Source of the DNA: Alphaproteobacteria bacterium
GTDB taxonomy: Bacteria > Pseudomonadota > Alphaproteobacteria > Rhodobacterales > Rhodobacteraceae
Assembly (NCBI GenBank): GCA_030431485.1
Contig: JAUIIR010000012.1
Coordinates: 1 to 64,000, forward strand
Direction: 5' to 3'
DNA length: 64,000 nt
Within the stretch, counting starts at the first letter, position 1. Every line of letters begins with the position of its first letter. The notes beneath the pieces were generated by a model that did no database searches, was not told the origin of the DNA, and was given only the letters and a program-made list of their open reading frames with translations. Shown one piece after another: positions 1-64,000 of this stretch. A program made the translations under genes and the position numbers.

Positions 1-1055
1 TTGGACATGGCGGGTGATCGCGCTCCGTACTTATTCTCCTTCAGATCAGGCAGGAGGAACCTGTCCCCCTTGGCCAATAGCTCGCGAACCAAAGGCTTGA
101 TCTTGTCGTGAACTGGGATGGTCCGGTTTCCGGCTGCGGTCTTCGCGCGAGTGATCCTGATTTCGTCAGGTGTGACATTGGCGCTTTCGAGGGAGGCCAG
201 TTCTTCGATCCTGCATCCAGTGTAGATCGCCAGCAAGAAGATCGCCCGCATCATCTCACTGCGCCCTCCTTCAATAGCCGTGTGCAGCCTCCTGATGTCG
301 TCAGGGCTGAACTCTTGGCGCTGCTTGGCGGCTGCTTCTTTCCGGTTCTCTGCCGGTAATGGGACTTTTGAGAACGGGTTGGGGCGGTCCTCGGACGCAT
401 AGCCCCGGTCCATCAGCCAATCCCAATAGACGCGAAGGGTCATCAGGTTGTCCCTGATGGTGCGCACCTTGAGACCTTCTTCATCGTGGAGTTTGGCAAC
501 GAAGTCTCGCACTGCCTGCTTGTCCACGTCCTGCACCGTTGCGACCTGCTTGGCAAACTTTTCAACCGCGTGGCGATCCTTGGCTTCAGTCTTGGGTTCA
601 ACCCGGCGGCTGCGGGAGTATTCTTCGAGCGGTCCATCGAACAGGGTCTGTTGTCCGGTTACGATCTTATAGGCGGATCGGACGTCTTCGAGTTTGTCGT
701 CGGGAAGGTCTTCGACATGCTTGACCTTATAGGCGGCAAGCAAGCGTTCGAGGGCCTCTTCTTCGATGCCTTCGACTACCACCGGGTCTGTGTCAGAACG
801 CTTGCGAACTTCGCGGAGAAGCTCTCGGGTGTGCTTGAGGTAATCGTCGAGGTGCTGCGCCGGATTCCCCCTGGCCTCTGCAATAGCGTCTTTGAAACCA
901 GCAATGATCGGCCCCGACCTAGCTATGGCGTCCGTCTTGTTCTTGGTCTTGAGCGATTTCTTGAACGCTCGCTTTCCGAAGATGTGCTGCACGTCAGCGG
1001 GGATAGTAACCTTCGCGTACCACATGCTGCCTTGTTGTATCAGATGGTTGGACAC
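1..1055 (-). CDS. Tyrosine recombinase / phage-type integrase (C-terminus beyond window)
   Basis: The reverse strand is open from about 1055 to the window edge, giving 351 residues without a stop. The N-terminus has the short beta segment typical of integrases (MWYAKVTIP). A SAM-like core-binding region follows (around residues 170-245), then the start of the catalytic domain with the box I arginine in AIYTGCRIEEL. The later catalytic residues (HxLRH and Tyr) lie outside the window, so an intact active site cannot be confirmed. The start is taken as GTG at 1055 (VSNHLIQQ), just downstream of an in-frame TAG; ATG at 1026 is the alternative. Such enzymes integrate or excise phages and genomic islands, so this may mark an island border. 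No tRNA was found beside it. Confidence 0.9.
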   Translation of the reverse strand, partial: MSNHLIQQGSMWYAKVTIPADVQHIFGKRAFKKSLKTKNKTDAIARSGPIIAGFKDAIAEARGNPAQHLDDYLKHTRELLREVRKRSDTDPVVVEGIEEEALERLLAAYKVKHVEDLPDDKLEDVRSAYKIVTGQQTLFDGPLEEYSRSRRVEPKTEAKDRHAVEKFAKQVATVQDVDKQAVRDFVAKLHDEEGLKVRTIRDNLMTLRVYWDWLMDRGYASEDRPNPFSKVPLPAENRKEAAAKQRQEFSPDDIRRLHTAIEGGRSEMMRAIFLLAIYTGCRIEELASLESANVTPDEIRITRAKTAAGNRTIPVHDKIKPLVRELLAKGDRFLLPDLKENKYGARSPAMS

Positions 1056-1470
1056 AGGGGATGCTCTCGTTTGTACCCAGCTTTGTACCTACTTCTGAGT
1101 CATACACGCAGTAAAATCAACAACATAAGGCCGATATGAGTGCGGAACATCCCGTCCCCTACGGGCTGCCACTTACTCCCCTAAGTGCAGTGTTGAATTT
1201 GAGCAGTACAGGCTAAAGCCGTTGTGCGTTCGTCAAGCGGTAGCGCAGATCAGACACTTTCCGGCTGCGCACTTTCGGCACCAATGTCGCCCATATGACG
1301 GTCAATTTGACCTGCCAAAAACCTGTTGGTTCAAACCGTCCAAGGCTGCTGGCAAAGTCTTTAACGCGTCCCTTCGCGCCACAACCATATGGAGTTGGCA
1401 TACATCCGTCGTTGTCCGCCAGGCGCGGTAAGCGGCACTGGTGTCACATCGCGTCTCGCCCAACGGAGTG
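1056..1470. other. Intergenic region beside the integrase
   Basis: About 415 bases without a convincing gene. The short reverse frame at 1213-1401 has no recognisable domain and no good ribosome binding site. No tRNA fold or obvious direct repeat for an attachment site is visible. The integrase promoter should lie here. Confidence 0.4.
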
Positions 1471-1737
1471 TCAGCCCGCCAGACCGCTTGAACGCGTATC
1501 GGGATCACGCGCCAAGGTCCGGGCTTCGGCCTGACACAGGGCAGCGATCGCTTCATCGGGTGACAGGCCACGGGCCAGCGACCTGGACCAGATCCGGCTG
1601 GCCGAGGCCGGGGACCAGGGCAAGACCGCGCGGCAAAGCCATTGCCGCAACTCTGTCGGCAGTTTGTCGAAAGTGTCCATCGGGTCGGCGGTCCGCCTGC
1701 GGCGACGCAAACCGCATTGTCCAAGATTTCGGTTCAT
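1471..1737 (-). CDS. DUF6525 family small protein
   Basis: A protein of 88 residues starting NLGQ...RRRRR, followed by a motif of the form PMxxFDxLPxELRxWL and then LPWSPASA. This pattern is recalled as the DUF6525 family of Rhodobacteraceae. The function is unknown. An AAGG-type ribosome binding site precedes the ATG at 1737. It lies on the same strand as znuA and 67 bases downstream of its stop, so it may be read through from the zinc-responsive promoter, although a hairpin lies between them. The C-terminus (SSGLAG) is not conserved as far as I recall. Confidence 0.75.
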   Translation of the reverse strand: MNRNLGQCGLRRRRRTADPMDTFDKLPTELRQWLCRAVLPWSPASASRIWSRSLARGLSPDEAIAALCQAEARTLARDPDTRSSGLAG

Positions 1738-1769
1738 GTGACCTTGCTTTTCTTGGGAAACCGTCGCAA

Positions 1770-1793
1770 CCGCTGGTGCCTTGGCACCTGCGG
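1770..1793 (-). terminator. Hairpin between znuA and the DUF6525 gene
   Basis: An inverted repeat CCGC-T-GGTGCC-TT-GGCACC-T-GCGG with one symmetric T/T mismatch, 12 bases past the znuA stop. There is no clear T run on the reverse strand, so it may be an attenuator or an RNA-stabilising hairpin and not a full terminator. Confidence 0.45.
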
Positions 1794-1804
1794 TCTTGTG
1801 CGCA

Positions 1805-3040
1805 TCACTTCAGGCAGTCGACCAGGCTGCTTGCCATGTCCCGGATCAGCTGAGGATAGAGCCCGGCCCCGGGTGCCAGCGCCGCACCAAGCGGGTCGAT
1901 CACGCCGGTTTTGGCGTCGGTGCCATCCAGCACCACTGCGACAATCCCCTGATTGAATTGGGGTTCCGCCAACACGCAGTCGATGCCCAGATCGCGGATG
2001 CGATCCTGGATCTCGGCAATCCGCGCCGGGCTGGGATCCGAGGCATCGCCAATCGAAATCGCCCCGGAGGCGGGGAAATCGAAGCTTGTCTCAAAGTATT
2101 GGTACGCGTCGTGGAAGACAATGAAGCTGCCGCCGCGCACCGGATCAAGAGAGGCGTTGACCTCGACCGCAAGCGCTTCCAGTTCCGCGCGAGCTGCTGC
2201 GGCGTTGGCAAAATATGCTCCGGCGTTTTCGGGGTCCGCGGCCGAGAGCTGACCCGCGATGACGTTCAGCCAGGTGCGGGCGTTTTCAGGTGAAAGCCAG
2301 GCATGCGGGTCGTGGTCGCCATGGTCGTGGCCTTCGTGTCCATCGCCGTGATCGTCGTGTTCTGCATGCTCTTCATGGTCGCCATGCTCATCTTCATGGT
2401 CCGAATGATCGTCGTGGTGCTGCTCATGATCGTCGTGCTCTTCGTGCTCGTCGTCATGATCATCATGGTCCGCATGCTCTTCGTGCTCGCCATGCTCATC
2501 TTCATGGTCCGCATGATCGTCATGATGCGCCTCATGATCACCGTGCTCTTCGTGCTCGTCGCCATGCTCATCGTGGTCCGCATGCTCTGCGTGGTCGCCA
2601 TGCTCATCGTCGTGATCATCATGATCGTCGTGATGTTCGTCATGCTCAGCATGATCGTCTTCGCCATGATCATGCGCCTCAAACAGCGCGCCTTCGCGGA
2701 ACTCAAGAAGGGCCGTGCCCTCGGCATCCAGCAGCGAGGTGACCTTTGCATCCCCGGCCAAGGTCTCGATCGCGTCTTCCATCCAGGGGGTCAGATCTTC
2801 GCCCATCCAGAACACCAGGTCGGCGCTCTGCAAAGCCGCCGCCTCGGAAGGGCGCAGGCTGTACTCATGCGGCGAGGCCCCGGACTTCACGATCAGATCA
2901 GGCGCGCCGACACCCTGCATCACGCGGGCGACAAGCGAATGCACCGGCACAATGTCGGTTGCGACCGATGGCACATCTGCCATGGCAACACCGCTCATCA
3001 GGGTTGCGGTGACGGAAAGAGGAATGAGCTTTCTGGACAT
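1805..3040 (-). CDS. znuA: Zinc ABC transporter substrate-binding protein ZnuA with large acidic His-rich insert
   Basis: A periplasmic zinc-binding lipocalin-like cluster A-I protein of 411 residues, well above the usual 300-320. A signal peptide (residues 1-21, cleaved after AMA) leads into the ZnuA fold. Likely zinc ligands include His58 in SPHEY, His246 in DPHAW and a later His in FHDAY. Residues 122-246 form an insert made almost only of His, Asp and Glu, the flexible zinc-gathering loop known in the family but unusually long. Inside it a 36-residue unit occurs twice in tandem. The gene is divergent from zur-znuCB across a 56-base region with two Zur-like boxes, so it should be induced by zinc shortage. 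Confidence 0.96.
   Translation of the reverse strand: MSRKLIPLSVTATLMSGVAMADVPSVATDIVPVHSLVARVMQGVGAPDLIVKSGASPHEYSLRPSEAAALQSADLVFWMGEDLTPWMEDAIETLAGDAKVTSLLDAEGTALLEFREGALFEAHDHGEDDHAEHDEHHDDHDDHDDEHGDHAEHADHDEHGDEHEEHGDHEAHHDDHADHEDEHGEHEEHADHDDHDDEHEEHDDHEQHHDDHSDHEDEHGDHEEHAEHDDHGDGHEGHDHGDHDPHAWLSPENARTWLNVIAGQLSAADPENAGAYFANAAAARAELEALAVEVNASLDPVRGGSFIVFHDAYQYFETSFDFPASGAISIGDASDPSPARIAEIQDRIRDLGIDCVLAEPQFNQGIVAVVLDGTDAKTGVIDPLGAALAPGAGLYPQLIRDMASSLVDCLK
2342..2557 (-). repeat. Tandem 108-bp repeat (36 aa x 2) in the ZnuA His-rich loop
   Basis: Residues 162-197 and 198-233 of ZnuA are two copies of a 36-residue His/Asp/Glu unit beginning EHEEH and containing HHDDH and DHEDEHG. They differ at about six positions, mostly Asp/Gly/Ala swaps. 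A degenerate partial copy lies upstream. The pattern points to expansion of the loop by in-frame duplication. Confidence 0.85.
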
Positions 3041-3052
3041 TGTGCCCCTCGT

Positions 3053-3070
3053 GTGATTTTATAACATTCA
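3053..3070. promoter_or_regulatory. Putative Zur box 1 (znuA side)
   Basis: GTGATTTTATAACATTCA contains TTATAACAT, the core of the alphaproteobacterial Zur palindrome (approximately GATATGTTATAACATATC, from memory). It sits 12 bases upstream of the znuA start. Confidence 0.65.
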
Positions 3071-3083
3071 ACACCCGTTACAC

Positions 3084-3101
3084 GATACGGTATAACATGA
3101 C
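3084..3101. promoter_or_regulatory. Putative Zur box 2 overlapping the zur start codon
   Basis: GATACGGTATAACATGAC matches the recalled Zur palindrome at 14 of 18 positions. It includes the ATG of zur at 3097, so bound Zur would cover the start of its own reading frame. Confidence 0.65.
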
Positions 3102-3609
3102 AAGTGACCGACTTCCGGTGGCAGACACCCCAACCGTGGGCTTTGACGCCCATGATCACAGCCATTGCGTTGCCGACACGCTTGCCTCGGTCGAGGCGCA
3201 ATGCGCAGCCGAGGGGCTGCGACTGACGCCCGTGCGCCGCAAGGTGCTTGAGATCCTGCTGCAGGAACACAAGGCGCTTGGTGCCTATACCGTGCTTGAC
3301 CTTTTGCGCGACGCCGGGTTCGGATCGCAGCCCCCGGTGGCCTATCGTGCGCTGGATTTCCTTGTAAAACATGGGTTTGTACACAAGATCGAGCGCTTGA
3401 ATGCCTTTATCGCCTGTGTGCACCCGGGCGAGATCCACGCGCCCGCCTTCATGATCTGCCGCAAATGCGACCTTGTTGCCGAGGCCAGTTCTTCTGCCGC
3501 CAATTCGGCACTGGACGCGGCCGCGACGGCAAGTGGGTTCCAGATCGAACGCACGGTCGTAGAGGCCGAGGGCCTCTGCCCGGCCTGTGTGGACAAGGCC
3601 GACGCATGA
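3097..3609 (+). CDS. zur: Fur-family zinc uptake regulator Zur
   Basis: A 170-residue Fur-family repressor. It has the Fur winged helix (LRLTPVRRKVLEILL, then PVAYRALDFL as the recognition region) and two CxxC pairs (CRKC and CPAC) for the structural zinc. A His-rich stretch (DAHDHSHC) lies near the N-terminus. The start is set at ATG 3097, as an upstream extension to 3040 would run across the divergent promoter. No Shine-Dalgarno sequence precedes 3097 and a Zur box overlaps it, which suggests a leaderless transcript. The gene overlaps znuC by 4 bases (ATGA). It probably represses znuA and zur-znuCB when zinc is plentiful. Confidence 0.93.
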   Translation: MTSDRLPVADTPTVGFDAHDHSHCVADTLASVEAQCAAEGLRLTPVRRKVLEILLQEHKALGAYTVLDLLRDAGFGSQPPVAYRALDFLVKHGFVHKIERLNAFIACVHPGEIHAPAFMICRKCDLVAEASSSAANSALDAAATASGFQIERTVVEAEGLCPACVDKADA

Positions 3610-4361
3610 CTTTGATCACTGTTCAGGGATTGGGCGTCACCTATGGCGCCAACGCCGTGTTGCGCAACGTCGGGCTGACCGTCGAACCGGGGGAAATCGT
3701 GACCATCGTCGGCCCAAACGGGTCGGGCAAGACCAGCCTACTGAAGGCGATCATCGGGGCCACCCGCCCGACCGCCGGGCGGGTCACTCTGAAACCCGGT
3801 CTGCGCATCGGCTATGTGCCCCAGAAGCTGCACATTGACCCCACCCTGCCGATCACGGTCGAGCGGTTTTTGCGCCTGACTGACCGCGTTTCGCGCGCGG
3901 ATTGCGCTTCGGCGCTGGAGGCTGCAGGTGTGCCGGATCTTTTGAAACGCCAGATGTCGATGCTGTCGGGTGGCCAGTTTCAGCGGGTTCTGCTGGCGCG
4001 GGCGCTGATCAAGGCACCTGATGTGCTGCTACTGGACGAGGCCACACAGGGTCTGGACCAAAGCGGGTCTGCCGCCTTTTATCGCCAGATCGAGACGGTG
4101 CGGCAAGAAACCGGCTGCGCAATCCTGATGATCAGTCACGAGTTGCACGTCGTCATGAGCGCCTCGGACCGGGTGATCTGTCTGAACGGGCACGTCTGCT
4201 GCGAAGGCACGCCTGCCGTCGTGGCCTCGGCCCCGGAATACCGGGCCCTATTCGGCACCGGCACCGGGGGGGCGCTGGCGCTGTACCGTCACGAACACGA
4301 TCACAACCATGATCACGATCATGACCACGACCATTCCCATAGCCACGAGGCCGCCGAGTGA
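3606..4361 (+). CDS. znuC: Zinc ABC transporter ATP-binding protein ZnuC
   Basis: The ATPase of the zinc importer, 251 residues. It has Walker A GPNGSGKTS (around residue 37), Q-loop YVPQK, signature LSGGQFQRVLLARAL, Walker B VLLLDEA and H-loop SHELH. The C-terminus carries an extra His/Asp-rich tail with repeated DH pairs, as found in many ZnuC proteins and possibly a zinc sensor. The start is ATG 3606 in the ATGA overlap with zur, and the stop overlaps znuB in the same way. The three genes should be translated together. Confidence 0.95.
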   Translation: MTLITVQGLGVTYGANAVLRNVGLTVEPGEIVTIVGPNGSGKTSLLKAIIGATRPTAGRVTLKPGLRIGYVPQKLHIDPTLPITVERFLRLTDRVSRADCASALEAAGVPDLLKRQMSMLSGGQFQRVLLARALIKAPDVLLLDEATQGLDQSGSAAFYRQIETVRQETGCAILMISHELHVVMSASDRVICLNGHVCCEGTPAVVASAPEYRALFGTGTGGALALYRHEHDHNHDHDHDHDHSHSHEAAE

Positions 4362-5158
4362 TGCTGGACGATTTCATGATACGCGCCACGCTGGCCGGGA
4401 TCGGCGTGGCCCTTGCCGCGGCCCCGCTGGGCTGTTTCGTCGTCTGGCGGCGCATGGCCTATTTCGGCGATGCCACGGCCCATGCGGCTATCCTGGGCGT
4501 CGCACTGTCGCTGACCTTCGAGGTCTCGATCTTTGCGGGCGCCCTGGCTGTGGCGCTGATGATGGCGCTGGCCGTGACGTTGCTGTCGCGGCGCGGCCAC
4601 GCGATGGACACCTTGCTGGGCGCGCTGTCGCATTCGGCGCTGGCCTTCGGCCTTGTTGCGGTGTCGTTCCTGTCAGGGGTCCGCATCGACCTGATGGCCT
4701 ATCTTTTTGGTGACATCCTGGCGGTGTCGCGAGGCGATCTGGCGGTGATCTGGGGCGGCGCTGCGCTGGTTGTTGCGCTGATCGGTTGGCGGTGGTCAGC
4801 ATTGCTGACTGCGACCCTGAACGAGGAACTGGCCTATGCCAGCCGCATCAATCCCAAACGCGAACAACTGATCCTGACGCTGGCGCTGGCCATCACCGTT
4901 GCCGTGGCGATCAAGGTCGTCGGGGTCCTGCTGATCGCAGCCATGCTGATCATCCCTGCAGCCGCCGCCCGCAATCTGGCACGCACACCCGAAAGCATGG
5001 CACTGATCGCGGCGGCCATCGGTGCAGCCTCGGCGGTGGTGGGCCTGCGCTCGGCCTTTGTCTTTGACACACCGGCCGGGCCAACCATCGTCTGCGTGGC
5101 CGCCACTGTCTTTGCGCTGTTCAGCCTGCTGGGATCACGCGGCCAGCGCGCGCGTTAG
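4358..5158 (+). CDS. znuB: Zinc ABC transporter permease ZnuB
   Basis: A 266-residue integral membrane protein of the ABC-3 family with about eight hydrophobic segments. It has the family's motifs near the N-terminus (CFVVWRRMAYFGDATAHAA) and the EAA-like region around NPKREQ. It forms the channel for zinc driven by ZnuC. The start is in the ATGA overlap with znuC. The stop overlaps the convergent sulfotransferase gene by 4 bases, so no intergenic terminator exists between them. Confidence 0.95.
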   Translation: MMLDDFMIRATLAGIGVALAAAPLGCFVVWRRMAYFGDATAHAAILGVALSLTFEVSIFAGALAVALMMALAVTLLSRRGHAMDTLLGALSHSALAFGLVAVSFLSGVRIDLMAYLFGDILAVSRGDLAVIWGGAALVVALIGWRWSALLTATLNEELAYASRINPKREQLILTLALAITVAVAIKVVGVLLIAAMLIIPAAAARNLARTPESMALIAAAIGAASAVVGLRSAFVFDTPAGPTIVCVAATVFALFSLLGSRGQRAR

Positions 5159-6582
5159 GTGCGAGCCCGCAGAGCGCTGTAGAGCGCCTCGGCCTGCTGA
5201 TACAGGTCGGGATCAAAGAGATCAGGCTGCGGGATGTCGGGCGTTGCGCGGAAATACCCGTCAAACGGCATCTCGCCCGTCGGCAGGTTCAGAGAGGCGC
5301 AAAGCTTTTGCATGGTCTCTTGCGGTGCGGCGCGCAAATCGTCCTGAAAGACAAGCCTGCACTGCGCCCGATGCTTCAGAACCTCGCGGAACGCCGCGAT
5401 CCAGTACCGCAGCCAATAGTTGGTGTCGTCCGGGGTCAGGTCCTGATCATCGGTCCCGTCAAACCCCAGCGGTTTGTGGATTTGCCCGAACTCGAAATGC
5501 CCCAGATCGCACATGTAGCGGCGCACGAAGGGGTCGTCGCGTTGCAGACGACCGAAGTTCAGATGCTGCCGCCAGAGCGAGGCCGCATGCGCCCCCGGAT
5601 GCCGGACCGGAACGACAATATGCGCGTCGGGGAAGGACTGCGCCAGAAACGGGATACGGGCGATGTTGGCGTTGTTCTTTGAACAATAGCGGTCAGCGCC
5701 GCGCGCAGAGACCAGCTTGGACATGTGTCGCGCAAGGAACGCCTCTTTCGAGGCATCCCGATCCGCCGCCACCCAGGGGGTGATCCGGTTGCCGGTGTAG
5801 TGCTCGGGCCAGCAAAGCGTCCACAGCACCTCTTCCAGCGCCTCGGGGCTGTCGAGGTCGATCTGCAACCCGTCCCCATGCGCTCGTTCGTGGCGGGTGA
5901 CCTGCCGTTGGCCCGACAGCCGGGACCACAGAACCGGGGCCGTAACAAAGGGCATGTCGCGGTAGGTATGCGTGGCCACGCCCGGAACATCATGCAGTGC
6001 GTTCAGCAGCGCCGTGGTGCCGCCGCGCGCAAGCGAGGTGATGAAGATCGGCGCCTCGGGACGGGCGGCGGCTGCGCGGGCAATCAGGCGATCTTCGATC
6101 CACGAGGCCGCTTTCAGAACGCCGGGATGCGCAAAGGCCAGCATGTGGATCATCCGGTCGGCGGTCGAATAGCGGTTGGCCTTGGCCTGCGTCGCGGTGC
6201 CCGCGCCAATACGCAAAAGGCGTGCCGCGACCATGCCCAGCACCGTGACGCCCAGAAGGAACTCCCACCGCAGCATCAAGGTTGTGACGGCCCCAAGGGT
6301 CGCCACACCGGCCAGATCGGCCACAAAGACCGGCAGGCCGGCGACCAGCAAGGCCGCGAGGATCCACAGCGCCATGGTCGCGGCGGCAAGGACCAAAGCA
6401 AATCCCGCGCGCCGGACGGCCCGCTCTTTCGCGTCATCGCTCAGCCCGCGGTCCAGCATCGCCGAAACGCCTTCAGTCGCCGCGCCCAGCGCGCCGTGTG
6501 CCACGGTTCCGAGGGCCGAGCGCCAGAGCACCCAGCCAAACCCGGCCACCGCCAGCAGCGAGACCGCGGCGTCGGGGATCAT
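5155..6582 (-). CDS. Membrane-anchored sulfotransferase-family protein
   Basis: A 475-residue protein. The first 130 residues hold about three to four hydrophobic segments. The rest is a sulfotransferase domain with the 5'-phosphosulfate loop (FITSLARGGTTALLNAL, residues 180-196) and a later VPVRHPGAHAASL segment typical of the 3'-phosphate site. It would transfer sulfuryl groups from PAPS to an unknown acceptor at the membrane. ATG 6582 is chosen because it sits in an ATGA overlap with the upstream small gene; ATG 6642 is possible but would lie inside that gene. It is the last gene of a three-gene coupled operon. Confidence 0.85.
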   Translation of the reverse strand: MIPDAAVSLLAVAGFGWVLWRSALGTVAHGALGAATEGVSAMLDRGLSDDAKERAVRRAGFALVLAAATMALWILAALLVAGLPVFVADLAGVATLGAVTTLMLRWEFLLGVTVLGMVAARLLRIGAGTATQAKANRYSTADRMIHMLAFAHPGVLKAASWIEDRLIARAAAARPEAPIFITSLARGGTTALLNALHDVPGVATHTYRDMPFVTAPVLWSRLSGQRQVTRHERAHGDGLQIDLDSPEALEEVLWTLCWPEHYTGNRITPWVAADRDASKEAFLARHMSKLVSARGADRYCSKNNANIARIPFLAQSFPDAHIVVPVRHPGAHAASLWRQHLNFGRLQRDDPFVRRYMCDLGHFEFGQIHKPLGFDGTDDQDLTPDDTNYWLRYWIAAFREVLKHRAQCRLVFQDDLRAAPQETMQKLCASLNLPTGEMPFDGYFRATPDIPQPDLFDPDLYQQAEALYSALRART

Positions 6583-6806
6583 TCTGCGGCGTCGTTTGCG
6601 GCGGCCGGGCTGCGTTTCAGCATCCGCTTGAGCGGATACCAAACCAGCCCGACAATCAGCAGCAACACGCCCAGGCCCACGGCCAGGGTCACGGCAAGGG
6701 CACCAAGCCCTGCGCCCGGACCAATATAGGCCAGCGCCGGGTTCGGCAACAGCGCCGCCATCAGCGCCACGGTCAGAAGTGAAGAGGTTGGGTGTCTGGA
6801 CATCAT
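6579..6806 (-). CDS. Small membrane protein with YIGPGAG motif
   Basis: 75 residues: a cleavable signal peptide (cut after NPALA), then YIGPGAGLGAL, one long transmembrane helix and a basic tail (YPLKRMLKR). The function is unknown. Short proteins with this YIGPGAG start are, to my knowledge, often found beside sulfotransferases. ATG 6806 has a good AGGAAAGG ribosome binding site; an alternative ATG at 6830 overlaps the stop of the upstream gene. Translational coupling on both sides suggests it works with the arylsulfotransferase-like and sulfotransferase proteins. Confidence 0.8.
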   Translation of the reverse strand: MMSRHPTSSLLTVALMAALLPNPALAYIGPGAGLGALAVTLAVGLGVLLLIVGLVWYPLKRMLKRSPAAANDAAE

Positions 6807-6826
6807 CGCCTTGGCCTTTCCTGGTG

Positions 6827-8221
6827 TCATTGATTGCAAGCAGCCCAATCGGACTGCAGGTAGTCCGCCGGGATCACGGCGGAGTTGGTGATTTCGCCCA
6901 CTTGGGCCGCCCCTTGGGCATTGACGTATTCCCATACGATTTGCCCCGAGCCATCGACCTCGATCACCCGTCCGGCGTCGAACTCGGTGATCAAAAGACC
7001 GTCGTTCAGGATCTGGTGCTGCCCCCGTACAACCGACAGCATCTCTTGGCCCGGCGCTTCGCCGAACAGCACCTCGGTCGCCCCTGTGGCCGGGTCGATG
7101 GCCAGAATGTTGGTCGAAAAGGGCACGCTCAGATCGGTCTGATCGCCAGGATAGGCCGTTCGATAGACGTTGTTGTTGAAGACCGAGATGCGCCCGTCGG
7201 GTCGGAACTCGGCATCGTGCTGGCGCAGCCAGGGGCCGGTCTGGTGCCACTTTATCTCGCGCGTTTCGGGGTCAAAGACAAAGACCAGGTTCATTTCGCG
7301 CAGGGACATGGCGATGTCGCCGGGCTGGAACTGTGGAAAGGCCTCTGCCAAGGCCGCGGGCAGTTCGGTCGCCTGGTTGGCATGCACGATCTCGAATTGC
7401 TGCATCTCGGGCAGCGGAAAATTTTCGCCGTTTGCGGTCAGCAGCGCGGCCAGCCCGCCGTCGACCATCAGTTGCGGGATCGAGATCTCGTCAAGGATTT
7501 CGCCGGTCTCGCTGACGTTCAGCAACGCGTCTTCCAGCAGGATCTGCTGGCCGCCCGCATGTGAAAACGGCGGCAGCCGGTCGGGATGCGCGCTCGCGCG
7601 CCAGGCATCACGGCCAAGAATCCAGTAGCCGCCGGCCTCGGCGGCGACCAGCGAATGATGGGTCGGCTCATCAAGCCGCCACAGCACCGAGCCGCAGGCA
7701 TCCAGCTTGACCGTGCCGCAATATTCATAGTTCGCCAGAAGCGCGCCTTCGGGCGTCAGGTGAACGCCGTGCAGGTCAACGTGCAGTGGCGTTGCCAGAT
7801 CGCAGACCCGCGTAGTCCGATCCGGGAAATGCGCGAAGTAATCCAGCGACCAACGGTGGGCCACCTCGCCGTCGCGGCGCACCAGTCGAACCTGGTTTTC
7901 ATCGTCGAAAAAGCCCGCCATCAGGATCAGGCTGTCGGCATCCGGGGCGGTGTTGCGGGTCACGCCTGCACCCTGCCCCCGGGCGGGTTGCAGGTGGTGG
8001 CTGCGCGGATCGATCTGCGCGCCGGTGATCACGTCGGCCACCATACGCATCTGGGGCATCGGAAATCCGTCAACACGCTGTGCGTGGGCCCCCAGCAGAA
8101 AGGCCGTCGCGAAAGCGCAAATTCCGAGACTCAATAAGAATGAGACCCTGCCTGACACGTCCTGCCCCTTTGCCTGTGCACCAGATTGGTGATCTGCCGA
8201 GGCCGTATCCTTGCGCAACAA
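6827..8221 (-). CDS. Arylsulfotransferase (ASST)-family beta-propeller protein
   Basis: 464 residues with one N-terminal membrane anchor or uncleaved signal (about residues 26-46). A beta-propeller-like body follows with repeated blade patterns such as HGVHLTPEGALLANYEY, HHSLVAAEAGGYWILGRD and QHDAEFRPDGRISVFNNN, which fit the arylsulfotransferase superfamily. Classical ASST moves sulfate from phenolic esters to phenols without PAPS. Whether this anchored member keeps that activity is not shown by sequence alone. It is the first gene of the operon with the small membrane protein and the PAPS-type sulfotransferase. Confidence 0.8.
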   Translation of the reverse strand: MLRKDTASADHQSGAQAKGQDVSGRVSFLLSLGICAFATAFLLGAHAQRVDGFPMPQMRMVADVITGAQIDPRSHHLQPARGQGAGVTRNTAPDADSLILMAGFFDDENQVRLVRRDGEVAHRWSLDYFAHFPDRTTRVCDLATPLHVDLHGVHLTPEGALLANYEYCGTVKLDACGSVLWRLDEPTHHSLVAAEAGGYWILGRDAWRASAHPDRLPPFSHAGGQQILLEDALLNVSETGEILDEISIPQLMVDGGLAALLTANGENFPLPEMQQFEIVHANQATELPAALAEAFPQFQPGDIAMSLREMNLVFVFDPETREIKWHQTGPWLRQHDAEFRPDGRISVFNNNVYRTAYPGDQTDLSVPFSTNILAIDPATGATEVLFGEAPGQEMLSVVRGQHQILNDGLLITEFDAGRVIEVDGSGQIVWEYVNAQGAAQVGEITNSAVIPADYLQSDWAACNQ

Positions 8222-8401
8222 TGCGCCACAAGTATGGCGAACTGTTCACAAGATCGGGCCATCGCAACAAATTCTTACATGTCTTGTCTGCACCCAAAGC
8301 TTCGCATTTCGGCCAGTCCGACAGGTGTTTTGCACCTTGACTGACGCTCAAGCCACAAAGTCCAATGGCCCAAGCGCCCGGGACACAGCAAAGGACATGC
8401 C

Positions 8402-9499
8402 ATGTCGAACCCGTTCCAAGCCCCCGCCCCCAAGGCCACAACCACTGACGGTGTCTATGACGATGCCGAGCGGGCTCTGGCCAATCGCAACTCGGGCACC
8501 TTGCTGGAAACGCTGGCGCTGGACGTCACCCCCACCGGTGCGCATTACCTGCTAACCCATTTCGACACGCCGATCCTGGATGCAGCCAGCCACCGTCTGC
8601 GCTTTCACGGTGCCTTTGAGACCCCGTTCGAGCTGACGCTGGACGAGATCTGCGCCTTGCCACAGGTCACCATGCCGGTGACGCTGGAATGCGCGGGCAA
8701 CGGGCGGTCCGGTGTCTCGCCCCGGCGGTATTCGATGCCCTGGGGATACGAAGCCGCCGGAACCTACGAGTGGACCGGCACCCCCCTCGCCCCGCTTCTG
8801 GCCCGCGCCGCACCACGCGCCGAGGCGGTCGAAATCACCTTTACCGGGGCGGATTTCGGCTATGACAGTGGCTGTGGGCACTACTTTGGCCGCAGCCTGG
8901 CGCTTGAGCAGCTAGAGGCCCTGGACGTGTTGCTGGTGCACGGCATGAACGGCCTGCCGCTGTTGCCCCAGCACGGAGCACCGCTGCGGATCGTGGTGCC
9001 CGGCTGGTACGGGATGGCCTCGGTCAAGTGGCTGACGGATATCGAGGCGGTGACCCAGCCCTATCAGGGCTACCAGCAGGTGCAGACCTATCGTTACCGC
9101 GAACACGCCGAAGACCCGGGTCGCCCTGTGACCGAGATACGGGTCAAGTCGTTGATGGTGCCCCCTGGTGCACCGGACTGGGTCAGCCGGGCGCGCCTCG
9201 TCACGGCCGGTGCTGTCGAGGTTCAGGGCAAGGCCTGGTCCGGCGGCGGGCGCGAGATCGTCAAGGTCGAGTTGGGTGTTGACGGTCACTGGCAAGAGGC
9301 AGAGCTGACGGGCCGGACCGGGCCCTATGCCTGGACCGGTTGGCGTGCAACCTGGCACGCCGAACCCGGCGCGCATCTGCTGCAATGCCGGGCGACGGAT
9401 GCCAGCGGCGCACAACAGCCGCTGGAGCCGCCCTGGGATCATTCCGGCTTTGGCAACAACGCCGCCCACACCGTCGAGGTCCATGTGGCCCAAAGGTAA
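8402..9499 (+). CDS. Sulfite-oxidase-type molybdopterin enzyme
   Basis: 365 residues with the oxidoreductase molybdopterin-binding domain. The cysteine that ligates molybdenum is Cys97 in LECAGNGRS. The C-terminal Mo-cofactor oxidoreductase dimerisation domain starts around residue 250 (IRVKSLMVPP, then VEVQGKAWSGGG). No signal peptide or heme domain is visible, so it would be cytoplasmic or would need a partner. It probably oxidises sulfite to sulfate. An AAAGGA ribosome binding site precedes the ATG. It is convergent with a TauE/SafE exporter gene only 9 bases away, a pairing that supports a sulfite role. Confidence 0.9.
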   Translation: MSNPFQAPAPKATTTDGVYDDAERALANRNSGTLLETLALDVTPTGAHYLLTHFDTPILDAASHRLRFHGAFETPFELTLDEICALPQVTMPVTLECAGNGRSGVSPRRYSMPWGYEAAGTYEWTGTPLAPLLARAAPRAEAVEITFTGADFGYDSGCGHYFGRSLALEQLEALDVLLVHGMNGLPLLPQHGAPLRIVVPGWYGMASVKWLTDIEAVTQPYQGYQQVQTYRYREHAEDPGRPVTEIRVKSLMVPPGAPDWVSRARLVTAGAVEVQGKAWSGGGREIVKVELGVDGHWQEAELTGRTGPYAWTGWRATWHAEPGAHLLQCRATDASGAQQPLEPPWDHSGFGNNAAHTVEVHVAQR

Positions 9500-9508
9500 G
9501 GCCCCGCT

Positions 9509-10243
9509 TTAGAATAGCTCTCGGATCAACATCACGGCCCCCGAGGCAAAGGTCATAACGACCAGAAGCCGACGGAAGGCGTGGTCCGAGATACGCTGGT
9601 ATACATGGATGCCAAGCTGGGCCGCGACCAACGAGACCGGCAGAGCGACCGCCAGCAAGGTCAGGGACTGCGCGGTGTAGACACCGCGCAAGGCAAAGAC
9701 GATGCAGGTCAACCCCAGAACAACAACGTTAAAGGGCTGCAGAACGGCCCGGGTCTCGGCCTTGGGCCAGGGGCGCATGGCGCACCACATGGTGGGCAGT
9801 GCCCCGGACAGAGCGGCCGCCCCCCCCAGAATGCCACCCAGAAACCCGATCAGGCTGTCCATGATCGGCGTTGGTCTGTCGAATTTCGGCAGATTGCGCC
9901 TCAGGCTGAAGTACCCTCCGTAAAGGATCAGCATGCTGGCGATTGTCAGCTTCAGATGCGCGGCGTCCAGTTGCGCCAGCAGGGCGACCCCAAGCGGAAT
10001 GCCCACCAGAGCAGGCAGAAGAAACCGCATCAAGCGCCGGGGCTTGTCCATGATGGCCCGGCGCACCACCCAAAGCCCCTGCAGACCGGTCACAGCCGAG
10101 ACGACCAGCACCAGGCCGACGGCCTGCACCGGATCCAGGAACTGCAGCCAGAATCCCAGCGCGAACAGCGCGGTCCCGAACCCCGCCAATCCGTTGATGA
10201 AGCCTCCGGCGATGGCCCCGATGATGAACAGCGGCCAATTCAC
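9509..10243 (-). CDS. TauE/SafE-family sulfite/anion exporter
   Basis: A 244-residue membrane protein with about seven to eight hydrophobic segments and the glycine-rich TauE/SafE pattern ([19 protein letters not shown] near the N-terminus and [18 protein letters not shown] at its internal repeat). Family members export sulfite, sulfoacetate or related organic anions. It overlaps the upstream LysR gene by 4 bases (ATGA), so the two are cotranscribed. The nearby sulfite-oxidase-type enzyme makes sulfite a likely substrate. Confidence 0.9.
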
Positions 10244-11139
10244 AGGCGGCCGTCCGGGTCGACGGCGCCGGTTTCGATGGACTTGCGCAGAACCAGCTCC
10301 AATTCATCGATGACCCGCCCGCGCGCCGTATCCTTGCGCGAAATCAGACCGATCTCGCGACACGGCGCGTCCTGTCCCAGCGGCAGACTGCGCAAGTCGA
10401 GCCGCGCGAAGTTGCGCACCGCCAGCCGTGGCATGATCGCGACACCAAGATTGGCGTGCACCATGCTGGTGATCGCCTCGGTGCCTTCAAGCTCCATCGC
10501 ATCGCGGACCTGAACACCCTTGGTCTGCAACCATGTTTCGATCATGGCGCCCGTCACCCCCCCGCGCGACACACGTATGAAGGGCTCGGTTTCCAACAGC
10601 TCGAACGGATCCTCGCTTTGCACGCGGGTCGATGTCACCAGTTCGAAGGGCTCGGTTGCCAAGGGTTCCCAATCGACGATCAACGGCAAGGTTGGCGGAC
10701 GCGCAATGACGGCTGCATCCAGATCGTTGCGTTCGATCTTGGTGACCATCGGCGGCGTCAGATCCGGCAGCACCTGGATCAGCAGATCGGGGTAATCCGC
10801 CTTGAGCTTGGCCAGCGCCGAGGGGATCAGCCCGGTCATATGGGTCGGAAGAGCCCCCAGCTTCAGGGACCCGCGCAACCCGTCGTTGCCCAGAACGCTG
10901 GGCAGAATGTCGTCATAGGCCCGCACCGCATCGCGCGCCTTTTCAAGCAACTCGCGCCCCAGCGGCGTGAGCTCGGGCGACCGCTTGGACCGGTCGAACA
11001 GTGCCACGTTCCACTCTTCCTCAAGCGCCTTCATTTGCTGGGACACGGCGGCATGGGTCACGCAGACCCGATCCGCCGCCCCCGTGAACGTGCCACACTC
11101 GGCCACCGCGATCAGTGTTTTGAGCGAGCGGATCGACAT
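10240..11139 (-). CDS. LysR-family transcriptional regulator
   Basis: 299 residues with an N-terminal helix-turn-helix ([20 protein letters not shown], then [14 protein letters not shown]) and a LysR substrate-binding domain. It is divergent from the ThDP enzyme gene and cotranscribed with the TauE/SafE exporter. An 18-bp perfect palindrome in the divergent region is a likely binding site. It may control both the exporter and the ThDP enzyme in response to a pathway metabolite. Confidence 0.93.
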
Positions 11140-11175
11140 TTACGTTTCCTTGCAATAAATGTAAGAAATTCTTTC

Positions 11176-11193
11176 GCAATTCTTAAGAATTGC
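11176..11193. promoter_or_regulatory. Perfect 18-bp palindrome, likely LysR operator
   Basis: GCAATTCTTAAGAATTGC lies between the divergent LysR gene and the ThDP enzyme gene. It fits the LysR T-N11-A dyad form. A second, looser AAGAAATTCTTTC dyad precedes it at 11163-11175. Confidence 0.7.
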
Positions 11194-11275
11194 TTCGTGG
11201 ATAAACGCATCCTTACGAAATATGAGGGATGAGGTCAAAACATCCTTCCCCAAAATCGGCAAAGGAGTCTGGGAC

Positions 11276-12871
11276 ATGCGTGGTGCAGACCTGCTTGTAA
11301 AGGCGCTGGTGCAAGCCGGAGTGACCCACATCTTTTCGCTGTCGGGCAACCAGATCATGCCGGTCTATGACGCTTGTCTGGATGCGGGCGTCGAGATCAT
11401 CCACACCCGACACGAGGCTGCCGCCGTCTACATGGCCGAAGCCTATGCCCAGCTGACCGGAACGGTCGGTGTTGCCCTGGTGACCGCAGGCGCAGGGGCC
11501 GCAAACGCGCTGGGGCCCCTCTTTACCGCCAGCGAAAGCGAAACACCGGTGTTGCTGCTGACCGGCGACAGCCCCGTGGGCCAAGACGGCATGGGCACTT
11601 TTCAAGAGATGCCTCAGGTACAGATGATCGCGCCCCTGACCAAACTGTCCGTGCGTCCGTCCCGCGCGGCGGACCTTGCGCACGAGGTCGCGCGGGCCTG
11701 TCGCACCGCGCAGACAGGGCGACCGGGCCCGGTGCACATCGCGCTTGGGTTCGACGTTGTGAACCAAGAGGTCGAAACACACCTGCCCGCGCCAAAAGCC
11801 TATCAACGCGAGGCAATGCCGGCCGGACAAGAGGCCCTGCAGGCCATTCGGTCCGCGGTTGGTGCTGCGCAGGCGCCGGTGGTGATCTGCGGGCCGCTCA
11901 TGAACGCGTCACGGTTTGATAGGCTGGACAGCCTGTCCACGGCCTTGGACGCCCCCGTGATCCCGATGGAAAGCCCGCGTGGCTTGCGCGATCCCTCGTT
12001 GGGCAAGCTGCCCGACGTCCTGCGCCGCGCCGATCTGATCCTCAACCTGGGCAAACGGGTCGACTTCACCCTGGGTTTCGGAAGCGCCGACGTGTTCGGC
12101 CAAGACACCCCCTGGATCACGATCCAGCCCTGCGCGGGTGAACGCGACCGCGCCCACCGGAACCTTGGGGACAGGTTGACGCTGTCGATCCCGGCGGACC
12201 CAAGAGATGTTGCCCTTGCGCTGATGGAGCAAGTCCCGCCGGAACCGCAGCGCTCCGACTGGCGCAACGAGGTGGCTGCCTTGCTGGCAGCGCGCGGCCC
12301 TGCCCCGGCCTCTGACACGCTGATCACATCCGCGCAGCTTTGCGAGGCCGTCCAGCGGCACATCGCGTTGCGGCCGGACGCCGTCGTGATCTGCGACGGC
12401 GGCGAATTTGGCCAATGGGCGCAAGCCCTGACAAACGCATCGACCCGGGTCGTCAATGGCGTTTCGGGCGCCATCGGCGGCGGCCTGTGTTATGGCTTTG
12501 CCGCGCGGCTTGCCCGACCCGACGCCCCGATCTTTTCGTTGATGGGCGACGGCACGGCCGGATTTCACTTTGCCGAGTTCGAAACCGCTGCGCGCGAAGG
12601 CATCGCCTGCGTGGTCGTGATCGGAAACGACCTGCGCTGGAACGCCGAGCACCAGATCCAGATGCGCGACTACGGTCCCGACCGCCTGATCGGCTGCCAG
12701 CTGAGCGAGGCGCGCTATGATCTGGCCGCGCAGGCGATGAGCGCGCATGGGGAATACGTGACCAGGATTGACGATCTGGACGCCGCGCTGGACCGTGCCT
12801 TGGCAAGCGGCAAACCTGCCTGTGTCAACGTGCGGATCGAAGGTCTGGCGGCCCCGACGGCCCCAATCTAG
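11276..12871 (+). CDS. Thiamine-diphosphate-dependent enzyme (acetolactate-synthase-like)
   Basis: 531 residues with the three-domain ThDP fold. The N-terminal pyrimidine-binding domain carries the catalytic Glu47 (TRHEAAAVYMAEAY). A central domain follows (VVICGPLMNASR), then the C-terminal PP domain with GDGTAGFHF and, about 25 residues on, a final Asn (VVIGND). The family covers acetolactate synthase, oxalyl-CoA decarboxylase, sulfopyruvate decarboxylase and others; the substrate cannot be read from the sequence. ATG 11276 is chosen over the upstream ATG 11222 because AAAGGAG precedes it. It is divergent from a LysR-exporter pair. Confidence 0.85.
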   Translation: MRGADLLVKALVQAGVTHIFSLSGNQIMPVYDACLDAGVEIIHTRHEAAAVYMAEAYAQLTGTVGVALVTAGAGAANALGPLFTASESETPVLLLTGDSPVGQDGMGTFQEMPQVQMIAPLTKLSVRPSRAADLAHEVARACRTAQTGRPGPVHIALGFDVVNQEVETHLPAPKAYQREAMPAGQEALQAIRSAVGAAQAPVVICGPLMNASRFDRLDSLSTALDAPVIPMESPRGLRDPSLGKLPDVLRRADLILNLGKRVDFTLGFGSADVFGQDTPWITIQPCAGERDRAHRNLGDRLTLSIPADPRDVALALMEQVPPEPQRSDWRNEVAALLAARGPAPASDTLITSAQLCEAVQRHIALRPDAVVICDGGEFGQWAQALTNASTRVVNGVSGAIGGGLCYGFAARLARPDAPIFSLMGDGTAGFHFAEFETAAREGIACVVVIGNDLRWNAEHQIQMRDYGPDRLIGCQLSEARYDLAAQAMSAHGEYVTRIDDLDAALDRALASGKPACVNVRIEGLAAPTAPI

Positions 12872-12942
12872 GGGCTATTGCGGCAGGTCAAAGCCCGCCC
12901 CCGTGGGGCTTGTCCACCTGCCTTGCCCACCTGGAACCGCGG

Positions 12943-13584
12943 TTATCGGCGTGCCACGATCAGCACGGCGATCAATGCGCCAAGTGCGTTGAAACACAGG
13001 TCAAGAGCCGTGTTGATGTAGCCACCGACATTCGTTTCGGGCACGGCGACCACCGCCGAGAACTCGATGATCTCGTTTGTGGCACCCAACCCCATCGAGG
13101 CAAACAACGGCAATGAAAACGCGGTCCAGGACCCGCGCGTCTCTGGATAGTGCCTGGTCAACAGGTGATGCAACAGCCAAGCCGTGACGCCAAAGCCATA
13201 GGCATGGACGGCTTGGTCATATTTGAGGATCACGTTTCCCTGCAACTCGGCAATCGGAATCAGCGGCAGGTTGTAAAGGACGGCCCCCGCCACCGGCACA
13301 CCGCCCCCTGCCATGTGCAAAAGTCCCCACGCCGACAGCGCCCAAAGCATGGACGTCGGATAGGCCGCGCGTTTCAACGAGGTTCCGATCAGAGCCATGA
13401 GAACAACCATCGTTGCGACGTAGACGATGAACTCAAGGTTGCCGATTGCAAGAAACCAGACGGTGAAACCGCAAACATAGGCCACTGTAAAAAGTGCGAC
13501 GGGCAAGATCTGGCGCATACCGACAGCCTGCGCGAAGACCGGTGCCGAGGCAAGGCAAACAACCGGGACGCGAAGGTCTGACAC
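12943..13584 (-). CDS. DUF2238 (YjdF-like) inner membrane protein
   Basis: 213 residues with about six transmembrane helices. Late in the protein come KYDQAVHAYGFGVTAWLLHH, GLGATNEIIEFSA and INTALDLCFNALGALIAV, a pattern I recognise as DUF2238 (Asp-His, Glu-Ile-Glu and Asp-Leu-Asn). The function is unknown. The start may instead be ATG 13518, which would remove a weak N-terminal stretch. It is monocistronic as far as can be seen. Confidence 0.75.
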   Translation of the reverse strand: MSDLRVPVVCLASAPVFAQAVGMRQILPVALFTVAYVCGFTVWFLAIGNLEFIVYVATMVVLMALIGTSLKRAAYPTSMLWALSAWGLLHMAGGGVPVAGAVLYNLPLIPIAELQGNVILKYDQAVHAYGFGVTAWLLHHLLTRHYPETRGSWTAFSLPLFASMGLGATNEIIEFSAVVAVPETNVGGYINTALDLCFNALGALIAVLIVARR

Positions 13585-13942
13585 GACATATCCCCGACAT
13601 CACGTGTGGCGACGAGGATGCGTCGAAAGCGTTTGGGAAGACAGAGCGCCGTGGACGCACGCGGACTTGCAGCCTTCGCCCGTCCCAAAATCGTTCCCGC
13701 TTTACCTGCCGCCGAGCCTTTTCAAGGGACCGACGCGTCAGAGGCCCAGTTGGCATTCAGACTAAACTTCAGGAAGGTCTCGCCGCCGCAGTCGACATTC
13801 AGCGCTTTTGGGCAAATCGGCAAAGATTGATCGTGTCGGTTCCGATAGACTTCAGACGGCGTGCACTTCTTGGAACAGGTAACCGAACCTTTGGCCGCCC
13901 AAGCCGCACCATTCAAGCGGGATTGACGATCATTCACCGACA
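13585..13942. other. Intergenic region, no clear gene
   Basis: About 360 bases with only short overlapping frames on both strands, none with a recognised domain or good ribosome binding site. Confidence 0.4.
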
Positions 13943-14644
13943 TCACGACCGGCGGCAAATCGGGGCTTGGTTTAAGCCCTTGGATTGAGACCCGGCGCTG
14001 ACCCCCACCGGGGCGCAGCGCTTTGCCAGCAAGGTCGCGGCGGGCCCGTTGCTCGGGATACTGCGAACGGTGAAGCCTCTTTGGCTTTCAATCGTTTCGA
14101 TCACACGCTGGCGGGACAGAAAGCGCCCGGTTCCACGATAGAGCAACGCATGCCGCATCACGCTGTGGGTAAGGCCGCGCACGGGCACATCCGCGCAGAA
14201 CGCAAGACACAGGACACCGCCGGGCCGGACGACGCGGCAAAGCTCGGTCACCGCCAGATCGGGGTCGGTCGTGGTCTCGAGCGCCCAGACACAGGTGACA
14301 ATGTCAAAGGCGGCGTCTGCAAAGGGCAGCGCCTCCAACCGGCCTGTGACCTTTTCCACTGGCAAATCAGCGCATTGATCAAGCATCTGGCGGGACGGAT
14401 CAAGCAGGGTCACCTGCTCTGCAGACATTCCCTCGGACAGCAGCGACCGTGCCAGGTGGCCCGTCCCGCACCCCGCGTCCAGCAAGTTTTGACCGGGCGC
14501 TGCCAGCGCACGCACCAGGGCCTCTAGCGCCGCCTGAGCCTCGCCCCCCGCATGCCGCAGCCAGCGACGATGCAGCCTGTCATAGCGCGAGGCCAGCTGG
14601 TCGTAGTGCTTGACGGTGTCACCCATCCTATTTTGACCAAACAT
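13943..14644 (-). CDS. Class I SAM-dependent methyltransferase
   Basis: 233 residues. Motif I of the Rossmann methyltransferase fold is LLDAGCGTGHLARSLL. An acidic residue ends beta 2 (VTLLDPS), and motif IV/post-motif follow in FDIVTCVWALE and RVVRPGGVL. It resembles the UbiE/Methyltransf_11 type; the substrate is unknown. The start is ATG 14644, six bases past the upstream DUF6326 stop; ATG 14626 is an alternative. It is probably cotranscribed with the DUF6326 gene and the second methyltransferase. Confidence 0.85.
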   Translation of the reverse strand: MFGQNRMGDTVKHYDQLASRYDRLHRRWLRHAGGEAQAALEALVRALAAPGQNLLDAGCGTGHLARSLLSEGMSAEQVTLLDPSRQMLDQCADLPVEKVTGRLEALPFADAAFDIVTCVWALETTTDPDLAVTELCRVVRPGGVLCLAFCADVPVRGLTHSVMRHALLYRGTGRFLSRQRVIETIESQRGFTVRSIPSNGPAATLLAKRCAPVGVSAGSQSKGLNQAPICRRS

Positions 14645-14649
14645 GGAAG

Positions 14650-15078
14650 CTATCCGGGATTTGAAACCGCGTTGCGCGACTGGACTGCGTTTGGCTCTTG
14701 CGCCCGCCAGGTCCATGAGGTCCACACAATGGCCGCCATCGCGACAAGCTCTATGACCAGATGAAAGGTATCGTCCATGTCCGTCGGCGCGGTGGACAGC
14801 AACGTACCGGTTGTCAGGATAGCAGCCATCATCGTGACCGGACGCGCGATCCGGCGGGTCAGCAAGAGCGAGAAAAGCACCATTGCGATCGGGACCTGCA
14901 CAAGGAAACCGCCCAACAGCATGAGGTCGTCCGTGATTTCGATGCCGTTGTAGTACCCGGTCATCAGCATTTCGAGGTGGGACGCCAGGGCCATCTGGTG
15001 GATGTCGCGAAAAATGATGTTGAGCAGGATAAAGAGCCAAAGCGCCGAAAGCTTTATCCGGATGTCGATGGATGTCAT
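14650..15078 (-). CDS. DUF6326-family membrane protein
   Basis: 142 residues with four predicted transmembrane helices. Features I associate with DUF6326 are LSALWLFILLNIIFRDI, TGYYNGIEITDDLMLLGG and QVPIAMVLFSLLL. The function is unknown. It lies between two methyltransferase genes on the same strand with short spacing, which suggests one operon. Confidence 0.75.
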   Translation of the reverse strand: MTSIDIRIKLSALWLFILLNIIFRDIHQMALASHLEMLMTGYYNGIEITDDLMLLGGFLVQVPIAMVLFSLLLTRRIARPVTMMAAILTTGTLLSTAPTDMDDTFHLVIELVAMAAIVWTSWTWRAQEPNAVQSRNAVSNPG

Positions 15079-15114
15079 GTGTCTGTCTTTCTATTGTTGT
15101 TGGGACCTGTGTCT

Positions 15115-15738
15115 TCAGGCGACGGGCCGGCGCGCGACGATGAACGGGTTGATCCGCTTCTTGCCAAGGTACCGTGTCTCGAGGACGTCAAAGCCCGCAT
15201 CGGCAAGGTGCCGGGTCAGTTCCGCGCGGCTGACCAGTGTGACCTGAGGCGCAATGCCAAGGCCAATAAGGACGCGCACCATCATCTGCATCCAGCGGGG
15301 GCCATCCTTGAGGCACACAGTCTTTGACAGAAAATACCCGCCGGGTTTGACCTGCCGGTACACAACGTCCAGCACGTTCGGGATGTCGTCGACCAGGTGC
15401 AGCAGGCTGAACGCACAGACGGCATCAAAGGGCTGCCTGCCAAGGTCCTCTTTGGCCTCGGCCTGCAGGAAGTGTGGGCGCGAAGCGGTATCTGCCGCGG
15501 ACCTGGCCTTGGCGATGCGGATCATCTCGGCCGAGAGATCCGTGGCTGTGACATGGGCTGCAACCCGGGCGAGGTGTCGGGCCGTTCCGCCCGTGCCGCA
15601 ACCGATTTCAAGCACGCGGTCCGTGGGGTGCAAAAGCGCCGTCACGCGACGAAGTTTCTCTTCATAGGCGGTCGGATCCGCGATCGGTTGCCGGGCATAT
15701 TTGGGGGCATGTCGGTCCCAGAAGGCTTGGGCAGTCAT
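15115..15738 (-). CDS. Class I SAM-dependent methyltransferase
   Basis: 207 residues. Motif I is RVLEIGCGTGGTARHLA, the acidic loop TATDLSAEM, and FDAVCAFSLLHLV with QVKPGGYFLSKT form the later motifs. It resembles small-molecule methyltransferases (Methyltransf_25 type). ATG 15738 (MTAQAFWDRHAPKYAR) is chosen because CAAAGGA lies nine bases upstream and the family starts there; the frame extends to 15813. It is the first gene of the methyltransferase-DUF6326-methyltransferase operon and is divergent from a LysR gene. Confidence 0.88.
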   Translation of the reverse strand: MTAQAFWDRHAPKYARQPIADPTAYEEKLRRVTALLHPTDRVLEIGCGTGGTARHLARVAAHVTATDLSAEMIRIAKARSAADTASRPHFLQAEAKEDLGRQPFDAVCAFSLLHLVDDIPNVLDVVYRQVKPGGYFLSKTVCLKDGPRWMQMMVRVLIGLGIAPQVTLVSRAELTRHLADAGFDVLETRYLGKKRINPFIVARRPVA

Positions 15739-15843
15739 AGGGGTGTCCTTTGAGGAGTATGGTTGAGAGGTCGGTCGAACGACCCTGGATACGCCAGGGT
15801 TGGGGTTTGGCATGGTGTGTCTCGTTGCGGCCGAGACCTAGAC

Positions 15844-15857
15844 ATGCGCCTGCGCAT
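15844..15857. promoter_or_regulatory. Inverted repeat in the divergent methyltransferase/LysR promoter
   Basis: ATGCGC-CT-GCGCAT is a dyad, followed at 15871-15877 by another AATGCGC half site. It is a candidate operator for the LysR protein that starts at 15899. Confidence 0.5.
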
Positions 15858-15898
15858 TGCACATTGCCGAAATGCGCACTTCATCTATACGTCTGCAT

Positions 15899-16792
15899 AT
15901 GAACTGGCAGTCGATGACCTTTGATTGGAACCAAGTGCGCGCCTTTCTGGCGACCGCAGAGGAAGGATCGTTCAGCGGCGCGGCGCGGGCGCTCAAGACA
16001 ACCCAACCCACCATCGGACGCCAGATTGACGGGCTGGAACAGGCACTTGGCGTGACGCTGTTCCAGCGCAGCGTGCGGGGCCCGGTGCTGACGGATGTCG
16101 GTCGGGACCTGCTGGACCATGTCCGGCTGATGGGCGAAACCGCGACCTTGATTTCCACGATTGCGGCCGGGCAATCGCAAGAGGTCACCGGCGAGGTCGC
16201 CCTGTCTGCCACGGATCTGGCCTCTGCCGCCATCCTGCCCCGTCTGCTGCACGGCTTGCGCGAGGTGGCACCAGCGCTGCATCTTCGGATCGTGTCGTCA
16301 AACGATATCTCGAACCTGTTGCAGCGGGATGCCGACATCGCCATCCGCCACCTGCGCCCCAAGGAAGACGACCTGATTGCACGGCATGTCGGGGATTTCG
16401 GCGCAAATCTTTTCGCCGCAACCGCCTATCTGGGCAGGGCCGGACGCCCCAAGACCCTGCGGGACCTTGCGGATCACACCTTTCTTGGCAGTCCGGACAA
16501 TGAACAGCTGATCACAACGCTGCGCGACAAGGGCATTCCCATACGCCGCGAGAATTTTGCGATGTCCAGCGAAAGTGGCGTTGTGCTCTGGGAATTGCTC
16601 AAGGCCGGGTACGGAATGACTTTCATGCCCGAGTATCTGGGGGAAACCACACCGGGGGTCGAAAAGGTGATCCCCGATCTGCCGTCCTTGGAGTTTCCCA
16701 TTTGGCTGGTGACGCATCGTGAACTCAGAACCAGCCGCCGCATCCGCGTTGTCTTTGACCTGCTTGTTCGGGAACTGTCCGAGCTGGTGTGA
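15899..16792 (+). CDS. LysR-family transcriptional regulator
   Basis: 297 residues. The helix-turn-helix comes first (VRAFLATAEEGSFSGAARAL, then TTQPTIGRQIDGLEQ), followed by a LysR effector domain. The start is uncertain: ATG 15899 (MNWQSM) and ATG 15914 (MTFDW) are both acceptable, while the frame is open from 15857. It is divergent from the methyltransferase operon, which it probably controls. Confidence 0.92.
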   Translation: MNWQSMTFDWNQVRAFLATAEEGSFSGAARALKTTQPTIGRQIDGLEQALGVTLFQRSVRGPVLTDVGRDLLDHVRLMGETATLISTIAAGQSQEVTGEVALSATDLASAAILPRLLHGLREVAPALHLRIVSSNDISNLLQRDADIAIRHLRPKEDDLIARHVGDFGANLFAATAYLGRAGRPKTLRDLADHTFLGSPDNEQLITTLRDKGIPIRRENFAMSSESGVVLWELLKAGYGMTFMPEYLGETTPGVEKVIPDLPSLEFPIWLVTHRELRTSRRIRVVFDLLVRELSELV

Positions 16793-17134
16793 CCCTGGCT
16801 CTGGCCCTGCGTGCCAACCGGGGCACAGCTAACACAATCGATGGACCGGGCAATCCGTGCTTTTCAATTGGTTTTGCTCGCGCCTGATGCGATCGGCGCA
16901 CCAAGCCTCATACGATCCAAAGCCCCCCCGAGGCCCTGCCCCCCACAGCCCAATCACACCCCCTGTCGCGCAGGCGTCCGGCGCGCTTTGGCTTGTCGAA
17001 GGCGGTCTTTCATCACATCACCACATCACGAGGGAAACGGACAGACATTGTCTCGAATCGAATGTTCTTTCAGTCTGTGGTCACGGAAACCCGCGTGCAT
17101 GACACATGCATGGCGGGGAATGGGAGGAAAAAAG
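16793..17134. other. Upstream region of the propeller-MbnH-MbnP operon
   Basis: About 340 bases. Frames run through it but have no recognisable protein features, and codon use looks random. It should hold the promoter and leader of the following operon; no clear operator was recognised. Confidence 0.4.
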
Positions 17135-18439
17135 TTGACAAAATATCTTTGGATGGCAGCCATTTCGCTGCCTGTTGCACTATCTTTTTCAGTTGTTCCA
17201 AGCGCCGCACAAAACAGTTCTGTTCGCGAAGAAAGCCAAGGCATGGTCTTGCTGCGCGGGCTGCCGACACTGGAGACATCTCACAGCGTCGCGATTGTGG
17301 AGCTTGACCCCGAGTCAGAAAACTTTGGAGCAATCCTGAGCGAAGTCGATCAGCCCGACATGGCTGAACCATTTCATCACCTCTACTACAGTCCGAACGG
17401 CCGTCTTTACACGACCGGCCTCGATCCCGAATGCAGTCTGGCTGAAATCGGACTGGCGCGCGATGCAAGCGGTGCTCCGACCGTGACCGGTTTTGACTGC
17501 CTCGATACCGGCGGCCAGATGGTCGGAGAAGACATCATGTGGACGATGTCGAACGGCACAGAGTACATGTTCGTGACCTTCATGGGCGGCCTCGGCGGCG
17601 ACGATGGCGGCTCTGTCGGTGTGTTTGATACGCAGACAAACGAAGTCGTCAAAATCATCGAAGCCCGAAAAAGCCAGGTTGGTGACGGTGAACCCTACAT
17701 CATGTATCCCCACGGCATTTCCGCCTTCGAAGACCGGATGGTCGTGTCTTCGACAATTCACCCGGATCTTGCCACGGGTGTCGGAAACAGTGTGACAATC
17801 ATTGACCTCAACACGCTTGAGCCGATCCAGACCATCACGGTTGAAGCCGAAAAACCGATTGGTTTTCCGTCGTCACCCGTTGAAGTGCTTTTCGCGCGGC
17901 CCTCTATTCACCCAGACATCGAGCCGGCTGTTTTGGTGAACACAATGTTCGGGTTCGAAACCTGGTCGATCCCCTATGATGCCTCTTCAAAGTCATTTGG
18001 CGAGGCCGAGGTGATCTACTCGGGCGCTGCAAATGGGACTGCCGTGCCTCTGGAATTCTACGGCACCGAAGACGAACTCTTTATCAGTCACGCCTTGCCC
18101 GGCGTCGTGAAACGCTACGACATCTCGAAACTTCCCGAACTTGTTTCGAGCGGCCCGGATATCGTTGCCGATATCGGCGCGCATCACATGATCTTTTTCT
18201 CGTCCGCCTCAGGCCGCGAATTGATCGCCATTCAGAACAACCTTCTGAACCTGGGGAATGCCGCAGACAATGATCCGACGGACGTCGACTTTATCGCGGG
18301 AGTGAACGCACATACGATCACTGTTCACGATCTGGCGACCGGCGAACGACTTGGAACCATCGATTTCAAAGGCACCTACAACAAGGGCGTTGAAAATGTC
18401 GAAGCGCTCTTTGGTTCTGGCTTTGTCCATCACCACTAA
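17135..18439 (+). CDS. Secreted beta-propeller, selenium-binding/methanethiol-oxidase-like
   Basis: 434 residues. The start is taken as TTG 17135, because GGGAGG ends seven bases before it and a signal peptide follows at once (cleaved after SAAQ). ATG 17120 is in frame but overlaps that ribosome binding site. The mature part has propeller-like repeats: PFHHLYYSPNGRLYTTGL, YMFVTFMGGLGG, YPHGISAFEDRMVVSS, SVTIIDLNTLEPIQTI. The HH pair, ..TFMGG and PHG.. spacing resemble the SBP56/methanethiol oxidase superfamily, but identity is distant. It overlaps the di-heme gene by 44 bases. Methanethiol oxidase (MtoX) is a secreted copper enzyme known to sit beside a mauG gene, which fits this context. The C-terminus ends in three His. 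Confidence 0.55.
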   Translation: MTKYLWMAAISLPVALSFSVVPSAAQNSSVREESQGMVLLRGLPTLETSHSVAIVELDPESENFGAILSEVDQPDMAEPFHHLYYSPNGRLYTTGLDPECSLAEIGLARDASGAPTVTGFDCLDTGGQMVGEDIMWTMSNGTEYMFVTFMGGLGGDDGGSVGVFDTQTNEVVKIIEARKSQVGDGEPYIMYPHGISAFEDRMVVSSTIHPDLATGVGNSVTIIDLNTLEPIQTITVEAEKPIGFPSSPVEVLFARPSIHPDIEPAVLVNTMFGFETWSIPYDASSKSFGEAEVIYSGAANGTAVPLEFYGTEDELFISHALPGVVKRYDISKLPELVSSGPDIVADIGAHHMIFFSSASGRELIAIQNNLLNLGNAADNDPTDVDFIAGVNAHTITVHDLATGERLGTIDFKGTYNKGVENVEALFGSGFVHHH

Positions 18440-19571
18440 GGCGCGACACATCCTGGGGACCGTCAGCCGAGCGCTGGCGGCCCTCTTCATTTGCGCGGGG
18501 CTTGGCGGTCAGACGCTAACCGCAGGCACAAGTCCCCGACCGATCGAAGGCTTTGAGGCCCCGTTCGTGTTCGGAAGGTTCGCCATTCCAGCCGACAACC
18601 CTTTGACACAAGAAGCGTTTGAGCTGGGGCGTCGGCTTTTCTACGATCCAATTCTGTCTGGCGACAATTCAATGTCTTGCGCGTCCTGTCATGAGCAAGA
18701 GCGCGCGTTTACGGACGGGCGCGCGCTGGCGATCGGGCGTGACGGTGAAGAACTTGAATTCAACAGCATGTCTTTGGCGAACTTGCTGTGGGGACCGCAG
18801 CTCTTTTTTTGGGATGGTCGCAGTCCCAGCCTGGAACATCAGGTTCTTGAGCCACTTTTGAACCCTTTTGAGATGAACCAACCTCTGGACGCACTGGTTG
18901 CCGAACTCTCGGCTGATCCTGTGTACCCGGCGATGTTCGAGGCCGCATATGGTCGCCTGGACGAGCACAGTATCTCGCGCGCGCTCGCAACCTTTTTGCG
19001 CCTGCTGATTTCATCCGACAGCAAATATGACCGATACCTCTTGGGCGACGCTGTCCTGACGGATCAGGAAGAGCTGGGCCGAAAACTCTTCATGGCTCAT
19101 CCGGACGTCAAAACATCGCTTCGGGGCGGGAACTGCATTGATTGCCACAGTCAATTCGTGACGGCCGGGTTCAGTGATGGGTTCGACGGGTTCAGCAACA
19201 ATGGCCTCGATCCCGATGCCGATCTCAAGCCAGGCTTGGCGGCAACAACGAATTACGGCCCCGATTTCGGGAAATTCAAAGTTCCGAGCTTGCGGAATAT
19301 CGCAGTCACAGGTCCGTATATGCATGACGGCCGATTTGACACTCTCGAAGACGTCATGGCGCACTACAATCATGGCATCGTGCGCAGCAAGACACTGAGC
19401 CCCCTTATCCTTGAGGCAGACAATCTGGTTGCTGACCCCACCGCAGCCTTGGGTCTACGGCTGGAACAGCATGAAATTGATGCGATTATTGCCTTTCTAC
19501 ACACTCTGACCGATCAGACATTTTTAGATGATCCAGCGTTTTCAAACCCTTTCGAAGGAGAGCCCCGTTGA
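18396..19571 (+). CDS. MauG/MbnH-type di-heme cytochrome c peroxidase family protein
   Basis: 391 residues with a signal-like hydrophobic stretch (ALAALFICAGLGG) and two c-type heme sites: CASCH (near residue 88) and CIDCH (near residue 248). The C-terminal region has VPSLRNIAVTGPYMHDGRF. In MauG the Tyr of the matching PYMHDG segment is the unusual axial heme ligand, so this looks MauG/MbnH-like, not like an ordinary peroxidase that uses Met. Such enzymes make high-valent iron and oxidise tryptophan in a partner protein. ATG 18396 lies inside the upstream gene and is preceded by AAGGGCG. The next gene encodes the expected partner type, MbnP, overlapping by 4 bases. Confidence 0.82.
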   Translation: MSKRSLVLALSITTKARHILGTVSRALAALFICAGLGGQTLTAGTSPRPIEGFEAPFVFGRFAIPADNPLTQEAFELGRRLFYDPILSGDNSMSCASCHEQERAFTDGRALAIGRDGEELEFNSMSLANLLWGPQLFFWDGRSPSLEHQVLEPLLNPFEMNQPLDALVAELSADPVYPAMFEAAYGRLDEHSISRALATFLRLLISSDSKYDRYLLGDAVLTDQEELGRKLFMAHPDVKTSLRGGNCIDCHSQFVTAGFSDGFDGFSNNGLDPDADLKPGLAATTNYGPDFGKFKVPSLRNIAVTGPYMHDGRFDTLEDVMAHYNHGIVRSKTLSPLILEADNLVADPTAALGLRLEQHEIDAIIAFLHTLTDQTFLDDPAFSNPFEGEPR

Positions 19572-20302
19572 GAGGATCTGCTTTGCTCATGTCGGCGGCC
19601 TTGTGTGCTTCCGTCACCTTGTTCTGCCCGGCGCGCGTCGCAGCCGAAGACACCCGGCGGCTTGAGATCACCTTTGTCGCATCGTCCCAGGGCGCGCCCT
19701 TTGTCTTTGATGAGTTCGCCTATTCGGATCCTGTCGGTGGCGAGCCGGTCATGTTCCGGGACATCCGGTTTTATGCAAGTGGGCTGAAGCTGCGCAACGC
19801 GACCGAAGAGTTTGCCGAAGCCGACAGCTATCACTTGGTCCGTTTTGATGCGAGAAGCCCGACAGACAAGGTCGTTCTTGACAATGTCCCACTCGGCGAA
19901 ATCGACGAGATCGAGATGTCGATCGGTCTGGACCCAGAAGCGAATGGTTCGATCATGCCGCGCGGCGATCTTGATCCCAATAGCCGAATGGCCTGGAACT
20001 GGGAAATCGGCTACAAATTTCTGCTGGCCGAGGGCGCCCTCATGGTTGGTGACAAGCTGGAACCTCTTGTCTATCACGTCGGTTTCAATGAAAGCCTGAG
20101 AACCCTTCGGTTGCCCGTTTCAATTGGGAAAGAGGACATGTCTCTAACCCTGGACGTTGACGTTCTGGCTCTTTTTGCGGGCGTGAACACGATCGACATG
20201 TCTGCACTTCCAACGATCAAGATGAACCGAGCGGATGCCAGTATGCTGGCCGACAACTTCACGACGTTTGTGAACGTGAGATCGGACGAGGCACGCGATT
20301 GA
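19568..20302 (+). CDS. MbnP-family periplasmic copper-binding protein
   Basis: 244 residues with a signal peptide (about 1-26, ending RVAA). The family hallmark MAWNWEIGYKFLLAEG is at residues 141-156, with Trp143 and Trp145. In the characterised MbnP, the MbnH di-heme enzyme turns one tryptophan into kynurenine to build a copper site; which Trp would be the target here is not known. The start is TTG 19568, sharing TTGA with the stop of the MbnH-type gene, and AAGGAG lies eight bases upstream. No methanobactin precursor was seen nearby. Confidence 0.82.
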   Translation: MRGSALLMSAALCASVTLFCPARVAAEDTRRLEITFVASSQGAPFVFDEFAYSDPVGGEPVMFRDIRFYASGLKLRNATEEFAEADSYHLVRFDARSPTDKVVLDNVPLGEIDEIEMSIGLDPEANGSIMPRGDLDPNSRMAWNWEIGYKFLLAEGALMVGDKLEPLVYHVGFNESLRTLRLPVSIGKEDMSLTLDVDVLALFAGVNTIDMSALPTIKMNRADASMLADNFTTFVNVRSDEARD

Positions 20303-20765
20303 CAGGAACCTGAAACCGGCCTCCGGAGCTTGGGGACCGCCCCTGCTCTACCCCCTACCCTTGACCGCCGAAAGGTGCCGGGACGTCGAGTCTCTGGTCA
20401 ATGGCGCTCGTTGTCCAAAGCTGTTTGACCGCCCCACTTTCGATCTGTGGTCGGACGTGGAAAAACATCCTTGGCGCCGTGGACACGATCCAGGAATCGC
20501 TCGGAAAAACCCAATCAGAACAGCGATCTAAGCCGCGTCATACCGCCAAGTGCGAACACCCAGATTCGCCCAAGGATTTCGCAGATATTCGGGTCACAAG
20601 CCGAGCAAACAACAGAAAAAAAAATGTGCTCAGGATACCTTTCCCGGCAAGGAGGAAAGCTCATGCGCGCAGCATGGGACTGATGCTGACGCATCCCAGT
20701 GACAGTCTCGCGAACGACTGATCTTCTAAGGAAATAAGGGTGCGCACCTTCAAGGGAGGAACAGA
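20303..20765. other. Intergenic region before the branched-chain-type ABC operon
   Basis: About 460 bases with no convincing gene; the 106-residue frame at 20401-20721 has no domain or good start. It is less GC-rich near 20600-20640 and should hold the promoter of the importer operon. No clear operator was recognised. Confidence 0.4.
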
Positions 20766-22010
20766 ATGAAACACCTATTCACGACAGCGGCGGCTGTTCT
20801 TGCGCTCAGCGCCGGAAGCGCTTTTGCACAACAGTGTGGCGCAAATACCGGCGAGGCGGCCACGGGCGAGCCGATCAAGGTTGGCGGCATCTACGGCGAT
20901 GCGGCTCCGGGAGATTTCGGCACAGCGTCACGGACCGCTGATGCCTATTTCGACTGTGTGAACGCCAATGGTGGGATCCATGGTCGCCCGATTGAGTATC
21001 TGACCGAGAATGACCAGTGGAACCCGGAACTTGCAGCTCAGGCCGCGGCAAAACTGATCGACGACGAGGGCGTGGTGGCCATCGTCGGCAACGGGTCTTT
21101 CGTGGAAATGGCGGTCAATGCGCAGAAATACCAGGACAGCGGCATCATGGCGATGGCCTCTGCCTGTGCGGTGTCCGAGTGCTTTGAAAGCCCCAGCATA
21201 GTGTCCACCAACCAGGGGCCCCTGCCCTCTACCGTTGGTGCGGCGCAATACATGGTCGAGGAGCAGGGCGCGACGAATATCTCGTGCATCGGCCTGGCCA
21301 TTCCCAACGTTGGCCCCTGGTCTTGCGGCGCGATGGAAGCCTACATGGAGTCCAAGGGTTTGGCCGGCTCCAGCGTCCTGCTGAACCCGGCAGCGCCGGA
21401 TGTGAACTCTGGCCTGCTAGAGGCGATTGCCTCGGGTGCGGACAGCATTCTGGTCAACCTGCCGGGTGGTCTGGCGATTGCCTTCCTGAAGGCGGCGGAA
21501 GAGCAGGATCTGCGCGACGCCTTCACATGGTCGTCCTCGACCCCGATGTACGACCTGTCGATCCCGGCCGCGCTTGGCGACTACTGGAACAACGGTTCGA
21601 TCTTTGTGAACGCAGAGCTTGCGCCCTTCGATGATGGCGGCCCGGACAACCAGAACTGGAGCGCCGTGATGGACGCCTTTGACGATCAGAGCACGACGCG
21701 CGATACGTTCTCACAGTCTGGTTTCCTGACCGCGAACATCTTTGTCGACACGCTGTTGAAAATGGATCCGGCGGACGTGGACGACCGCGCCAAGGTGCGC
21801 GAGGCGATCGTGGCCATCAAGGGCTACGAGTCCGACCTGATGTGTGGACCTTATTATGTGGGCGAGTCTGACTTCCACATGCCGAACCACGCTGGACATA
21901 TGGTTGTCATCAAGGATGGCGGCTTTGAGGTTGTCCGCGACTGCTACGAATACGACAGCCCCTATTTCGAGAAGCACATCGCGCTCGAAAAAGAAATGGG
22001 CCTCCGCTGA
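20766..22010 (+). CDS. Branched-chain-type ABC transporter substrate-binding protein
   Basis: 414 residues with a signal peptide (cleaved after SAFAQ) and a periplasmic binding fold of the Leu/Ile/Val-binding class (IKVGGIYGDAAPGDFG, then DDEGVVAIVGNGSF). These proteins also bind amides, aromatic acids and other small organics. A GGAGG ribosome binding site precedes the ATG. Four Cys (three early and one late, as in LMCGPYY) could form disulfides. It heads the importer operon with permease, permease-ATPase fusion and ATPase genes. The substrate is not evident; the neighbouring GMC and kinase genes suggest an alcohol or phenolic compound. Confidence 0.92.
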   Translation: MKHLFTTAAAVLALSAGSAFAQQCGANTGEAATGEPIKVGGIYGDAAPGDFGTASRTADAYFDCVNANGGIHGRPIEYLTENDQWNPELAAQAAAKLIDDEGVVAIVGNGSFVEMAVNAQKYQDSGIMAMASACAVSECFESPSIVSTNQGPLPSTVGAAQYMVEEQGATNISCIGLAIPNVGPWSCGAMEAYMESKGLAGSSVLLNPAAPDVNSGLLEAIASGADSILVNLPGGLAIAFLKAAEEQDLRDAFTWSSSTPMYDLSIPAALGDYWNNGSIFVNAELAPFDDGGPDNQNWSAVMDAFDDQSTTRDTFSQSGFLTANIFVDTLLKMDPADVDDRAKVREAIVAIKGYESDLMCGPYYVGESDFHMPNHAGHMVVIKDGGFEVVRDCYEYDSPYFEKHIALEKEMGLR

Positions 22011-22022
22011 TCCTCCCGTCGG

Positions 22023-22042
22023 GGCCCGGCTTAGGCCGGGCC
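22023..22042 (+). terminator. Hairpin after the binding-protein gene (attenuator)
   Basis: A perfect 8-bp stem GGCCCGGC-TTAG-GCCGGGCC, 13 bases past the stop. Only two T follow. Typical of importer operons, it probably lets the binding protein be made in excess over the membrane genes. Confidence 0.75.
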
Positions 22043-22067
22043 TTGTACTTCAGACAATTGGTGCAAA

Positions 22068-23021
22068 ATGCAACGAGACACCATTCTCAATTGGGCGGTC
22101 CTGACCGTTGTACTGGTCGGAGCCGTTGTCTTTTTGACGTGGGGCAAACCGTTCCGTGTGTCGGGTCTGTTCATCATGTCGGGTCTTGCAATCGGCGCGC
22201 TTTACGCGCTTGGCGGGATCGGCATCGTGGTGCTGTACCGGGCCACGGGCGTGCTGAATTTCGCAAGCGGGGCCGCTGGGGCAGCGGGCGTCATGACGGC
22301 CTGGCAGTTCGGACAATGGGGCTTTCCCGCCCCGGTCGGTTGGGCTGTTGCCATCGTGATCGCCGCCGCAATTTCGGTAGGATACGGGCGTACGCTGGCA
22401 CCGATGCTGGCGTGGCGAGAGCCGATTGTGAAGGCTGTCGCGACGTTGGGCCTTGCCTTGATCGTCCTTGGAATAGTGAATTTTCTCTGGAACGACGATC
22501 CGCGCAGCATTGATCTGCCGACCGACAATCTGGCCGTGCGCATCATGGGGCTGCGCGTCACCGGTACACGCATTCTGGCCTTTGCGGCCTCAGTCGGGAT
22601 CGTCATCGCCATCACGCTCTACCTCAATCGGACGGTGATCGGGTTGCAGATGCGCTCGCTTGCCAATGACCGGGACCTGTCGGATCTGCTGGGCATTCCG
22701 ATCCTCAGGGTCGAGACCGTGGCCTGGGTCATCGCAGGCGTGATTGCTGGCTTTACCGGGCTGATGTTCGGCACGCTGATCCGGCTTGAGCCGACGCTGA
22801 TCACCTTCATGGTCATTCCCTCCATTGCGGCCGCGATTGCCGGTCGTCTGGATAACCTGTGGATTGTCCTTTTTGCCGGGCTGGCAATGGGGCTGATCGA
22901 ATCCCTGCTGACCCTGTCACAGACATTCAAAGGCGTGCGCCCGCTGGCGCCCTACGTGATTGCCGCTGCCGTTCTGATTTGGCAGCAACGCACGGTTCGC
23001 CTGACATTCGGGGGCAATTGA
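22068..23021 (+). CDS. Branched-chain-type ABC transporter permease (LivH-like)
   Basis: 317 residues with about eight to nine hydrophobic segments. LivH-type features are IGALYALGGIGIVVLYRATG near the N-terminus and the cytoplasmic loop with MRSLANDRDLSDLLGIP. The stop shares one base with the next start (TGATG), so translation is coupled to the fusion gene. Confidence 0.92.
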   Translation: MQRDTILNWAVLTVVLVGAVVFLTWGKPFRVSGLFIMSGLAIGALYALGGIGIVVLYRATGVLNFASGAAGAAGVMTAWQFGQWGFPAPVGWAVAIVIAAAISVGYGRTLAPMLAWREPIVKAVATLGLALIVLGIVNFLWNDDPRSIDLPTDNLAVRIMGLRVTGTRILAFAASVGIVIAITLYLNRTVIGLQMRSLANDRDLSDLLGIPILRVETVAWVIAGVIAGFTGLMFGTLIRLEPTLITFMVIPSIAAAIAGRLDNLWIVLFAGLAMGLIESLLTLSQTFKGVRPLAPYVIAAAVLIWQQRTVRLTFGGN

Positions 23022-24775
23022 TGGGCCAGTTCAGTCTTTTGAAGGGCATCAGCCCCTGGACCCTTGCGATCGCCATCGCAGCAGTCGTTGTCCTTCCAGC
23101 CACGTCCGGCGGGCAGTGGATCAAGATATTCACCTCGACCGCCTGCTTTACCCTGGCCATCGCCGGCATCGCTTTCATGTATGCACGACTTGGCATGGTG
23201 AACCTTGCGCAGATCGCGCTGATGGGGCTTGGCGGCTGGGTGACCTTGCGCCTGAACCACGCCTTCGCTCTGCCATTTGAGCTGAACGTGCTGCTTGGCG
23301 GTTTTGTGACGATGGTGTTTGGCGCGGTGCTGGCCATTCCTGCGCTGCGGATGCGGGGGCTTTACCTTGCGCTTGTGACGCTCATGGCGGCGGGCGCGCT
23401 TGAGATCGTCTTTGGCACCTACGGCTTCCCGAACGGGGGCGAGGGGTTCTGGGGCGTGCAAACCTCGCTCGCGGACAAGATGCGCCGCCCCGCGCTGGCG
23501 CAATCGGACGCGGCCTATCTGCGCTATGTGCTTGTCGTCGTGATCCTCGGCTTTTTGCTGATCGAGGCGCATCGGCGCACCGCGCCGGGCCGCGCCTGGG
23601 CGATGATCCGACGGTCCGAGGCCGCGGCAATGGCGGCGGGTGTGAACGTCACCCTCTACAAGACATGGGCCTTTGCCATTTCCGGACTCTTGGGCGGCAT
23701 CGCCGGGGGGCTTTTGGCTGGCAGCCTTGGCCTTTTGGATCCCGGCAGCTTCCGCGCGCCAGAGAGCATTCTGCTTTTCGCCCTCGCCGTTGTTGGTGGC
23801 GCGCGGTTCTGGCTGGGCGCCGTGATTGGCGCGGCGCTTTACCGTATCCTGCCTGCCCTGCTGAATGACTGGGGCCTCGATGCTGACCTGTCGTTTGTGA
23901 TTTTTGGCGCAGGGCTGCTGCACGCGGTGATCACCGCGCCGGACGGGATTGCGGGACAAATTCTGGCAGGGTTGAAACGCAAGGAAAAAGACGCGGTCCA
24001 AGTCACGCATGTGGACACAAACCAGATGAAGGCAGAGGCGCAAGGCGCTGCGCAACAAACGACGCAAGCGGCCGTGGAACTGAATGACGTCTCGGTTCAA
24101 TTCGGCGGCGTCAAGGCGCTGCAAAACATCTCTGCCCGGTTCGAACAGCCCATCACGGGCATCATTGGCCCCAATGGTGCGGGCAAGACGACCTTGATGA
24201 ATGTCTTTTCTGGCTTTGTGACCGCGCGCGGCACAGTGCAGATCGGGGATCTTGTCCTGACCGAGCTTGCCCCGTCAGGGCGCAGCCAGGCGGGCCTGCG
24301 CCGGTCCTTCCAGAAAGAGGAAATCGCCAATGATCTGAGCGTGCGGGACAACATCCTGGTGCAGCTCGACAGTATCGGGGGCAACAAGGATGACCTGGAC
24401 CGGGCCATCGCCTTTGTCGGCCTCTCTGGTATGGAAGACATCATGGGCGCAGAGCTCAACGCCTTTGAACGGAGGCTTGTCGATCTGGCGCGCTGCATCG
24501 TGGGTGATCCAAAGATCATCATGCTGGACGAACCCGCGGGCGGGCTGTCCAGCAGTGAGACAGACCGCCTGGGCGATCTGATCCTGCACCTGCCAGAGGT
24601 GACCAAGGCCAAGGTCCTTGTCATCGACCACGATGTCGACCTGATCAAACGGATTTGCGCGGAAACGCTGGTGCTGGACTTCGGTCAGATGGTCGCCTTT
24701 GGCCCGACCGAAGAGGTGCTGAACAATCCCAAGGTCAAGGCCGCCTATCTTGGCACTGCGGAAGAGGTTGTGTGA
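23021..24775 (+). CDS. Fused branched-chain-type permease (LivM) and ATPase (LivG)
   Basis: 584 residues. Residues 1 to about 320 form a LivM-like permease (YARLGMVNLAQIALMGLGGW; MRGLYLALVTLMAAG). After a linker rich in Gln/Ala, an ABC ATPase begins near residue 350, with Walker A GPNGAGKTT, Walker B IIMLDEPAGGL and H-loop VIDHDVD. The ABC signature is degenerate: LNAFERRLVDLARC stands where LSYGQ/GGQ is expected. The start is ATG 23021, overlapping the upstream stop. The next gene starts directly after this stop. Confidence 0.9.
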   Translation: MGQFSLLKGISPWTLAIAIAAVVVLPATSGGQWIKIFTSTACFTLAIAGIAFMYARLGMVNLAQIALMGLGGWVTLRLNHAFALPFELNVLLGGFVTMVFGAVLAIPALRMRGLYLALVTLMAAGALEIVFGTYGFPNGGEGFWGVQTSLADKMRRPALAQSDAAYLRYVLVVVILGFLLIEAHRRTAPGRAWAMIRRSEAAAMAAGVNVTLYKTWAFAISGLLGGIAGGLLAGSLGLLDPGSFRAPESILLFALAVVGGARFWLGAVIGAALYRILPALLNDWGLDADLSFVIFGAGLLHAVITAPDGIAGQILAGLKRKEKDAVQVTHVDTNQMKAEAQGAAQQTTQAAVELNDVSVQFGGVKALQNISARFEQPITGIIGPNGAGKTTLMNVFSGFVTARGTVQIGDLVLTELAPSGRSQAGLRRSFQKEEIANDLSVRDNILVQLDSIGGNKDDLDRAIAFVGLSGMEDIMGAELNAFERRLVDLARCIVGDPKIIMLDEPAGGLSSSETDRLGDLILHLPEVTKAKVLVIDHDVDLIKRICAETLVLDFGQMVAFGPTEEVLNNPKVKAAYLGTAEEVV

Positions 24776-25477
24776 ATGGGCTTGGTGATTGAACATCTTT
24801 CTGTTGAAGCGGACGGTCGCACCGTGGTGAAATCTGCAAGCCTGTCGGTCGAGGCCGGACAGATCGCCTGCGTTTTGGGGCCCAACGGCGCCGGGAAATC
24901 GGAACTGGTGCTGGGTGTCGCAGGCAAGCTTGTCAAATCGGCGGGCAGCGTGACCGTTGACGGCCAGGACATCAGCAAAGCCAAGCCCGCGCAGATCCGC
25001 GCGGCTGGCGTCGCCGCTGTGCCCGAGGGCCACCGCGTGCTGAGTGCGCTGAGCGTCGAAGACAATCTGCGCGCCGCAGCCTCCGGGTTGGACACCGACA
25101 CCGCTGAGCGGCTGGCCTTTGTCTATGACACCTTCCCGGAATTGGCAGAGCGCAAACCGCAGCGCGCGGGCAGCATGTCAGGCGGTCAGCAACAGATGCT
25201 TGCCATCGGCCACGCATTGATGGCCAAACCCAAGTACCTGCTGGTTGATGAGATGTCTCTGGGCCTTGCCCCTCTGATCGTTAAGCGTTTGGCAGGGATT
25301 GTTGCCAACCTTCGGGATCAGGGAACCGGGATCATCCTGATTGAGCAATTCACCGAAATGGCGCTTGGCCTGTCAGATACCGCCTTCGTCATGGTCCAGG
25401 GTGAGATGCGCTTTGACGGCGCGGCCTCGGAACTGGCGGGCAATCCCGACAAGCTGCATAACCTGTACCTGGGATAA
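24776..25477 (+). CDS. Branched-chain-type ABC transporter ATPase (LivF-like)
   Basis: 233 residues with Walker A GPNGAGKSE, Q-loop VPEGHRVL, signature SGGQQQMLAIGHAL, Walker B LLVDEMSLGL and H-loop EQFTE. It is a LivF-type subunit. Its signature motif is intact, so it could supply the functional signature that the fused LivG domain lacks in a heterodimer. It begins immediately after the fusion gene's stop. Confidence 0.93.
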   Translation: MGLVIEHLSVEADGRTVVKSASLSVEAGQIACVLGPNGAGKSELVLGVAGKLVKSAGSVTVDGQDISKAKPAQIRAAGVAAVPEGHRVLSALSVEDNLRAAASGLDTDTAERLAFVYDTFPELAERKPQRAGSMSGGQQQMLAIGHALMAKPKYLLVDEMSLGLAPLIVKRLAGIVANLRDQGTGIILIEQFTEMALGLSDTAFVMVQGEMRFDGAASELAGNPDKLHNLYLG

Positions 25478-25578
25478 TCAGGACCCTTTGGGCGTGTGTC
25501 CGACGCTCTCGGATTGCATGGCGTATTTGAGCACAGCGAAAGACAGCGTCTTGTGCGTCACGTCGAACGCAACGCGCT

Positions 25579-27180
25579 TTATCGCGCGTCTTTAAGGATC
25601 AGATCGGCGGCCTTTTCGCCGATCATGATCGCGGGCGCATTGGTGTTGCCACTGACAATGTTCGGCATGATCGACGCATCCGCCACGCGCAGCCCCTCGA
25701 CCCCGCGCACCTTCAGGCGCGGGTCCACAACCGAGGCGCCATCGCTGCCCATCCGGCAGGTGCCCACGGGATGATAAACGGTGCGCGCATGGGTGCGCAC
25801 AAAGCTTTCCAGCGCGCTGTCATCCTGCGCCGCGTCGCCGGGGATCACTTCGGTCAGGCCGTGCTGCGCCAAGGGGGGCTGCGCCAGCATCTGTCGTGCA
25901 ATCCGAACGCCGCGTATCAGCCGGGCAACATCGTCCTGATCGGTCAACAGGCCAAGGTCGATTTGGGGTGCGCCCGTTTGCGCGTCCAGGGTCACGCTGC
26001 CCCGGCTTTTGGGTCGCAGCAGGCAGGTATGCAACGACACGCCATGCCCATATTCGACCATGCGGCCCCTATGGCTTTTGAGGCCGGGGATGAAGTGCAT
26101 TTGAAGGTCGGGCTGCGGCTCTGAGGGTTGAGAGCGGATGAACCCGCCAGCCTCGACCATGTTCGAACTCAGCGCGCCACGCTTGCGGAATATCCAGTTC
26201 AATCCATCCCCGATCAACCGGGGAACGGCCTGCACGGACAGACCGACAGGCGTCATTGACCGCGTCTTGTTGATCACCATGATGTCCACGTGATCCTGCA
26301 GGTTCTGGCCGATCCCTGGGACGTCTAGAACGACGTCAATGCCAGCGGCCTTGAGCTGTGCCGCAGGACCAAGCCCCGAACGCATCAGAAGGTGTGGCGA
26401 ACCGATTGCGCCAGAGGACAAGATGATCTCGTTGCCTGCTTCGGCAAGGCAGGATTTTCCGCCTGCATCGGTGTAGTTGACTCCGGTCGCACGGCCTTCT
26501 TCGATCACGACGTTCCGCACATCCGCCTGAGTGACAACGGTCAGATTGGCGCGCGCTCTGACCGGGGCGATGTAGGCATGGGACGCACTGTGACGCTGCC
26601 CGTCTTTTTGCGTGACCTGATAGATCCCCATGCCCTCGGGCTCGGGGGTGTTGAAATCGGGGCAAGCGCGATACTGCAATTGCGCGGCCGCCTCGACAAA
26701 GTCGTGGTCCGTGGCGTTCGAGGACCGCTGATCAGAGACAAAAAGCGGGCCGTCCGTGCCGTGGATCTCTGTGTCGATTCCGCGTCGCTGATTGTTCTCG
26801 GCACGTTTGAAATAGGGCAGGACAGATGCGTAGTCCCAGCCGGTGCAGCCTGCTTCGGCCCATCCGTCATAATCTGCGCGATGGCCCCGGATATAGATCA
26901 TGCCGTTCACAGCCGAGGACCCGCCCATGACTTTGCCGCGCGGGGCCCTGATCTTGGCGCCGTTCAGCCCGTCCTGGGCCGTCGTGGTGTAATTCCAGCT
27001 GTAATTCCTGGCCTTGGTCATCCAGATCAGGCCCAGCGGCATCTTGATCAGCGGGTGATTGTCCTTGCGCCCCGCTTCGAGCAACAGCACTGAATTGCTT
27101 GGGTTTTCGCTCAGACGATTGGCAAGGGCGCAGCCAGCGGACCCTGCCCCAACGACGATGTAGTCGAACTTTTGCTTCAT
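25579..27180 (-). CDS. GMC-family FAD oxidoreductase (choline-dehydrogenase-like)
   Basis: 533 residues with the FAD dinucleotide fold at the N-terminus ([19 protein letters not shown]), the GMC signature region ([15 protein letters not shown]), the second signature ([16 protein letters not shown]) and the catalytic His in [12 protein letters not shown]. It oxidises an alcohol, with electrons going to oxygen or a quinone; the substrate is unknown. ATG 27180 (MKQKFDYI) is the family-typical start, although the frame is open to 27306 and overlaps the divergent regulator. It faces the importer operon and is divergent from the MEDS-BTAD regulator. Confidence 0.93.
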
Positions 27181-27281
27181 CGTCACGTGCGCTCTCCCCC
27201 TCGTTCCGTGCAGTGATGACGCTATCGCTCCTACTGTTTTTTTTCTTTGGCTTTTGAACCCATTGATGAAATCCTGCGCGC

Positions 27282-28718
27282 ATGTCCAACACGTCAAGCG
27301 ATACAAGAAACACCGCGCTGATTGCCGATCTGTCCGATACGGATTTTTGCGTCAGCGCATTGAAAGAGGGGTCTGTACAAGGCGATTTGATCGTCTCGGA
27401 CGACCCGGATTTTCTGAAGGCCCTGGGACGCGAACGCCTTGGTTACAGAACGCTGAACATGGATCCGATGGCCTTTGGTGATCAGCAAGATGTGTCACTC
27501 GTCTCGGACAGGCTGGTCGAAATGGAACACTTGCGGCGGGTGATCTTTGACCTGCGCTGGACGCTTGAGGCCCCTTACGTTTTTCCCACGCTGCAAAATT
27601 GGGGGGCCTTTGTCGAGGACCTGTCAGATGAGGTCGGGATCGAAGTCGTCTCGGTCTACGACCAAGAGATCATGGTCGAGGACACGCTTCTTGGGGCACT
27701 GACGGCGCATCAGGCGTTTCTGGCCCCCTCGGGACGTCACGAAAACCCTTATTGGGTGCCGCGGCACATTCGCGTTCAAGACGATCCTGAAATGCAGGCC
27801 CGGTTTCTGATAGGCCGTCTTGTGCCGGATTATGCTCAGACCCCCCTGATCAAATCCCCGTCAAGATCGGCAGGGAAAGCGACGGTGCCAAGCTGGGCGG
27901 CCCGGACACGCCGGGGGGATGCGACAAGCATCACGCGGGAACGGTGGTACATCCATTGCCTCGGGTCGTTGAAAGTCTTTGTGGATCATGGTCAGCCCGT
28001 GAAATGGAACGCGCCCGGAGGGTCTGTACAGAAGACCAAGGCGCTGTTTGCCTATCTGCTGACGCAAGGCGAAACCGGCGCTGGGACCGAACAACTGGCA
28101 GAGATCCTCTGGCCGGATGGGCGGGATGAACTGGAAAAGCGCAACCGGCTGCATCACACCGTGTCCGTGCTGCGGCGCGTGCTGCGGGATGCAAAACACG
28201 TAACGCGATCTGGCGATCGCTACTATCTGCATGTGCCAGCCGGAAGCTGGACGGATGTGGAACAGTTCGAACAGCTTTGCCGCAGAGGGCTGTCCTTGTT
28301 CCAGCATGACGACCTTGAAAATGCACTGCGCGTCTATGAAGCCGCCGCCCGAACCTATGGCGGGGATCTGTTTCAGGACGTATCCCGCAAATATGTCGAA
28401 TCCGAGTATGAGGATTGGTGTCTGCCCAAACGCGCCTGGCTGCGCGGAATGGCGGCAAAGCTGCACACGGATATGTCACGCCTCTTGCGCAGCCAGGACC
28501 GTCTGCGCGAAGCGATGCACCACAGCTCGCGTGCGTTGGAGATTGAGCCGGCAGACGAAAACGCCAACGTAGAAATGATCCGAGTGCTGCAAGCGCAGGG
28601 GCGGACGGATGCGGTGGCACGGCATTACAAGCACTTTGCAAGCGTCGCCAAAGACCTTGGCGTTGATCTGGATCGAACCAAAGTTCACAAGGTCGCAAGC
28701 ACCGTCATCCTTGTCTGA
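27282..28718 (+). CDS. Transcriptional regulator with MEDS-like sensor and BTAD domain
   Basis: 478 residues in three parts. Residues 20-165 resemble a MEDS-type sensory domain: a Rossmann-like start ([13 protein letters not shown]), VIFDLRWTL, and [19 protein letters not shown] with HENPYWVP. Residues 222-320 form a winged helix of the OmpR/SARP kind ([38 protein letters not shown]). Residues 325-470 form a BTAD helical repeat ([36 protein letters not shown]). SARP/BTAD activators are best known from actinomycete antibiotic clusters; this fusion in a proteobacterium is unusual. It probably senses the imported substrate and controls the GMC, kinase and importer genes. Confidence 0.75.
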
Positions 28719-28797
28719 AAACAGAAAAACAAAAGAATTTGAGATAGGGATTTTGACCTAGGCTGCGCCAAGGATGAGGGCGCAGAGGGAGGAAAAA

Positions 28798-29910
28798 ATG
28801 ACGTCTAACGCCAACGAATTGGCCCGCGATCGCGATGCAGCATACGTGCTGGGTTTCGATGAAATTTCTTCCAATGATCATGATCTTGTCGGCGGCAAAT
28901 GCGCCTCTTTGGGGGAAATGACGCAAGCCGGTGTGGCAGTGCCGCCGGGTTTTGCCGTCACCACAACCGCGCATCGCGCGTTCCTTGACGCATCGGGCAT
29001 CCAGCCCAAAATCGACGCGCTGCTTGAAACGCTGGACGCGGGCAGCACAGACTCGCTCGCCTCGGTCAGCGGCGCGGTGCGGGATTTGATGATGTCGCAT
29101 CCGATGATGGACGACATCGCGCAGACCCTGCGCGCCGCCTATGCCGCAATGGGCGATGATCTGCCCGTTGCCGTCCGCTCTTCGGCCACGGCCGAGGACC
29201 TGCCGGACGCCAGTTTTGCAGGGCAACAGGACACCTATCTGTGGGTGGTTGGCGCCGATGAGGTGGTCGAAAAGGTCCGGTCCTGCTGGGCGTCGATGTT
29301 CGCTGACAGGGCCGTCAAGTACCGGGAAGACAACAACATTCCGCATTCCGATGTGCTGATGTCCGTCGTCGTGCAAAAGATGGTCAACGCCCGCAGTTCT
29401 GGCGTTGCCATGACGCTTGACCCGTCAAACGGGGATCGCACGAAAATCTCGATCGACGCGTCCTGGGGCCTGGGTGAAACGGTTGTTTCGGGTGAAGTGA
29501 CGCCTGACAATTTCCTGGTCGAAAAAGTTCTGTTGTCGGTGGTCGATCGCACGGTTTCGAAGAAACAGGTCGAGCTTGTCCCGGACCTGGTCAGCAAAAC
29601 CGCCGTGATGAGCGACGTGCCAGAAGAACGCGCCAGCAAACCATCCCTGTCGGATGACGAGGTGATCGCCGTCGCGGACCTTGCCAAGCGGCTCGAAAAG
29701 CAAAACCGCTGCCCGCAGGACGTGGAATGGGCGATCGACGCGGACGCGCCCGAAGGTGCAAACCTCTTTGCCCTGCAAAGCCGCCCCGAGACCGTCTGGT
29801 CCCGCAAGGCCAAGGAAAAGAAAACCAGCGCGCACAGCATGGGCCTTGACGGGATCGTCGGCGCTTTGCTGGCCCCGGCCAATGCCGCAAAGGCCGCCAA
29901 GAAAACATAA
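28798..29910 (+). CDS. PEP/pyruvate-binding ATP-grasp protein, phenylphosphate-synthase small-subunit-like
   Basis: 370 residues corresponding to only the N-terminal ATP-binding part of PEP synthase. Visible features are VGGKCASLGEM (31-41), PVAVRSSATAEDLPDASFAG, SSGVAMTLDPSNGD, SWGLGETVVSG and a C-terminal FALQSRPETVW. There is no swivel or PEP-binding domain in this chain. The domain split and length match the ATP-binding subunit (about 40 kDa) of phenylphosphate synthase from Thauera, which turns phenol plus ATP into phenylphosphate, AMP and phosphate. ATG 28798 has a strong GAGGGAGG ribosome binding site. The partner gene starts 16 bases later. Confidence 0.85.
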   Translation: MTSNANELARDRDAAYVLGFDEISSNDHDLVGGKCASLGEMTQAGVAVPPGFAVTTTAHRAFLDASGIQPKIDALLETLDAGSTDSLASVSGAVRDLMMSHPMMDDIAQTLRAAYAAMGDDLPVAVRSSATAEDLPDASFAGQQDTYLWVVGADEVVEKVRSCWASMFADRAVKYREDNNIPHSDVLMSVVVQKMVNARSSGVAMTLDPSNGDRTKISIDASWGLGETVVSGEVTPDNFLVEKVLLSVVDRTVSKKQVELVPDLVSKTAVMSDVPEERASKPSLSDDEVIAVADLAKRLEKQNRCPQDVEWAIDADAPEGANLFALQSRPETVWSRKAKEKKTSAHSMGLDGIVGALLAPANAAKAAKKT

Positions 29911-29926
29911 GACGTGGGAGGACGTC

Positions 29927-31726
29927 ATGGACAAACAAGTATCAATGTTCCCAAGCCCCTATGACATTCCTGCCCCCAAGGGTGCGGAAGACTGGCAAGA
30001 GATGTATCCCTATTACATGCTCTTCCAACCGGGCAATCGCGAGGCCGAAGAGCAGGAGTTCTACTTCTGCAACAACCAGCATTTCCCGGTTCCGACCCGT
30101 CCTTTTGACTCGATGATCCTTGAGTACACGGCCAAGACGCTGGGCCAGTACAACACACGTCAGTGGATCGTTCCGCCCGCCAACGGGATCGAATACCGCT
30201 ACATCAACGGCTACGCCTATCTGCGGATGATCCCGGTTCCGCTTGAAGACATCGAAGCCCGCGTACCCAAGTTCCTGGAACGCGCCGGGCATTATTTTGG
30301 CAATTGGGACACGCTGCTGGAAAACTGGCACACGAAAGTGATGGCCGAGATTGAGGCGATGGAGGAGATCACGTTCACGCCGCTGCCCGATGAAGTGCCT
30401 CTGGAATGGGTCCATGAGGGGCGCGGCCATGACCAAACCACCGAGTTTATGGCGAATTTCGACCATATGCTGCAGGGGCTGCACCGTACCTGGCAGTTGC
30501 ATTTCGAATTCCTGAACCTTGGCTACGCCGCATATCTGGATTTCTTCACATTCGTGAAAGAACAGTTCCCGACGATCCCTGAACAGGCCATCGCCAAGAT
30601 GGTGCAGGGCATCGATTCCGTTCTGTTCCGCCCGGATGAAGAACTGAAGAAGCTTGCGAACCTCGCGGTCGAACTGGGCCTGAACGATGTGGTCAAGGGC
30701 GGTGATCTGGCAGCTATCGCCGCAGCGCCAAACGGTGACCAGTGGATGGCAGCCTGGGAGGCCGCGCAGGACCCTTGGTTCAACTACTCCACAGGCTCGG
30801 GCATCCTGTCATCAGACAAGCGTTGGATCGACCATTTCGACATCCCTCTGAGCTTTATCAAAGGCTATGTCGAGCAAGTCGAAGCCGGGAAGGTTCTCAT
30901 CCGCCCCATCGAGGAACTTGCCGCCGAACGTGACCGCATCGTCGAGGAATACCGCGACATGATGGACCCCGAGGTCCAAGAGGCTTTTGACGGGAAACTG
31001 GGCCTGTCGCGCCTTGTCTTCCCCTATGTCGAGGATCACAACTTCTATATCGAACACTGGTCGATGGGCGTCTTCTGGCGCAAAGCGCGCGAGCTGTCCA
31101 AAGTCCTGCAAAATGCTGGATTCTGGGAAGAAGAGGACGGCATGTTCTTTGTCCAGCATTCCGAACTGCGCGACATCCTCTTTGACTACTGCAACGCCTG
31201 GGCCAGCGGTTGCGCGCCGCAAGGGCCACGCTACTGGCCGGAAAAGATCGCCAAGCGGCGGCAGATGCTGGACATCCTCGGCCAGGAACGCCCGATCCCT
31301 GCGGTCAACAACCCGCCAGAGGTCATCACCGAACCCTTCACTGTCATGCTTTGGGGCATCACCTCTGAATCCATTCAACGCTGGGCCGATGCGGGCAAGT
31401 CCGACGACAGCCTGAAAGGCATGGCCGCGTCACCGGGTGTCGTCGAAGGCAAGGCCCGCGTACTCAGTGGGCCGGAACGGCTGGATGAGTTGCAGGAAGG
31501 AGAGATCCTTGTCTGCCCGGTGACCGCGCCTTCATGGGCACCTGTCTTCGGCAAGATTGGCGGCGTTGTGACCGATATCGGCGGCATCATGAGCCACGCA
31601 GCGATTGTTTGCCGGGAATATGGTTTGCCGGCGGTCACGGGCACGGGTTTTGGCAGCGCGAAGATCGAAACCGGTATGACGTTGCGCGTGAACGGCGACA
31701 CGGGTTCGGTCGAAATCGTCAGCTGA
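29927..31726 (+). CDS. PEP-utilising enzyme with swivel domain, phenylphosphate-synthase large-subunit-like
   Basis: 599 residues. The C-terminal 80 or so form the phosphohistidine swivel domain, with the active-site His557 in GGIMSHAAIVCREYGLPAV. The first 500 residues have no domain I can name; they include NGIEYRYINGYAYLRM and WVHEGRGHDQTTEFM and are probably substrate-binding. No C-terminal PEP-synthase TIM barrel follows. Size and architecture match the 70-kDa phenylphosphate synthase subunit. With the upstream ATP-grasp protein it should phosphorylate an alcohol or phenol. ATG 29927 follows GGGAGGACG. Confidence 0.82.
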   Translation: MDKQVSMFPSPYDIPAPKGAEDWQEMYPYYMLFQPGNREAEEQEFYFCNNQHFPVPTRPFDSMILEYTAKTLGQYNTRQWIVPPANGIEYRYINGYAYLRMIPVPLEDIEARVPKFLERAGHYFGNWDTLLENWHTKVMAEIEAMEEITFTPLPDEVPLEWVHEGRGHDQTTEFMANFDHMLQGLHRTWQLHFEFLNLGYAAYLDFFTFVKEQFPTIPEQAIAKMVQGIDSVLFRPDEELKKLANLAVELGLNDVVKGGDLAAIAAAPNGDQWMAAWEAAQDPWFNYSTGSGILSSDKRWIDHFDIPLSFIKGYVEQVEAGKVLIRPIEELAAERDRIVEEYRDMMDPEVQEAFDGKLGLSRLVFPYVEDHNFYIEHWSMGVFWRKARELSKVLQNAGFWEEEDGMFFVQHSELRDILFDYCNAWASGCAPQGPRYWPEKIAKRRQMLDILGQERPIPAVNNPPEVITEPFTVMLWGITSESIQRWADAGKSDDSLKGMAASPGVVEGKARVLSGPERLDELQEGEILVCPVTAPSWAPVFGKIGGVVTDIGGIMSHAAIVCREYGLPAVTGTGFGSAKIETGMTLRVNGDTGSVEIVS

Positions 31727-31767
31727 CACGCCAATACGCCGCGACCAAAGCGACGCATCGATGTCCC

Positions 31768-31803
31768 CACCTGCTCCGGGTCCTTTCAGGCCCGGAGCAG
31801 GTG
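31768..31803. terminator. Strong bidirectional terminator
   Basis: A perfect 13-bp inverted repeat (CACCTGCTCCGGG with CCCGGAGCAGGTG) and a 10-base loop. It lies between the convergent swivel-enzyme and LacI genes. Confidence 0.85.
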
Positions 31804-31845
31804 AAGGATGCTGTCGTGCAACGATCGCGGGAAGGATCCTGGCCC

Positions 31846-32871
31846 CTACCCGCGCGATGGCTCGCTTGAAACGGCCGCGGTGGATTGGCGCCTCACCAGT
31901 TCAATGGGCAGGTTTACCGGCGCCGGAGGTGTCTGGGTTTTCAGGCAGGATATGATGGCCTCGGCTGAGCGTTCCCCCATACGCTCAACACTTAACCTGA
32001 CGCTGGTCAGCGGTGGGTGAGTGAACATGGAACCCGGTTGGTTTTCGATTCCCATGACCGAAAGGTCGTCTGGCACGTGCAACCCCAGGGCATTCAGCCT
32101 GTGTAATGCGCCATAGGCAATCACGTCGGAAAAGCACAACACCGCAGTGATTTCGGGATGGTGTTCCCTGATCTGGTTGATCCCCTCGTGGCCGCCTTCC
32201 GTGGAAAGCGCGACTTCCAGGAATGTGAAGCTCAATCCGAGTTCTTGGTTCTCGAGCGCCTGCTTCCGACGTCGAACCCGATCATTGTGACTGCTGGGCC
32301 CGTGCAGAACGGCCACATGCTTGTGACCGAGGTCTGCAAGATGTCGGGCGGCGACCGTCGCTGCCGCCCAGTTGTCATATCCTATTGTCGGGATCGGGCT
32401 GGCATCGTCAAAGTAAGAAATTGCCACGGCAGGACATTGCGTGCGCTCGATCAATTCATAGAGCCCGGGATCATGTGTGACCCCCACGACGATCAATGCC
32501 TCTGCACCGATTTCGATCAGTTGCCTGGCGCGCTGCAGTTCGACAGTGGGGTCGTCACCCGTTTGCGCGATCATCAGAGTGAGCGCGTCGGCAGTAAGCC
32601 GTGCCTCCAACCCGTTGACCACGCGCGCATAAATAGCGTTGTCGAGCGTCGGCAACAGGGCGGCCACAATGCCCGAGTTTCCGCGATTCATGGCCCGGGC
32701 GGCGGCGGACGGTACAAACTTTAAGTCGGCAATCGCCTGTTCGACCCGGTTGCGGGTGTCCGCAGCAACTTTGCCCGGGGAGTTCAGAACACGACTGACC
32801 GTCGCAACCGAGACGCCTGATCGGGCGGCAACATCTCGTAAATTGGATCGTTTTTTAGTCTGACCGCGCAT
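31846..32871 (-). CDS. LacI-family transcriptional regulator
   Basis: 341 residues. The LacI headpiece is at residues 9-60 (NLRDVAARSGVSVATVSRVLNSPGKV; hinge AAARAMNRG), followed by a periplasmic-binding-like effector domain. It is divergent from the DUF1989-GcvT gene across a region with two LacI-type operators 21 bp apart. It most likely represses that gene and perhaps itself. The effector is unknown. Confidence 0.95.
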   Translation of the reverse strand: MRGQTKKRSNLRDVAARSGVSVATVSRVLNSPGKVAADTRNRVEQAIADLKFVPSAAARAMNRGNSGIVAALLPTLDNAIYARVVNGLEARLTADALTLMIAQTGDDPTVELQRARQLIEIGAEALIVVGVTHDPGLYELIERTQCPAVAISYFDDASPIPTIGYDNWAAATVAARHLADLGHKHVAVLHGPSSHNDRVRRRKQALENQELGLSFTFLEVALSTEGGHEGINQIREHHPEITAVLCFSDVIAYGALHRLNALGLHVPDDLSVMGIENQPGSMFTHPPLTSVRLSVERMGERSAEAIISCLKTQTPPAPVNLPIELVRRQSTAAVSSEPSRG

Positions 32872-32906
32872 TGTGAATGGCAGTTTAAACCAATTTATTG
32901 ACTCAC

Positions 32907-32918
32907 GTAACCGGTTAC
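32907..32918. promoter_or_regulatory. LacI-type operator 1
   Basis: GTAACCGGTTAC, a perfect palindrome with the central CG typical of LacI/GalR operators. It is 36 bases upstream of the LacI start. Confidence 0.8.
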
Positions 32919-32926
32919 ATACAAAA

Positions 32927-32940
32927 TGTAACCAGTTACA
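32927..32940. promoter_or_regulatory. LacI-type operator 2
   Basis: TGTAACCAGTTACA, palindromic apart from its two central bases. Its centre is 21 bp, two helical turns, from operator 1, so two repressor dimers could bind the same DNA face. Confidence 0.75.
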
Positions 32941-32960
32941 TCGCGGGAATCTGGTTGCAA

Positions 32961-35273
32961 ATGCCTGTTGGGGAAGCGCTCTTGGAATTCAGCAACGTCG
33001 GGACGCAGACATCGCTGCGACGATTTCCCGGCTTCCCGTTGCGTTCCGCCCAAGACACGCGTCGGCTTGCGCCAAGAGGATGTGTTCGATTTGACGTGAA
33101 AGAGAACCAGTTGCTGCGTTTTTACGGGGCGGCGGCGTCTGTGGCCGTGCTGGTATTGAAGGCACGCGGTGACAACGGTCTGGCAGCGCTTGGTCTGAAG
33201 CCGGGGCGCAAAATCTCTGAACTGGCCTTTGATGATGGCGCGTTGACGCAATGGGCCAATGCGATGGGTCTGGATGTTGCCGACATGCCAACGGCGGAAA
33301 TTCCGATCACCGCCAACACGTTTTTGAAGGCCGCCGAGGGATGTACCGTCTGGGCAATCCTTTCGTCCTCTGAGGCTGACATCGTCTCCGGGCAGTCTGG
33401 CGGGGATATCGAAATCCAGATTGACCGGGCGGGCCAACCTGCCCCTCTGCCGGCGCCTTTGGGCAAAGTAATCGACGAATTCACGATCCGTCGTGGGACC
33501 GCATCGGCCTATGAACTGGCGAAGGGTCAGTTCGTGCAGGTCATAGATGTTGAAGGGCAACAATGCTCGGACTTCATGGCATTCGGAACGCACCGGCTTG
33601 ACGCCGGGATCGAATGCATGATCGACAGCACCGCGACGCGGTCCATGGTGCGGCAGGCCTATCCCTCGCCAGGGCTTCTGGACAAGTTTTTCGATGGCGA
33701 CATGAACCCGATGTTGCAGGTCGTTCAGGACACATGCGGGCGTCATGACACCTTTGGATTGGCTTGTACGGCAAGGGGATACGAGGACCGAGGCTTTCCG
33801 GGTCATCTGAATTGCTCCGACAATATCTCTGCGGCCATGGCGCCATACGGGGTTGAGAAACGGGCGGCCTGGCCGGCCATCAACTTCTTTTGGAACACCT
33901 GGGTCGATCCGCACTCTCACCACATCATGACCGAAGAAAGTCATTCACGACCAGGCGACTACGTCACCATGCGCGCACTGACCGATCTGGTCTGCGTATC
34001 GACCGCCTGCCCCGACGACATCGATCCAATCAACGGATGGAACCCGACGGATATCCATGTGCGCATCTACGCCCCAGAGGCGCCGATCACGCGGGCGATT
34101 GGATTTCGGGCGAAAGAGGACAGTGCGATGACACTCAGCCAAGAAAGCGCGTTCCACGCGCGGACGTCCGAATTGACGCAGGATTTTGTTGCTGCGCGAA
34201 ACCTGTGGGTTCCGGCGACCTATCCGTCGACAGGAACACTCGGAGAATATTGGGCCTGCCGCGAACGCGTCACGCTGCAGGACATGAGCAGCCTGCGGAA
34301 ATATGACGTTGTTGGCCCCGACGCAGAGAAAGTGCTGCAGCGCTTGCTCACGCGCGATGTGTCCCGTCTCGCGCAGTGGCGGGCGACCTATGCCTTGATG
34401 TGCGACGAAACCGGAGCCATCGTGGATGACGGCACTTTGTTTCGGCTCGGACCGCAGGTGTTCCGCTGGTGCTGCGGATCCGAGGAAAGCGCGCGCCGGA
34501 TTGAAGAATTTGCGCGATCGGAAGGGATGCAGACCCGGCTGTCCGATGTCAGCGAGTCCCTGGTCAACCTGGCGCTTCAGGGTCCGAAATCTCGTGACCT
34601 GCTTTCAAAGTTCGTCTTCACACAGCCTCATGTCCCGGCATTGGAGCACATGAAGTGGTTCGGCGTAACCGTGGGGCGCCTGCACGACCGCGAAGGCACG
34701 AGTTTCATGCTGTCGCGCACGGGATACACTGGCGAACTCGGGTACGAACTCTTCTGCGCGAAGTCAGATGCGATCACGCTTTGGGACAGTTTAATGTCGC
34801 ATGGCCAAGAGTTCGGGATTGCCCCGATGGGCACTGCTGCGCTGGAAATCATCCGGATCGAAGCCGGGCTTGCAGCCGCGGGCGCAGAGTTTCGGGTCGG
34901 CGTCGATGCTTACGAGGCCGGCCTGGGGTTTGCTGTCGACATGAAAAAGGCAGCTTTCGTCGGAAGGGCCGCGTTGGAACGCAACGCGGCAGCCCCGCGT
35001 GCGCGTCTGAAGGGCTTGATGATGGACGGCGATGACGTGCCTTTGTCCGGGGCCCCCATTTTTGCGGGAGAACGCCAAATCGGAGAGGTGACCTCTGCCA
35101 CCCGGTCTCCGCACTTGGGGCGAGGTATCGCCATGGCGCGCCTGGCCATAGAACATTCAGAGACGGGCCACATGTTGGATGTCGGCATGATGGACGGGCA
35201 CATGAAACGCCTGCCAGCACAGGTCGTGGACATCCCCTTCGTCGACCCGAAACGGGAAAGGGCGCGCGCATGA
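32961..35273 (+). CDS. DUF1989 - GcvT-type aminomethyltransferase fusion
   Basis: 770 residues. After about 145 residues of unclear nature comes a DUF1989 (urea-carboxylase-associated) domain, with RGTASAYELAKGQFVQVIDVEGQQCSDFMAF and later NFFWNTWVDP. From about residue 400 a GcvT-type tetrahydrofolate-dependent transferase follows (LQDMSSLRKYDVVGPDA; LSRTGYTGELGYELF; GMAPMG-like IAPMGTAALE). It is probably a demethylase passing a methyl or C1 group to tetrahydrofolate. The frame opens at 32898, but that start would code through both LacI operators, so ATG 32961 is preferred; the ribosome binding site is weak. The substrate is unknown. Confidence 0.8.
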   Translation: MPVGEALLEFSNVGTQTSLRRFPGFPLRSAQDTRRLAPRGCVRFDVKENQLLRFYGAAASVAVLVLKARGDNGLAALGLKPGRKISELAFDDGALTQWANAMGLDVADMPTAEIPITANTFLKAAEGCTVWAILSSSEADIVSGQSGGDIEIQIDRAGQPAPLPAPLGKVIDEFTIRRGTASAYELAKGQFVQVIDVEGQQCSDFMAFGTHRLDAGIECMIDSTATRSMVRQAYPSPGLLDKFFDGDMNPMLQVVQDTCGRHDTFGLACTARGYEDRGFPGHLNCSDNISAAMAPYGVEKRAAWPAINFFWNTWVDPHSHHIMTEESHSRPGDYVTMRALTDLVCVSTACPDDIDPINGWNPTDIHVRIYAPEAPITRAIGFRAKEDSAMTLSQESAFHARTSELTQDFVAARNLWVPATYPSTGTLGEYWACRERVTLQDMSSLRKYDVVGPDAEKVLQRLLTRDVSRLAQWRATYALMCDETGAIVDDGTLFRLGPQVFRWCCGSEESARRIEEFARSEGMQTRLSDVSESLVNLALQGPKSRDLLSKFVFTQPHVPALEHMKWFGVTVGRLHDREGTSFMLSRTGYTGELGYELFCAKSDAITLWDSLMSHGQEFGIAPMGTAALEIIRIEAGLAAAGAEFRVGVDAYEAGLGFAVDMKKAAFVGRAALERNAAAPRARLKGLMMDGDDVPLSGAPIFAGERQIGEVTSATRSPHLGRGIAMARLAIEHSETGHMLDVGMMDGHMKRLPAQVVDIPFVDPKRERARA

Positions 35274-35305
35274 CAGGCGGTCTGTCGCGACATTGGCGCG
35301 CTCCG

Positions 35306-36223
35306 TTAGCTGTCAGAGAGACGGTCCTCCTTTGCCGACCGCTCGAGATACGTCCAGATCGACCGCGTCGTGTGGTTGGTTCGGGACTCGTTGCGATGAA
35401 GACGGATTTCCAGGGCGACTTCCCATTCCTTGGGACCCGTGGCGACCAAGAGCCCGGCTTCCAGATCAGGCGCGACCAGCGTTTCAGGAAGCCACGCCAC
35501 GCCGTCGCCCTCTCTCGCCCGCATGCGCAACGCACCAGCCATAGAGTTTTCGTAAATGGGTCGAAGGCGCTGGCCCAGCTTGTGCTCGGCCAATGTCGGT
35601 TCGAGCAAGGCGGAAATGGCTGCGGCGTTTCCGAAGCGCAGAAAGGGCGTCTCCGTTTGCCCGTTGCGGAAGTCGAACGCGGGCGTGCTGTCCGGATTGG
35701 GTTTGCACACTGGGATCAACCGGTCAGTGCCAATGACAATCGATGCCTTCTTGTCATCCAGCGCCCCGGATTTGGGGCCGTAAGCGATAACAAAATCAAC
35801 AACCCCGTTTTCAAGGTCTTGCAGGCAGTTCGGCAGATCATCGGCCCGCAGGCGGGAAAGGATCGGTCCGTAGGTGTCTTCGAGCGCTTGAAGCCAATTG
35901 GGATAGAACCTCCAACCGATGGAATGCTGGGCGCCAAAGGTCACGACATAACGGTCCGGCAAAGCCTGCGTTTTAAGGATCTGGCTGCGTTCCTGTTCAA
36001 TACGGCTAAGCGCCTGAAGTCCCGCATCCAGTATCTGATGCCCCGCTTCGGTCAGACGAACAGGTTGACGCGACCGGTCGACCAGAAGCGTTCCGACCCA
36101 GTTTTCAAGCGTTTTGACGCGCCGCGAAAAGGCCGGCTGGCTCAGGTTCGACTGCGCAGCCGCCTGTGTGAAGTTGCCGGTCCGGGCGAGGCGTTCGAGG
36201 TCACGAAACAGGGAGACATCCAT
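35306..36223 (-). CDS. LysR-family transcriptional regulator
   Basis: 305 residues with LysR helix-turn-helix (FRDLERLARTGNFTQAAAQ, then QPAFSRRVKTLENWVG) and effector domain. ATG 36223 (MDVSLFRD) is the family-typical start; the frame is open to 36283. It is divergent from the sulfo-lyase-like gene and the ProXVW-type importer, which it probably controls. Confidence 0.9.
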   Translation of the reverse strand: MDVSLFRDLERLARTGNFTQAAAQSNLSQPAFSRRVKTLENWVGTLLVDRSRQPVRLTEAGHQILDAGLQALSRIEQERSQILKTQALPDRYVVTFGAQHSIGWRFYPNWLQALEDTYGPILSRLRADDLPNCLQDLENGVVDFVIAYGPKSGALDDKKASIVIGTDRLIPVCKPNPDSTPAFDFRNGQTETPFLRFGNAAAISALLEPTLAEHKLGQRLRPIYENSMAGALRMRAREGDGVAWLPETLVAPDLEAGLLVATGPKEWEVALEIRLHRNESRTNHTTRSIWTYLERSAKEDRLSDS

Positions 36224-36235
36224 CGGTTTTGTATA

Positions 36236-36250
36236 ATGCAAAATTTGCAT
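36236..36250. promoter_or_regulatory. AT-rich dyad upstream of LysR, candidate operator
   Basis: ATGCAAA-A-TTTGCAT, a 15-bp dyad with a single central base, 13 bases before the LysR start and within the divergent promoter region. Confidence 0.6.
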
Positions 36251-36331
36251 GATGTCATTCGAACATGACATTGGAGCCCGCAAACAAATTGGCGCAGTTT
36301 GGAAGCTTGAATTCCAAGCAGGATTATTCCC

Positions 36332-37375
36332 ATGGCTGATACCGCTACTCTCGATCGCAAGACCGCTGGCCTGTCGCTGGACCGGTTCCCCAGAACTGCC
36401 CTATGTCATCAACCGACGCCGATCGAGGCGATGCCTCGGCTGTCGAAGCTGCTCGGTGGCCCTCAGCTATTCATCAAGCGCGACGACTGCACCGGGTTGG
36501 CAACCGGGGGCAACAAGACCCGCAAGCTGGAATTTCTTGTCGGTGAGGCCCTGGAAGCCGGCGCCGACATGTTGGTGACGCAAGGCGCGGTACAATCGAA
36601 CCATGTGCGCCAGACGGCAGCAGCAGCCTGCAAGGTTGGCATGAAATGTCACGTCTTGCTGGAACGTCGTGTGCCGGGTGTAGATGCCTCGTACGAGCAA
36701 ACAGGCAACGTTCTGCTTGATAATCTGTTCGGCGCCACTCACGAGTTCCGCCCCCCGGGTCTGGATATGAATGCAGAGGCCGAAGCCGTGACCGAAAAGC
36801 TGCGCGCCGAGGGTCATAAACCGTACATGATCCCCGGCGGTGGGTCGAATCCGACCGGCGCCCTTGGCTACGTCAATTGCGCAAAAGAGATCGTCGAACA
36901 CTGTGACAGTTCCGGAGACCCCTTTGACTGGTTGGTGATGGCGACAGGCAGCACCGGTACGCAGGCCGGTCTGGTCGCCGGGTTTCATGCGATGGGATAC
37001 AACCTGCCCGTTTTGGGCGTGAGTGTCCGCCAGCCGCATGACCGTCAGGTCGCGGCCGTCCATGGGCTGACTCAGCGGACGCTCGAAAAACTGGGTGCCG
37101 ATCCGATTGATGTCAGCGAAATCCGTGTTGATGACGGCTATGTAGGTGAAGGCTACGGCATCCCCGCATCGTCCACGCTCGAAGCAATTCACCTTACGGC
37201 CCGTCAAGAGGGTGTCCTGCTGGACCCCGTCTATTCCGCGAAAGGGATGGCCGGCCTGATTGGCTTGATCCGGCAAGGTTTCTTCAAGACGACCGACAAG
37301 GTTCTGTTCCTCCATACCGGAGGTGCGACGGCACTCTTCGCGTATGAGGATCAACTAATTCAATCACTTAACTAA
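36332..37375 (+). CDS. PLP enzyme: D-cysteine desulfhydrase / L-cysteate sulfo-lyase-like
   Basis: 347 residues of the ACC-deaminase/D-cysteine desulfhydrase family (fold type II PLP). The PLP lysine lies in TGGNKTRKLEFL. Other marks are TQGAVQSNHVRQTAAAA, PGGGSNPTGALGYVNCA, ATGSTGTQAGL and LHTGGATALF. From memory, the marine L-cysteate sulfo-lyase CuyA shares these motifs closely, and the two activities cannot be told apart by eye. Products would be pyruvate, ammonium and either sulfite or sulfide. It starts the operon with a ProXVW-type importer and an alpha/beta hydrolase and is divergent from a LysR gene. Confidence 0.85.
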   Translation: MADTATLDRKTAGLSLDRFPRTALCHQPTPIEAMPRLSKLLGGPQLFIKRDDCTGLATGGNKTRKLEFLVGEALEAGADMLVTQGAVQSNHVRQTAAAACKVGMKCHVLLERRVPGVDASYEQTGNVLLDNLFGATHEFRPPGLDMNAEAEAVTEKLRAEGHKPYMIPGGGSNPTGALGYVNCAKEIVEHCDSSGDPFDWLVMATGSTGTQAGLVAGFHAMGYNLPVLGVSVRQPHDRQVAAVHGLTQRTLEKLGADPIDVSEIRVDDGYVGEGYGIPASSTLEAIHLTARQEGVLLDPVYSAKGMAGLIGLIRQGFFKTTDKVLFLHTGGATALFAYEDQLIQSLN

Positions 37376-37417
37376 GCAGACGCCCGAAAAGGGCACGACA
37401 CAACAGAGGAGAAGAAA

Positions 37418-38383
37418 ATGAAACCCGAAGTTAAAACGATAGCTCTGGCAACGGCGGTAAGCGTATTGTCCTTGCCGGCTTTTGCATCCGAGAAAGTCGC
37501 GATAGGTGTGCCTTCATGGACTGGCGCCCAGGCGATCGCGCATGTGCTGGGCGAGGTTGTGACGTCCCGCATCGGCGGCGAGGTCGAATACGTGCCCGGA
37601 AACAATGCCACGATTTTCCAAGCCATGGATCAGGGCAAAGGCGACATCGACGTGCACCCGGATGTCTGGCTGCCGAACCAGGAAAGCTTTACCAAGGAGT
37701 ACGTGGACGGAAAGGGCACCGTTACGCTTTCGTCCAACCCCTATCAGGGTAATCAGGGCTTCTGTGTCACCAAGGACTTTGGCGAGGCCAACAATATCAC
37801 GGACATCGCGGACCTCGGGCGCCCCGATATCGCTGCTCTAATGGACAGTGATGGAAACGGCCTGGGCGAGTTGTGGATCGGCGCACCCGGTTGGGCGTCT
37901 GCCAATGTCAACGAGGTCAAGACACGGGACTATGGATTGCTCGATTTCGTAGAACCAATCCGGGCCGAAGAAGCCGTCAAAACAGCGCGGATCAAGGACA
38001 GCATCGCGAAGGGTGAAGGCTACGCGTTCTACTGCTACGAGCCCCATGCCGTCTGGTTCATGTTCGACGTGATGATGCTGACAGAGCCGACGTATGATCC
38101 AGAGAAATATGTCATGGTACAGCCTTCGGACGACGCCGACTGGTACACCAAGTCGATGGTGGCTACCAAGGATGCGCTGAAGGACGTGCAGATTGCATGG
38201 TCAAACTCGCTGGTAGATCGCTCGCCAGCGATTTCCGAATTCTTCCAGAACTTCAAACTGGACGCATCGGACGTCAGCCAACTGGCTTATGAGATCAGCG
38301 CCAACGGTCGTGATCCGGCAGAGGTCGCAGCGGAATGGGTCAACGCCAATTCCGACCGCGTCGATGCAATGCTGGGCCTCTAA
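37418..38383 (+). CDS. Quaternary-amine-type ABC transporter substrate-binding protein (ProX/OpuAC-like)
   Basis: 321 residues with a signal peptide (ending PAFA). The binding fold is of the OpuAC type (VAIGVPSWTGAQAIAHVLGE; HPDVWLPNQESF; YCYEPHAVWFMFD). The family binds glycine betaine, proline betaine, choline and similar solutes; aromatic Trp and Tyr residues of the cage are present but the ligand is unknown. A GGAG site precedes the ATG. It is followed by its ATPase and permease. Confidence 0.9.
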   Translation: MKPEVKTIALATAVSVLSLPAFASEKVAIGVPSWTGAQAIAHVLGEVVTSRIGGEVEYVPGNNATIFQAMDQGKGDIDVHPDVWLPNQESFTKEYVDGKGTVTLSSNPYQGNQGFCVTKDFGEANNITDIADLGRPDIAALMDSDGNGLGELWIGAPGWASANVNEVKTRDYGLLDFVEPIRAEEAVKTARIKDSIAKGEGYAFYCYEPHAVWFMFDVMMLTEPTYDPEKYVMVQPSDDADWYTKSMVATKDALKDVQIAWSNSLVDRSPAISEFFQNFKLDASDVSQLAYEISANGRDPAEVAAEWVNANSDRVDAMLGL

Positions 38384-38457
38384 GCGCGCTCAGACGTACC
38401 AACACGCGGCGCGGGTCATATCGCGCCGCCACTCTGATGGCTGCTGGGGTGGAAATT

Positions 38458-39513
38458 ATGCAAGACGAGAAAGTCATTGAAATTTCCAATGTCTGGAAGA
38501 TCTTTGGCGACAATGCGCAGGCTGCGCTGGCTGCAATCCGCGAACGCGGGCTGGGCAAGCCGGAGGTTCTGGCAGAGTACAACGCCGTCGTCGGCGTTGC
38601 CGATGTCAGCCTGAGCGTAAATCGCGGTGAAATCTTTTGTATCATGGGCCTTTCGGGCAGCGGCAAGTCAACCTTGGTGCGCCATTTCAATCGACTTCTG
38701 GAGCCGACAGCGGGCAAGATCGAGATCGAAGGCACGGACGTGATGGCCTTGGGGTCTCGGGACCTGCAAAGGTTTCGAAACCAGAAGATCGGTATGGTCT
38801 TTCAGAACTTCGCGCTGATGCCCCATCGATCGGTACTCGACAACGTGGCCATGCCGCTGGAGATACGCAACGTCGCCAAGAACGAACGCATGAGACAAGC
38901 GGCAGCGATCCTCGATATCGTCGAACTCGGCGCTTGGGGATCGAAGTTCGCGCATGAACTTTCGGGCGGCATGCAACAGCGCGTCGGCCTTGCGCGCGCC
39001 CTTGCGGCAAACCCTGACGTCCTCTTGATGGACGAGCCATTCTCGGCGCTGGACCCGCTGATCCGAAGGCAGTTGCAGGACGAGTTTATTCGGCTTTCCA
39101 AGATTCTGAAGAAGACGACAATCTTTATCACGCACGATCTGGACGAGGCCGTCAGGATCGGAGATCGCATAGCAATCATGCGTGATGGAAAGATGGTTCA
39201 GATCGGCACCGCCGAGGACATCGTCATGCATCCCGCCGATGATTATGTCGCCGACTTCGTCGCCGGCATTTCCCGCCTGAAAGTCGTTCACGCACACGCG
39301 GTCATGCAACCCATCGAGGCGCACGTTTCAACAAACGGTGGCCTTCCGGCGGATGCAACACGTGTCAACGAAGACGAGACGCTGAGCACGCTGATAAACA
39401 TCGCCATCGATGATGATCATCCCATCGTCGTGCAAAATGCGGGCCAGGATGTGGGCGTTATCACCCGGGCGGATTTGCTCAAAACCGTGATCGAAGGGAC
39501 GGAGGTGTCGTGA
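38458..39513 (+). CDS. Quaternary-amine-type ABC transporter ATPase (ProV-like)
   Basis: 351 residues. It opens with the ProV-type segment IFGDNAQAALAAIRERG, then Walker A GLSGSGKST, signature LSGGMQQRVGLARAL, Walker B VLLMDEPFSALDP and H-loop THDLDEA. A C-terminal region of about 90 residues resembles the CBS-type regulatory part but seems shortened. ATG 38458 is used; the frame is open upstream. The stop overlaps the permease start. Confidence 0.92.
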   Translation: MQDEKVIEISNVWKIFGDNAQAALAAIRERGLGKPEVLAEYNAVVGVADVSLSVNRGEIFCIMGLSGSGKSTLVRHFNRLLEPTAGKIEIEGTDVMALGSRDLQRFRNQKIGMVFQNFALMPHRSVLDNVAMPLEIRNVAKNERMRQAAAILDIVELGAWGSKFAHELSGGMQQRVGLARALAANPDVLLMDEPFSALDPLIRRQLQDEFIRLSKILKKTTIFITHDLDEAVRIGDRIAIMRDGKMVQIGTAEDIVMHPADDYVADFVAGISRLKVVHAHAVMQPIEAHVSTNGGLPADATRVNEDETLSTLINIAIDDDHPIVVQNAGQDVGVITRADLLKTVIEGTEVS

Positions 39514-41075
39514 TGGACCAGGTTGAAAGCGGTACCGAAGACCTTGGCGTCAACCCACTGGAAGACACGAACAGCGACGCTGCGATCGCCTATGCCGACG
39601 AGCGGCGCGAGAACATCCGAACCTTCGTGCGCACGTCGCCCGAGTACTACATTCGAATGTTCGACAAGATCGGGGCGTCGGCGCGCTTTACGCCGACATT
39701 CAACCTGATGGCAGGGCTCTTCGGGCCGATCTGGTTCGGCGCGCGCGGGCTGTGGAATTGGGCGCTTCCATTTCTCATTCTGGAAGCTTTGGCATTCGTA
39801 CAGATCGCACGCGGTCTATTCGGCGATCTTGGCGCGGATGCGATGGCGCGGATTGCCTCCATTGAAGGAACACTGGAGTTACGCCGCAAACAGCTTGCTG
39901 CGGCGATCGAAAACAACTCTGACCGCGTCGATGCCTTTCAAAGGGCGGTCGAGTCGCTCGAAGCGAATATCGGTGGTATCCGTGCCGAAGCCGAAGCTGC
40001 GGCGGCTATGGGGCCAACGATCGCTTTGACGGGTGTCTGCATTCTCGTGTTGGCAAAGCTGGCGCAGGCTATGGTGGCGAACACGGCTTTGGAAGCGCGA
40101 TTTTCCGACTGGCTCAGCGACAGAACGGTCCGGTCGGGCCTGCCGCAGGGTCAAATCATATTCAGTGGACTTTTCATGGCGCTCATCGTTTTTGCGGCGA
40201 TGACGCATTACAGCTTTCCTGACCGGTTCAGCCTTCTGTCCGACTTTCCCACGGACCCAGATATCCGGCTGGTGAGCATCGATGGCGTCGAGGCGTTTTT
40301 CAACTGGGCCGTCCTGAACGGCGAGTACCTGTTCGACGGGATCACCTATTTGATCCGTCTTGTTCTCGATGCGCTTGAAGTCGTCTTTGTAAGCACGCCC
40401 TGGATCGTGATTGCATCGCTGATCATTCTTTTGACATGGCTGACGGCCGGGGTGCGCATGGCGATCTATTCCGGTGCGTTCCTGGCCTACATGGGCCTGC
40501 TCGGGTTCTGGGACAAAGCCATGACGACGCTGGCGCTTCTGGGAACGGCGGCGTGCCTGTCGATCCTGATCGGTATTCCGCTTGGCATGTTCGCCGCACG
40601 GCGTCCGCGGTTTTATTCTTTCATCCAACCGATCATGGACTTCATGCAGACCATGCCGGCTTTCGTGTTCATGATCCCCGTGATTGCGTTTTTCGGCACG
40701 GGCAAACCGGCTGCGGTTGTGACCACGATGATCTTTGGTGGCACCCCGGTCGTCCGTCTTACCGTGCTGGGCTTGCGCGGTGTGCCTGAAAGCGTTCGCG
40801 AAGCTGCGATAAGTTTTGGCGCGAACAAGTGGTATCTGTTGACCAAGGTCGACTTGCCGCTTGCCGGACCGTCGATCCGCGCAGGGATCAACCAGACCAT
40901 CATGCTGTCGCTCGCGATGGTCGTCGTCGCCTCGCTGATCGGGGCAAAGGGGTTGGGCGAAGATGTGCTGGAGGCGCTGCAATACGCGAATGTTGGTCAA
41001 GGGATCCTCGCCGGGTTCTCGATCCTCTTCTGTGCAATGATCCTCGACCGGATTGTGCAGGGCAACAACAAGTGA
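39513..41075 (+). CDS. Quaternary-amine-type ABC transporter permease (ProW-like) with N-terminal DUF2628-like and coiled-coil extension
   Basis: 520 residues against the usual 280-400. Residues 1-55 are soluble. Residues 60-98 (FTPTFNLMAGLFGPIWFGARG, then WNWALPFLI) resemble the DUF2628 membrane motif. Residues 105-160 look like a coiled coil (ASIEGTLELRRKQLAAAIEN). The BPD permease proper starts near residue 310, with the EAA loop VPESVREAAISFGANKWYLLTKVDLPLA. ATG 39513 lies seven bases after GGAGG; GTG 39510 is possible. The stop overlaps the hydrolase start (GTGA). Confidence 0.88.
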   Translation: MDQVESGTEDLGVNPLEDTNSDAAIAYADERRENIRTFVRTSPEYYIRMFDKIGASARFTPTFNLMAGLFGPIWFGARGLWNWALPFLILEALAFVQIARGLFGDLGADAMARIASIEGTLELRRKQLAAAIENNSDRVDAFQRAVESLEANIGGIRAEAEAAAAMGPTIALTGVCILVLAKLAQAMVANTALEARFSDWLSDRTVRSGLPQGQIIFSGLFMALIVFAAMTHYSFPDRFSLLSDFPTDPDIRLVSIDGVEAFFNWAVLNGEYLFDGITYLIRLVLDALEVVFVSTPWIVIASLIILLTWLTAGVRMAIYSGAFLAYMGLLGFWDKAMTTLALLGTAACLSILIGIPLGMFAARRPRFYSFIQPIMDFMQTMPAFVFMIPVIAFFGTGKPAAVVTTMIFGGTPVVRLTVLGLRGVPESVREAAISFGANKWYLLTKVDLPLAGPSIRAGINQTIMLSLAMVVVASLIGAKGLGEDVLEALQYANVGQGILAGFSILFCAMILDRIVQGNNK

Positions 41076-41818
41076 CACCGCTGGTCCTGGTCCATGGCTT
41101 TATGGGCGGCAGCGCACAATGGGGGCCGCAGGCACCACTGGGAGACAAGCGGGACCTGATTTGTCTCGATCTGCCGGGGTTTGGGCGGAATGCTGGTCTG
41201 TCGGCCGTGGATCGGATCGAGGATTTCGCAACCTGGGCACTCAACGACTTGTCAGCGCGCGGGGTCGAGCGGTTTGATCTCTTGGGACATTCCATGGGCG
41301 GAATGATCGTTCAGGACATGATCCGGCAGGCCCCCGAGCGCGTCAATCGACTGGTGCTCTATGCGACCGGAGCACATGGTGTGCTGCCGGGCCGCTTTGA
41401 GACAATCGAGACCTCCATGGCGCGTGCCAGGGATGAAGGGGCCCGCGCGACGGCCCGCCGGATTTCGGCGACTTGGTTTTTGCAGCGGACCTCTGCCACT
41501 GGCTACGATGAATGCGCAGAAATTGCCGAGGCGGCGGGAATAGACGCAATTCTCGCAGGTCTCGCGGCTATGCGCGATTGGTCAGGTGCAGACAATTTGC
41601 CAAATATCTCTGCAGACACCTTGATCATTTGGGGAGATCGGGACCGCACCTACAGTTGGCCGCAGATAGATCTTCTTTGGCAGAACATTCCGAAGAGCAA
41701 TCTGGCGGTCATACCTTCCTGTGCCCATGCTGTTCATTTGGAGAATTCGAACCTGTTCAACTTGGTTCTGGAGGGTTTCCTGGGGTCAGGCCCCATTGAT
41801 TGCGGTCCTGCGGCGTGA
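41072..41818 (+). CDS. Alpha/beta hydrolase
   Basis: 248 residues. The oxyanion-hole motif is LVLVHGFMGG near the N-terminus, the nucleophile Ser lies in LLGHSMGG, and the acid and His are likely in IIWGDRDRTY and CAHAVHLE. The catalytic triad therefore looks complete. It resembles 3-oxoadipate enol-lactonase-type hydrolases. The start is GTG 41072, overlapping the permease stop as GTGA, so it belongs to the importer operon and may hydrolyse an ester or lactone of the imported compound. Confidence 0.88.
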   Translation: MTPLVLVHGFMGGSAQWGPQAPLGDKRDLICLDLPGFGRNAGLSAVDRIEDFATWALNDLSARGVERFDLLGHSMGGMIVQDMIRQAPERVNRLVLYATGAHGVLPGRFETIETSMARARDEGARATARRISATWFLQRTSATGYDECAEIAEAAGIDAILAGLAAMRDWSGADNLPNISADTLIIWGDRDRTYSWPQIDLLWQNIPKSNLAVIPSCAHAVHLENSNLFNLVLEGFLGSGPIDCGPAA

Positions 41819-41819
41819 T

Positions 41820-42160
41820 TCACGGTTCGGACACAGCAACAGTCACCGGTTTGAGCCGCTCTAGGGTCAGTTCCAAAGCATCCCCCGGCAAAAACAGGAC
41901 CAACGCCGGATGGCGCGCCGGTCAAGATCACATCACCCGTCGCAAGCTCAAGGAAGTTTGAAAGATACGCAATAATTTCGGGGGTTTTCCAGATCATCTG
42001 ATCCAGATCCCCCTCTTGCCGCAGGGGTCCGTTCACCGACAACGAAAGGCGTCCTTGTGTCAGATGGCCGACATCCGTTGCCAGATGGATCGGGCTGTTG
42101 TCATCCAGACGTTCATTACGGATAGCGGGATTTCAGATGTCCCGGCCAACGAGTTCGAAG
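41820..42160 (-). pseudogene. Fragment of a fumarylacetoacetate-hydrolase-family gene
   Basis: Reading the reverse strand from about 42160 gives FELVGRDI, a stop, then NPAIRNERLDDNSPIHLATD, LSVNGPLRQEGDLDQMIWKT, IIAYLSNFLELATGDVILTG and APSGVGPV. After a frameshift near 41888 it continues as LPGDALELTLERLKPV to a TGA at 41820. These are C-terminal FAH-domain motifs. One internal stop, one frameshift and no recognisable N-terminal half show the gene is broken. It ends two bases from the convergent hydrolase stop. Confidence 0.8.
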
Positions 42161-42338
42161 CGTGCGGGATATGACCTCTGATTGCGAGGTAAAGCGCGTT
42201 TCCGCGGCCGCGTTTAGGTCTACGGCACCCCACCCTTTTGGAGGAACAGCTGAACAGAATTGCCACGGAGGGCAATTTGGCATGTCAATTCACAGCGAAC
42301 GTTAGCGATCTGGACGCTTTGATCGGCCTTATCCAGGG

Positions 42339-43064
42339 TCACACATCAGAGCGAATAAGTCTGCGGTAGCGGCGTTGGGACCCTTCTAGGTGAGTCCGGG
42401 TCGCAGCACGGGCACTATTGGGGTCCCGGTCGCAGATCGCCGCGACTATGGCTTGGTGCTCTGTGATGATTAGCTCTGAATAAGACTTATCCATCCCTCC
42501 AGAACGCTCATTGATCAGTGCACGACGGGGGATGGCGAAGGTTCCGATTGCGCGGAGTATTTCGACGAAACGTGAGTTATTGCTCGCTTCAGCGATGGCC
42601 ATATGCAGCGCAAAATCCTGTTCGGCGGACGCTTCACCGGCGGTCAGCGTGCGCTCCACAACATTGGAGGCTTCGATGATCTTCTCGATCTGAGCAGGCG
42701 AATGCCGCATTGCTGCCAAAGCGGCGGCCTCGACTTCGATGGCAAGGCGCAGCTCAAGCATCTCAATGACGGTCGATACCTTTTCCACGTCCAGATTCTG
42801 AAAGGACAGGAAACTGCTCTGCTCTGGCTCCGAAACAAAGACCCCTGCCCCCTGCCGTGACCGCAGCTTGCCCTCGACGCGCAAACTTGCGATGGCTTCA
42901 CGCACGACAGTCCGGCTTACGGAAAACTCTTCGCACAGCTGAGCCTCGCTGGGCAGTCGCGTTCCCAAAGCATATTCGCCACTTTTCAATCGCGCACGCA
43001 GAGCGTCCTCAACCTTGCTGGAGAGGCGCGCTTTGCTTTCCGAGTTCGTGGCGGTTTTCTGCAT
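42339..43064 (-). CDS. GntR/FCD-family (FadR-type) transcriptional regulator
   Basis: 241 residues. The GntR winged helix is at 14-80 (LPSEAQLCEEFSVSRTVVREAIASLRVEG; RQGAGVFV), followed by an all-helical FCD effector domain with potential metal-binding His (FALHMAIAEASNN; ITEHQAIVAAI). FCD regulators often sense sugar acids. It lies downstream of the glucarate-dehydratase-like gene on the same strand, so it probably controls the uronate/aldarate operon. Confidence 0.92.
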   Translation of the reverse strand: MQKTATNSESKARLSSKVEDALRARLKSGEYALGTRLPSEAQLCEEFSVSRTVVREAIASLRVEGKLRSRQGAGVFVSEPEQSSFLSFQNLDVEKVSTVIEMLELRLAIEVEAAALAAMRHSPAQIEKIIEASNVVERTLTAGEASAEQDFALHMAIAEASNNSRFVEILRAIGTFAIPRRALINERSGGMDKSYSELIITEHQAIVAAICDRDPNSARAATRTHLEGSQRRYRRLIRSDV

Positions 43065-43128
43065 TTGTTGAATAACAGTCCTTTGCTGGGCGGAAAGACT
43101 AGCCGATCCTCAATATCCGGACAATTCT

Positions 43129-44382
43129 CTAGTAGCGGGGGCGTGCGAATTGCCAGTCCGGTTGGTGTTTTTGCATTTCCGCCCGGTCATTTCGGGTCAA
43201 AATCCCACAATCAAGATAATTCTGATGCAGCCGCTTCAGTTCTGACCGGTCCAGCGTGACGCCCAAGCCCGGCCCTTCGGGCACGGTCAAACAGCCGTTC
43301 TCAAAGCGGAAAGCGTCCTTGCCGCCCTCGATCACCTCGTCAGTCTGCCAAGGGTAATGTGTGTCACAGTCATAGGTCAGATTGGGGGTTGCGGCGGCCA
43401 GATGGGTCATTGCAGCCAGCGAAATGCCGAGGTGCGAGTTCGAGTGCATTCCAAGGCTCAGGCCCCAGATCTCGCAAATCCTGGCGAGATGGCGCGACGC
43501 CATCAGCCCCCCCCAGTAGTGGTGGTCTGACAGGATCACGCGAAAGGCGTCCTGGCGAATGGCAGGCGGAAGGTGTTTTTCGGCCACCACATACATATTG
43601 GTCGCAAGCGGAATTTCCGTGGCAGCCTGAACCACTGCGTTGGCCTCGATCCCGAGGGTCGGGTCTTCGAGGTATTCGATCATCCCGGTCAGTCTCGGCA
43701 ATAGGTTGAGCGCCGTATGCACATGCCAGCCGCCATTTGGATCGATGCGCAGCGGCGCATCGGGGAAGGCCGCGTGCAGCGCTTCGAGCCCGGCCATCTC
43801 ATCCTCGACAGGCAGGATCCCGCCTTTGAGCTTCAATGCGCGGAAGCCAAACTGATCGACCATTTTCTGCGCTTCGCCAACCAGTTGCTCGGGGGTCAGA
43901 ACCTCGCCCCAGGGGTCGGTGGCCGTCTGCCCTGCGTGTGATTTGAACTTGTAGAACAGATAAGCAGCAAACGGGACATCCTCGCGCACCTGCCCGCCCA
44001 GAAGGTCGACCACGCGCTGCCCGGTCGCCTTGCCGAGGGCATCCCACATCGCCACTTCGATGGCGCCAATGACCCGCGGCAGCAGCCCCTCTTGCCCCGA
44101 ATAGCCCGTGGTCTCGCCACAGACGACCTGCGCCGCACGCGCGCGCAAGCCACTGATATTGGTGACAGACATGCCAACCAGATGCGGTGCAAGCTCGTTC
44201 AAAGCCGCAATCATTTCCTGCACGCCGTAGCTTTCGCCCAGACCGATCACGCCATCTTCGGTTTCCACCTCGATAATGGAGCGCAGCGCAAAGGGTTCGT
44301 GACACCCGGCATTGTTCAGAAGCGGCGGATCATAAAAGGCGATCGGGGTGACGCGGATGTCTTGAATGCGAAGATCGGGCAT
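43129..44382 (-). CDS. Enolase-superfamily dehydratase, glucarate-dehydratase-like
   Basis: 417 residues. After the capping domain comes the barrel, with the KxK base region FRALKLKGG, first metal ligand in RIDPNGGW, a later ligand in EDPT, and the His/Asn region MHSNSHLGISLAAMTHLAAA followed by DCDTHYPWQ. These marks fit the glucarate dehydratase group. It would dehydrate glucarate or galactarate to 5-keto-4-deoxyglucarate, the substrate of KdgD in the same cluster. It is the last catabolic gene after the importer genes on this strand. Confidence 0.85.
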   Translation of the reverse strand: MPDLRIQDIRVTPIAFYDPPLLNNAGCHEPFALRSIIEVETEDGVIGLGESYGVQEMIAALNELAPHLVGMSVTNISGLRARAAQVVCGETTGYSGQEGLLPRVIGAIEVAMWDALGKATGQRVVDLLGGQVREDVPFAAYLFYKFKSHAGQTATDPWGEVLTPEQLVGEAQKMVDQFGFRALKLKGGILPVEDEMAGLEALHAAFPDAPLRIDPNGGWHVHTALNLLPRLTGMIEYLEDPTLGIEANAVVQAATEIPLATNMYVVAEKHLPPAIRQDAFRVILSDHHYWGGLMASRHLARICEIWGLSLGMHSNSHLGISLAAMTHLAAATPNLTYDCDTHYPWQTDEVIEGGKDAFRFENGCLTVPEGPGLGVTLDRSELKRLHQNYLDCGILTRNDRAEMQKHQPDWQFARPRY

Positions 44383-44418
44383 AGCGTGTCTTTCTGCGGC
44401 CGTCTGCCGAGGCCGTGT

Positions 44419-46125
44419 TCAGGCGGTCTCGGGGTGATAGCGATGGCGCTGCACCGTGCCGCGCTGCGACGGATGCGAAATCGGCACCGAAGAGAGCAAC
44501 GCCTTGGTGTAGGGGTGCTGCGGATGGTCGATGATCTGATCGGTTTGTCCGATCTCGACCATCTTGCCCCGGTGCATGACCGCGACGCGATCGCAGAAGT
44601 AACGGATCACGGCCATATCGTGGGAAATGAACACGAATGACAGGTTGAGCCGCGCCTTGAGGTCCAGCAAGAGGTCCAGCACCTGCGTTCGAATTGACAC
44701 ATCCAGCGCCGAGGTCGGCTCATCCGCAATCACCACCTTGGGATCAAGCGCGATGGCACGGGCGACCACAATCCTCTGTCGCTGGCCACCAGAGAAGGCG
44801 TGGGGATAGCGTTCCATCATGTCGGGGCTGAGGCCCACATCGGTCAGCAGCTTGGCAATACGCGTGTCCAGATCGGCACCTGAGGCGAGGCCATTCACAA
44901 TCAACGGCTCTGCGATGATCTGTTTCACCGTCATGCGCGGGTTGAGCGAGGCAAAAGGATCCTGAAAGATCATCCGCAACTCGCGCCGCATCTGCTTCAG
45001 CTGCGCTGCATTGGCTGAAATCAGGTTCGTGCCGTTGTATTCTATCTCTCCCTTGGGGTCATAGACGCGCGCGATGCAGCGGCCCACGGTCGTCTTGCCA
45101 GAGCCGGATTCCCCGACGATGCCAAGCGCTTCACCCTCCTGAAGTTCGAAATTCACCCCGTTCACCGCCCGCACGATGCTGGTCTTGCGGCCCATGAACC
45201 CTTCTTTCTTTTCAAAATGCAGCTCCAGGTCGCGCACCTTGAGTACCGGTTTGGCGGATGCCGGGGGCGAAGTTTTACCCGGTGCCGGGCTTTCCAGACG
45301 TTTCACCGCCGCCAAAAGCTTTTGCGTGTATGGATGGCGGGGGGCGTCAAAGATCTGGCGGACATCGCCATTTTCGACCACATGCCCTTTTTCCATGACC
45401 ACAACGTGATCTGCAATCTCGGCCACCACGCCCATATCATGGGTGATGAACATGATCGCCATACCAAGCTCTTTCTGAAGGCCTCGCATCAGATCAAGGA
45501 TCTCGGCCTGCGTCGTGACATCCAGTGCGGTTGTCGGCTCATCAGCGATCAGCACATCGGGTTTGCAGGCCAAGGCCATCGCAATCATGGCACGCTGGCG
45601 CATCCCACCGGAAAACTCAAAGGCGTAGCGGTCCACTGCCTTCTCAGGCTCGGGGATTTCCACTTGCCGCAACGCCTCGACCGCCATCGCATGCGCCCGC
45701 TTTTTGCTGACGTTTTCATGCAGGCGTATCGCCTCGATGATCTGGTTGCCAATGGTATGGACCGGCGAGAGCGAGGACATGGGCTCCTGAAAGATCATAC
45801 CCACCCGACCGCCACGGATCGCGCGGATCTCCTTGCCGCGAGGGTCGAGATCCGTAAGCACGATGGGCGAGCCCTTGGGGTCGGGATGAAAGACCACCCT
45901 GCCCCCGTTTATCTTGCCCGGACGCGGCACCATGTTCAGGATCGTCCGGGCTGTAACCGACTTGCCCGAACCGCTTTCGCCCACCACACAGGTCGTCTGC
46001 CCACGATAGAGCGCGAAACTGATGCCATGCAGCACATCCACGACGCCCGTACGCTGCAAAAAGCCGACATTCAGGTTTTCGACTGAGAGCAAAGGCCCGG
46101 CTGCGCTGTTCATGTCAGTGTTCAT
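44419..46125 (-). CDS. Dipeptide/oligosaccharide-type ABC transporter fused ATPase (DppD-DppF-like)
   Basis: 568 residues with two complete ATPase domains. The first has Walker [11 protein letters not shown], signature [15 protein letters not shown] and [11 protein letters not shown]. The second starts near 290 and has [25 protein letters not shown] and [11 protein letters not shown]. Each half ends with the oligopeptide-transporter C-terminal motif (HPYTQKLL and [10 protein letters not shown]). ATG 46125 is used, overlapping the permease stop by 11 bases; ATG 46113 is an alternative. It powers the importer encoded upstream. Confidence 0.94.
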
Positions 46126-47260
46126 AAGGATCTGCGGCATCACGCATGCCGTCCCCAAGGAAGTTGAACGCAAGGACTGCGACGACGACAAAGGCGCCGG
46201 GAATGAACAACCAGGGAGCCTGGCTGATCGAGAGGATGTTCTGCGCTTCTTTCAGCAGCACGCCCCACGAAATCGCGGGCGGCTGCAGGCCAAGGCCAAG
46301 AAAGCTCAGCCCCGTTTCCGCGAGGATCATCAAAGGCACCGCGAGTGTCACGGACGCGATGATATGAGAGCTGAGCGAGGGCAGCATATGGCGGAAAATG
46401 ATCCGCTTTTCGCTTGCCCCATCCAGACGCGCCGCGATCACGAAGTCGTCGTTTTTCATCGCAAGGAAACGCCCCCGAACCACCCGGCCGAGCTCAGTCC
46501 AGCCGACAAGCGAAATGATCAGCGTGATCACGAAATACTGCTTGTAGATCGGCCAATCCGGCGGCAGCGCGGCAGCAAGCGCCAGCCACACCGGGATGGT
46601 CGGCAGGGACAGGATGAATTCAATCAGGCGTTGGATCGCATTGTCGACACGTCCCCCGTAATACCCGGAAATTCCACCAAGGGTCACGCCCAGAACCAGT
46701 GAAATCGCCACGCCTACCAGTCCGATCGACATGGAAATCCGGGTGCCGTACATCACGCGGCTGAACATATCCCGACCAAGCCGGTCGGCACCGAACAGGA
46801 AAAACTTGTCGCGCGGATTGACGGTGCTGATCAGATGGCGCTCCATCGGGATCAGCCCCCAAAGCTTGTAGGCCTCGCCTTTGCCAAAGAAAGACAGGTA
46901 AATCTTGTCACCTGACGGCACATAAGAGATCGCCAAGGTTTCCGGATCACGTTGGCGTTTCATTTCATAGACATAGGGCCGGATCGAAAGACCTTCGTCA
47001 CTGCGGTCAAAGACGTGAACCATCTGTGGCGGATGAAACACCGCGCGGCGGTTTTGCTTGGTCGGGTTGGCCGGAGCGACGAACTCTGCGAATAGCGTGA
47101 TCAAGTAGAAGAGCACAATGACGACAAGCCCAACCATGGCCAGCCGGTGGCGTTTGAATGCCCACCACGTCAGCTGCGCCTGAGAGGCTACGGCATATTT
47201 GTCCTGCGCATCTGCAGTAGACTGCGGCGAAGATTGCGGAGAAGCGATAACGTCACTCAT
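46115..47260 (-). CDS. Dipeptide/oligosaccharide-type ABC transporter permease (DppC-like)
   Basis: 381 residues. An N-terminal hydrophobic segment is followed by a long soluble loop (about residues 60-155) and then five transmembrane helices. The EAA motif is in FVIAARLDGASEKRIIFRHMLPS. The loop between TM1 and TM2 is typical of the YejE subgroup. ATG 47260 has a GAGGG site and overlaps the upstream permease gene by 8 bases. Confidence 0.92.
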   Translation of the reverse strand: MSDVIASPQSSPQSTADAQDKYAVASQAQLTWWAFKRHRLAMVGLVVIVLFYLITLFAEFVAPANPTKQNRRAVFHPPQMVHVFDRSDEGLSIRPYVYEMKRQRDPETLAISYVPSGDKIYLSFFGKGEAYKLWGLIPMERHLISTVNPRDKFFLFGADRLGRDMFSRVMYGTRISMSIGLVGVAISLVLGVTLGGISGYYGGRVDNAIQRLIEFILSLPTIPVWLALAAALPPDWPIYKQYFVITLIISLVGWTELGRVVRGRFLAMKNDDFVIAARLDGASEKRIIFRHMLPSLSSHIIASVTLAVPLMILAETGLSFLGLGLQPPAISWGVLLKEAQNILSISQAPWLFIPGAFVVVAVLAFNFLGDGMRDAADPYEH

Positions 47261-48239
47261 AGCGGACCCTCGGATCAAGCAGAACAAGCAGAATGTCGGA
47301 GATCAGCATTCCAATCACGGTGAGCGAGCTCAGCAGAAGCACAAAGGCCCCTGCCAGATACATGTCCTGACTAAGAAGCGCCTGCAGCATCAGGGGCCCG
47401 GCCGTCGGCAGGCTGAGTACGATGGCTGTCACAACGGCACCCGAGACGAGGTTCGGCAGCACCCAGCCAATGGTCGACACAAATGGGTTGAGCGCCACAC
47501 GGACCGGGTATTTCATGATCACCCAGAACTCCGAAAGCCCTTTTGCACGGGCGGTTTCCACGTAGGGGCGATGAAGCTCGTCCAGAAGGTTTGCGCGCAT
47601 GACACGGATCAGGCTTGCGGTGGACCCGGTGCCAAGCACGATGATGGGCAGCCAAAGGTGCTGGCATAGGTCAAAGAACTTGCCCCAGCTCCAGGGCGCG
47701 TTCTTGTACTCGCTTGAAAACAGCCCGCCCACATCGGCGCCAAAATGGACCACACCCACATACATGAGGATCAGCGCCAACAGGAAATTCGGTGTTGCAA
47801 GGCCGATAAACCCGATCGTCGTCGCGATATAATCCCCGATGGAGTACTTGCGCACCGCCGAATAGACGCCGATGGGAAAGGCCACGGCCCAGGTAAAAAG
47901 CAGCGTCGCAAGCGACAGCGTCACGGTAAGCCCCATCCGGCCCCAGACCAGATCGGATACCGGCTGACGCCATTCAAAGCTCATCCCGAAATCGCCGGTC
48001 AGCAGGTTGCCGACCCATTTGAAGTACTGCACGTAAAGCGGCTGATCGAGACCGAACCGCTGGCGGAGGTTGTCCAGTGCCGCCTGATCCAGTGCCTCAT
48101 TCGTCTCGGCCAGCTTGGCGACATAGGTTGTCAGATAATCACCGGGCGGGGCCTGGATCAGCAGGAACGCAACCAAGGACACCGCAAAAAGGAACGGTAT
48201 CATCCACAAGACGCGCTTAAAGATATAGGTCCAGATCAT
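47253..48239 (-). CDS. Dipeptide/oligosaccharide-type ABC transporter permease (DppB-like)
   Basis: 328 residues with six transmembrane helices and the DppB-type start IFKRVLWMIPFLFAVSLVAF. The EAA loop is YVETARAKGLSEFWVIMKYPVRVALNP. ATG 48239 has AAAGG upstream. It forms the channel with the DppC-like protein. Confidence 0.93.
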   Translation of the reverse strand: MIWTYIFKRVLWMIPFLFAVSLVAFLLIQAPPGDYLTTYVAKLAETNEALDQAALDNLRQRFGLDQPLYVQYFKWVGNLLTGDFGMSFEWRQPVSDLVWGRMGLTVTLSLATLLFTWAVAFPIGVYSAVRKYSIGDYIATTIGFIGLATPNFLLALILMYVGVVHFGADVGGLFSSEYKNAPWSWGKFFDLCQHLWLPIIVLGTGSTASLIRVMRANLLDELHRPYVETARAKGLSEFWVIMKYPVRVALNPFVSTIGWVLPNLVSGAVVTAIVLSLPTAGPLMLQALLSQDMYLAGAFVLLLSSLTVIGMLISDILLVLLDPRVRYE

Positions 48240-48328
48240 GGATTGGCCTTTGTGGTTTTCGCAGCGCAAAAGCGCGCAGAGGCCAGCCCCCGGGCCAATG
48301 GCTGCGGGGGCTGGTTCTATAAGCAGGG

Positions 48329-50260
48329 TTACTTCTGCCAGTAGTAGGTCTGCGGCAGGGTCGGGGCCGGGTCCGGATACATCCAGCTTGCCGGCAGCGC
48401 CTCGGGCACATTGGTCAGACCGTTTTTCACCACACCCACAAGGCTCGGCGGTGTGGAAATCCCGATCACTTCAAAGGAGTCCGCAGCGATCTGGTGGATC
48501 TGGGCAAAGATGTCGAGCGCTTTGTCCTGATCGGGCTCACCCTTGAATTCGGCAAACAGCTCCAGCCGTTTCTTCATCGACTCAGACGGCTCCTCACCCT
48601 CGGTGCCACCAGAGAGATACCAGCGCGTCCACGGGATGGAGCTCCAGCTGCCTTGCGGATGCTCAGAGATGATTGCGCGCGGCGAGAGTGTCGGATCCAG
48701 ACCACCGGGCGCGTTCCAGACCATGAAATCATAGTCATTGGCTTCGCCGCGGCTGAAGTAGATCGAACGTTCGACCGAAGAGGCGTTCAACTCGACACCG
48801 ATCTCGGTCCATTGCTCCTTGATGATCTCCATCGCGTCGCCCCATGCCGGCTGTTCGTTTCCGGTATAGTTCACGTTGAAGGTAAAGCGGCGCCCGTCAG
48901 GCAGCAGGCGGAAACCTTCTGCGTCACGTTCACTGTATCCCGCTTCATCCAGCAGCTCGTTCGCGAGATCCGGGTCATACTCGGTGAACTGTTTGGACAG
49001 CTGCTCATTGTACAGCGGATGCGACCGGCGTGCGCCAACCTGCCAGGGCTCGCCCAGACCTTGATAGACGATATCGATGATCTCTTCGCGGTCGATCCCA
49101 ACCGACAGCGCAATGCGCACGTCCTTGTTGTTCAACAACTCCCGCATCACGGGATCTTTGTGTGTCAGGTTCAGGTAAAGCGCCATCGCGGACGCGCCGG
49201 TGTCATTCGCGTTCAGGATCGAGTAACCATTCTTGTCCATATTGGCGGCAAAAACAGGCTTGTTCGCCGGATTGTCGATCCGGCGGCGCTGCATGTCGAC
49301 ATTCCCGGCCACCGCTTCCAAAAGCGCAGTCTGATTGTCCTGCACGACCTGCATCACCAATTCATCAATATACGGAAGCTGCTGTCCCTCTGAATCCACC
49401 TGCCAGAAATAAGGGTTACGCTCCATCACCACCTGGGTCGCGCCAGCGCTATAGCCCTCGCCGGTGACAACCCACGGATCTAGCGTCGGACGTTCAGAGT
49501 TGCCCCAGCGGTTCGGCGCTTCGACTTCACCGCAGCGCAGACGATACAGGCTTGGCCAGTCTTCAACCGCGTTGCTTGCGTCGACGTCGTCCTGCACATT
49601 CTCGTTGTAGGTCGGATGGAACTGCTTGCAGTAGTGCTTGGCCCAGATCACAGGCTCCTGCGCCAACGGAGTGGCGAGCACTGTCAGGAACGTCCCGTAA
49701 GGCGCGGCGAACTTGAATTTGACGGTATAGTCGTCAATCTTCTCCGCTTGCATCCGCTCACCTGCAACGACAAAGCGCGCCGGTGCATTGCGGTAGAATT
49801 CCTCGTTGTTCAACAAGTCATCGACGAAGAACATGATGTCATCAGCGGTAAAATCCGCGCCATCTGACCACTTCATCCCCTTGCGCAGGTAAAACGTGTA
49901 TTCGGACCCGTCTTCGCTTGCTTCCCAGCTCTCTGCGATATTGGGCACGATGCCGGTAAACTCCGGATTCCAGCGCACGAGCCCCTGAGGGCCGACGATC
50001 CGCAAGATCGAGTTGTGGTCAGACGAGCCACCCAGTACCCGGCGCAACTCACCGCCATAACTGCCAATGCTGTCAAGCACTTGAACGACTTCCGGTTTTT
50101 CCGGCAGACGCTGTTCGACTGGCGGCAGATTGCCATTCGCCACCTGATCGGCCAATTCCGGCGCTTCTTCAAAAGCCCATGCTGAAACAGGCGCGAACAA
50201 CAGCGAAATGGCTGTCGTGGCACCAAGGATGCGGTTCAACCTATTCGGTTTCAGTTGCAT
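48329..50260 (-). CDS. ABC transporter substrate-binding protein, SBP_bac_5 family
   Basis: 643 residues, long for the family. It has a signal peptide (ending SAWA) and family motifs including WSDGADFTADDIMFFVDDLL, FAAPYGTFL and DVRIALSVGIDREEIIDIV. Long members of this family often bind oligosaccharides or sugar-acid oligomers. The enzymes on both sides suggest uronate- or aldarate-containing ligands. ATG 50260 follows AAAGGAGGAGAG, a very strong site. It is the first gene of the operon running down to the GntR gene. Confidence 0.93.
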   Translation of the reverse strand: MQLKPNRLNRILGATTAISLLFAPVSAWAFEEAPELADQVANGNLPPVEQRLPEKPEVVQVLDSIGSYGGELRRVLGGSSDHNSILRIVGPQGLVRWNPEFTGIVPNIAESWEASEDGSEYTFYLRKGMKWSDGADFTADDIMFFVDDLLNNEEFYRNAPARFVVAGERMQAEKIDDYTVKFKFAAPYGTFLTVLATPLAQEPVIWAKHYCKQFHPTYNENVQDDVDASNAVEDWPSLYRLRCGEVEAPNRWGNSERPTLDPWVVTGEGYSAGATQVVMERNPYFWQVDSEGQQLPYIDELVMQVVQDNQTALLEAVAGNVDMQRRRIDNPANKPVFAANMDKNGYSILNANDTGASAMALYLNLTHKDPVMRELLNNKDVRIALSVGIDREEIIDIVYQGLGEPWQVGARRSHPLYNEQLSKQFTEYDPDLANELLDEAGYSERDAEGFRLLPDGRRFTFNVNYTGNEQPAWGDAMEIIKEQWTEIGVELNASSVERSIYFSRGEANDYDFMVWNAPGGLDPTLSPRAIISEHPQGSWSSIPWTRWYLSGGTEGEEPSESMKKRLELFAEFKGEPDQDKALDIFAQIHQIAADSFEVIGISTPPSLVGVVKNGLTNVPEALPASWMYPDPAPTLPQTYYWQK

Positions 50261-50282
50261 CTCCTCTCCTCCTTTGGATTGC

Positions 50283-50345
50283 ATTTGTTAACCTTGACTT
50301 AAGGATTGCGACGCTTCTCCCACCGCGACGACACATTTGTCAAAT
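50283..50345. promoter_or_regulatory. Repeated ATTTGT motifs in the divergent uronate promoter
   Basis: ATTTGTTAACC at 50283 and the dyad ATTTG-T-CAAAT at 50335-50345 lie between the binding-protein and lactonase genes. A similar ATTTGTTGAAT covers the GntR start at 43063. They are weak candidates for GntR operators. Confidence 0.35.
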
Positions 50346-50468
50346 AAATATTGCAGATCGCCCAAAATTTGTTCTACAGGCTATTAGCAGTGGTGACGAG
50401 GCCCGTTGTTCATGGGCATTTCTTGCCATGCCTAAAGACGCAAGCGCGCCCAAGAGAAGCACAAGCAG

Positions 50469-51374
50469 ATGAAAATCAGGTCCGTAACACAAACACGCGC
50501 CTATCTTGGTGAGAGCCCGATGTGGGATGCGGCCAAGGCATGCCTCTGGTGGGTGGACATCGAGAACGGCCACGTCTTGCGGTTTGACCCCGCCACTGGC
50601 GACGAGGGCCGTTTCGAGTTCGATGGCACCATTGGATTCGTCGCACCGATGACCGACGAAAATGTCGTCTTTGGTTCCAATTCCGGGCTTTATCGGCTGC
50701 ATTGGCCGTCAAAAGCAATCGAACGCTTCGCCCACCCCGAAGCGCACCTTCCCAGCAACCGCTTCAACGACGCGGCCATCGACCCGCACGGTCGACTCTG
50801 GACTGGGACGCTTGGAAAAGGCGCATCCGAGCCCCGGGGCAGTTTCTATCGTTCCGCCGGACCTGACACGATAACCCGTTGGAAAAGTGGATTTTATACC
50901 ACAAACGGCCTGGCGTTTTCGCCAAGCGGCGATCGGATGTATTTTTCCGACAGCTATCAGACCGTGCGCAAGATCTGGGTCTGTGACTACGATCTTGCGA
51001 CCGGCACTCCGTCTGAGACCCGGCTTTTCCTCGATACCAAAAACCTCGCAGGTCGCCCGGACGGGGGCGCCATGGACAGCGAAGGACATTATTGGATGGC
51101 GGGCGTGGGTGGCTGGCAAATCTACCGGATTTCGCCAGCGGGAGAGGTCGTTCTGACCGTCGATGTTCCAGTCGAAAAACCCACAAAAATCGCGTTTGGC
51201 GGCCCTGATCTCGATCTGATCTACCTCACATCCATCGGGGGTGACCTCACGCCGGGAACCGAAAACAGGCAGCCCGATGCAGGACGCATTCTTGAAATTT
51301 CCGGCCTCGGCATCCGCGGTGTTCCGCAGGCGCGATACGGTTGGGACACTCCAGTGAAAGAGACATGTTCGTGA
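50469..51374 (+). CDS. SMP-30/gluconolactonase-family lactonase
   Basis: 301 residues of a six-bladed propeller of the SMP-30/LRE family. It has the divalent-metal Glu early (AYLGESPMWD), the Asn ligand in GFYTTNGLAFSPSGDRMYFSDS and the Asp in RPDGGAMDSEGHYWMAGVGG. It probably opens the aldarolactone formed by the uronate dehydrogenase encoded next. Its stop shares one base with the next start (TGATG). Confidence 0.92.
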   Translation: MKIRSVTQTRAYLGESPMWDAAKACLWWVDIENGHVLRFDPATGDEGRFEFDGTIGFVAPMTDENVVFGSNSGLYRLHWPSKAIERFAHPEAHLPSNRFNDAAIDPHGRLWTGTLGKGASEPRGSFYRSAGPDTITRWKSGFYTTNGLAFSPSGDRMYFSDSYQTVRKIWVCDYDLATGTPSETRLFLDTKNLAGRPDGGAMDSEGHYWMAGVGGWQIYRISPAGEVVLTVDVPVEKPTKIAFGGPDLDLIYLTSIGGDLTPGTENRQPDAGRILEISGLGIRGVPQARYGWDTPVKETCS

Positions 51375-52168
51375 TGAAAAAACTCGTCATAACCGGTGCA
51401 GCCGGGCGCGTCGCGTCTGTCCTGCGCCCTCTTTTGCAAGACCTTGCAGAGCAGATTGTCCTGTCAGACCTGCGCGAAGTTGAGAATTTGTCCGACAAGG
51501 AAAGCTTTGTTCGCAGTGATCTGGCTGACCGCGGCGCCATGCGCGACCTCATCGCCGGAAGCGATGGGATCATCCACCTCGGGGGCATCGCAAATGAGGG
51601 CGATTGGCAGAGCATTCGCGCCGGAAATATCGACGGGCTCATCAACCTGTATGACGCTGCCGCACTGGCGGGCCAGCCGCGAATTGTCTTTGCCAGCTCT
51701 TACCATGTGGTTGGCTTTGCGCCCCAGTCCGAGACGCTGGACAGCAAGGCCCCAATGCGTCCAGACGGGCTTTACGGCGTCTCCAAGGTCTTTGGCGAGG
51801 CTCTTGCGTCGATGTATTTCGACAAGACAGGGCAAGAGACAGCGGTCGTGCGCATCGGCTCCTGTTTTTCCGATGTCCACAGTCACCGCATGATGAAGAC
51901 ATGGTTCAGCCCGACCGATTTCGCATCCCTCATTCGACGTGCTTTTGCCGCCGATACCTTGGGGTACAGGGTGCTTTACGGCGTGTCGGACAACAAAGAC
52001 GGCTGGTGGATAAATGATCAGGCCGAAGACCTTGGCTGGTCACCCGTCGACAGTTCCGAACGCTTCCGCGCTGACGTTGCGGCGCGTTTCTCCCCCCCAG
52101 AACCCGGCAGCCCTGACGACCTCTTGCAGGGGGGCGTCTTCACCACTTTTGAAATCAAATCAAACTGA
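51374..52168 (+). CDS. udh: NAD-dependent uronate dehydrogenase
   Basis: 264 residues of the extended short-chain dehydrogenase type. The NAD motif is TGAAGRVASVL, the catalytic Tyr and Lys are in LYGVSKVFGE and the Ser is in VFASSYHVVG. Uronate dehydrogenases are of this length and turn glucuronate or galacturonate into the aldarolactone. The start at 51374 overlaps the lactonase stop. Adjacent lactonase and KdgD genes support the call. Confidence 0.88.
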   Translation: MKKLVITGAAGRVASVLRPLLQDLAEQIVLSDLREVENLSDKESFVRSDLADRGAMRDLIAGSDGIIHLGGIANEGDWQSIRAGNIDGLINLYDAAALAGQPRIVFASSYHVVGFAPQSETLDSKAPMRPDGLYGVSKVFGEALASMYFDKTGQETAVVRIGSCFSDVHSHRMMKTWFSPTDFASLIRRAFAADTLGYRVLYGVSDNKDGWWINDQAEDLGWSPVDSSERFRADVAARFSPPEPGSPDDLLQGGVFTTFEIKSN

Positions 52169-52226
52169 TACGCGCGACTTTCGACGCGACATCAATCGCC
52201 ATACGACTTACCTACAGGAGCCCACC

Positions 52227-53132
52227 ATGATCAGCCCCACCGACCTACGAGATGTGATCCCGACCGGTCTGCTCTCTTTTCCCGTGACCCCTTTTACGGA
52301 TGAGAACGAGTTTAACGCCGCTGCTTTTTCATCTCATCTGGAGTGGCTGTCGAGCTATGATATCGCGGGCCTGATCGTCGCAGGCGGGACCGGAGAGTTT
52401 TTCTCTCTCGCGCCGGGCGAAGTGGTCGAGATCGTCAAGACCACAAAAGACGTGCAACCCCATGACCCGGTGATCGCCGGCTGTGGATATGGCACCAAAA
52501 TCGCCGTCGATCTCGCGCAGGCGGTGGAAGCTGCGGGGGGCGACGGTCTCTTGCTGTTGCCGCATTATCTGATCGGCGCCCCCCAGGACGGGATCGAGGA
52601 TCATATCCGCACGGTCTGCCAGTCCACCAATCTCGGTGTCATCGTCTACAATCGTGGGCAGTCGGTCGTGACTGCTGAAACGCTGGCCCGTCTCTGCGAT
52701 GACTGCCCGAACCTGATCGGCTTCAAGGATGGCACTGGCGACATCGACACGGTGCGTCGCATCACAATCCAGAATGGCGAGCGGCTGGCCTATGTCGGGG
52801 GAATGCCGACGCACGAGCTCTTTGCCCAGGCGTTTCGCGGCGCAGGTGTCGACACCTACTCATCGGCCGTTTTCAACTTCGTGCCCAAGACAGCGCTGCG
52901 TTTTCATGCAGCCTTTGTTGCAGGCGACGATGCCGCTTGCGAACAGCTGCTAAGGGAGTTTTTTTATCCGTTCGCCGAGATCCGCGACCGCAAAACGGGC
53001 TATGCCGTCTCGGCAATCAAAGCGGGCGTCAAGCTTCGCGGCTTCGACACCGGTCGCGTGCGCAGCCCCTTGACAGACCTGACCGGCGAAGAAGTCGAGA
53101 TGATGCAAGCGCTGATCGCGCGATTTGAGTAG
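52227..53132 (+). CDS. kdgD: 5-dehydro-4-deoxyglucarate dehydratase
   Basis: 301 residues of the DHDPS/NAL lyase family. The Schiff-base Lys is in IGFKDGTGD, the catalytic Tyr in VIVYNRGQ and the substrate loop is GGTGEFFSL. The residues LLSFPVTPF at the start and GYAVSAIKAG near the end match the KdgD group. It decarboxylates and dehydrates 5-keto-4-deoxyglucarate to 2-oxoglutarate semialdehyde. ATG 52227 follows CAGGAG. The semialdehyde dehydrogenase that would finish the path is not in the window. Confidence 0.93.
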   Translation: MISPTDLRDVIPTGLLSFPVTPFTDENEFNAAAFSSHLEWLSSYDIAGLIVAGGTGEFFSLAPGEVVEIVKTTKDVQPHDPVIAGCGYGTKIAVDLAQAVEAAGGDGLLLLPHYLIGAPQDGIEDHIRTVCQSTNLGVIVYNRGQSVVTAETLARLCDDCPNLIGFKDGTGDIDTVRRITIQNGERLAYVGGMPTHELFAQAFRGAGVDTYSSAVFNFVPKTALRFHAAFVAGDDAACEQLLREFFYPFAEIRDRKTGYAVSAIKAGVKLRGFDTGRVRSPLTDLTGEEVEMMQALIARFE

Positions 53133-53136
53133 TCAA

Positions 53137-53167
53137 AGGGCCGAGACCGACGGTCACAATCGGCCCT
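53137..53167 (+). terminator. Nested hairpin terminator after kdgD
   Basis: Outer stem AGGGCCGA with TCGGCCCT encloses an inner hairpin GACCG-A-CGGTC. It starts five bases past the stop; no T run follows. Confidence 0.7.
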
Positions 53168-53341
53168 GCTCCTCGCCGTTTGTCCGTCACCGTCAGACAC
53201 CGAGAGCCCCTGGCGGATGCTCCGCAGCCATTTGAACCTGCGCGCCATTTTGCGTTGAAATCGACTCTTGTCACTCATTGGGATGACAACGGGCGCGTCA
53301 GGCCGGGTCTAGGATTTCCTCCACACAACGGGAGAACACAG

Positions 53342-53563
53342 ATGGACCTGTCTCAAATCGCCTTGAGCCAAATGATCAAAGAAAACCAATTCACTTTTGA
53401 TCCGGCGGAATTGGAGGTGACCCTGCGGGCTGAAGCCTGTTGCGGCATCGACCAGTCGCTATGGTCAGGCACGCTCGGCAAGCTCGCCAGACTTTCCGAG
53501 GCAACCGGGCGTATTCTTCGGACGGCCGCGCAGATGACAGCACATCCAAATACCGCCAAATGA
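53342..53563 (+). CDS. Small protein of unknown function
   Basis: 73 residues starting MDLSQIALSQ, helical in character with an acidic first half and two adjacent Cys in EACCGID. GGGAG lies ten bases before ATG 53342. Its TGA overlaps an in-frame ATG (53560) of the LuxR-type gene, which suggests coupling. No family is recognised, so the coding status is only probable. Confidence 0.5.
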   Translation: MDLSQIALSQMIKENQFTFDPAELEVTLRAEACCGIDQSLWSGTLGKLARLSEATGRILRTAAQMTAHPNTAK

Positions 53564-53625
53564 GCCGGCATGCGTGCGGCTCGTCTTTCATGTATCGTGG
53601 GTCGACACCGGCGAGGCCCCGATCA

Positions 53626-54600
53626 ATGACACTGAGCGCTGAAGACGAGGAGATCATGGAATTCCTGCGGTCCGAGCAGGAGAGCTACTACCGTGGTGAC
53701 TTCGACGCCTTCATTCGCCACTGGCATCATGGCCCCGCGGTGCGTCGCATCCTTTCGGGGCCCAGAGCCGGCACTAGGGTGCACGTTGGGTGGGATGATC
53801 TGAGGGCGAAGTTCGAAGAGGGATTTCGCCAACATCCGCAGAATTACAATGCCCGGAAGATACTGCGGTGGGACAATGTCCAGATACAGAAGTCTGGGGA
53901 CATGGCATGGGTGACATACGACCAGGTTGCGACCGAGCACCACCCGGACATGCACGTCTCGCCGCTTTCGCACGAAGTCAAAATCATCCAGAAATTTGAG
54001 GGTGACTGGAAGATCGTATGCCTCTTTGTGGCGGCTCCGGGATTGGGGCGCCAGGATGTCCCGCAGATCGAAATGGACCAACACGGGAAAGTGGTGGGTT
54101 TGAATGACCTTGCGCAAGAACGTCTGACCGATCACACCGGGCTTACGATATCTGCCAATCGCCCACGGGCGCGACATCGCTCATTTGACACGGGGTTGCA
54201 GGACGCGATCAAGCATTGGCGCGACCGGCTGGCCACCAATCTACCGCGCGGCTTCCTGGCTGAGCCGGCGAGCGTCGTGCCGCTGGGCGATGATCTTGAA
54301 GGGCTGCCCATGTTCTGCTGGGTTCATTGTGAGCAGGAACATGTCGTTTTGTCCTTCGACGACCGCACCAAACTCAGGGACAGCCTGGAACGAGGGGCCG
54401 CCAATTTCGGGCTAAGCGCAACCCAGATAAACGTGGCAGAGCAAATCGCGTCCGGGAACGATCTTGCCGGTGTGGCCGAAGCGCTGGGAGTAAGCGTCAA
54501 CACCGTTCGGACGCAACTGAGACGCATGTTTGAGAAAACCCAGACGCATAACCAGGCAACGCTAATTTCCAGAGTCCTGAACTCCAGCGCCCCCTACTAG
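53626..54600 (+). CDS. SnoaL-like domain / LuxR-type transcriptional regulator
   Basis: 324 residues. The N-terminal 140 form an NTF2/SnoaL-like domain (FLRSEQESYYRGDFDAFIRH; GDMAWVTYDQVATEH; KIIQKFEGDWKIV). The C-terminal 65 form a LuxR helix-turn-helix (LSATQINVAEQIASGNDLAG, then ALGVSVNTVRTQLRRMFEKT). The middle has LAQERL and a PAS-like feel but is not assigned. ATG 53626 is chosen at the domain border; ATG 53560, overlapping the small ORF, is possible. The small-ligand-binding pocket suggests a metabolite sensor. Its target is not clear. Confidence 0.8.
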   Translation: MTLSAEDEEIMEFLRSEQESYYRGDFDAFIRHWHHGPAVRRILSGPRAGTRVHVGWDDLRAKFEEGFRQHPQNYNARKILRWDNVQIQKSGDMAWVTYDQVATEHHPDMHVSPLSHEVKIIQKFEGDWKIVCLFVAAPGLGRQDVPQIEMDQHGKVVGLNDLAQERLTDHTGLTISANRPRARHRSFDTGLQDAIKHWRDRLATNLPRGFLAEPASVVPLGDDLEGLPMFCWVHCEQEHVVLSFDDRTKLRDSLERGAANFGLSATQINVAEQIASGNDLAGVAEALGVSVNTVRTQLRRMFEKTQTHNQATLISRVLNSSAPY

Positions 54601-55091
54601 CGGCAAACCCGTCAAACTGGGATCGGCCAATGCGGCTCGGTCGCGTTTGGTGGTTGCCCATGATTTTAGACTGCTGCACGGTGCATCAACGGCAGCTCGG
54701 GGCGGTCCTTGCCCCTGGGGACGCGATCTGTTGTCTGGACATGCTGCGCTCGATCTCATGGCGGCATAGGGCCCAAACTGGACCTGTCGCGTTTTCGTGC
54801 CGCCCCAAGTGCTCGGTTGATCATGATCGCGGTAATTTGGTCTTTTTGACAGTGCGATGCCGTTGGACAGTAATCCATGGGTTGCGGGACGCCTAAGTCT
54901 TTCCAGCTCTCAAACTCTGCATGCGCTTTGCCACGTCAGAAAACAGAAATTGGGTCCGGGCGAAACCGTTCCCTGCTCTGCCGTCAGGGTACTACAGAAC
55001 AAAAGACGGACTTTGGAGGCCGTTGCAAAAGCCCTCCTATTCTTGGTTCATCCTCCAAAGACACCGAATGGCTGTACTGGTTTTCAGGTTT
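54601..55091. other. Intergenic region, no clear gene
   Basis: About 490 bases with only short, domain-free frames on both strands (for example 54630-54896). GC is lower near 54830-55080 than in the neighbours. It could be decayed sequence; nothing specific is recognised. Confidence 0.4.
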
Positions 55092-55904
55092 TCACAAAAA
55101 ATCTGCGCAAAGGTCATTGAAAATCTCTGGTGTCTCGAGGAACGGCGTGTGCGCCGCGGAGTGGATCACGTGGCACGCCGTTCTTGGAAGGCGCTTTGCA
55201 AAAATCTGTGCGAGGTTCGGCGGCATGTAAAGGTCCGCTGCGCCCGCGATGAAAAGATGGCGAACGTCGAGGCCGGAAAGTCGGTCCCAACTCAGCGGCG
55301 CGGAGAGCGGTTGAGAGACGCGCGGGCCGTCCGGTTTTGGGTTCTCCGCCAACACACCTTTCCACCACGCGACGCCCTTTGGGTGCGACAGCCGGAAGTT
55401 GGCAGAGAGTTCCTTTGCCTCGGGCGGCAGGGCCTTGAACCAATCGGGATGGATGCGAGCCAGCGCCTCGGCCATGTCGGGCTCACGCATGGCGATGAGG
55501 CTGCAGACGGATATGAGGCTCAGCGCACGGCCCGGATGGGCCAGCGCGAAATCGAGCGCAGACCAAGCGCCTGCTGCGGCCCCGATGATATGGACACGGT
55601 CAATTGCAAGATGATCGAGCAGAGCGGCGATGTCGCCGCCTTGTGTGCCGGGCACGTCAGTGTTCAGCGGGTCGGAGCCAGCAAAACCGCGCCGGGAATA
55701 GGCGATCGTGCGAAAGCCTGCCTTGGCGAAAAAGGGCTGCTGAAACGGCCATGACATCAGATTGCCCGTGTAAGGATGGCAAAGCAAAAGCGCAGGTCCG
55801 TCGCCGCCGGTATCCCAATGGGCGATGTGCTGGCCCGGCGAGACCTCAAATGTCCCCATTTTCGCAAGGGCTTGATCAGGCAAAGCCCAAGTGTCGATTA
55901 TCAT
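55092..55904 (-). CDS. Alpha/beta-hydrolase-fold protein lacking the usual nucleophile
   Basis: 270 residues with the hydrolase fold: LLLCHPYTGN (oxyanion-hole strand), RGFAGSDP, and a late His in VIHSAAHTPFLE. At the nucleophile elbow IIGAAAGAW stands where G-x-S-x-G is expected, so the Ser is replaced by Ala. The acid is probably in IAGAADLYMPP. It may be a non-hydrolytic member (for example a lyase-, dehalogenase- or binding-type protein) or use another residue. ATG 55904 follows GAAGGACA; the frame is open to 55943. It is divergent from the amidohydrolase-TRAP operon. Confidence 0.82.
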   Translation of the reverse strand: MIIDTWALPDQALAKMGTFEVSPGQHIAHWDTGGDGPALLLCHPYTGNLMSWPFQQPFFAKAGFRTIAYSRRGFAGSDPLNTDVPGTQGGDIAALLDHLAIDRVHIIGAAAGAWSALDFALAHPGRALSLISVCSLIAMREPDMAEALARIHPDWFKALPPEAKELSANFRLSHPKGVAWWKGVLAENPKPDGPRVSQPLSAPLSWDRLSGLDVRHLFIAGAADLYMPPNLAQIFAKRLPRTACHVIHSAAHTPFLETPEIFNDLCADFL

Positions 55905-56057
55905 TTGCGGTGTCCTTCGCTTCAGTGCTGCTGACTTTGACATGTTGGCCGATGCACCGTCGACTAATTCAGGTTTACAGCTTCGTGGACTTCTGCGGGC
56001 CGCCCCGCGGCCTTAACCTTTTGCAAACACCGTCAAGCGCCGAGGAGGAGCGACGCT

Positions 56058-56945
56058 TTGAGAACCGCTGCAAAACGGATTGGCCCTTTCGATGTAACGC
56101 CGCCGCGTCGGGCCTTGCCCGCCGGAGCCTGGGATTGCCACGCGCATTGCTTTGGTCCGTTTGATCGGTTTCCCTTGCCAGCGGGCCTCGCGCGGCAGCC
56201 GATTGAGGCGCACGGCGTACAGTATCTTGAGATGCTGGATCACGTGGGACTGACCAATGGCGTTCTCGTCCATGGCTCGGCCTACAGGTTCGACAACAGC
56301 TGCACAATCGACGCGGTCAAAAATCCCCGCTTGGTCGGTATTGCCGTTGTCGAGCCCACTGTGACCGATGATGAGCTGCGCGACTTGCGGCAAAGCGGCG
56401 TTCTGGGGCTCCGTTTCAGTCATGGCAAATCACCCGGTCCCGGGTCTTTGCCCTTGGCTGCGCTGGAGAGTCTCGGTCCGCGGCTCGCGGAGCTGGGGAT
56501 GCAGGCGCACGTTTGGGCCGATTGCGCCGATGTGCTGGCCCATGAAAAGCTGCTTCGCGGGGCCCCCTGCCCCTTGGTCATTGACCATATGGGCATGCCT
56601 GCGCGCGGCATGGGACCACGCGACGGGCCGTTTCAAGCGCTTGTGGAACTGATTGAAGAAACTGGAGCGATCGTCAAACTGACACCGCATCGTATCTCGG
56701 ATGACTGGCCAGAGGCCAAAGACGTCCGGCCGCTGCATGAGGCAATCTGCGCGCGCGTGCCGGATCAACTGATCTGGGGCAGCGATTGGCCATTTCTTGG
56801 AATGAAAGAGCTTGCACCGGATGTCGGGCAGAGGCTTGATCTGCTGTCCGCGTGGACACAGGACGACGACCTGATGAACAAGATACTCGTTAAGACACCT
56901 GCACGGCTGTTCGAAACGGCGCTAAGCATGGGGGAATGCACATGA
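56058..56945 (+). CDS. Amidohydrolase of the COG3618 (PDC hydrolase/lactonase) group
   Basis: 295 residues of a TIM-barrel amidohydrolase. The metal HxH is in WDCHAHCFGPFDRFPLP, another His is in PLVIDHMGMPARG and the catalytic Asp is in WGSDWPFLG. The group includes 2-pyrone-4,6-dicarboxylate lactonase and galactarolactone isomerase, so a lactone substrate is likely. The start is TTG 56058 with GAGGAGGAG upstream; no better start is available near the domain. It overlaps the TRAP permease gene by 4 bases. Confidence 0.87.
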   Translation: MRTAAKRIGPFDVTPPRRALPAGAWDCHAHCFGPFDRFPLPAGLARQPIEAHGVQYLEMLDHVGLTNGVLVHGSAYRFDNSCTIDAVKNPRLVGIAVVEPTVTDDELRDLRQSGVLGLRFSHGKSPGPGSLPLAALESLGPRLAELGMQAHVWADCADVLAHEKLLRGAPCPLVIDHMGMPARGMGPRDGPFQALVELIEETGAIVKLTPHRISDDWPEAKDVRPLHEAICARVPDQLIWGSDWPFLGMKELAPDVGQRLDLLSAWTQDDDLMNKILVKTPARLFETALSMGECT

Positions 56946-58900
56946 CTGACAAGACCGTTTCCATGGGTTTTGAGGAGCAAACGAGATCCGATCACAGCGC
57001 CCTTCGGCGTTTGAACACGCGGGTTGAGGATGTCGCGCGTGTCGTGGCCGTGACCGCCTGCGCCTGTATTCTGATCATTGCCTTTGCGACGGTGATCGAC
57101 GTCATCCTGCGCAATTTGGGCGACAGCACGCTGTTTGGTCTTAATGAGATCACGGTTCTGCTCATCGCGGTCGCTGCTGCGACTTCGTTGCCTTATGGCG
57201 TGGCGCGCGGCTCCATTCTGGCGATTACGATGCTGCGGGATCGGTTGGCGCCGGCGACCGCGCAATGGTGTGTCGTGATGTCGGGATTGTTCTTGCTGAT
57301 CTTCTTTGCACTGGTGGCCTGGCGGGTGGGCGACAGTGCCTTGACCGCGTGGCAGCGGGGCACGACCACGGTAATCAACGACTTCCCGAAAGGACCATTC
57401 TACGGCGCTATGGCGTTGGGACTGGGCCTTGCTGCACTGGTGCAATTCGTACGCAGCCTTGACGCGATTGCCGAGGCGCTGCGTCTTACGCCGGGGCCGC
57501 GCGGGATCGCAACTTTGGCCTTGCTGCTCGGCTTTGCGGCGCTGTTGGTGGCCTCGGTGACGGGGATGCTGGGCCGCGATGCTCTCAAGATGGTCTTTCC
57601 CGCGGATCGTATCGTGCTCTGCGCGGTGATGTTCGTGCTGATGTGGGTGCTCATCCTGATGTCGGTGCCAATTGGTATTTCGATGGGCATCATCGGCATC
57701 GTCGGCACGGCCACGGCGCTGATGCCCAAGATCTCGATCAATGTTATCGGGCCCGAAGTGACCGGGTTTATCACCCGCGACAGCCTGAGCGTTCTGCCCA
57801 TATTCCTGCTGATGGGAGCCTTTGCGAACCTTGCCGGGATCGGGACGGACCTTTACCGGCTGGCCAATGCCTTGCTGGGCCATCTGCGCGGCGGGCTTGC
57901 GTATGCTTCGATTGTGGCCTGCGCGGGGTTTGGCATGCTGACCGGGTCCTCGGTCGCAACTCAGATGTCCATCGGGCGGCTGGCGCTGTTCGAGATGCGC
58001 GACCGGGGGTATTCTCAGGAACTCTCGGCGGGGTCAATTGCTGCGGGCGGCACTCTGGGCCAGCTGATCCCGCCTTCGGGCGCGTTGATCATCTACGCCA
58101 TCCTGACCGAACAATCGGTGGGGCAGTTGTTCATCGGGGCGCTGATCCCGGGCATCCTGGCAACACTGCTCTACATGTCGGCGGTCACGGTTTGGCTGAT
58201 GATCAACCCGAGCCACGCCGTGTCCGCCAAGTTTTCCGGCTTCCGCGAGATCTTTGAGGCCAGCAAGGCCTCTTGGTCGGTGATCCTGTTGCTGGTCGTG
58301 GTGCTTGGCGGGATCTATTCGGGATTCTTTACGGAACTTGAGGCCGGATCGGTCGGCACGGTGGGGGCGTTTTTGATCGCGCTGGCGCGGGGCAAGATCA
58401 CCTTTGGCACGCTGACCCGCACGCTGGGCGACAGCACAGGGTCGATGTCGATGATGTACACGCTGATCTTTGGTGTGACGATGCTGAGTTTCTTCTTCGG
58501 CGTCGTGGGCATTTCGGACGCGTTTGTGGTCTGGGTCGACAGTCTGGGCCTGCCGAACTGGGGTGTGATCCTGTGTCTGGTGCTGTGCTACCTCGTCTTG
58601 GGCACGGTGATGGACGCCTATGCGATGATGATCATCACGATCCCGATCTTCGTCCCGGTTGTGATGAACATGGGGTATGATCCGATCTGGTGGGGCCTGA
58701 TGACGCTGGTCTGCATGGAGGCCGGGCAGATCTCGCCGCCCTTCGGGCTGAACATCTTTGTCATCAACGCGCTGGATGAAAAGATGCCGATCCAGAAGGT
58801 CTATAAGGGCGCGTGGCCGTTCTTTTTCTCGTCGATCGTCAAGATCGTCCTGCTGATGCTGTTCCCCGAAATCGTCACCTGGCTGCCCTCGACCATGTAG
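56942..58900 (+). CDS. TRAP transporter fused permease (DctQ-DctM)
   Basis: 652 residues. The N-terminal 200 or so form the four-helix DctQ part (TVIDVILRNLGDSTLFGLNE). The rest is a DctM-type large permease with about 12 helices, including VCMEAGQISPPFGLNIFVIN and GAMLTG-like CAGFGMLTGSSVATQMS. It imports an organic acid with a periplasmic DctP protein using an ion gradient. ATG 56942 overlaps the amidohydrolase stop. The partner DctP gene is not adjacent; one lies at the right edge of the window on the other strand. Confidence 0.94.
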   Translation: MTDKTVSMGFEEQTRSDHSALRRLNTRVEDVARVVAVTACACILIIAFATVIDVILRNLGDSTLFGLNEITVLLIAVAAATSLPYGVARGSILAITMLRDRLAPATAQWCVVMSGLFLLIFFALVAWRVGDSALTAWQRGTTTVINDFPKGPFYGAMALGLGLAALVQFVRSLDAIAEALRLTPGPRGIATLALLLGFAALLVASVTGMLGRDALKMVFPADRIVLCAVMFVLMWVLILMSVPIGISMGIIGIVGTATALMPKISINVIGPEVTGFITRDSLSVLPIFLLMGAFANLAGIGTDLYRLANALLGHLRGGLAYASIVACAGFGMLTGSSVATQMSIGRLALFEMRDRGYSQELSAGSIAAGGTLGQLIPPSGALIIYAILTEQSVGQLFIGALIPGILATLLYMSAVTVWLMINPSHAVSAKFSGFREIFEASKASWSVILLLVVVLGGIYSGFFTELEAGSVGTVGAFLIALARGKITFGTLTRTLGDSTGSMSMMYTLIFGVTMLSFFFGVVGISDAFVVWVDSLGLPNWGVILCLVLCYLVLGTVMDAYAMMIITIPIFVPVVMNMGYDPIWWGLMTLVCMEAGQISPPFGLNIFVINALDEKMPIQKVYKGAWPFFFSSIVKIVLLMLFPEIVTWLPSTM

Positions 58901-58923
58901 CGAAGACGGCCCTTGACTATGGC

Positions 58924-58952
58924 AAAGGCGGGTCCGCTACGGGCCCGCCTTT
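58924..58952 (+). terminator. Terminator after the TRAP permease gene
   Basis: A 9-bp stem AAAGGCGGG with CCCGCCTTT and an 11-base loop, 23 bases past the stop; the A and T runs make it work in both directions. Confidence 0.85.
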
Positions 58953-59077
58953 GGGCGTTTAAATATCTGAAAAATATACCTAAATACGAATTCACGAAGA
59001 CAGGTTTATGCAATTGAGGCGTTCCGCATAACGCCGGTTTCGATAGGATGTTCACACCGATATCTGAGGAGGAAACC

Positions 59078-59422
59078 ATGAAAATTCGCACTTTTGGCGC
59101 TGCTCTTTTGCTGACAGTTGGCGCGGGCGTCGTTCAGGCCGAAGACAACCCGATGGCCCCGGTCTTCGGAAAGCAGCTTGTCAGCGAACGCGGCACAATC
59201 TTTGTCTATCACGAAGACGGCAGCATCACCGGGCTGCTTGGCGGCACGCAAACAGTCCGCGGCAAGTATCGCGTGACGGATACCGGCTATTGCGCCGCGT
59301 TTATTGAACCAGCAGCGCTGACAGATGTTTATGAGTTCTGCAACACGCCCAAGATCGAAGGCGATACGTTCACCTTCGTCCGCGCCGATGGCAGCGAAAG
59401 CGCACCCTACATGATCAAGTGA
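59078..59422 (+). CDS. Small secreted protein of unknown function
   Basis: 114 residues. A signal peptide (MKIRTFGAALLLTVGAGVVQA) leads to a compact beta-rich domain with two Cys (TGYCAAF and YEFCNTP) that could pair in the periplasm. GAGGAGG lies just before ATG 59078. It stands alone between two terminators. I do not recognise the family; the pattern resembles small periplasmic inhibitor- or lipocalin-like proteins only loosely. Confidence 0.75.
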   Translation: MKIRTFGAALLLTVGAGVVQAEDNPMAPVFGKQLVSERGTIFVYHEDGSITGLLGGTQTVRGKYRVTDTGYCAAFIEPAALTDVYEFCNTPKIEGDTFTFVRADGSESAPYMIK

Positions 59423-59430
59423 AGCGAAGA

Positions 59431-59452
59431 GCGGCGGCCTTCGGGCCGTCGC
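59431..59452 (+). terminator. UUCG-tetraloop hairpin
   Basis: GCGGCGGCC-TTCG-GGCCGTCGC, a 9-bp stem with one G-T pair and a stable TTCG loop, nine bases past the stop of the small secreted protein. No T run follows. Confidence 0.75.
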
Positions 59453-59605
59453 ACCCTCGCGAGGAAACGCAGCGTCGTAGGCCTTTGGCATAAGGGCGCG
59501 TCCGAGCGAAAGCCAGAGCGTGGCTGGCCCGATCAACTATCGCTCAGATATGGCAAGTCAAAACGGACCCTGGCAGGTCTCGCATTTCATCATCTGCATG
59601 GACGA

Positions 59606-60703
59606 TTATGTCTGACGTGCTCGGCTGAGCAACTGATCATAGTCCAGCCCAAGCAGCCGCGCAGCATTGCCGCCCAGCACCGCCCGCGCCTCAGCGTCAT
59701 CCTGTACCGCCGCCGCGACATGCCCCACCGGATCGGCTTCGGACATATCGTAGGGATAATCGGTGCCCATCAGCACATGCTCGGCCCCGAAGGTGTCGAT
59801 CAGGTAGCGCAACTCGCGGGCATTGTAGACCACGCTGTCGAAGTAAAGCTGGCCGAGGTAGTGGCTGGGTGGGTTATCCAGCCCGCATCCGCAATCGCTG
59901 CGCGCCGCAAAGGCGTGGTCCATCCGGCCGATATAGCCCGGCAGGTAGCCGCCGCCATGCGCCACGCAGATCTTCAGCCCCGGATGGTCCTTCAGCACGC
60001 CGTCATGGATCAGATACCCCACCGCCAGCGCGCTCTCCAGCGGATTGCCGATTGTGTTGATGAAGTAATGCTCGGTCATCCGGTCGCCATGGGTGAAGCC
60101 CAGCGGGTGGACAAAGACGAGCATTCCCAGCTCTTCGGCCTTGGCCCAGATGGGCCGCAGGGACGGGTCAGACAATTCGCGACCCATGACAGAGGTGCCG
60201 ACCTCAAAGCCCCGCAGACCAAGCTTTGCGAGCCGATGCATTTCCTCAATCGCCAGCGCCGGATGCTGGAGCGGGATGGTCCCCAGACCCGCCAACCTGC
60301 CTGGATGGGTCGCAACGGCCTCGGTGATATGGTCATTGACCAGCCGCGTCGCCTCGATCGCCAGATCGGGGTCTGCCCAGTAATAGTAATGGCTTGGCGC
60401 GGGAGAGAGCACCTGCACGTCGATCCCGCCGCGATCCATCACCTGAAGCCGCAAGTCCAGCGAGGTCATCGCATGGGCCAAACCCGCCAGTTGCGCCTTG
60501 TTGACCTCGCGCGTGGCGTCATTTGCGAACTTCACGATCGGCGCGGCCATGGGATTGGCAAAGGGCCGCGCCAGATCATCGGCGGCGGCGCATTGGATGT
60601 GGCAATGGATGTCCACCCGCAGGTGTTTGTCCCAGGCCTTGGGCGCCGGCTTGTGCTCGGCAGTCAGCGCGGGCGTGCAGGTAAAAACGTCAAATTCGGC
60701 CAT
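59606..60703 (-). CDS. ACMSD-like amidohydrolase / decarboxylase
   Basis: 365 residues of the amidohydrolase-2 family. The metal HxH is in VDIHCHIQC, other conserved parts are VQVLSPAPSHYYY, LGTIPLQHP, CVAHGGGYLPGYIGR and the Asp in LMGTDYPYDM. These match aminocarboxymuconate-semialdehyde decarboxylase and related decarboxylases of aromatic ring-cleavage products. ATG 60703 follows GGAGGGG. It is divergent from the FAH-VOC-Rieske operon, with which it probably shares a pathway. Confidence 0.88.
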   Translation of the reverse strand: MAEFDVFTCTPALTAEHKPAPKAWDKHLRVDIHCHIQCAAADDLARPFANPMAAPIVKFANDATREVNKAQLAGLAHAMTSLDLRLQVMDRGGIDVQVLSPAPSHYYYWADPDLAIEATRLVNDHITEAVATHPGRLAGLGTIPLQHPALAIEEMHRLAKLGLRGFEVGTSVMGRELSDPSLRPIWAKAEELGMLVFVHPLGFTHGDRMTEHYFINTIGNPLESALAVGYLIHDGVLKDHPGLKICVAHGGGYLPGYIGRMDHAFAARSDCGCGLDNPPSHYLGQLYFDSVVYNARELRYLIDTFGAEHVLMGTDYPYDMSEADPVGHVAAAVQDDAEARAVLGGNAARLLGLDYDQLLSRARQT

Positions 60704-60838
60704 AGTCCCCTCCGTTCCGAATACCCTAGCGTCGCGCAACAAGCTGCGCGAGCGAATGCATGGAAAACCTGCTTTACAGCACAGCGCAGTGGCTTGGCTG
60801 AACGGGCTGGACTAAGTTGGAGCAAAGTGAGGGACCCC

Positions 60839-61801
60839 ATGTTCAGAATTGGCAGTTTTAAAACCGGCGCTCAGCAATTTTCCGGTTTTGCAGTACAAGA
60901 TGGCGCGGCTGTTGCGCCCTTGCCCCGGATGGATCACGACTTGCCCGGAGGCGGATGGCTTCCGGACATGCTGGCCGATTGGGCGGCCTCATTTGCCGTT
61001 TTGGAGAGGCTCGCCGTCAAGGCGGAGCAGGTCGAGGCTATTCCCCTGCGCGACCTGACCGTGCTGCCGCCCGTGCCGCGTCCCGGCAAGATCCTGAACG
61101 CCGCCGCGAACTACAAGAAGCACGCGCAAAATATGCGCGAGAAGCATTCGGGCGGCGCGATAGACTGGTCGAAGGATTACGGTTTCGACAAATCCAAGGG
61201 CAAACCCTACATGTTCCTGCGCGCCTCTTCGACGATTTCGGGTGGCTTTGACCCCATCGTCTTGCCGCAAGGCATGGGCAAGATCGACTGGGAGGCCGAG
61301 CTTGGGGTCGTCATTGGCACCCCCGCCAAACACGCCACCCGCGAAACAGCGATGCGCCATGTGGCGGGATATGTGATCACCAACGATGTCTCCAGCCGCG
61401 ACGGGACCTGGCGCGAAGACCGGCCCGCGCTGCGGTCGGATTGGCTGTCGGGCAAGAGCTATGACACATTCGCGCCGACGGGGCCCTGGTTCCTGCCAGC
61501 GGCTTTTGTGCCGGAATACCGCGACCTCTCGATCAAGCTCTGGCTCAATGGCGCGCTGATGCAGGACGGGCTGGCAGGAGACATGATCTTCGATGTGCCG
61601 GATCAGATCGTCTATGCCTCGTCCATGATGACGCTTGAGCCGGGCGACCTGATCGCCACCGGCACGCCCGACGGCACAGGGGCAGAGCGCGAGCGGTTCC
61701 TGACCGCAGGCGATGTGTTGGAAATTGAGATCGACGGGCTGGGACGGCAGCGCACCCCTGTTGTCGAGGATGCGAAAGTTGAATTGGAGGCAAGCGCATG
61801 A
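60839..61801 (+). CDS. Fumarylacetoacetate-hydrolase-family protein
   Basis: 320 residues. The FAH domain occupies the C-terminal 220. Metal ligands are likely in WEAELGVVIG and YVITNDVSSRD, and GDLIATGTPDGTG follows near the end. The N-terminal 80 residues are the small domain seen in longer family members. Members hydrolyse or decarboxylate ring-cleavage products. ATG 60839 follows GAGGGA; the open frame runs far upstream only as antisense of the neighbour. It overlaps the VOC gene by 4 bases (ATGA). Confidence 0.9.
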   Translation: MFRIGSFKTGAQQFSGFAVQDGAAVAPLPRMDHDLPGGGWLPDMLADWAASFAVLERLAVKAEQVEAIPLRDLTVLPPVPRPGKILNAAANYKKHAQNMREKHSGGAIDWSKDYGFDKSKGKPYMFLRASSTISGGFDPIVLPQGMGKIDWEAELGVVIGTPAKHATRETAMRHVAGYVITNDVSSRDGTWREDRPALRSDWLSGKSYDTFAPTGPWFLPAAFVPEYRDLSIKLWLNGALMQDGLAGDMIFDVPDQIVYASSMMTLEPGDLIATGTPDGTGAERERFLTAGDVLEIEIDGLGRQRTPVVEDAKVELEASA

Positions 61802-62745
61802 AGATCATTGGACCGGATTACCTCGTCTTCGGGGTGGACGACCGCGCGGCCTGCGACGAGTTCCTGACCGCCTTCAGCCTGACCCGCGAGGATCTGCCCG
61901 GAGGTGCGACGCTTTACAAGGCCGCTGACGAGACTGGCCTGATCATTCGGGATCGTGACGATCCGGACTTGCCCGCGCCCTTGCCCACCGGCGCGCAGTT
62001 GCGCCAGCAGGTGCATGGGGTGGTCGAACAGGCAGACATCGACGAGATCGAGGCGGAACTGTCGAAGGACCGCGAGGTGAAGCGGCTGGAAGATGGCTCG
62101 ATTGAGTCCGTTGACGATCAAGGCTTTGCCCTGAAGTTTCAGGTCACGATCCGCAAACCGATTTCGATGAAATCCGAAAAGATCAACGCCCCCGGCGACA
62201 CACCGGGACGGGGCCTCGATGAGATCGGCGTCTGGGACGACATGCCCACGCCGCCGCGCGCTCTCAGCCACGCGGTGCTGTTTGTGCCAGAGATCAAGGG
62301 CGCCGAAGACTTCTACGTGAACCGCCTGAAATTCGTTGTCACCGACCGGATGGAAGAGGTGGGGCCTTTCCTGCGCCCGCAAGCCACACGGGACCACCAC
62401 ACGCTGTTTTTCATCCGAGTGCCGGATTACATGCAGGGGCTGGAACACGCCGCTTTCCACATGGCAGGCCCGACCGAGGTGATGGTGGCAGGTACGCGCA
62501 TGGTGAATGCCGGTTTTGAGAGCTTCTGGGGGCCTGGGCGACACAAGTTCGCGTCGAACTGGTTCTGGTATTTCAAAAGCCCGATGGGCACGAACCTCGA
62601 ATTCGATGCCGATATGGACCAGCATAGCGACGATTGGGTGCCCCGCTCGCTTGAACGCGGGGCCGAGAATTCGCAGATGTTCCTGCTGCAGCACCGCGAG
62701 AAATGGTCGCCCGGCGGCGCACGGCCTGCGGCGAAACCCGAGTGA
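61798..62745 (+). CDS. VOC-family protein, extradiol-dioxygenase-like
   Basis: 315 residues with two vicinal-oxygen-chelate modules. The second, metal-binding half has ALSHAVLFVP (first His), GLEHAAFHMAG (second His) and TNLEFDADMD (Glu), the 2-His-1-Glu pattern of type I extradiol dioxygenases. It could cleave a catechol-like ring, with the FAH protein acting on the product. It is coupled to both neighbours by overlaps (ATGA upstream, GTGA downstream). Confidence 0.85.
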   Translation: MKIIGPDYLVFGVDDRAACDEFLTAFSLTREDLPGGATLYKAADETGLIIRDRDDPDLPAPLPTGAQLRQQVHGVVEQADIDEIEAELSKDREVKRLEDGSIESVDDQGFALKFQVTIRKPISMKSEKINAPGDTPGRGLDEIGVWDDMPTPPRALSHAVLFVPEIKGAEDFYVNRLKFVVTDRMEEVGPFLRPQATRDHHTLFFIRVPDYMQGLEHAAFHMAGPTEVMVAGTRMVNAGFESFWGPGRHKFASNWFWYFKSPMGTNLEFDADMDQHSDDWVPRSLERGAENSQMFLLQHREKWSPGGARPAAKPE

Positions 62746-63080
62746 TTTTGGGGCCTGTGCCGCGCGAAGGCACGCTTTACGGCGCTGACATACCCGGGCA
62801 GGACGCCCGGGTTATCGTCATTCTGTGGCAGGGATCGCTGCGCGCCTATTTCGACCGCTGCCCGCATTATGACTTTCAGACCGGTATGGCGTGGAAGCGG
62901 GATGCTTACCTTGATGGCACCGGCACCCGGCTCGCCTGCCACGCGCACGGGGCGCAATTTGACATCAGCACTGGCGAATGCGTTCAGGGGCCTTGTCTGG
63001 GCCAGAGCCTCTTGCCAGCTCCGGTCGAAGCCATCGATGGTCAGGTCGTCTTGACCGGACCGCTTCCGAAGACGGGCTGA
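62742..63080 (+). CDS. Small Rieske [2Fe-2S] protein
   Basis: 112 residues with the Rieske ligands Cys40/His42 in DRCPHYD and Cys66/His69 in LACHAHGAQF. There is no catalytic domain, so it is a ferredoxin-type electron carrier or a keeper of the dioxygenase iron in its reduced state. The start is GTG 62742, sharing GTGA with the VOC gene's stop. Its last 40 bases overlap the convergent CMD gene. Confidence 0.9.
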   Translation: MILGPVPREGTLYGADIPGQDARVIVILWQGSLRAYFDRCPHYDFQTGMAWKRDAYLDGTGTRLACHAHGAQFDISTGECVQGPCLGQSLLPAPVEAIDGQVVLTGPLPKTG

Positions 63081-63601
63081 CCCGCCGGGATATCGAAGGC
63101 GTTGATCGTCATCGAGATCAGGGCGTAGTAGCCCAGCACCGCGACAAGATCGACAACAGCCTCCTGTCCGAGAGCTTCTTGCGCAGTTGCGAAGGTTGCA
63201 TCCGCCACGGCGCGGTTCTTCAACAGCTCGGTTGCAAAGTGATACACAGCAGCTTCGTCGTCGTTCGAAAACGCGGGCATGTGCCCTTTGCGCAAAGCCT
63301 CGATGACCGCGCCCGACAGACCCGCCTTGTGGGCGGCTGGCTCATGCGCGGCCCACTCGTAATCGGCCTGCCAATGCACCGCTGTGATCAGGATCGCCAG
63401 CTCTGAAAGGCGCGCAGGCAGGCTGGAGCTATAGCGGCAATAGGCCCCCAGGGCCTGCGCATGCTCGGCCATCTGGGGCCGATGCAACCACATCGCAAGC
63501 GGCCCTCGCAGGCCCCCGCGCGGGCCGGAGGCTATGCGCTCGGCCACGGGGGTTTGATCGGCGGAATATGTTTCAGGCTTGGGCGGTTCAAAGCGGGTCA
63601 T
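63041..63601 (-). CDS. Carboxymuconolactone-decarboxylase (CMD)-family protein
   Basis: 186 residues. The CMD core is SELAILITAVHWQADYEWAA followed by HEPAAHKAGL; the canonical CxxC of AhpD is absent, so a peroxidase role is unlikely. Family members decarboxylate or hydrolyse aromatic breakdown products. ATG 63601 (MTRFEPP) follows TTTGGAG; the frame is open to 63652. It lies 63 bases downstream of the DctP gene on the same strand. Confidence 0.85.
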   Translation of the reverse strand: MTRFEPPKPETYSADQTPVAERIASGPRGGLRGPLAMWLHRPQMAEHAQALGAYCRYSSSLPARLSELAILITAVHWQADYEWAAHEPAAHKAGLSGAVIEALRKGHMPAFSNDDEAAVYHFATELLKNRAVADATFATAQEALGQEAVVDLVAVLGYYALISMTINAFDIPAGQPVFGSGPVKTT

Positions 63602-63664
63602 TGGGTGCTCCAAAGAACAACCGGGGCGCTGGATGCGCCCCGGTTCGATCAAATGCTGATGGGA

Positions 63665-64000
63665 TCAGTTCCCGGCGCGCTCGGCCGCGATGTACTGGCT
63701 CATCACGTCGATATAGGCCTGCCCGCCCGGGTTTGCCTCCAGCCAGTCGGCTCGCGCCTCGTCGATCGCAGGCTGCCAGGCGGCCAGCAGGTCGCCTTCG
63801 AGCTTGATCAGCTCTTTGCCCTCTTGGCTGAGCACCTCTTTGCCGAAGCGACCGGTGCCCCAGTTATAGGGCGTCAGCGTGGCTTTGCGCGTCATCTCGG
63901 GCCCGGAATTGGCGTCGAGAATAGCACGCAGATCCTCTGGCAGGCTCTCATAGACGTCACGATTGATCGCAACCATGCCTGCATCGCCGCCCAGCGGGCC
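63665..64000 (-). CDS. TRAP transporter substrate-binding protein DctP (C-terminal part, cut by window)
   Basis: The reverse strand is open from the right edge to a stop at 63665, giving about 111 residues: MVAINRDVYESLPEDLRAIL, then EGKELIKLEGDLLAAWQPAI and a short end. This is the typical C-terminal helix region of DctP proteins. The N-terminus and signal peptide lie beyond the window. It may serve the fused DctQM permease at 56.9 kb or another permease outside the window. Confidence 0.85.
   Translation of the reverse strand, partial: GPLGGDAGMVAINRDVYESLPEDLRAILDANSGPEMTRKATLTPYNWGTGRFGKEVLSQEGKELIKLEGDLLAAWQPAIDEARADWLEANPGGQAYIDVMSQYIAAERAGN

Follow-up and report, generated by a model that had tools for sequence, protein, structure and literature searches.

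A conserved propeller-MbnH-MbnP gene cassette in alpha- and gammaproteobacteria encodes a putative exported copper protein distantly related to SBP56

Gene content of the locus

The window, meaning the whole 64,000-nucleotide stretch that was analyzed, carries three overlapping genes on the + strand at 17135–20302. They encode, in order, a secreted beta-propeller (PROP), a di-heme protein (MbnH), and an MbnP-family protein (MbnP), and all three lie where a first-pass annotation of this DNA had placed them. PROP and MbnH overlap by 44 bases and MbnH and MbnP by 4 bases. The TTG start of PROP at 17135 is preceded by a GGAGGA ribosome-binding site, and its stop is at 18439. The genes and the features referred to below are as follows.

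17135..18439, + strand: PROP, predicted exported 7-bladed beta-propeller of a divergent SBP56-superfamily branch, 434 aa from a TTG start; Sec signal judged by inspection
17375..17380, + strand: PROP HH motif (H81-H82), common to SBP56/MtoX and the sister family, aligned with the SBP56 HH
18396..19571, + strand: MbnH/MauG-type di-heme enzyme, 391 aa; two CXXCH motifs, CCP_MauG
18428..18436, + strand: PROP C-terminal His-His-His (H432-H434), directly before the stop; HHH in 38/39 propellers, AHH in locus L036
18678..18692, + strand: first heme site of MbnH, CASCH (C95-H99), invariant
19134..19148, + strand: second heme site of MbnH, CIDCH (C247-H251), invariant
19365..19367, + strand: MbnH Y324, aligned with chain position 294 of MauG; a Tyr in every MbnH compared (22/22 cassette, 15/15 canonical)
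19568..20302, + strand: MbnP-family protein, 244 aa, lacking the four-Cys pattern; Pfam MbnP
19988..20002, + strand: MbnP MAWNW motif (M141 and WxW, W143 and W145), in 37/37; aligned with MAWNW of 7l6g and of canonical MbnPs
20075..20077, + strand: MbnP H170, predicted copper-ligand histidine, in 37/37; aligned with H-x-G of 15/16 canonical MbnPs

Conservation and spread of the cassette

A set of 41 loci (G707 and 40 from a scan of genome contigs), all found by PROP alone, was used to examine gene order. All three genes are open and arranged as PROP-MbnH-MbnP in 36 of 41 loci, from both alpha- and gammaproteobacteria, so the propeller-mauG-mbnP synteny seen in the first pass recurs across genomes. 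The remaining five are a decayed locus (L073), three cut at a contig edge, and L036, which has no MbnH or MbnP within 10 kb downstream of PROP and whose propeller, with its AHH tail, may be a relic. Cassette holders include marine Ruegeria, Leisingera, Alteromonadales, and Vibrio.

The three proteins co-diverge (Mantel r 0.89–0.93, 0/999 permutations as high). Mean pairwise identity is highest for PROP (72%) and lowest for MbnP (46%), as expected for an enzyme and its helper. Any other gene family was found in at most 12 of the 41 neighborhoods, which showed no conserved copper regulator, transporter, or uptake gene. A short element common to Ruegeria upstream regions was rejected as a copper-responsive operator, being absent from the window. 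Only one of 17 genomes sampled from the window's genus, the window's own, has PROP, and vertical inheritance throughout the genus was rejected. We read the cassette as self-contained and horizontally spread. PROP and MbnP had no match among 72,556 plasmid records searched for a plasmid home.

Family and fold of the propeller

PROP matches Pfam SBP56 (PF05694) with an E value of 0.003 and 16.9 bits, below the gathering cutoff of 34, and SBP56 is matched by 30 of 32 cassette propellers at E values up to 1 (best, 4.8e-5). A Foldseek search with the PROP model returned an SBP56 structure first (2ece, E 3.2e-9, with a modest TM of 0.58) and YncE-type propellers as the runner-up (E 2e-8 versus 3e-9 for 2ece). 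A sister group of secreted propellers (L015–L026 and L032) has 30%–35% identity to PROP, with no MbnH or MbnP near the propeller in these 13 loci. In hhalign comparisons with SBP56, the cassette family by itself reached 50.4%, the sister family 98.4%, and the two combined 97.2%; a small LVIVD propeller control of five long proteins gave 17.7%, 11.4%, and 4.1%. Fold and collinear profile thus place the wider family in the SBP56 superfamily, and membership is marginal for the cassette family alone. Judged by these profiles and by predicted structure, PROP is a distant relative of SBP56. The SBP56-like propeller of the first-pass annotation therefore holds as distant kinship, by family profile and fold, and is weak for the single protein, which is under the SBP56 cutoff.

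Two other assignments were rejected. A YVTN/YncE or lactonase propeller was set aside because SBP56 gives both the long, collinear profile alignment and the top structural hit, with the LVIVD control at 4%–18%. TIGR02276 repeats in PROP score 20.6 bits, below the cutoff of 27.85, and for the window PROP their E value (3.2e-4) is better than that of SBP56 (0.003); given the small size of the five-protein control, kinship to YncE-like propellers may also hold, but it is less specific. A NosZ-like copper cluster is unsupported, since for each sister propeller tested the better match is to MtoX or to a general propeller model. The NCBIfam model for clade III lactonase-type NosZ, which the available text of PMC13122619 only names as a clade, gave weak matches in 7/7 sister propellers tested (E 2.6e-8 to 0.0034) and is not among the models listed for the 32 cassette propellers.

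Conserved residues in cassette and sister propellers

Residues were compared in an alignment of 32 of the 39 cassette propellers (L066 and L068, whose contigs end inside PROP, and the decayed L073 were left out of alignments) and in one of 10 of the 13 sister propellers (omitting L020, masked by an antisense frame; L021 = L009, with an internal stop; and L032). The HH motif, H81-H82, is present in 39/39 cassette propellers, and in 32/32 aligned cassette and 10/10 sister proteins. Through its alignment with SBP56, it matches the XHHX motif of MtoX and SELENBP1 (H73-H74). E250 is found in 32/32 cassette propellers and aligns with the LEI Glu of SBP56; human SELENBP1 itself is outside the alignment, and we take the HH and the LEI-type Glu of the aligned SBP56 proteins to be SELENBP1 H73-H74 and E252. 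HH, E250, and the further kept residues are probably central-channel residues, and conservation extends to the acids and histidines of the predicted channel mouth.

The sister propellers have H81, H82, H193, H350, and H351 in common with PROP in 10/10, and E132, D133, E250, E307, M271, and W277 in 8–9 of 10. They differ from PROP in being without W136, H209, H319, H393, H398, H432, and H433; the histidines in this list belong to the extra invariant histidines of the cassette propellers, as does the C-terminal HHH. The C-terminal HHH of PROP falls in a region with pLDDT < 50 in the predicted model; 8 of the 10 sister propellers have AGH at or near the C-terminus. Next to the sister propeller genes lies a membrane protein in at least five loci; up to three have a cupredoxin-like neighbor. 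The latter (24.6 bits versus a cutoff of 27, with no curated cutoff passed) is read as a further tie between this propeller family and copper in some genomes.

A second copper motif of MtoX and SELENBP1, HxxH (H137, H140), does not occur in the window PROP. HP(L/F)H is present in 14/32 cassette propellers, but it is located at the HH motif. The region aligned to the SBP56 PHTIHC has no pair of histidines, and that aligned with SELENBP1 Asp189 reads Y-P-H193-G, in an uncertain register. The available text of PMC10362175 describes HxxH as needed for activity of human SELENBP1. Overall, PROP resembles SBP56, MtoX, and SELENBP1 in propeller fold, HH motif, DPxSxx(Y/F) stretch, Glu at the LEI position, and collinear profile alignment. 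It differs in falling under every family cutoff, in the missing HxxH of the window protein, in having a signal peptide or lipobox, in ending in HHH where the SBP56 proteins compared have a GGDC-type end, and in its partners, which are MbnH-MbnP instead of the SCO1-MauG of MtoX.

These comparisons bear on the central suggestion of the first-pass annotation, a possible MtoX-type methanethiol oxidase that depends on copper and has MbnH-MbnP where MtoX has SCO1 and MauG. Such a role would fit the SBP56 kinship by profile and fold, the alignment of HH and E250, and the SCO1/senC and mauG genes that MtoX operons contain according to the available text of PMC5739008. However, PROP scores 10.4 bits against the NCBIfam MtoX equivalog (NF052453), which has a cutoff of 650, and because it misses both the SBP56 and MtoX cutoffs and the HxxH copper motif is absent, we do not class it as a methanethiol oxidase. 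The methanethiol substrate is likewise unsupported, since a separate, clear SBP56 protein (575 bits) is encoded elsewhere in the window's genome and since no SBP56 over the family cutoff was found in 25 of the 34 cassette genomes searched (35 of 41 loci submitted, L057 left out). No MbnH-family gene was found in 11 SBP56 stretches examined. The claim is highly improbable in this form. Its narrower element, MbnH-MbnP substituting for SCO1, may be kept as a reasonable analogy.

The MbnH-MbnP pair

Profile and structure searches upheld the identities first given to the second and third genes. MbnH has a CCP_MauG domain (E 1.9e-53) with two CXXCH heme sites; against NCBIfam TIGR04039 it scores 248.8 bits, under the curated cutoff of 362.85, and this is still its best NCBIfam match. 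The best PDB match (E 1.1e-55) is 6e1c, whose deposited name is "Di-heme enzyme". At the second heme, the distal position is Tyr rather than Met, and Y294 of MauG, with which Y324 aligns, is presumably a tyrosine heme ligand. A tree of 22 of 38 cassette rows and 15 of 17 other loci separates cassette MbnHs from other MbnHs by a branch with 100/100 support. Profile search found no MbnH in the two remaining other loci (L131 and L133).

MbnP exceeds the gathering cutoff of Pfam PF20243 (113.6 bits versus 27) and falls below the curated cutoff of the NCBIfam TIGR04052 equivalog (32.4 bits versus 140). It matches structure 7l6g by motif and fold, with a model TM of 0.4–0.5 and pLDDT < 50 in the segment around W143. 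The tryptophan hallmark recognized in the first pass is borne out, with M141, W143, W145, and H170 kept in 37/37 (24 of the 37 MbnPs are in the alignment). We take the M141, WxW, and H170 positions to be the MbnP copper site, and W143 is the predicted site of tryptophan-to-kynurenine conversion; MbnP is the known substrate of MbnH.

The cassette is similar to MbnP-MbnH pairs (TIGR04052/TIGR04039, GenProp0940) in its adjacent di-heme MauG-like enzyme and MbnP-family protein. Heme sites and the tyrosine position are shared, and canonical MbnPs mostly keep the copper-site residues (Met 14/16, WxW 14/16, His 15/16). Gene order is reversed, with MbnH-MbnP in 36/36 complete cassettes and MbnP-MbnH in 15/15 other pairs sampled, and the first gene is a propeller, unlike in other pairs. 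Cassette MbnPs have 0–3 Cys, compared with 6–8 in 16 canonical MbnPs, and do not show the four-Cys pattern. The window MbnP has 2 Cys, both within the first 20 residues; the other 36 have 0–3 each (29 with none), and beyond residue 30, 32 have no Cys and four have two.

An alternative is that MbnH modifies, perhaps in addition to MbnP, a propeller tryptophan, turning it by oxidation or cross-linking into a protein-derived cofactor, with MbnP only delivering copper. W136 is the candidate: it is present in 32/32 cassette propellers, is replaced by F or L in all 10 sister propellers compared, which lack MbnH, and lies on a predicted strand (129–139) with the shared acidic pair E132-D133. A parallel is the tryptophan tryptophylquinone (TTQ) that Eyice et al. 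proposed for MtoX, partly from the mauG neighbor, in the available text of PMC5739008. Against a propeller target, an MbnP with intact WxW lies beside MbnH in 36/36 complete cassettes. TTQ requires a pair of tryptophans close together, and W277, the other invariant tryptophan, is also retained in 9/10 sister propellers, which have no MbnH. Modification of PROP is decidedly unlikely.

PROP might instead be non-enzymatic, an exported scaffold that binds or senses copper or a receptor-like surface protein, in a cassette for copper scavenging or buffering like CorA-CorB and MopE-SACCP, pairs analogous to MbnP-MbnH. In the available text of PMC3912023, CorA and MopE, with di-heme partners, are surface proteins with a suggested role in copper acquisition. 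Non-alphaproteobacterial PROPs have lipoprotein-type N-termini (of those in the alignment, 17/17 as judged by eye and 15/17 by a simple pattern), and some other MbnP-MbnH pairs adjoin a TonB-type gene (L125) or an LVIVD-repeat protein (L123), with no evident enzyme. On the other side, PROP shows the strongest conservation among the three proteins, including its predicted channel-mouth acids and histidines, which fits catalysis better than scaffolding; its fold kin, SBP56, include copper enzymes; and no conserved uptake gene was seen near cassettes. A scaffold role is unlikely.

A proposed role for the cassette

With moderate confidence, we propose that the cassette consists of an exported cuproprotein, PROP, and a dedicated MbnH-MbnP pair that makes a kynurenine copper site and supplies copper to PROP. 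The two hemes of MbnH would oxidize W143 of MbnP to kynurenine, which together with M141 and H170 would complete a Cu(I) site. MbnP would then scavenge copper and pass it to PROP, perhaps via the C-terminal HHH tail. As the effector, on a divergent SBP56-superfamily branch, PROP would probably bind copper at the central channel mouth, lined by histidines and acidic residues, and may be an oxidoreductase whose small substrate is extracytoplasmic. A thiol, by kinship, is a conservative guess.

More tentatively, PROP could found a class of exported SBP56-superfamily cuproenzymes with a site formed by HH, His193, E250, E307, HH350-351, and the His tail, receiving copper from a kynurenine protein made by its own MbnH in a module mobile between alpha- and gammaproteobacteria, with a sister branch that uses a cupredoxin. 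If true, two kinds of copper partner would have been recruited within a single propeller family, and the cassette would be a module of one enzyme, one modifier, and one chaperone.

MbnP-MbnH pairs occur far beyond methanobactin producers and were termed mysterious partners in 2013, according to the available text of PMC3621798. In many genomes the cassette ties such a pair to a single candidate client, which makes the question testable with one small operon. We know of no established client for the kynurenine copper site of MbnP. If our proposal is true, kynurenine copper proteins would have a clear client, an exported branch would be added to the SBP56 copper enzymes, and the cassette would be a genetic marker for a copper-dependent activity in marine Ruegeria, Leisingera, Alteromonadales, and Vibrio.

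A conserved cassette of three overlapping genes

The cassette comprises three genes, with consecutive overlaps of 44 bases (PROP/MbnH) and 4 bases (MbnH/MbnP):

17135-18439, plus strand: PROP, an exported beta-propeller, with a TTG start at 17135 directly 3' of GGAGGA and a signal peptide by inspection
18396-19571, plus strand: MbnH, an MbnH/MauG-type di-haem protein, matching CCP_MauG, the NCBIfam MbnH model and 6e1c
19568-20302, plus strand: MbnP, an MbnP-family protein, matching Pfam MbnP

MbnH matches CCP_MauG at E 1.9e-53 and the NCBIfam MbnH model at 248.8 bits, below the cut-off of 362.85. Its top match among all PDB sequences is 6e1c, deposited as 'Di-heme enzyme', which we take to be Methylosinus MbnH. 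MbnP scores 113.6 bits against Pfam MbnP (above the cut-off of 27) and, weakly, 32.4 bits against the NCBIfam model (below the cut-off of 140). Directly downstream (20766-25477) are genes judged by inspection to encode a branched-chain amino-acid-type ABC transporter; none of that type was widely conserved beside related cassettes in 41 neighbourhoods.

Six PROP peptide patterns were searched against genome contigs of 84,980 species, a scan that reaches close relatives only. It returned 40 loci, and the locus of another genome with the cassette (G707) brought the set to 41. In 36 of the 41, PROP, MbnH and MbnP are all open genes and keep one order. The partner genes were not used in finding the loci, and this synteny is beyond chance. 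The three-gene arrangement reported in the first-pass annotation is thereby confirmed, and the synteny survey proposed there finds the order conserved across two classes. Hosts include Ruegeria, Leisingera, Thalassotalea, Colwellia, Alteromonas, Paraglaciecola, Bowmanella, Simiduia, Vibrio sagamiensis and one Woeseiaceae genome. Among incomplete loci, L066 and L068 end inside PROP and L050 ends after MbnH, and one Ruegeria genome carries a decayed whole cassette with fragments of all three broken genes (L073:9926-12153). At L036 (PROP at 9941-11248), neither MbnH nor MbnP was detected at E 1e-5 within 10 kb downstream. With simple gene picking in flanks of up to 10 kb, every other gene family was found in at most 12 of the 41 neighbourhoods.

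Several Ruegeria loci (L037-L043, L046, L047) share an element, TTTGGTGCA-like then TGTGATATGACGT-like, about 100 bases or less before the PROP start. It is a possible promoter or operator and is absent from the window.

The three genes seem to move together. Among 17 genomes sampled from the window's genus, PROP was found in one, the window's own. The cassette has a GC content of 55.4%, versus 60.2% elsewhere in the window, and only two of 305 overlapping windows of its size are as low, both of which overlap it. Pairwise distances of PROP, MbnH and MbnP correlate at 0.89-0.93 across 36 loci (0 of 999 permutations as high), which fits joint inheritance or joint transfer, two histories that the permutation test does not separate.

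Family, fold and conserved residues of the propeller

The window PROP alone matches SBP56 (E 0.003), MtoX (E 0.15) and YVTN repeats (E 3e-4), all below cut-offs. Of 32 cassette PROPs, 30 have an SBP56 match with E no higher than 1 (best 4.8e-5) and 18 a match to the YVTN repeat (best 3.2e-4). Against the PDB, the PROP profile ranked the SBP56 protein 2ece first (E 0.037), with a designed propeller practically equal to it (0.038). The AlphaFold model (mean pLDDT 81) has strands in a propeller pattern, and Foldseek again placed 2ece first (E 3.2e-9, TM 0.58), with YncE close behind (2e-8).

Profiles were compared with 21 SBP56 proteins and, as a control, five proteins with LVIVD propeller repeats. 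The cassette family matched SBP56 at 50% (E 1.6e-4), a sister family of secreted propellers at 98.4% and the two combined at 97.2%; the control gave 17.7% (E 1.4e-3), 11.4% and 4.1%, respectively. Compared with one another, the cassette and sister families matched at 99.9%. The cassette family's link to SBP56 thus depends largely on the sister family. The proposed SBP56 likeness of PROP holds, as a distant relationship, by family profile and by Foldseek, but the window protein itself falls below the SBP56 and MtoX cut-offs.

H81, H82, H193, H350 and H351 are present in all 32 cassette and all 10 sister propellers, and E132, D133, E250, E307, M271 and W277 in all 32 and in 8-9 of 10. Most shared residues lie on model strands 80-85, 129-139, 192-198, 248-254, 305-310 and 349-356. 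As these are taken, from their spacing, to be the first strands of successive blades, the shared residues probably lie around one opening of the central channel. W136, H209, H319, H393, H398, H432, H433, C100 and C122 are limited to MbnH-linked propellers. Of 39 PROPs, 38 end in HHH; the exception, L036, ends in AHH and is the sole locus with room for partners yet without them. Six residues are described as essential in human SELENBP1 (PMC10362175); compared with that protein, PROP keeps HH, its E250 seems to match E252, and the window PROP lacks HxxH. Around D189 the register of the alignment is uncertain, the PROP stretch there reading Y-P-H193-G.

The MbnH-MbnP pair

MbnP was over the cut-off in 19 of 398 genomes of the phylum. 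The cassette is present in two of the 19, the window's genome and G707, and the surroundings of the remaining 17 were inspected as a comparison set. MbnP precedes MbnH in all 15 other loci with both genes, versus MbnH before MbnP in 36 of 36 cassettes, and one branch (support 100/100) splits the cassette MbnHs (22 sampled out of 38) from the 15 others. Both CXXCH motifs and Y324 are kept in all 22 and all 15. Y324 of the window protein aligns with MauG chain position 294, the tyrosine haem ligand of MauG; peroxidases have Met there. Because these residues are kept, the cassette di-haem protein looks like a tryptophan-modifying MauG/MbnH enzyme rather than a peroxidase.

All 37 cassette MbnPs carry M141, W143, W145 and H170; among 16 canonical MbnPs aligned with them, Met is found in 14, WxW in 14 and His in 15. 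The two homologues without WxW (L131, L133) come from the two loci where the MbnH profile found no MbnH, a joint absence that fits WxW being the target of MbnH. The cassette MAWNW aligns with MAWNW of the MbnP structure 7l6g (E 0.64), whose chains were the only Foldseek matches under 1e-4 (TM 0.4-0.5). In 7l6g, copper is reportedly held by His and Met beside a kynurenine that MbnH forms from the leading Trp of WxW. The copper site of CorA consists of two His, water and kynurenine (PMC3912023). Cassette MbnPs have lost cysteines: leaving the window protein aside, 29 of 36 lack them altogether and the others carry 1-3, versus 6-8 in 16 other MbnPs.

At L120, L123, L124, L126 and L128 (similarly L119 and L130), a canonical MbnP-MbnH pair stands back to back with a surface-type protein of ~900-950 residues. 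Of these proteins, that of L123 was scanned and shows LVIVD propeller repeats together with Calx-beta and PKD-like domains.

Neighbours of the sister propellers

In the 13 loci of the sister propellers (L015-L026 and L032; 30-35% identical to PROP), which span 4-19 kb, neither MbnH nor MbnP was found at E 1e-4. A membrane protein of ~490 residues lies near five of them (L018, L019, L021, L022, L025), and a small exported protein near three. Scans of two of the membrane proteins gave no convincing match in Pfam. The small exported protein resembles Cupredoxin_1 in L025 (24.6 bits, below the cut-off of 27), looks cupredoxin-like by eye in L024 and had no Pfam match in L019. Propeller, membrane protein and cupredoxin-like protein possibly form another undescribed copper operon. 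The occurrence of this propeller family beside two types of copper protein is the best circumstantial argument for its being a copper protein.

Methanethiol oxidation and the role of the cassette

The window's genome encodes a separate SBP56 protein elsewhere (575 bits). Against the MtoX equivalog it scores 111 bits, well below the cut-off of 650, so this protein too may not be a methanethiol oxidase. Genomes from 35 of the 41 loci were chosen for an SBP56 search, and 34 of them (all but L057; many are drafts of unstated completeness) were covered. Among these 34, SBP56 was over the cut-off in nine: nine of 17 alphaproteobacterial and none of 17 others. As 25 of the 34 had none over the cut-off, this search saw no link between the cassette and known methanethiol metabolism. 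Together with the absence of HxxH, this leaves the first-pass proposal of PROP as a methanethiol oxidase unsupported. No frame in 11 SBP56 stretches (11 genomes, mostly ~11 kb) matched the MbnH profile at E 1e-3; these stretches are other than the mtoX-SCO1-mauG operons described in PMC5739008.

The MbnP-MbnH pair is described in PMC3621798, in passages that do not mention a combination with a propeller. No paper on the propeller-MbnH-MbnP combination was among the matches listed, in a literature that leaves out most subscription papers, including the main MbnP paper. Our best reading, to which we give roughly an even chance, is that PROP is an SBP56-like cuproprotein that is exported and has a kynurenine copper partner of its own.
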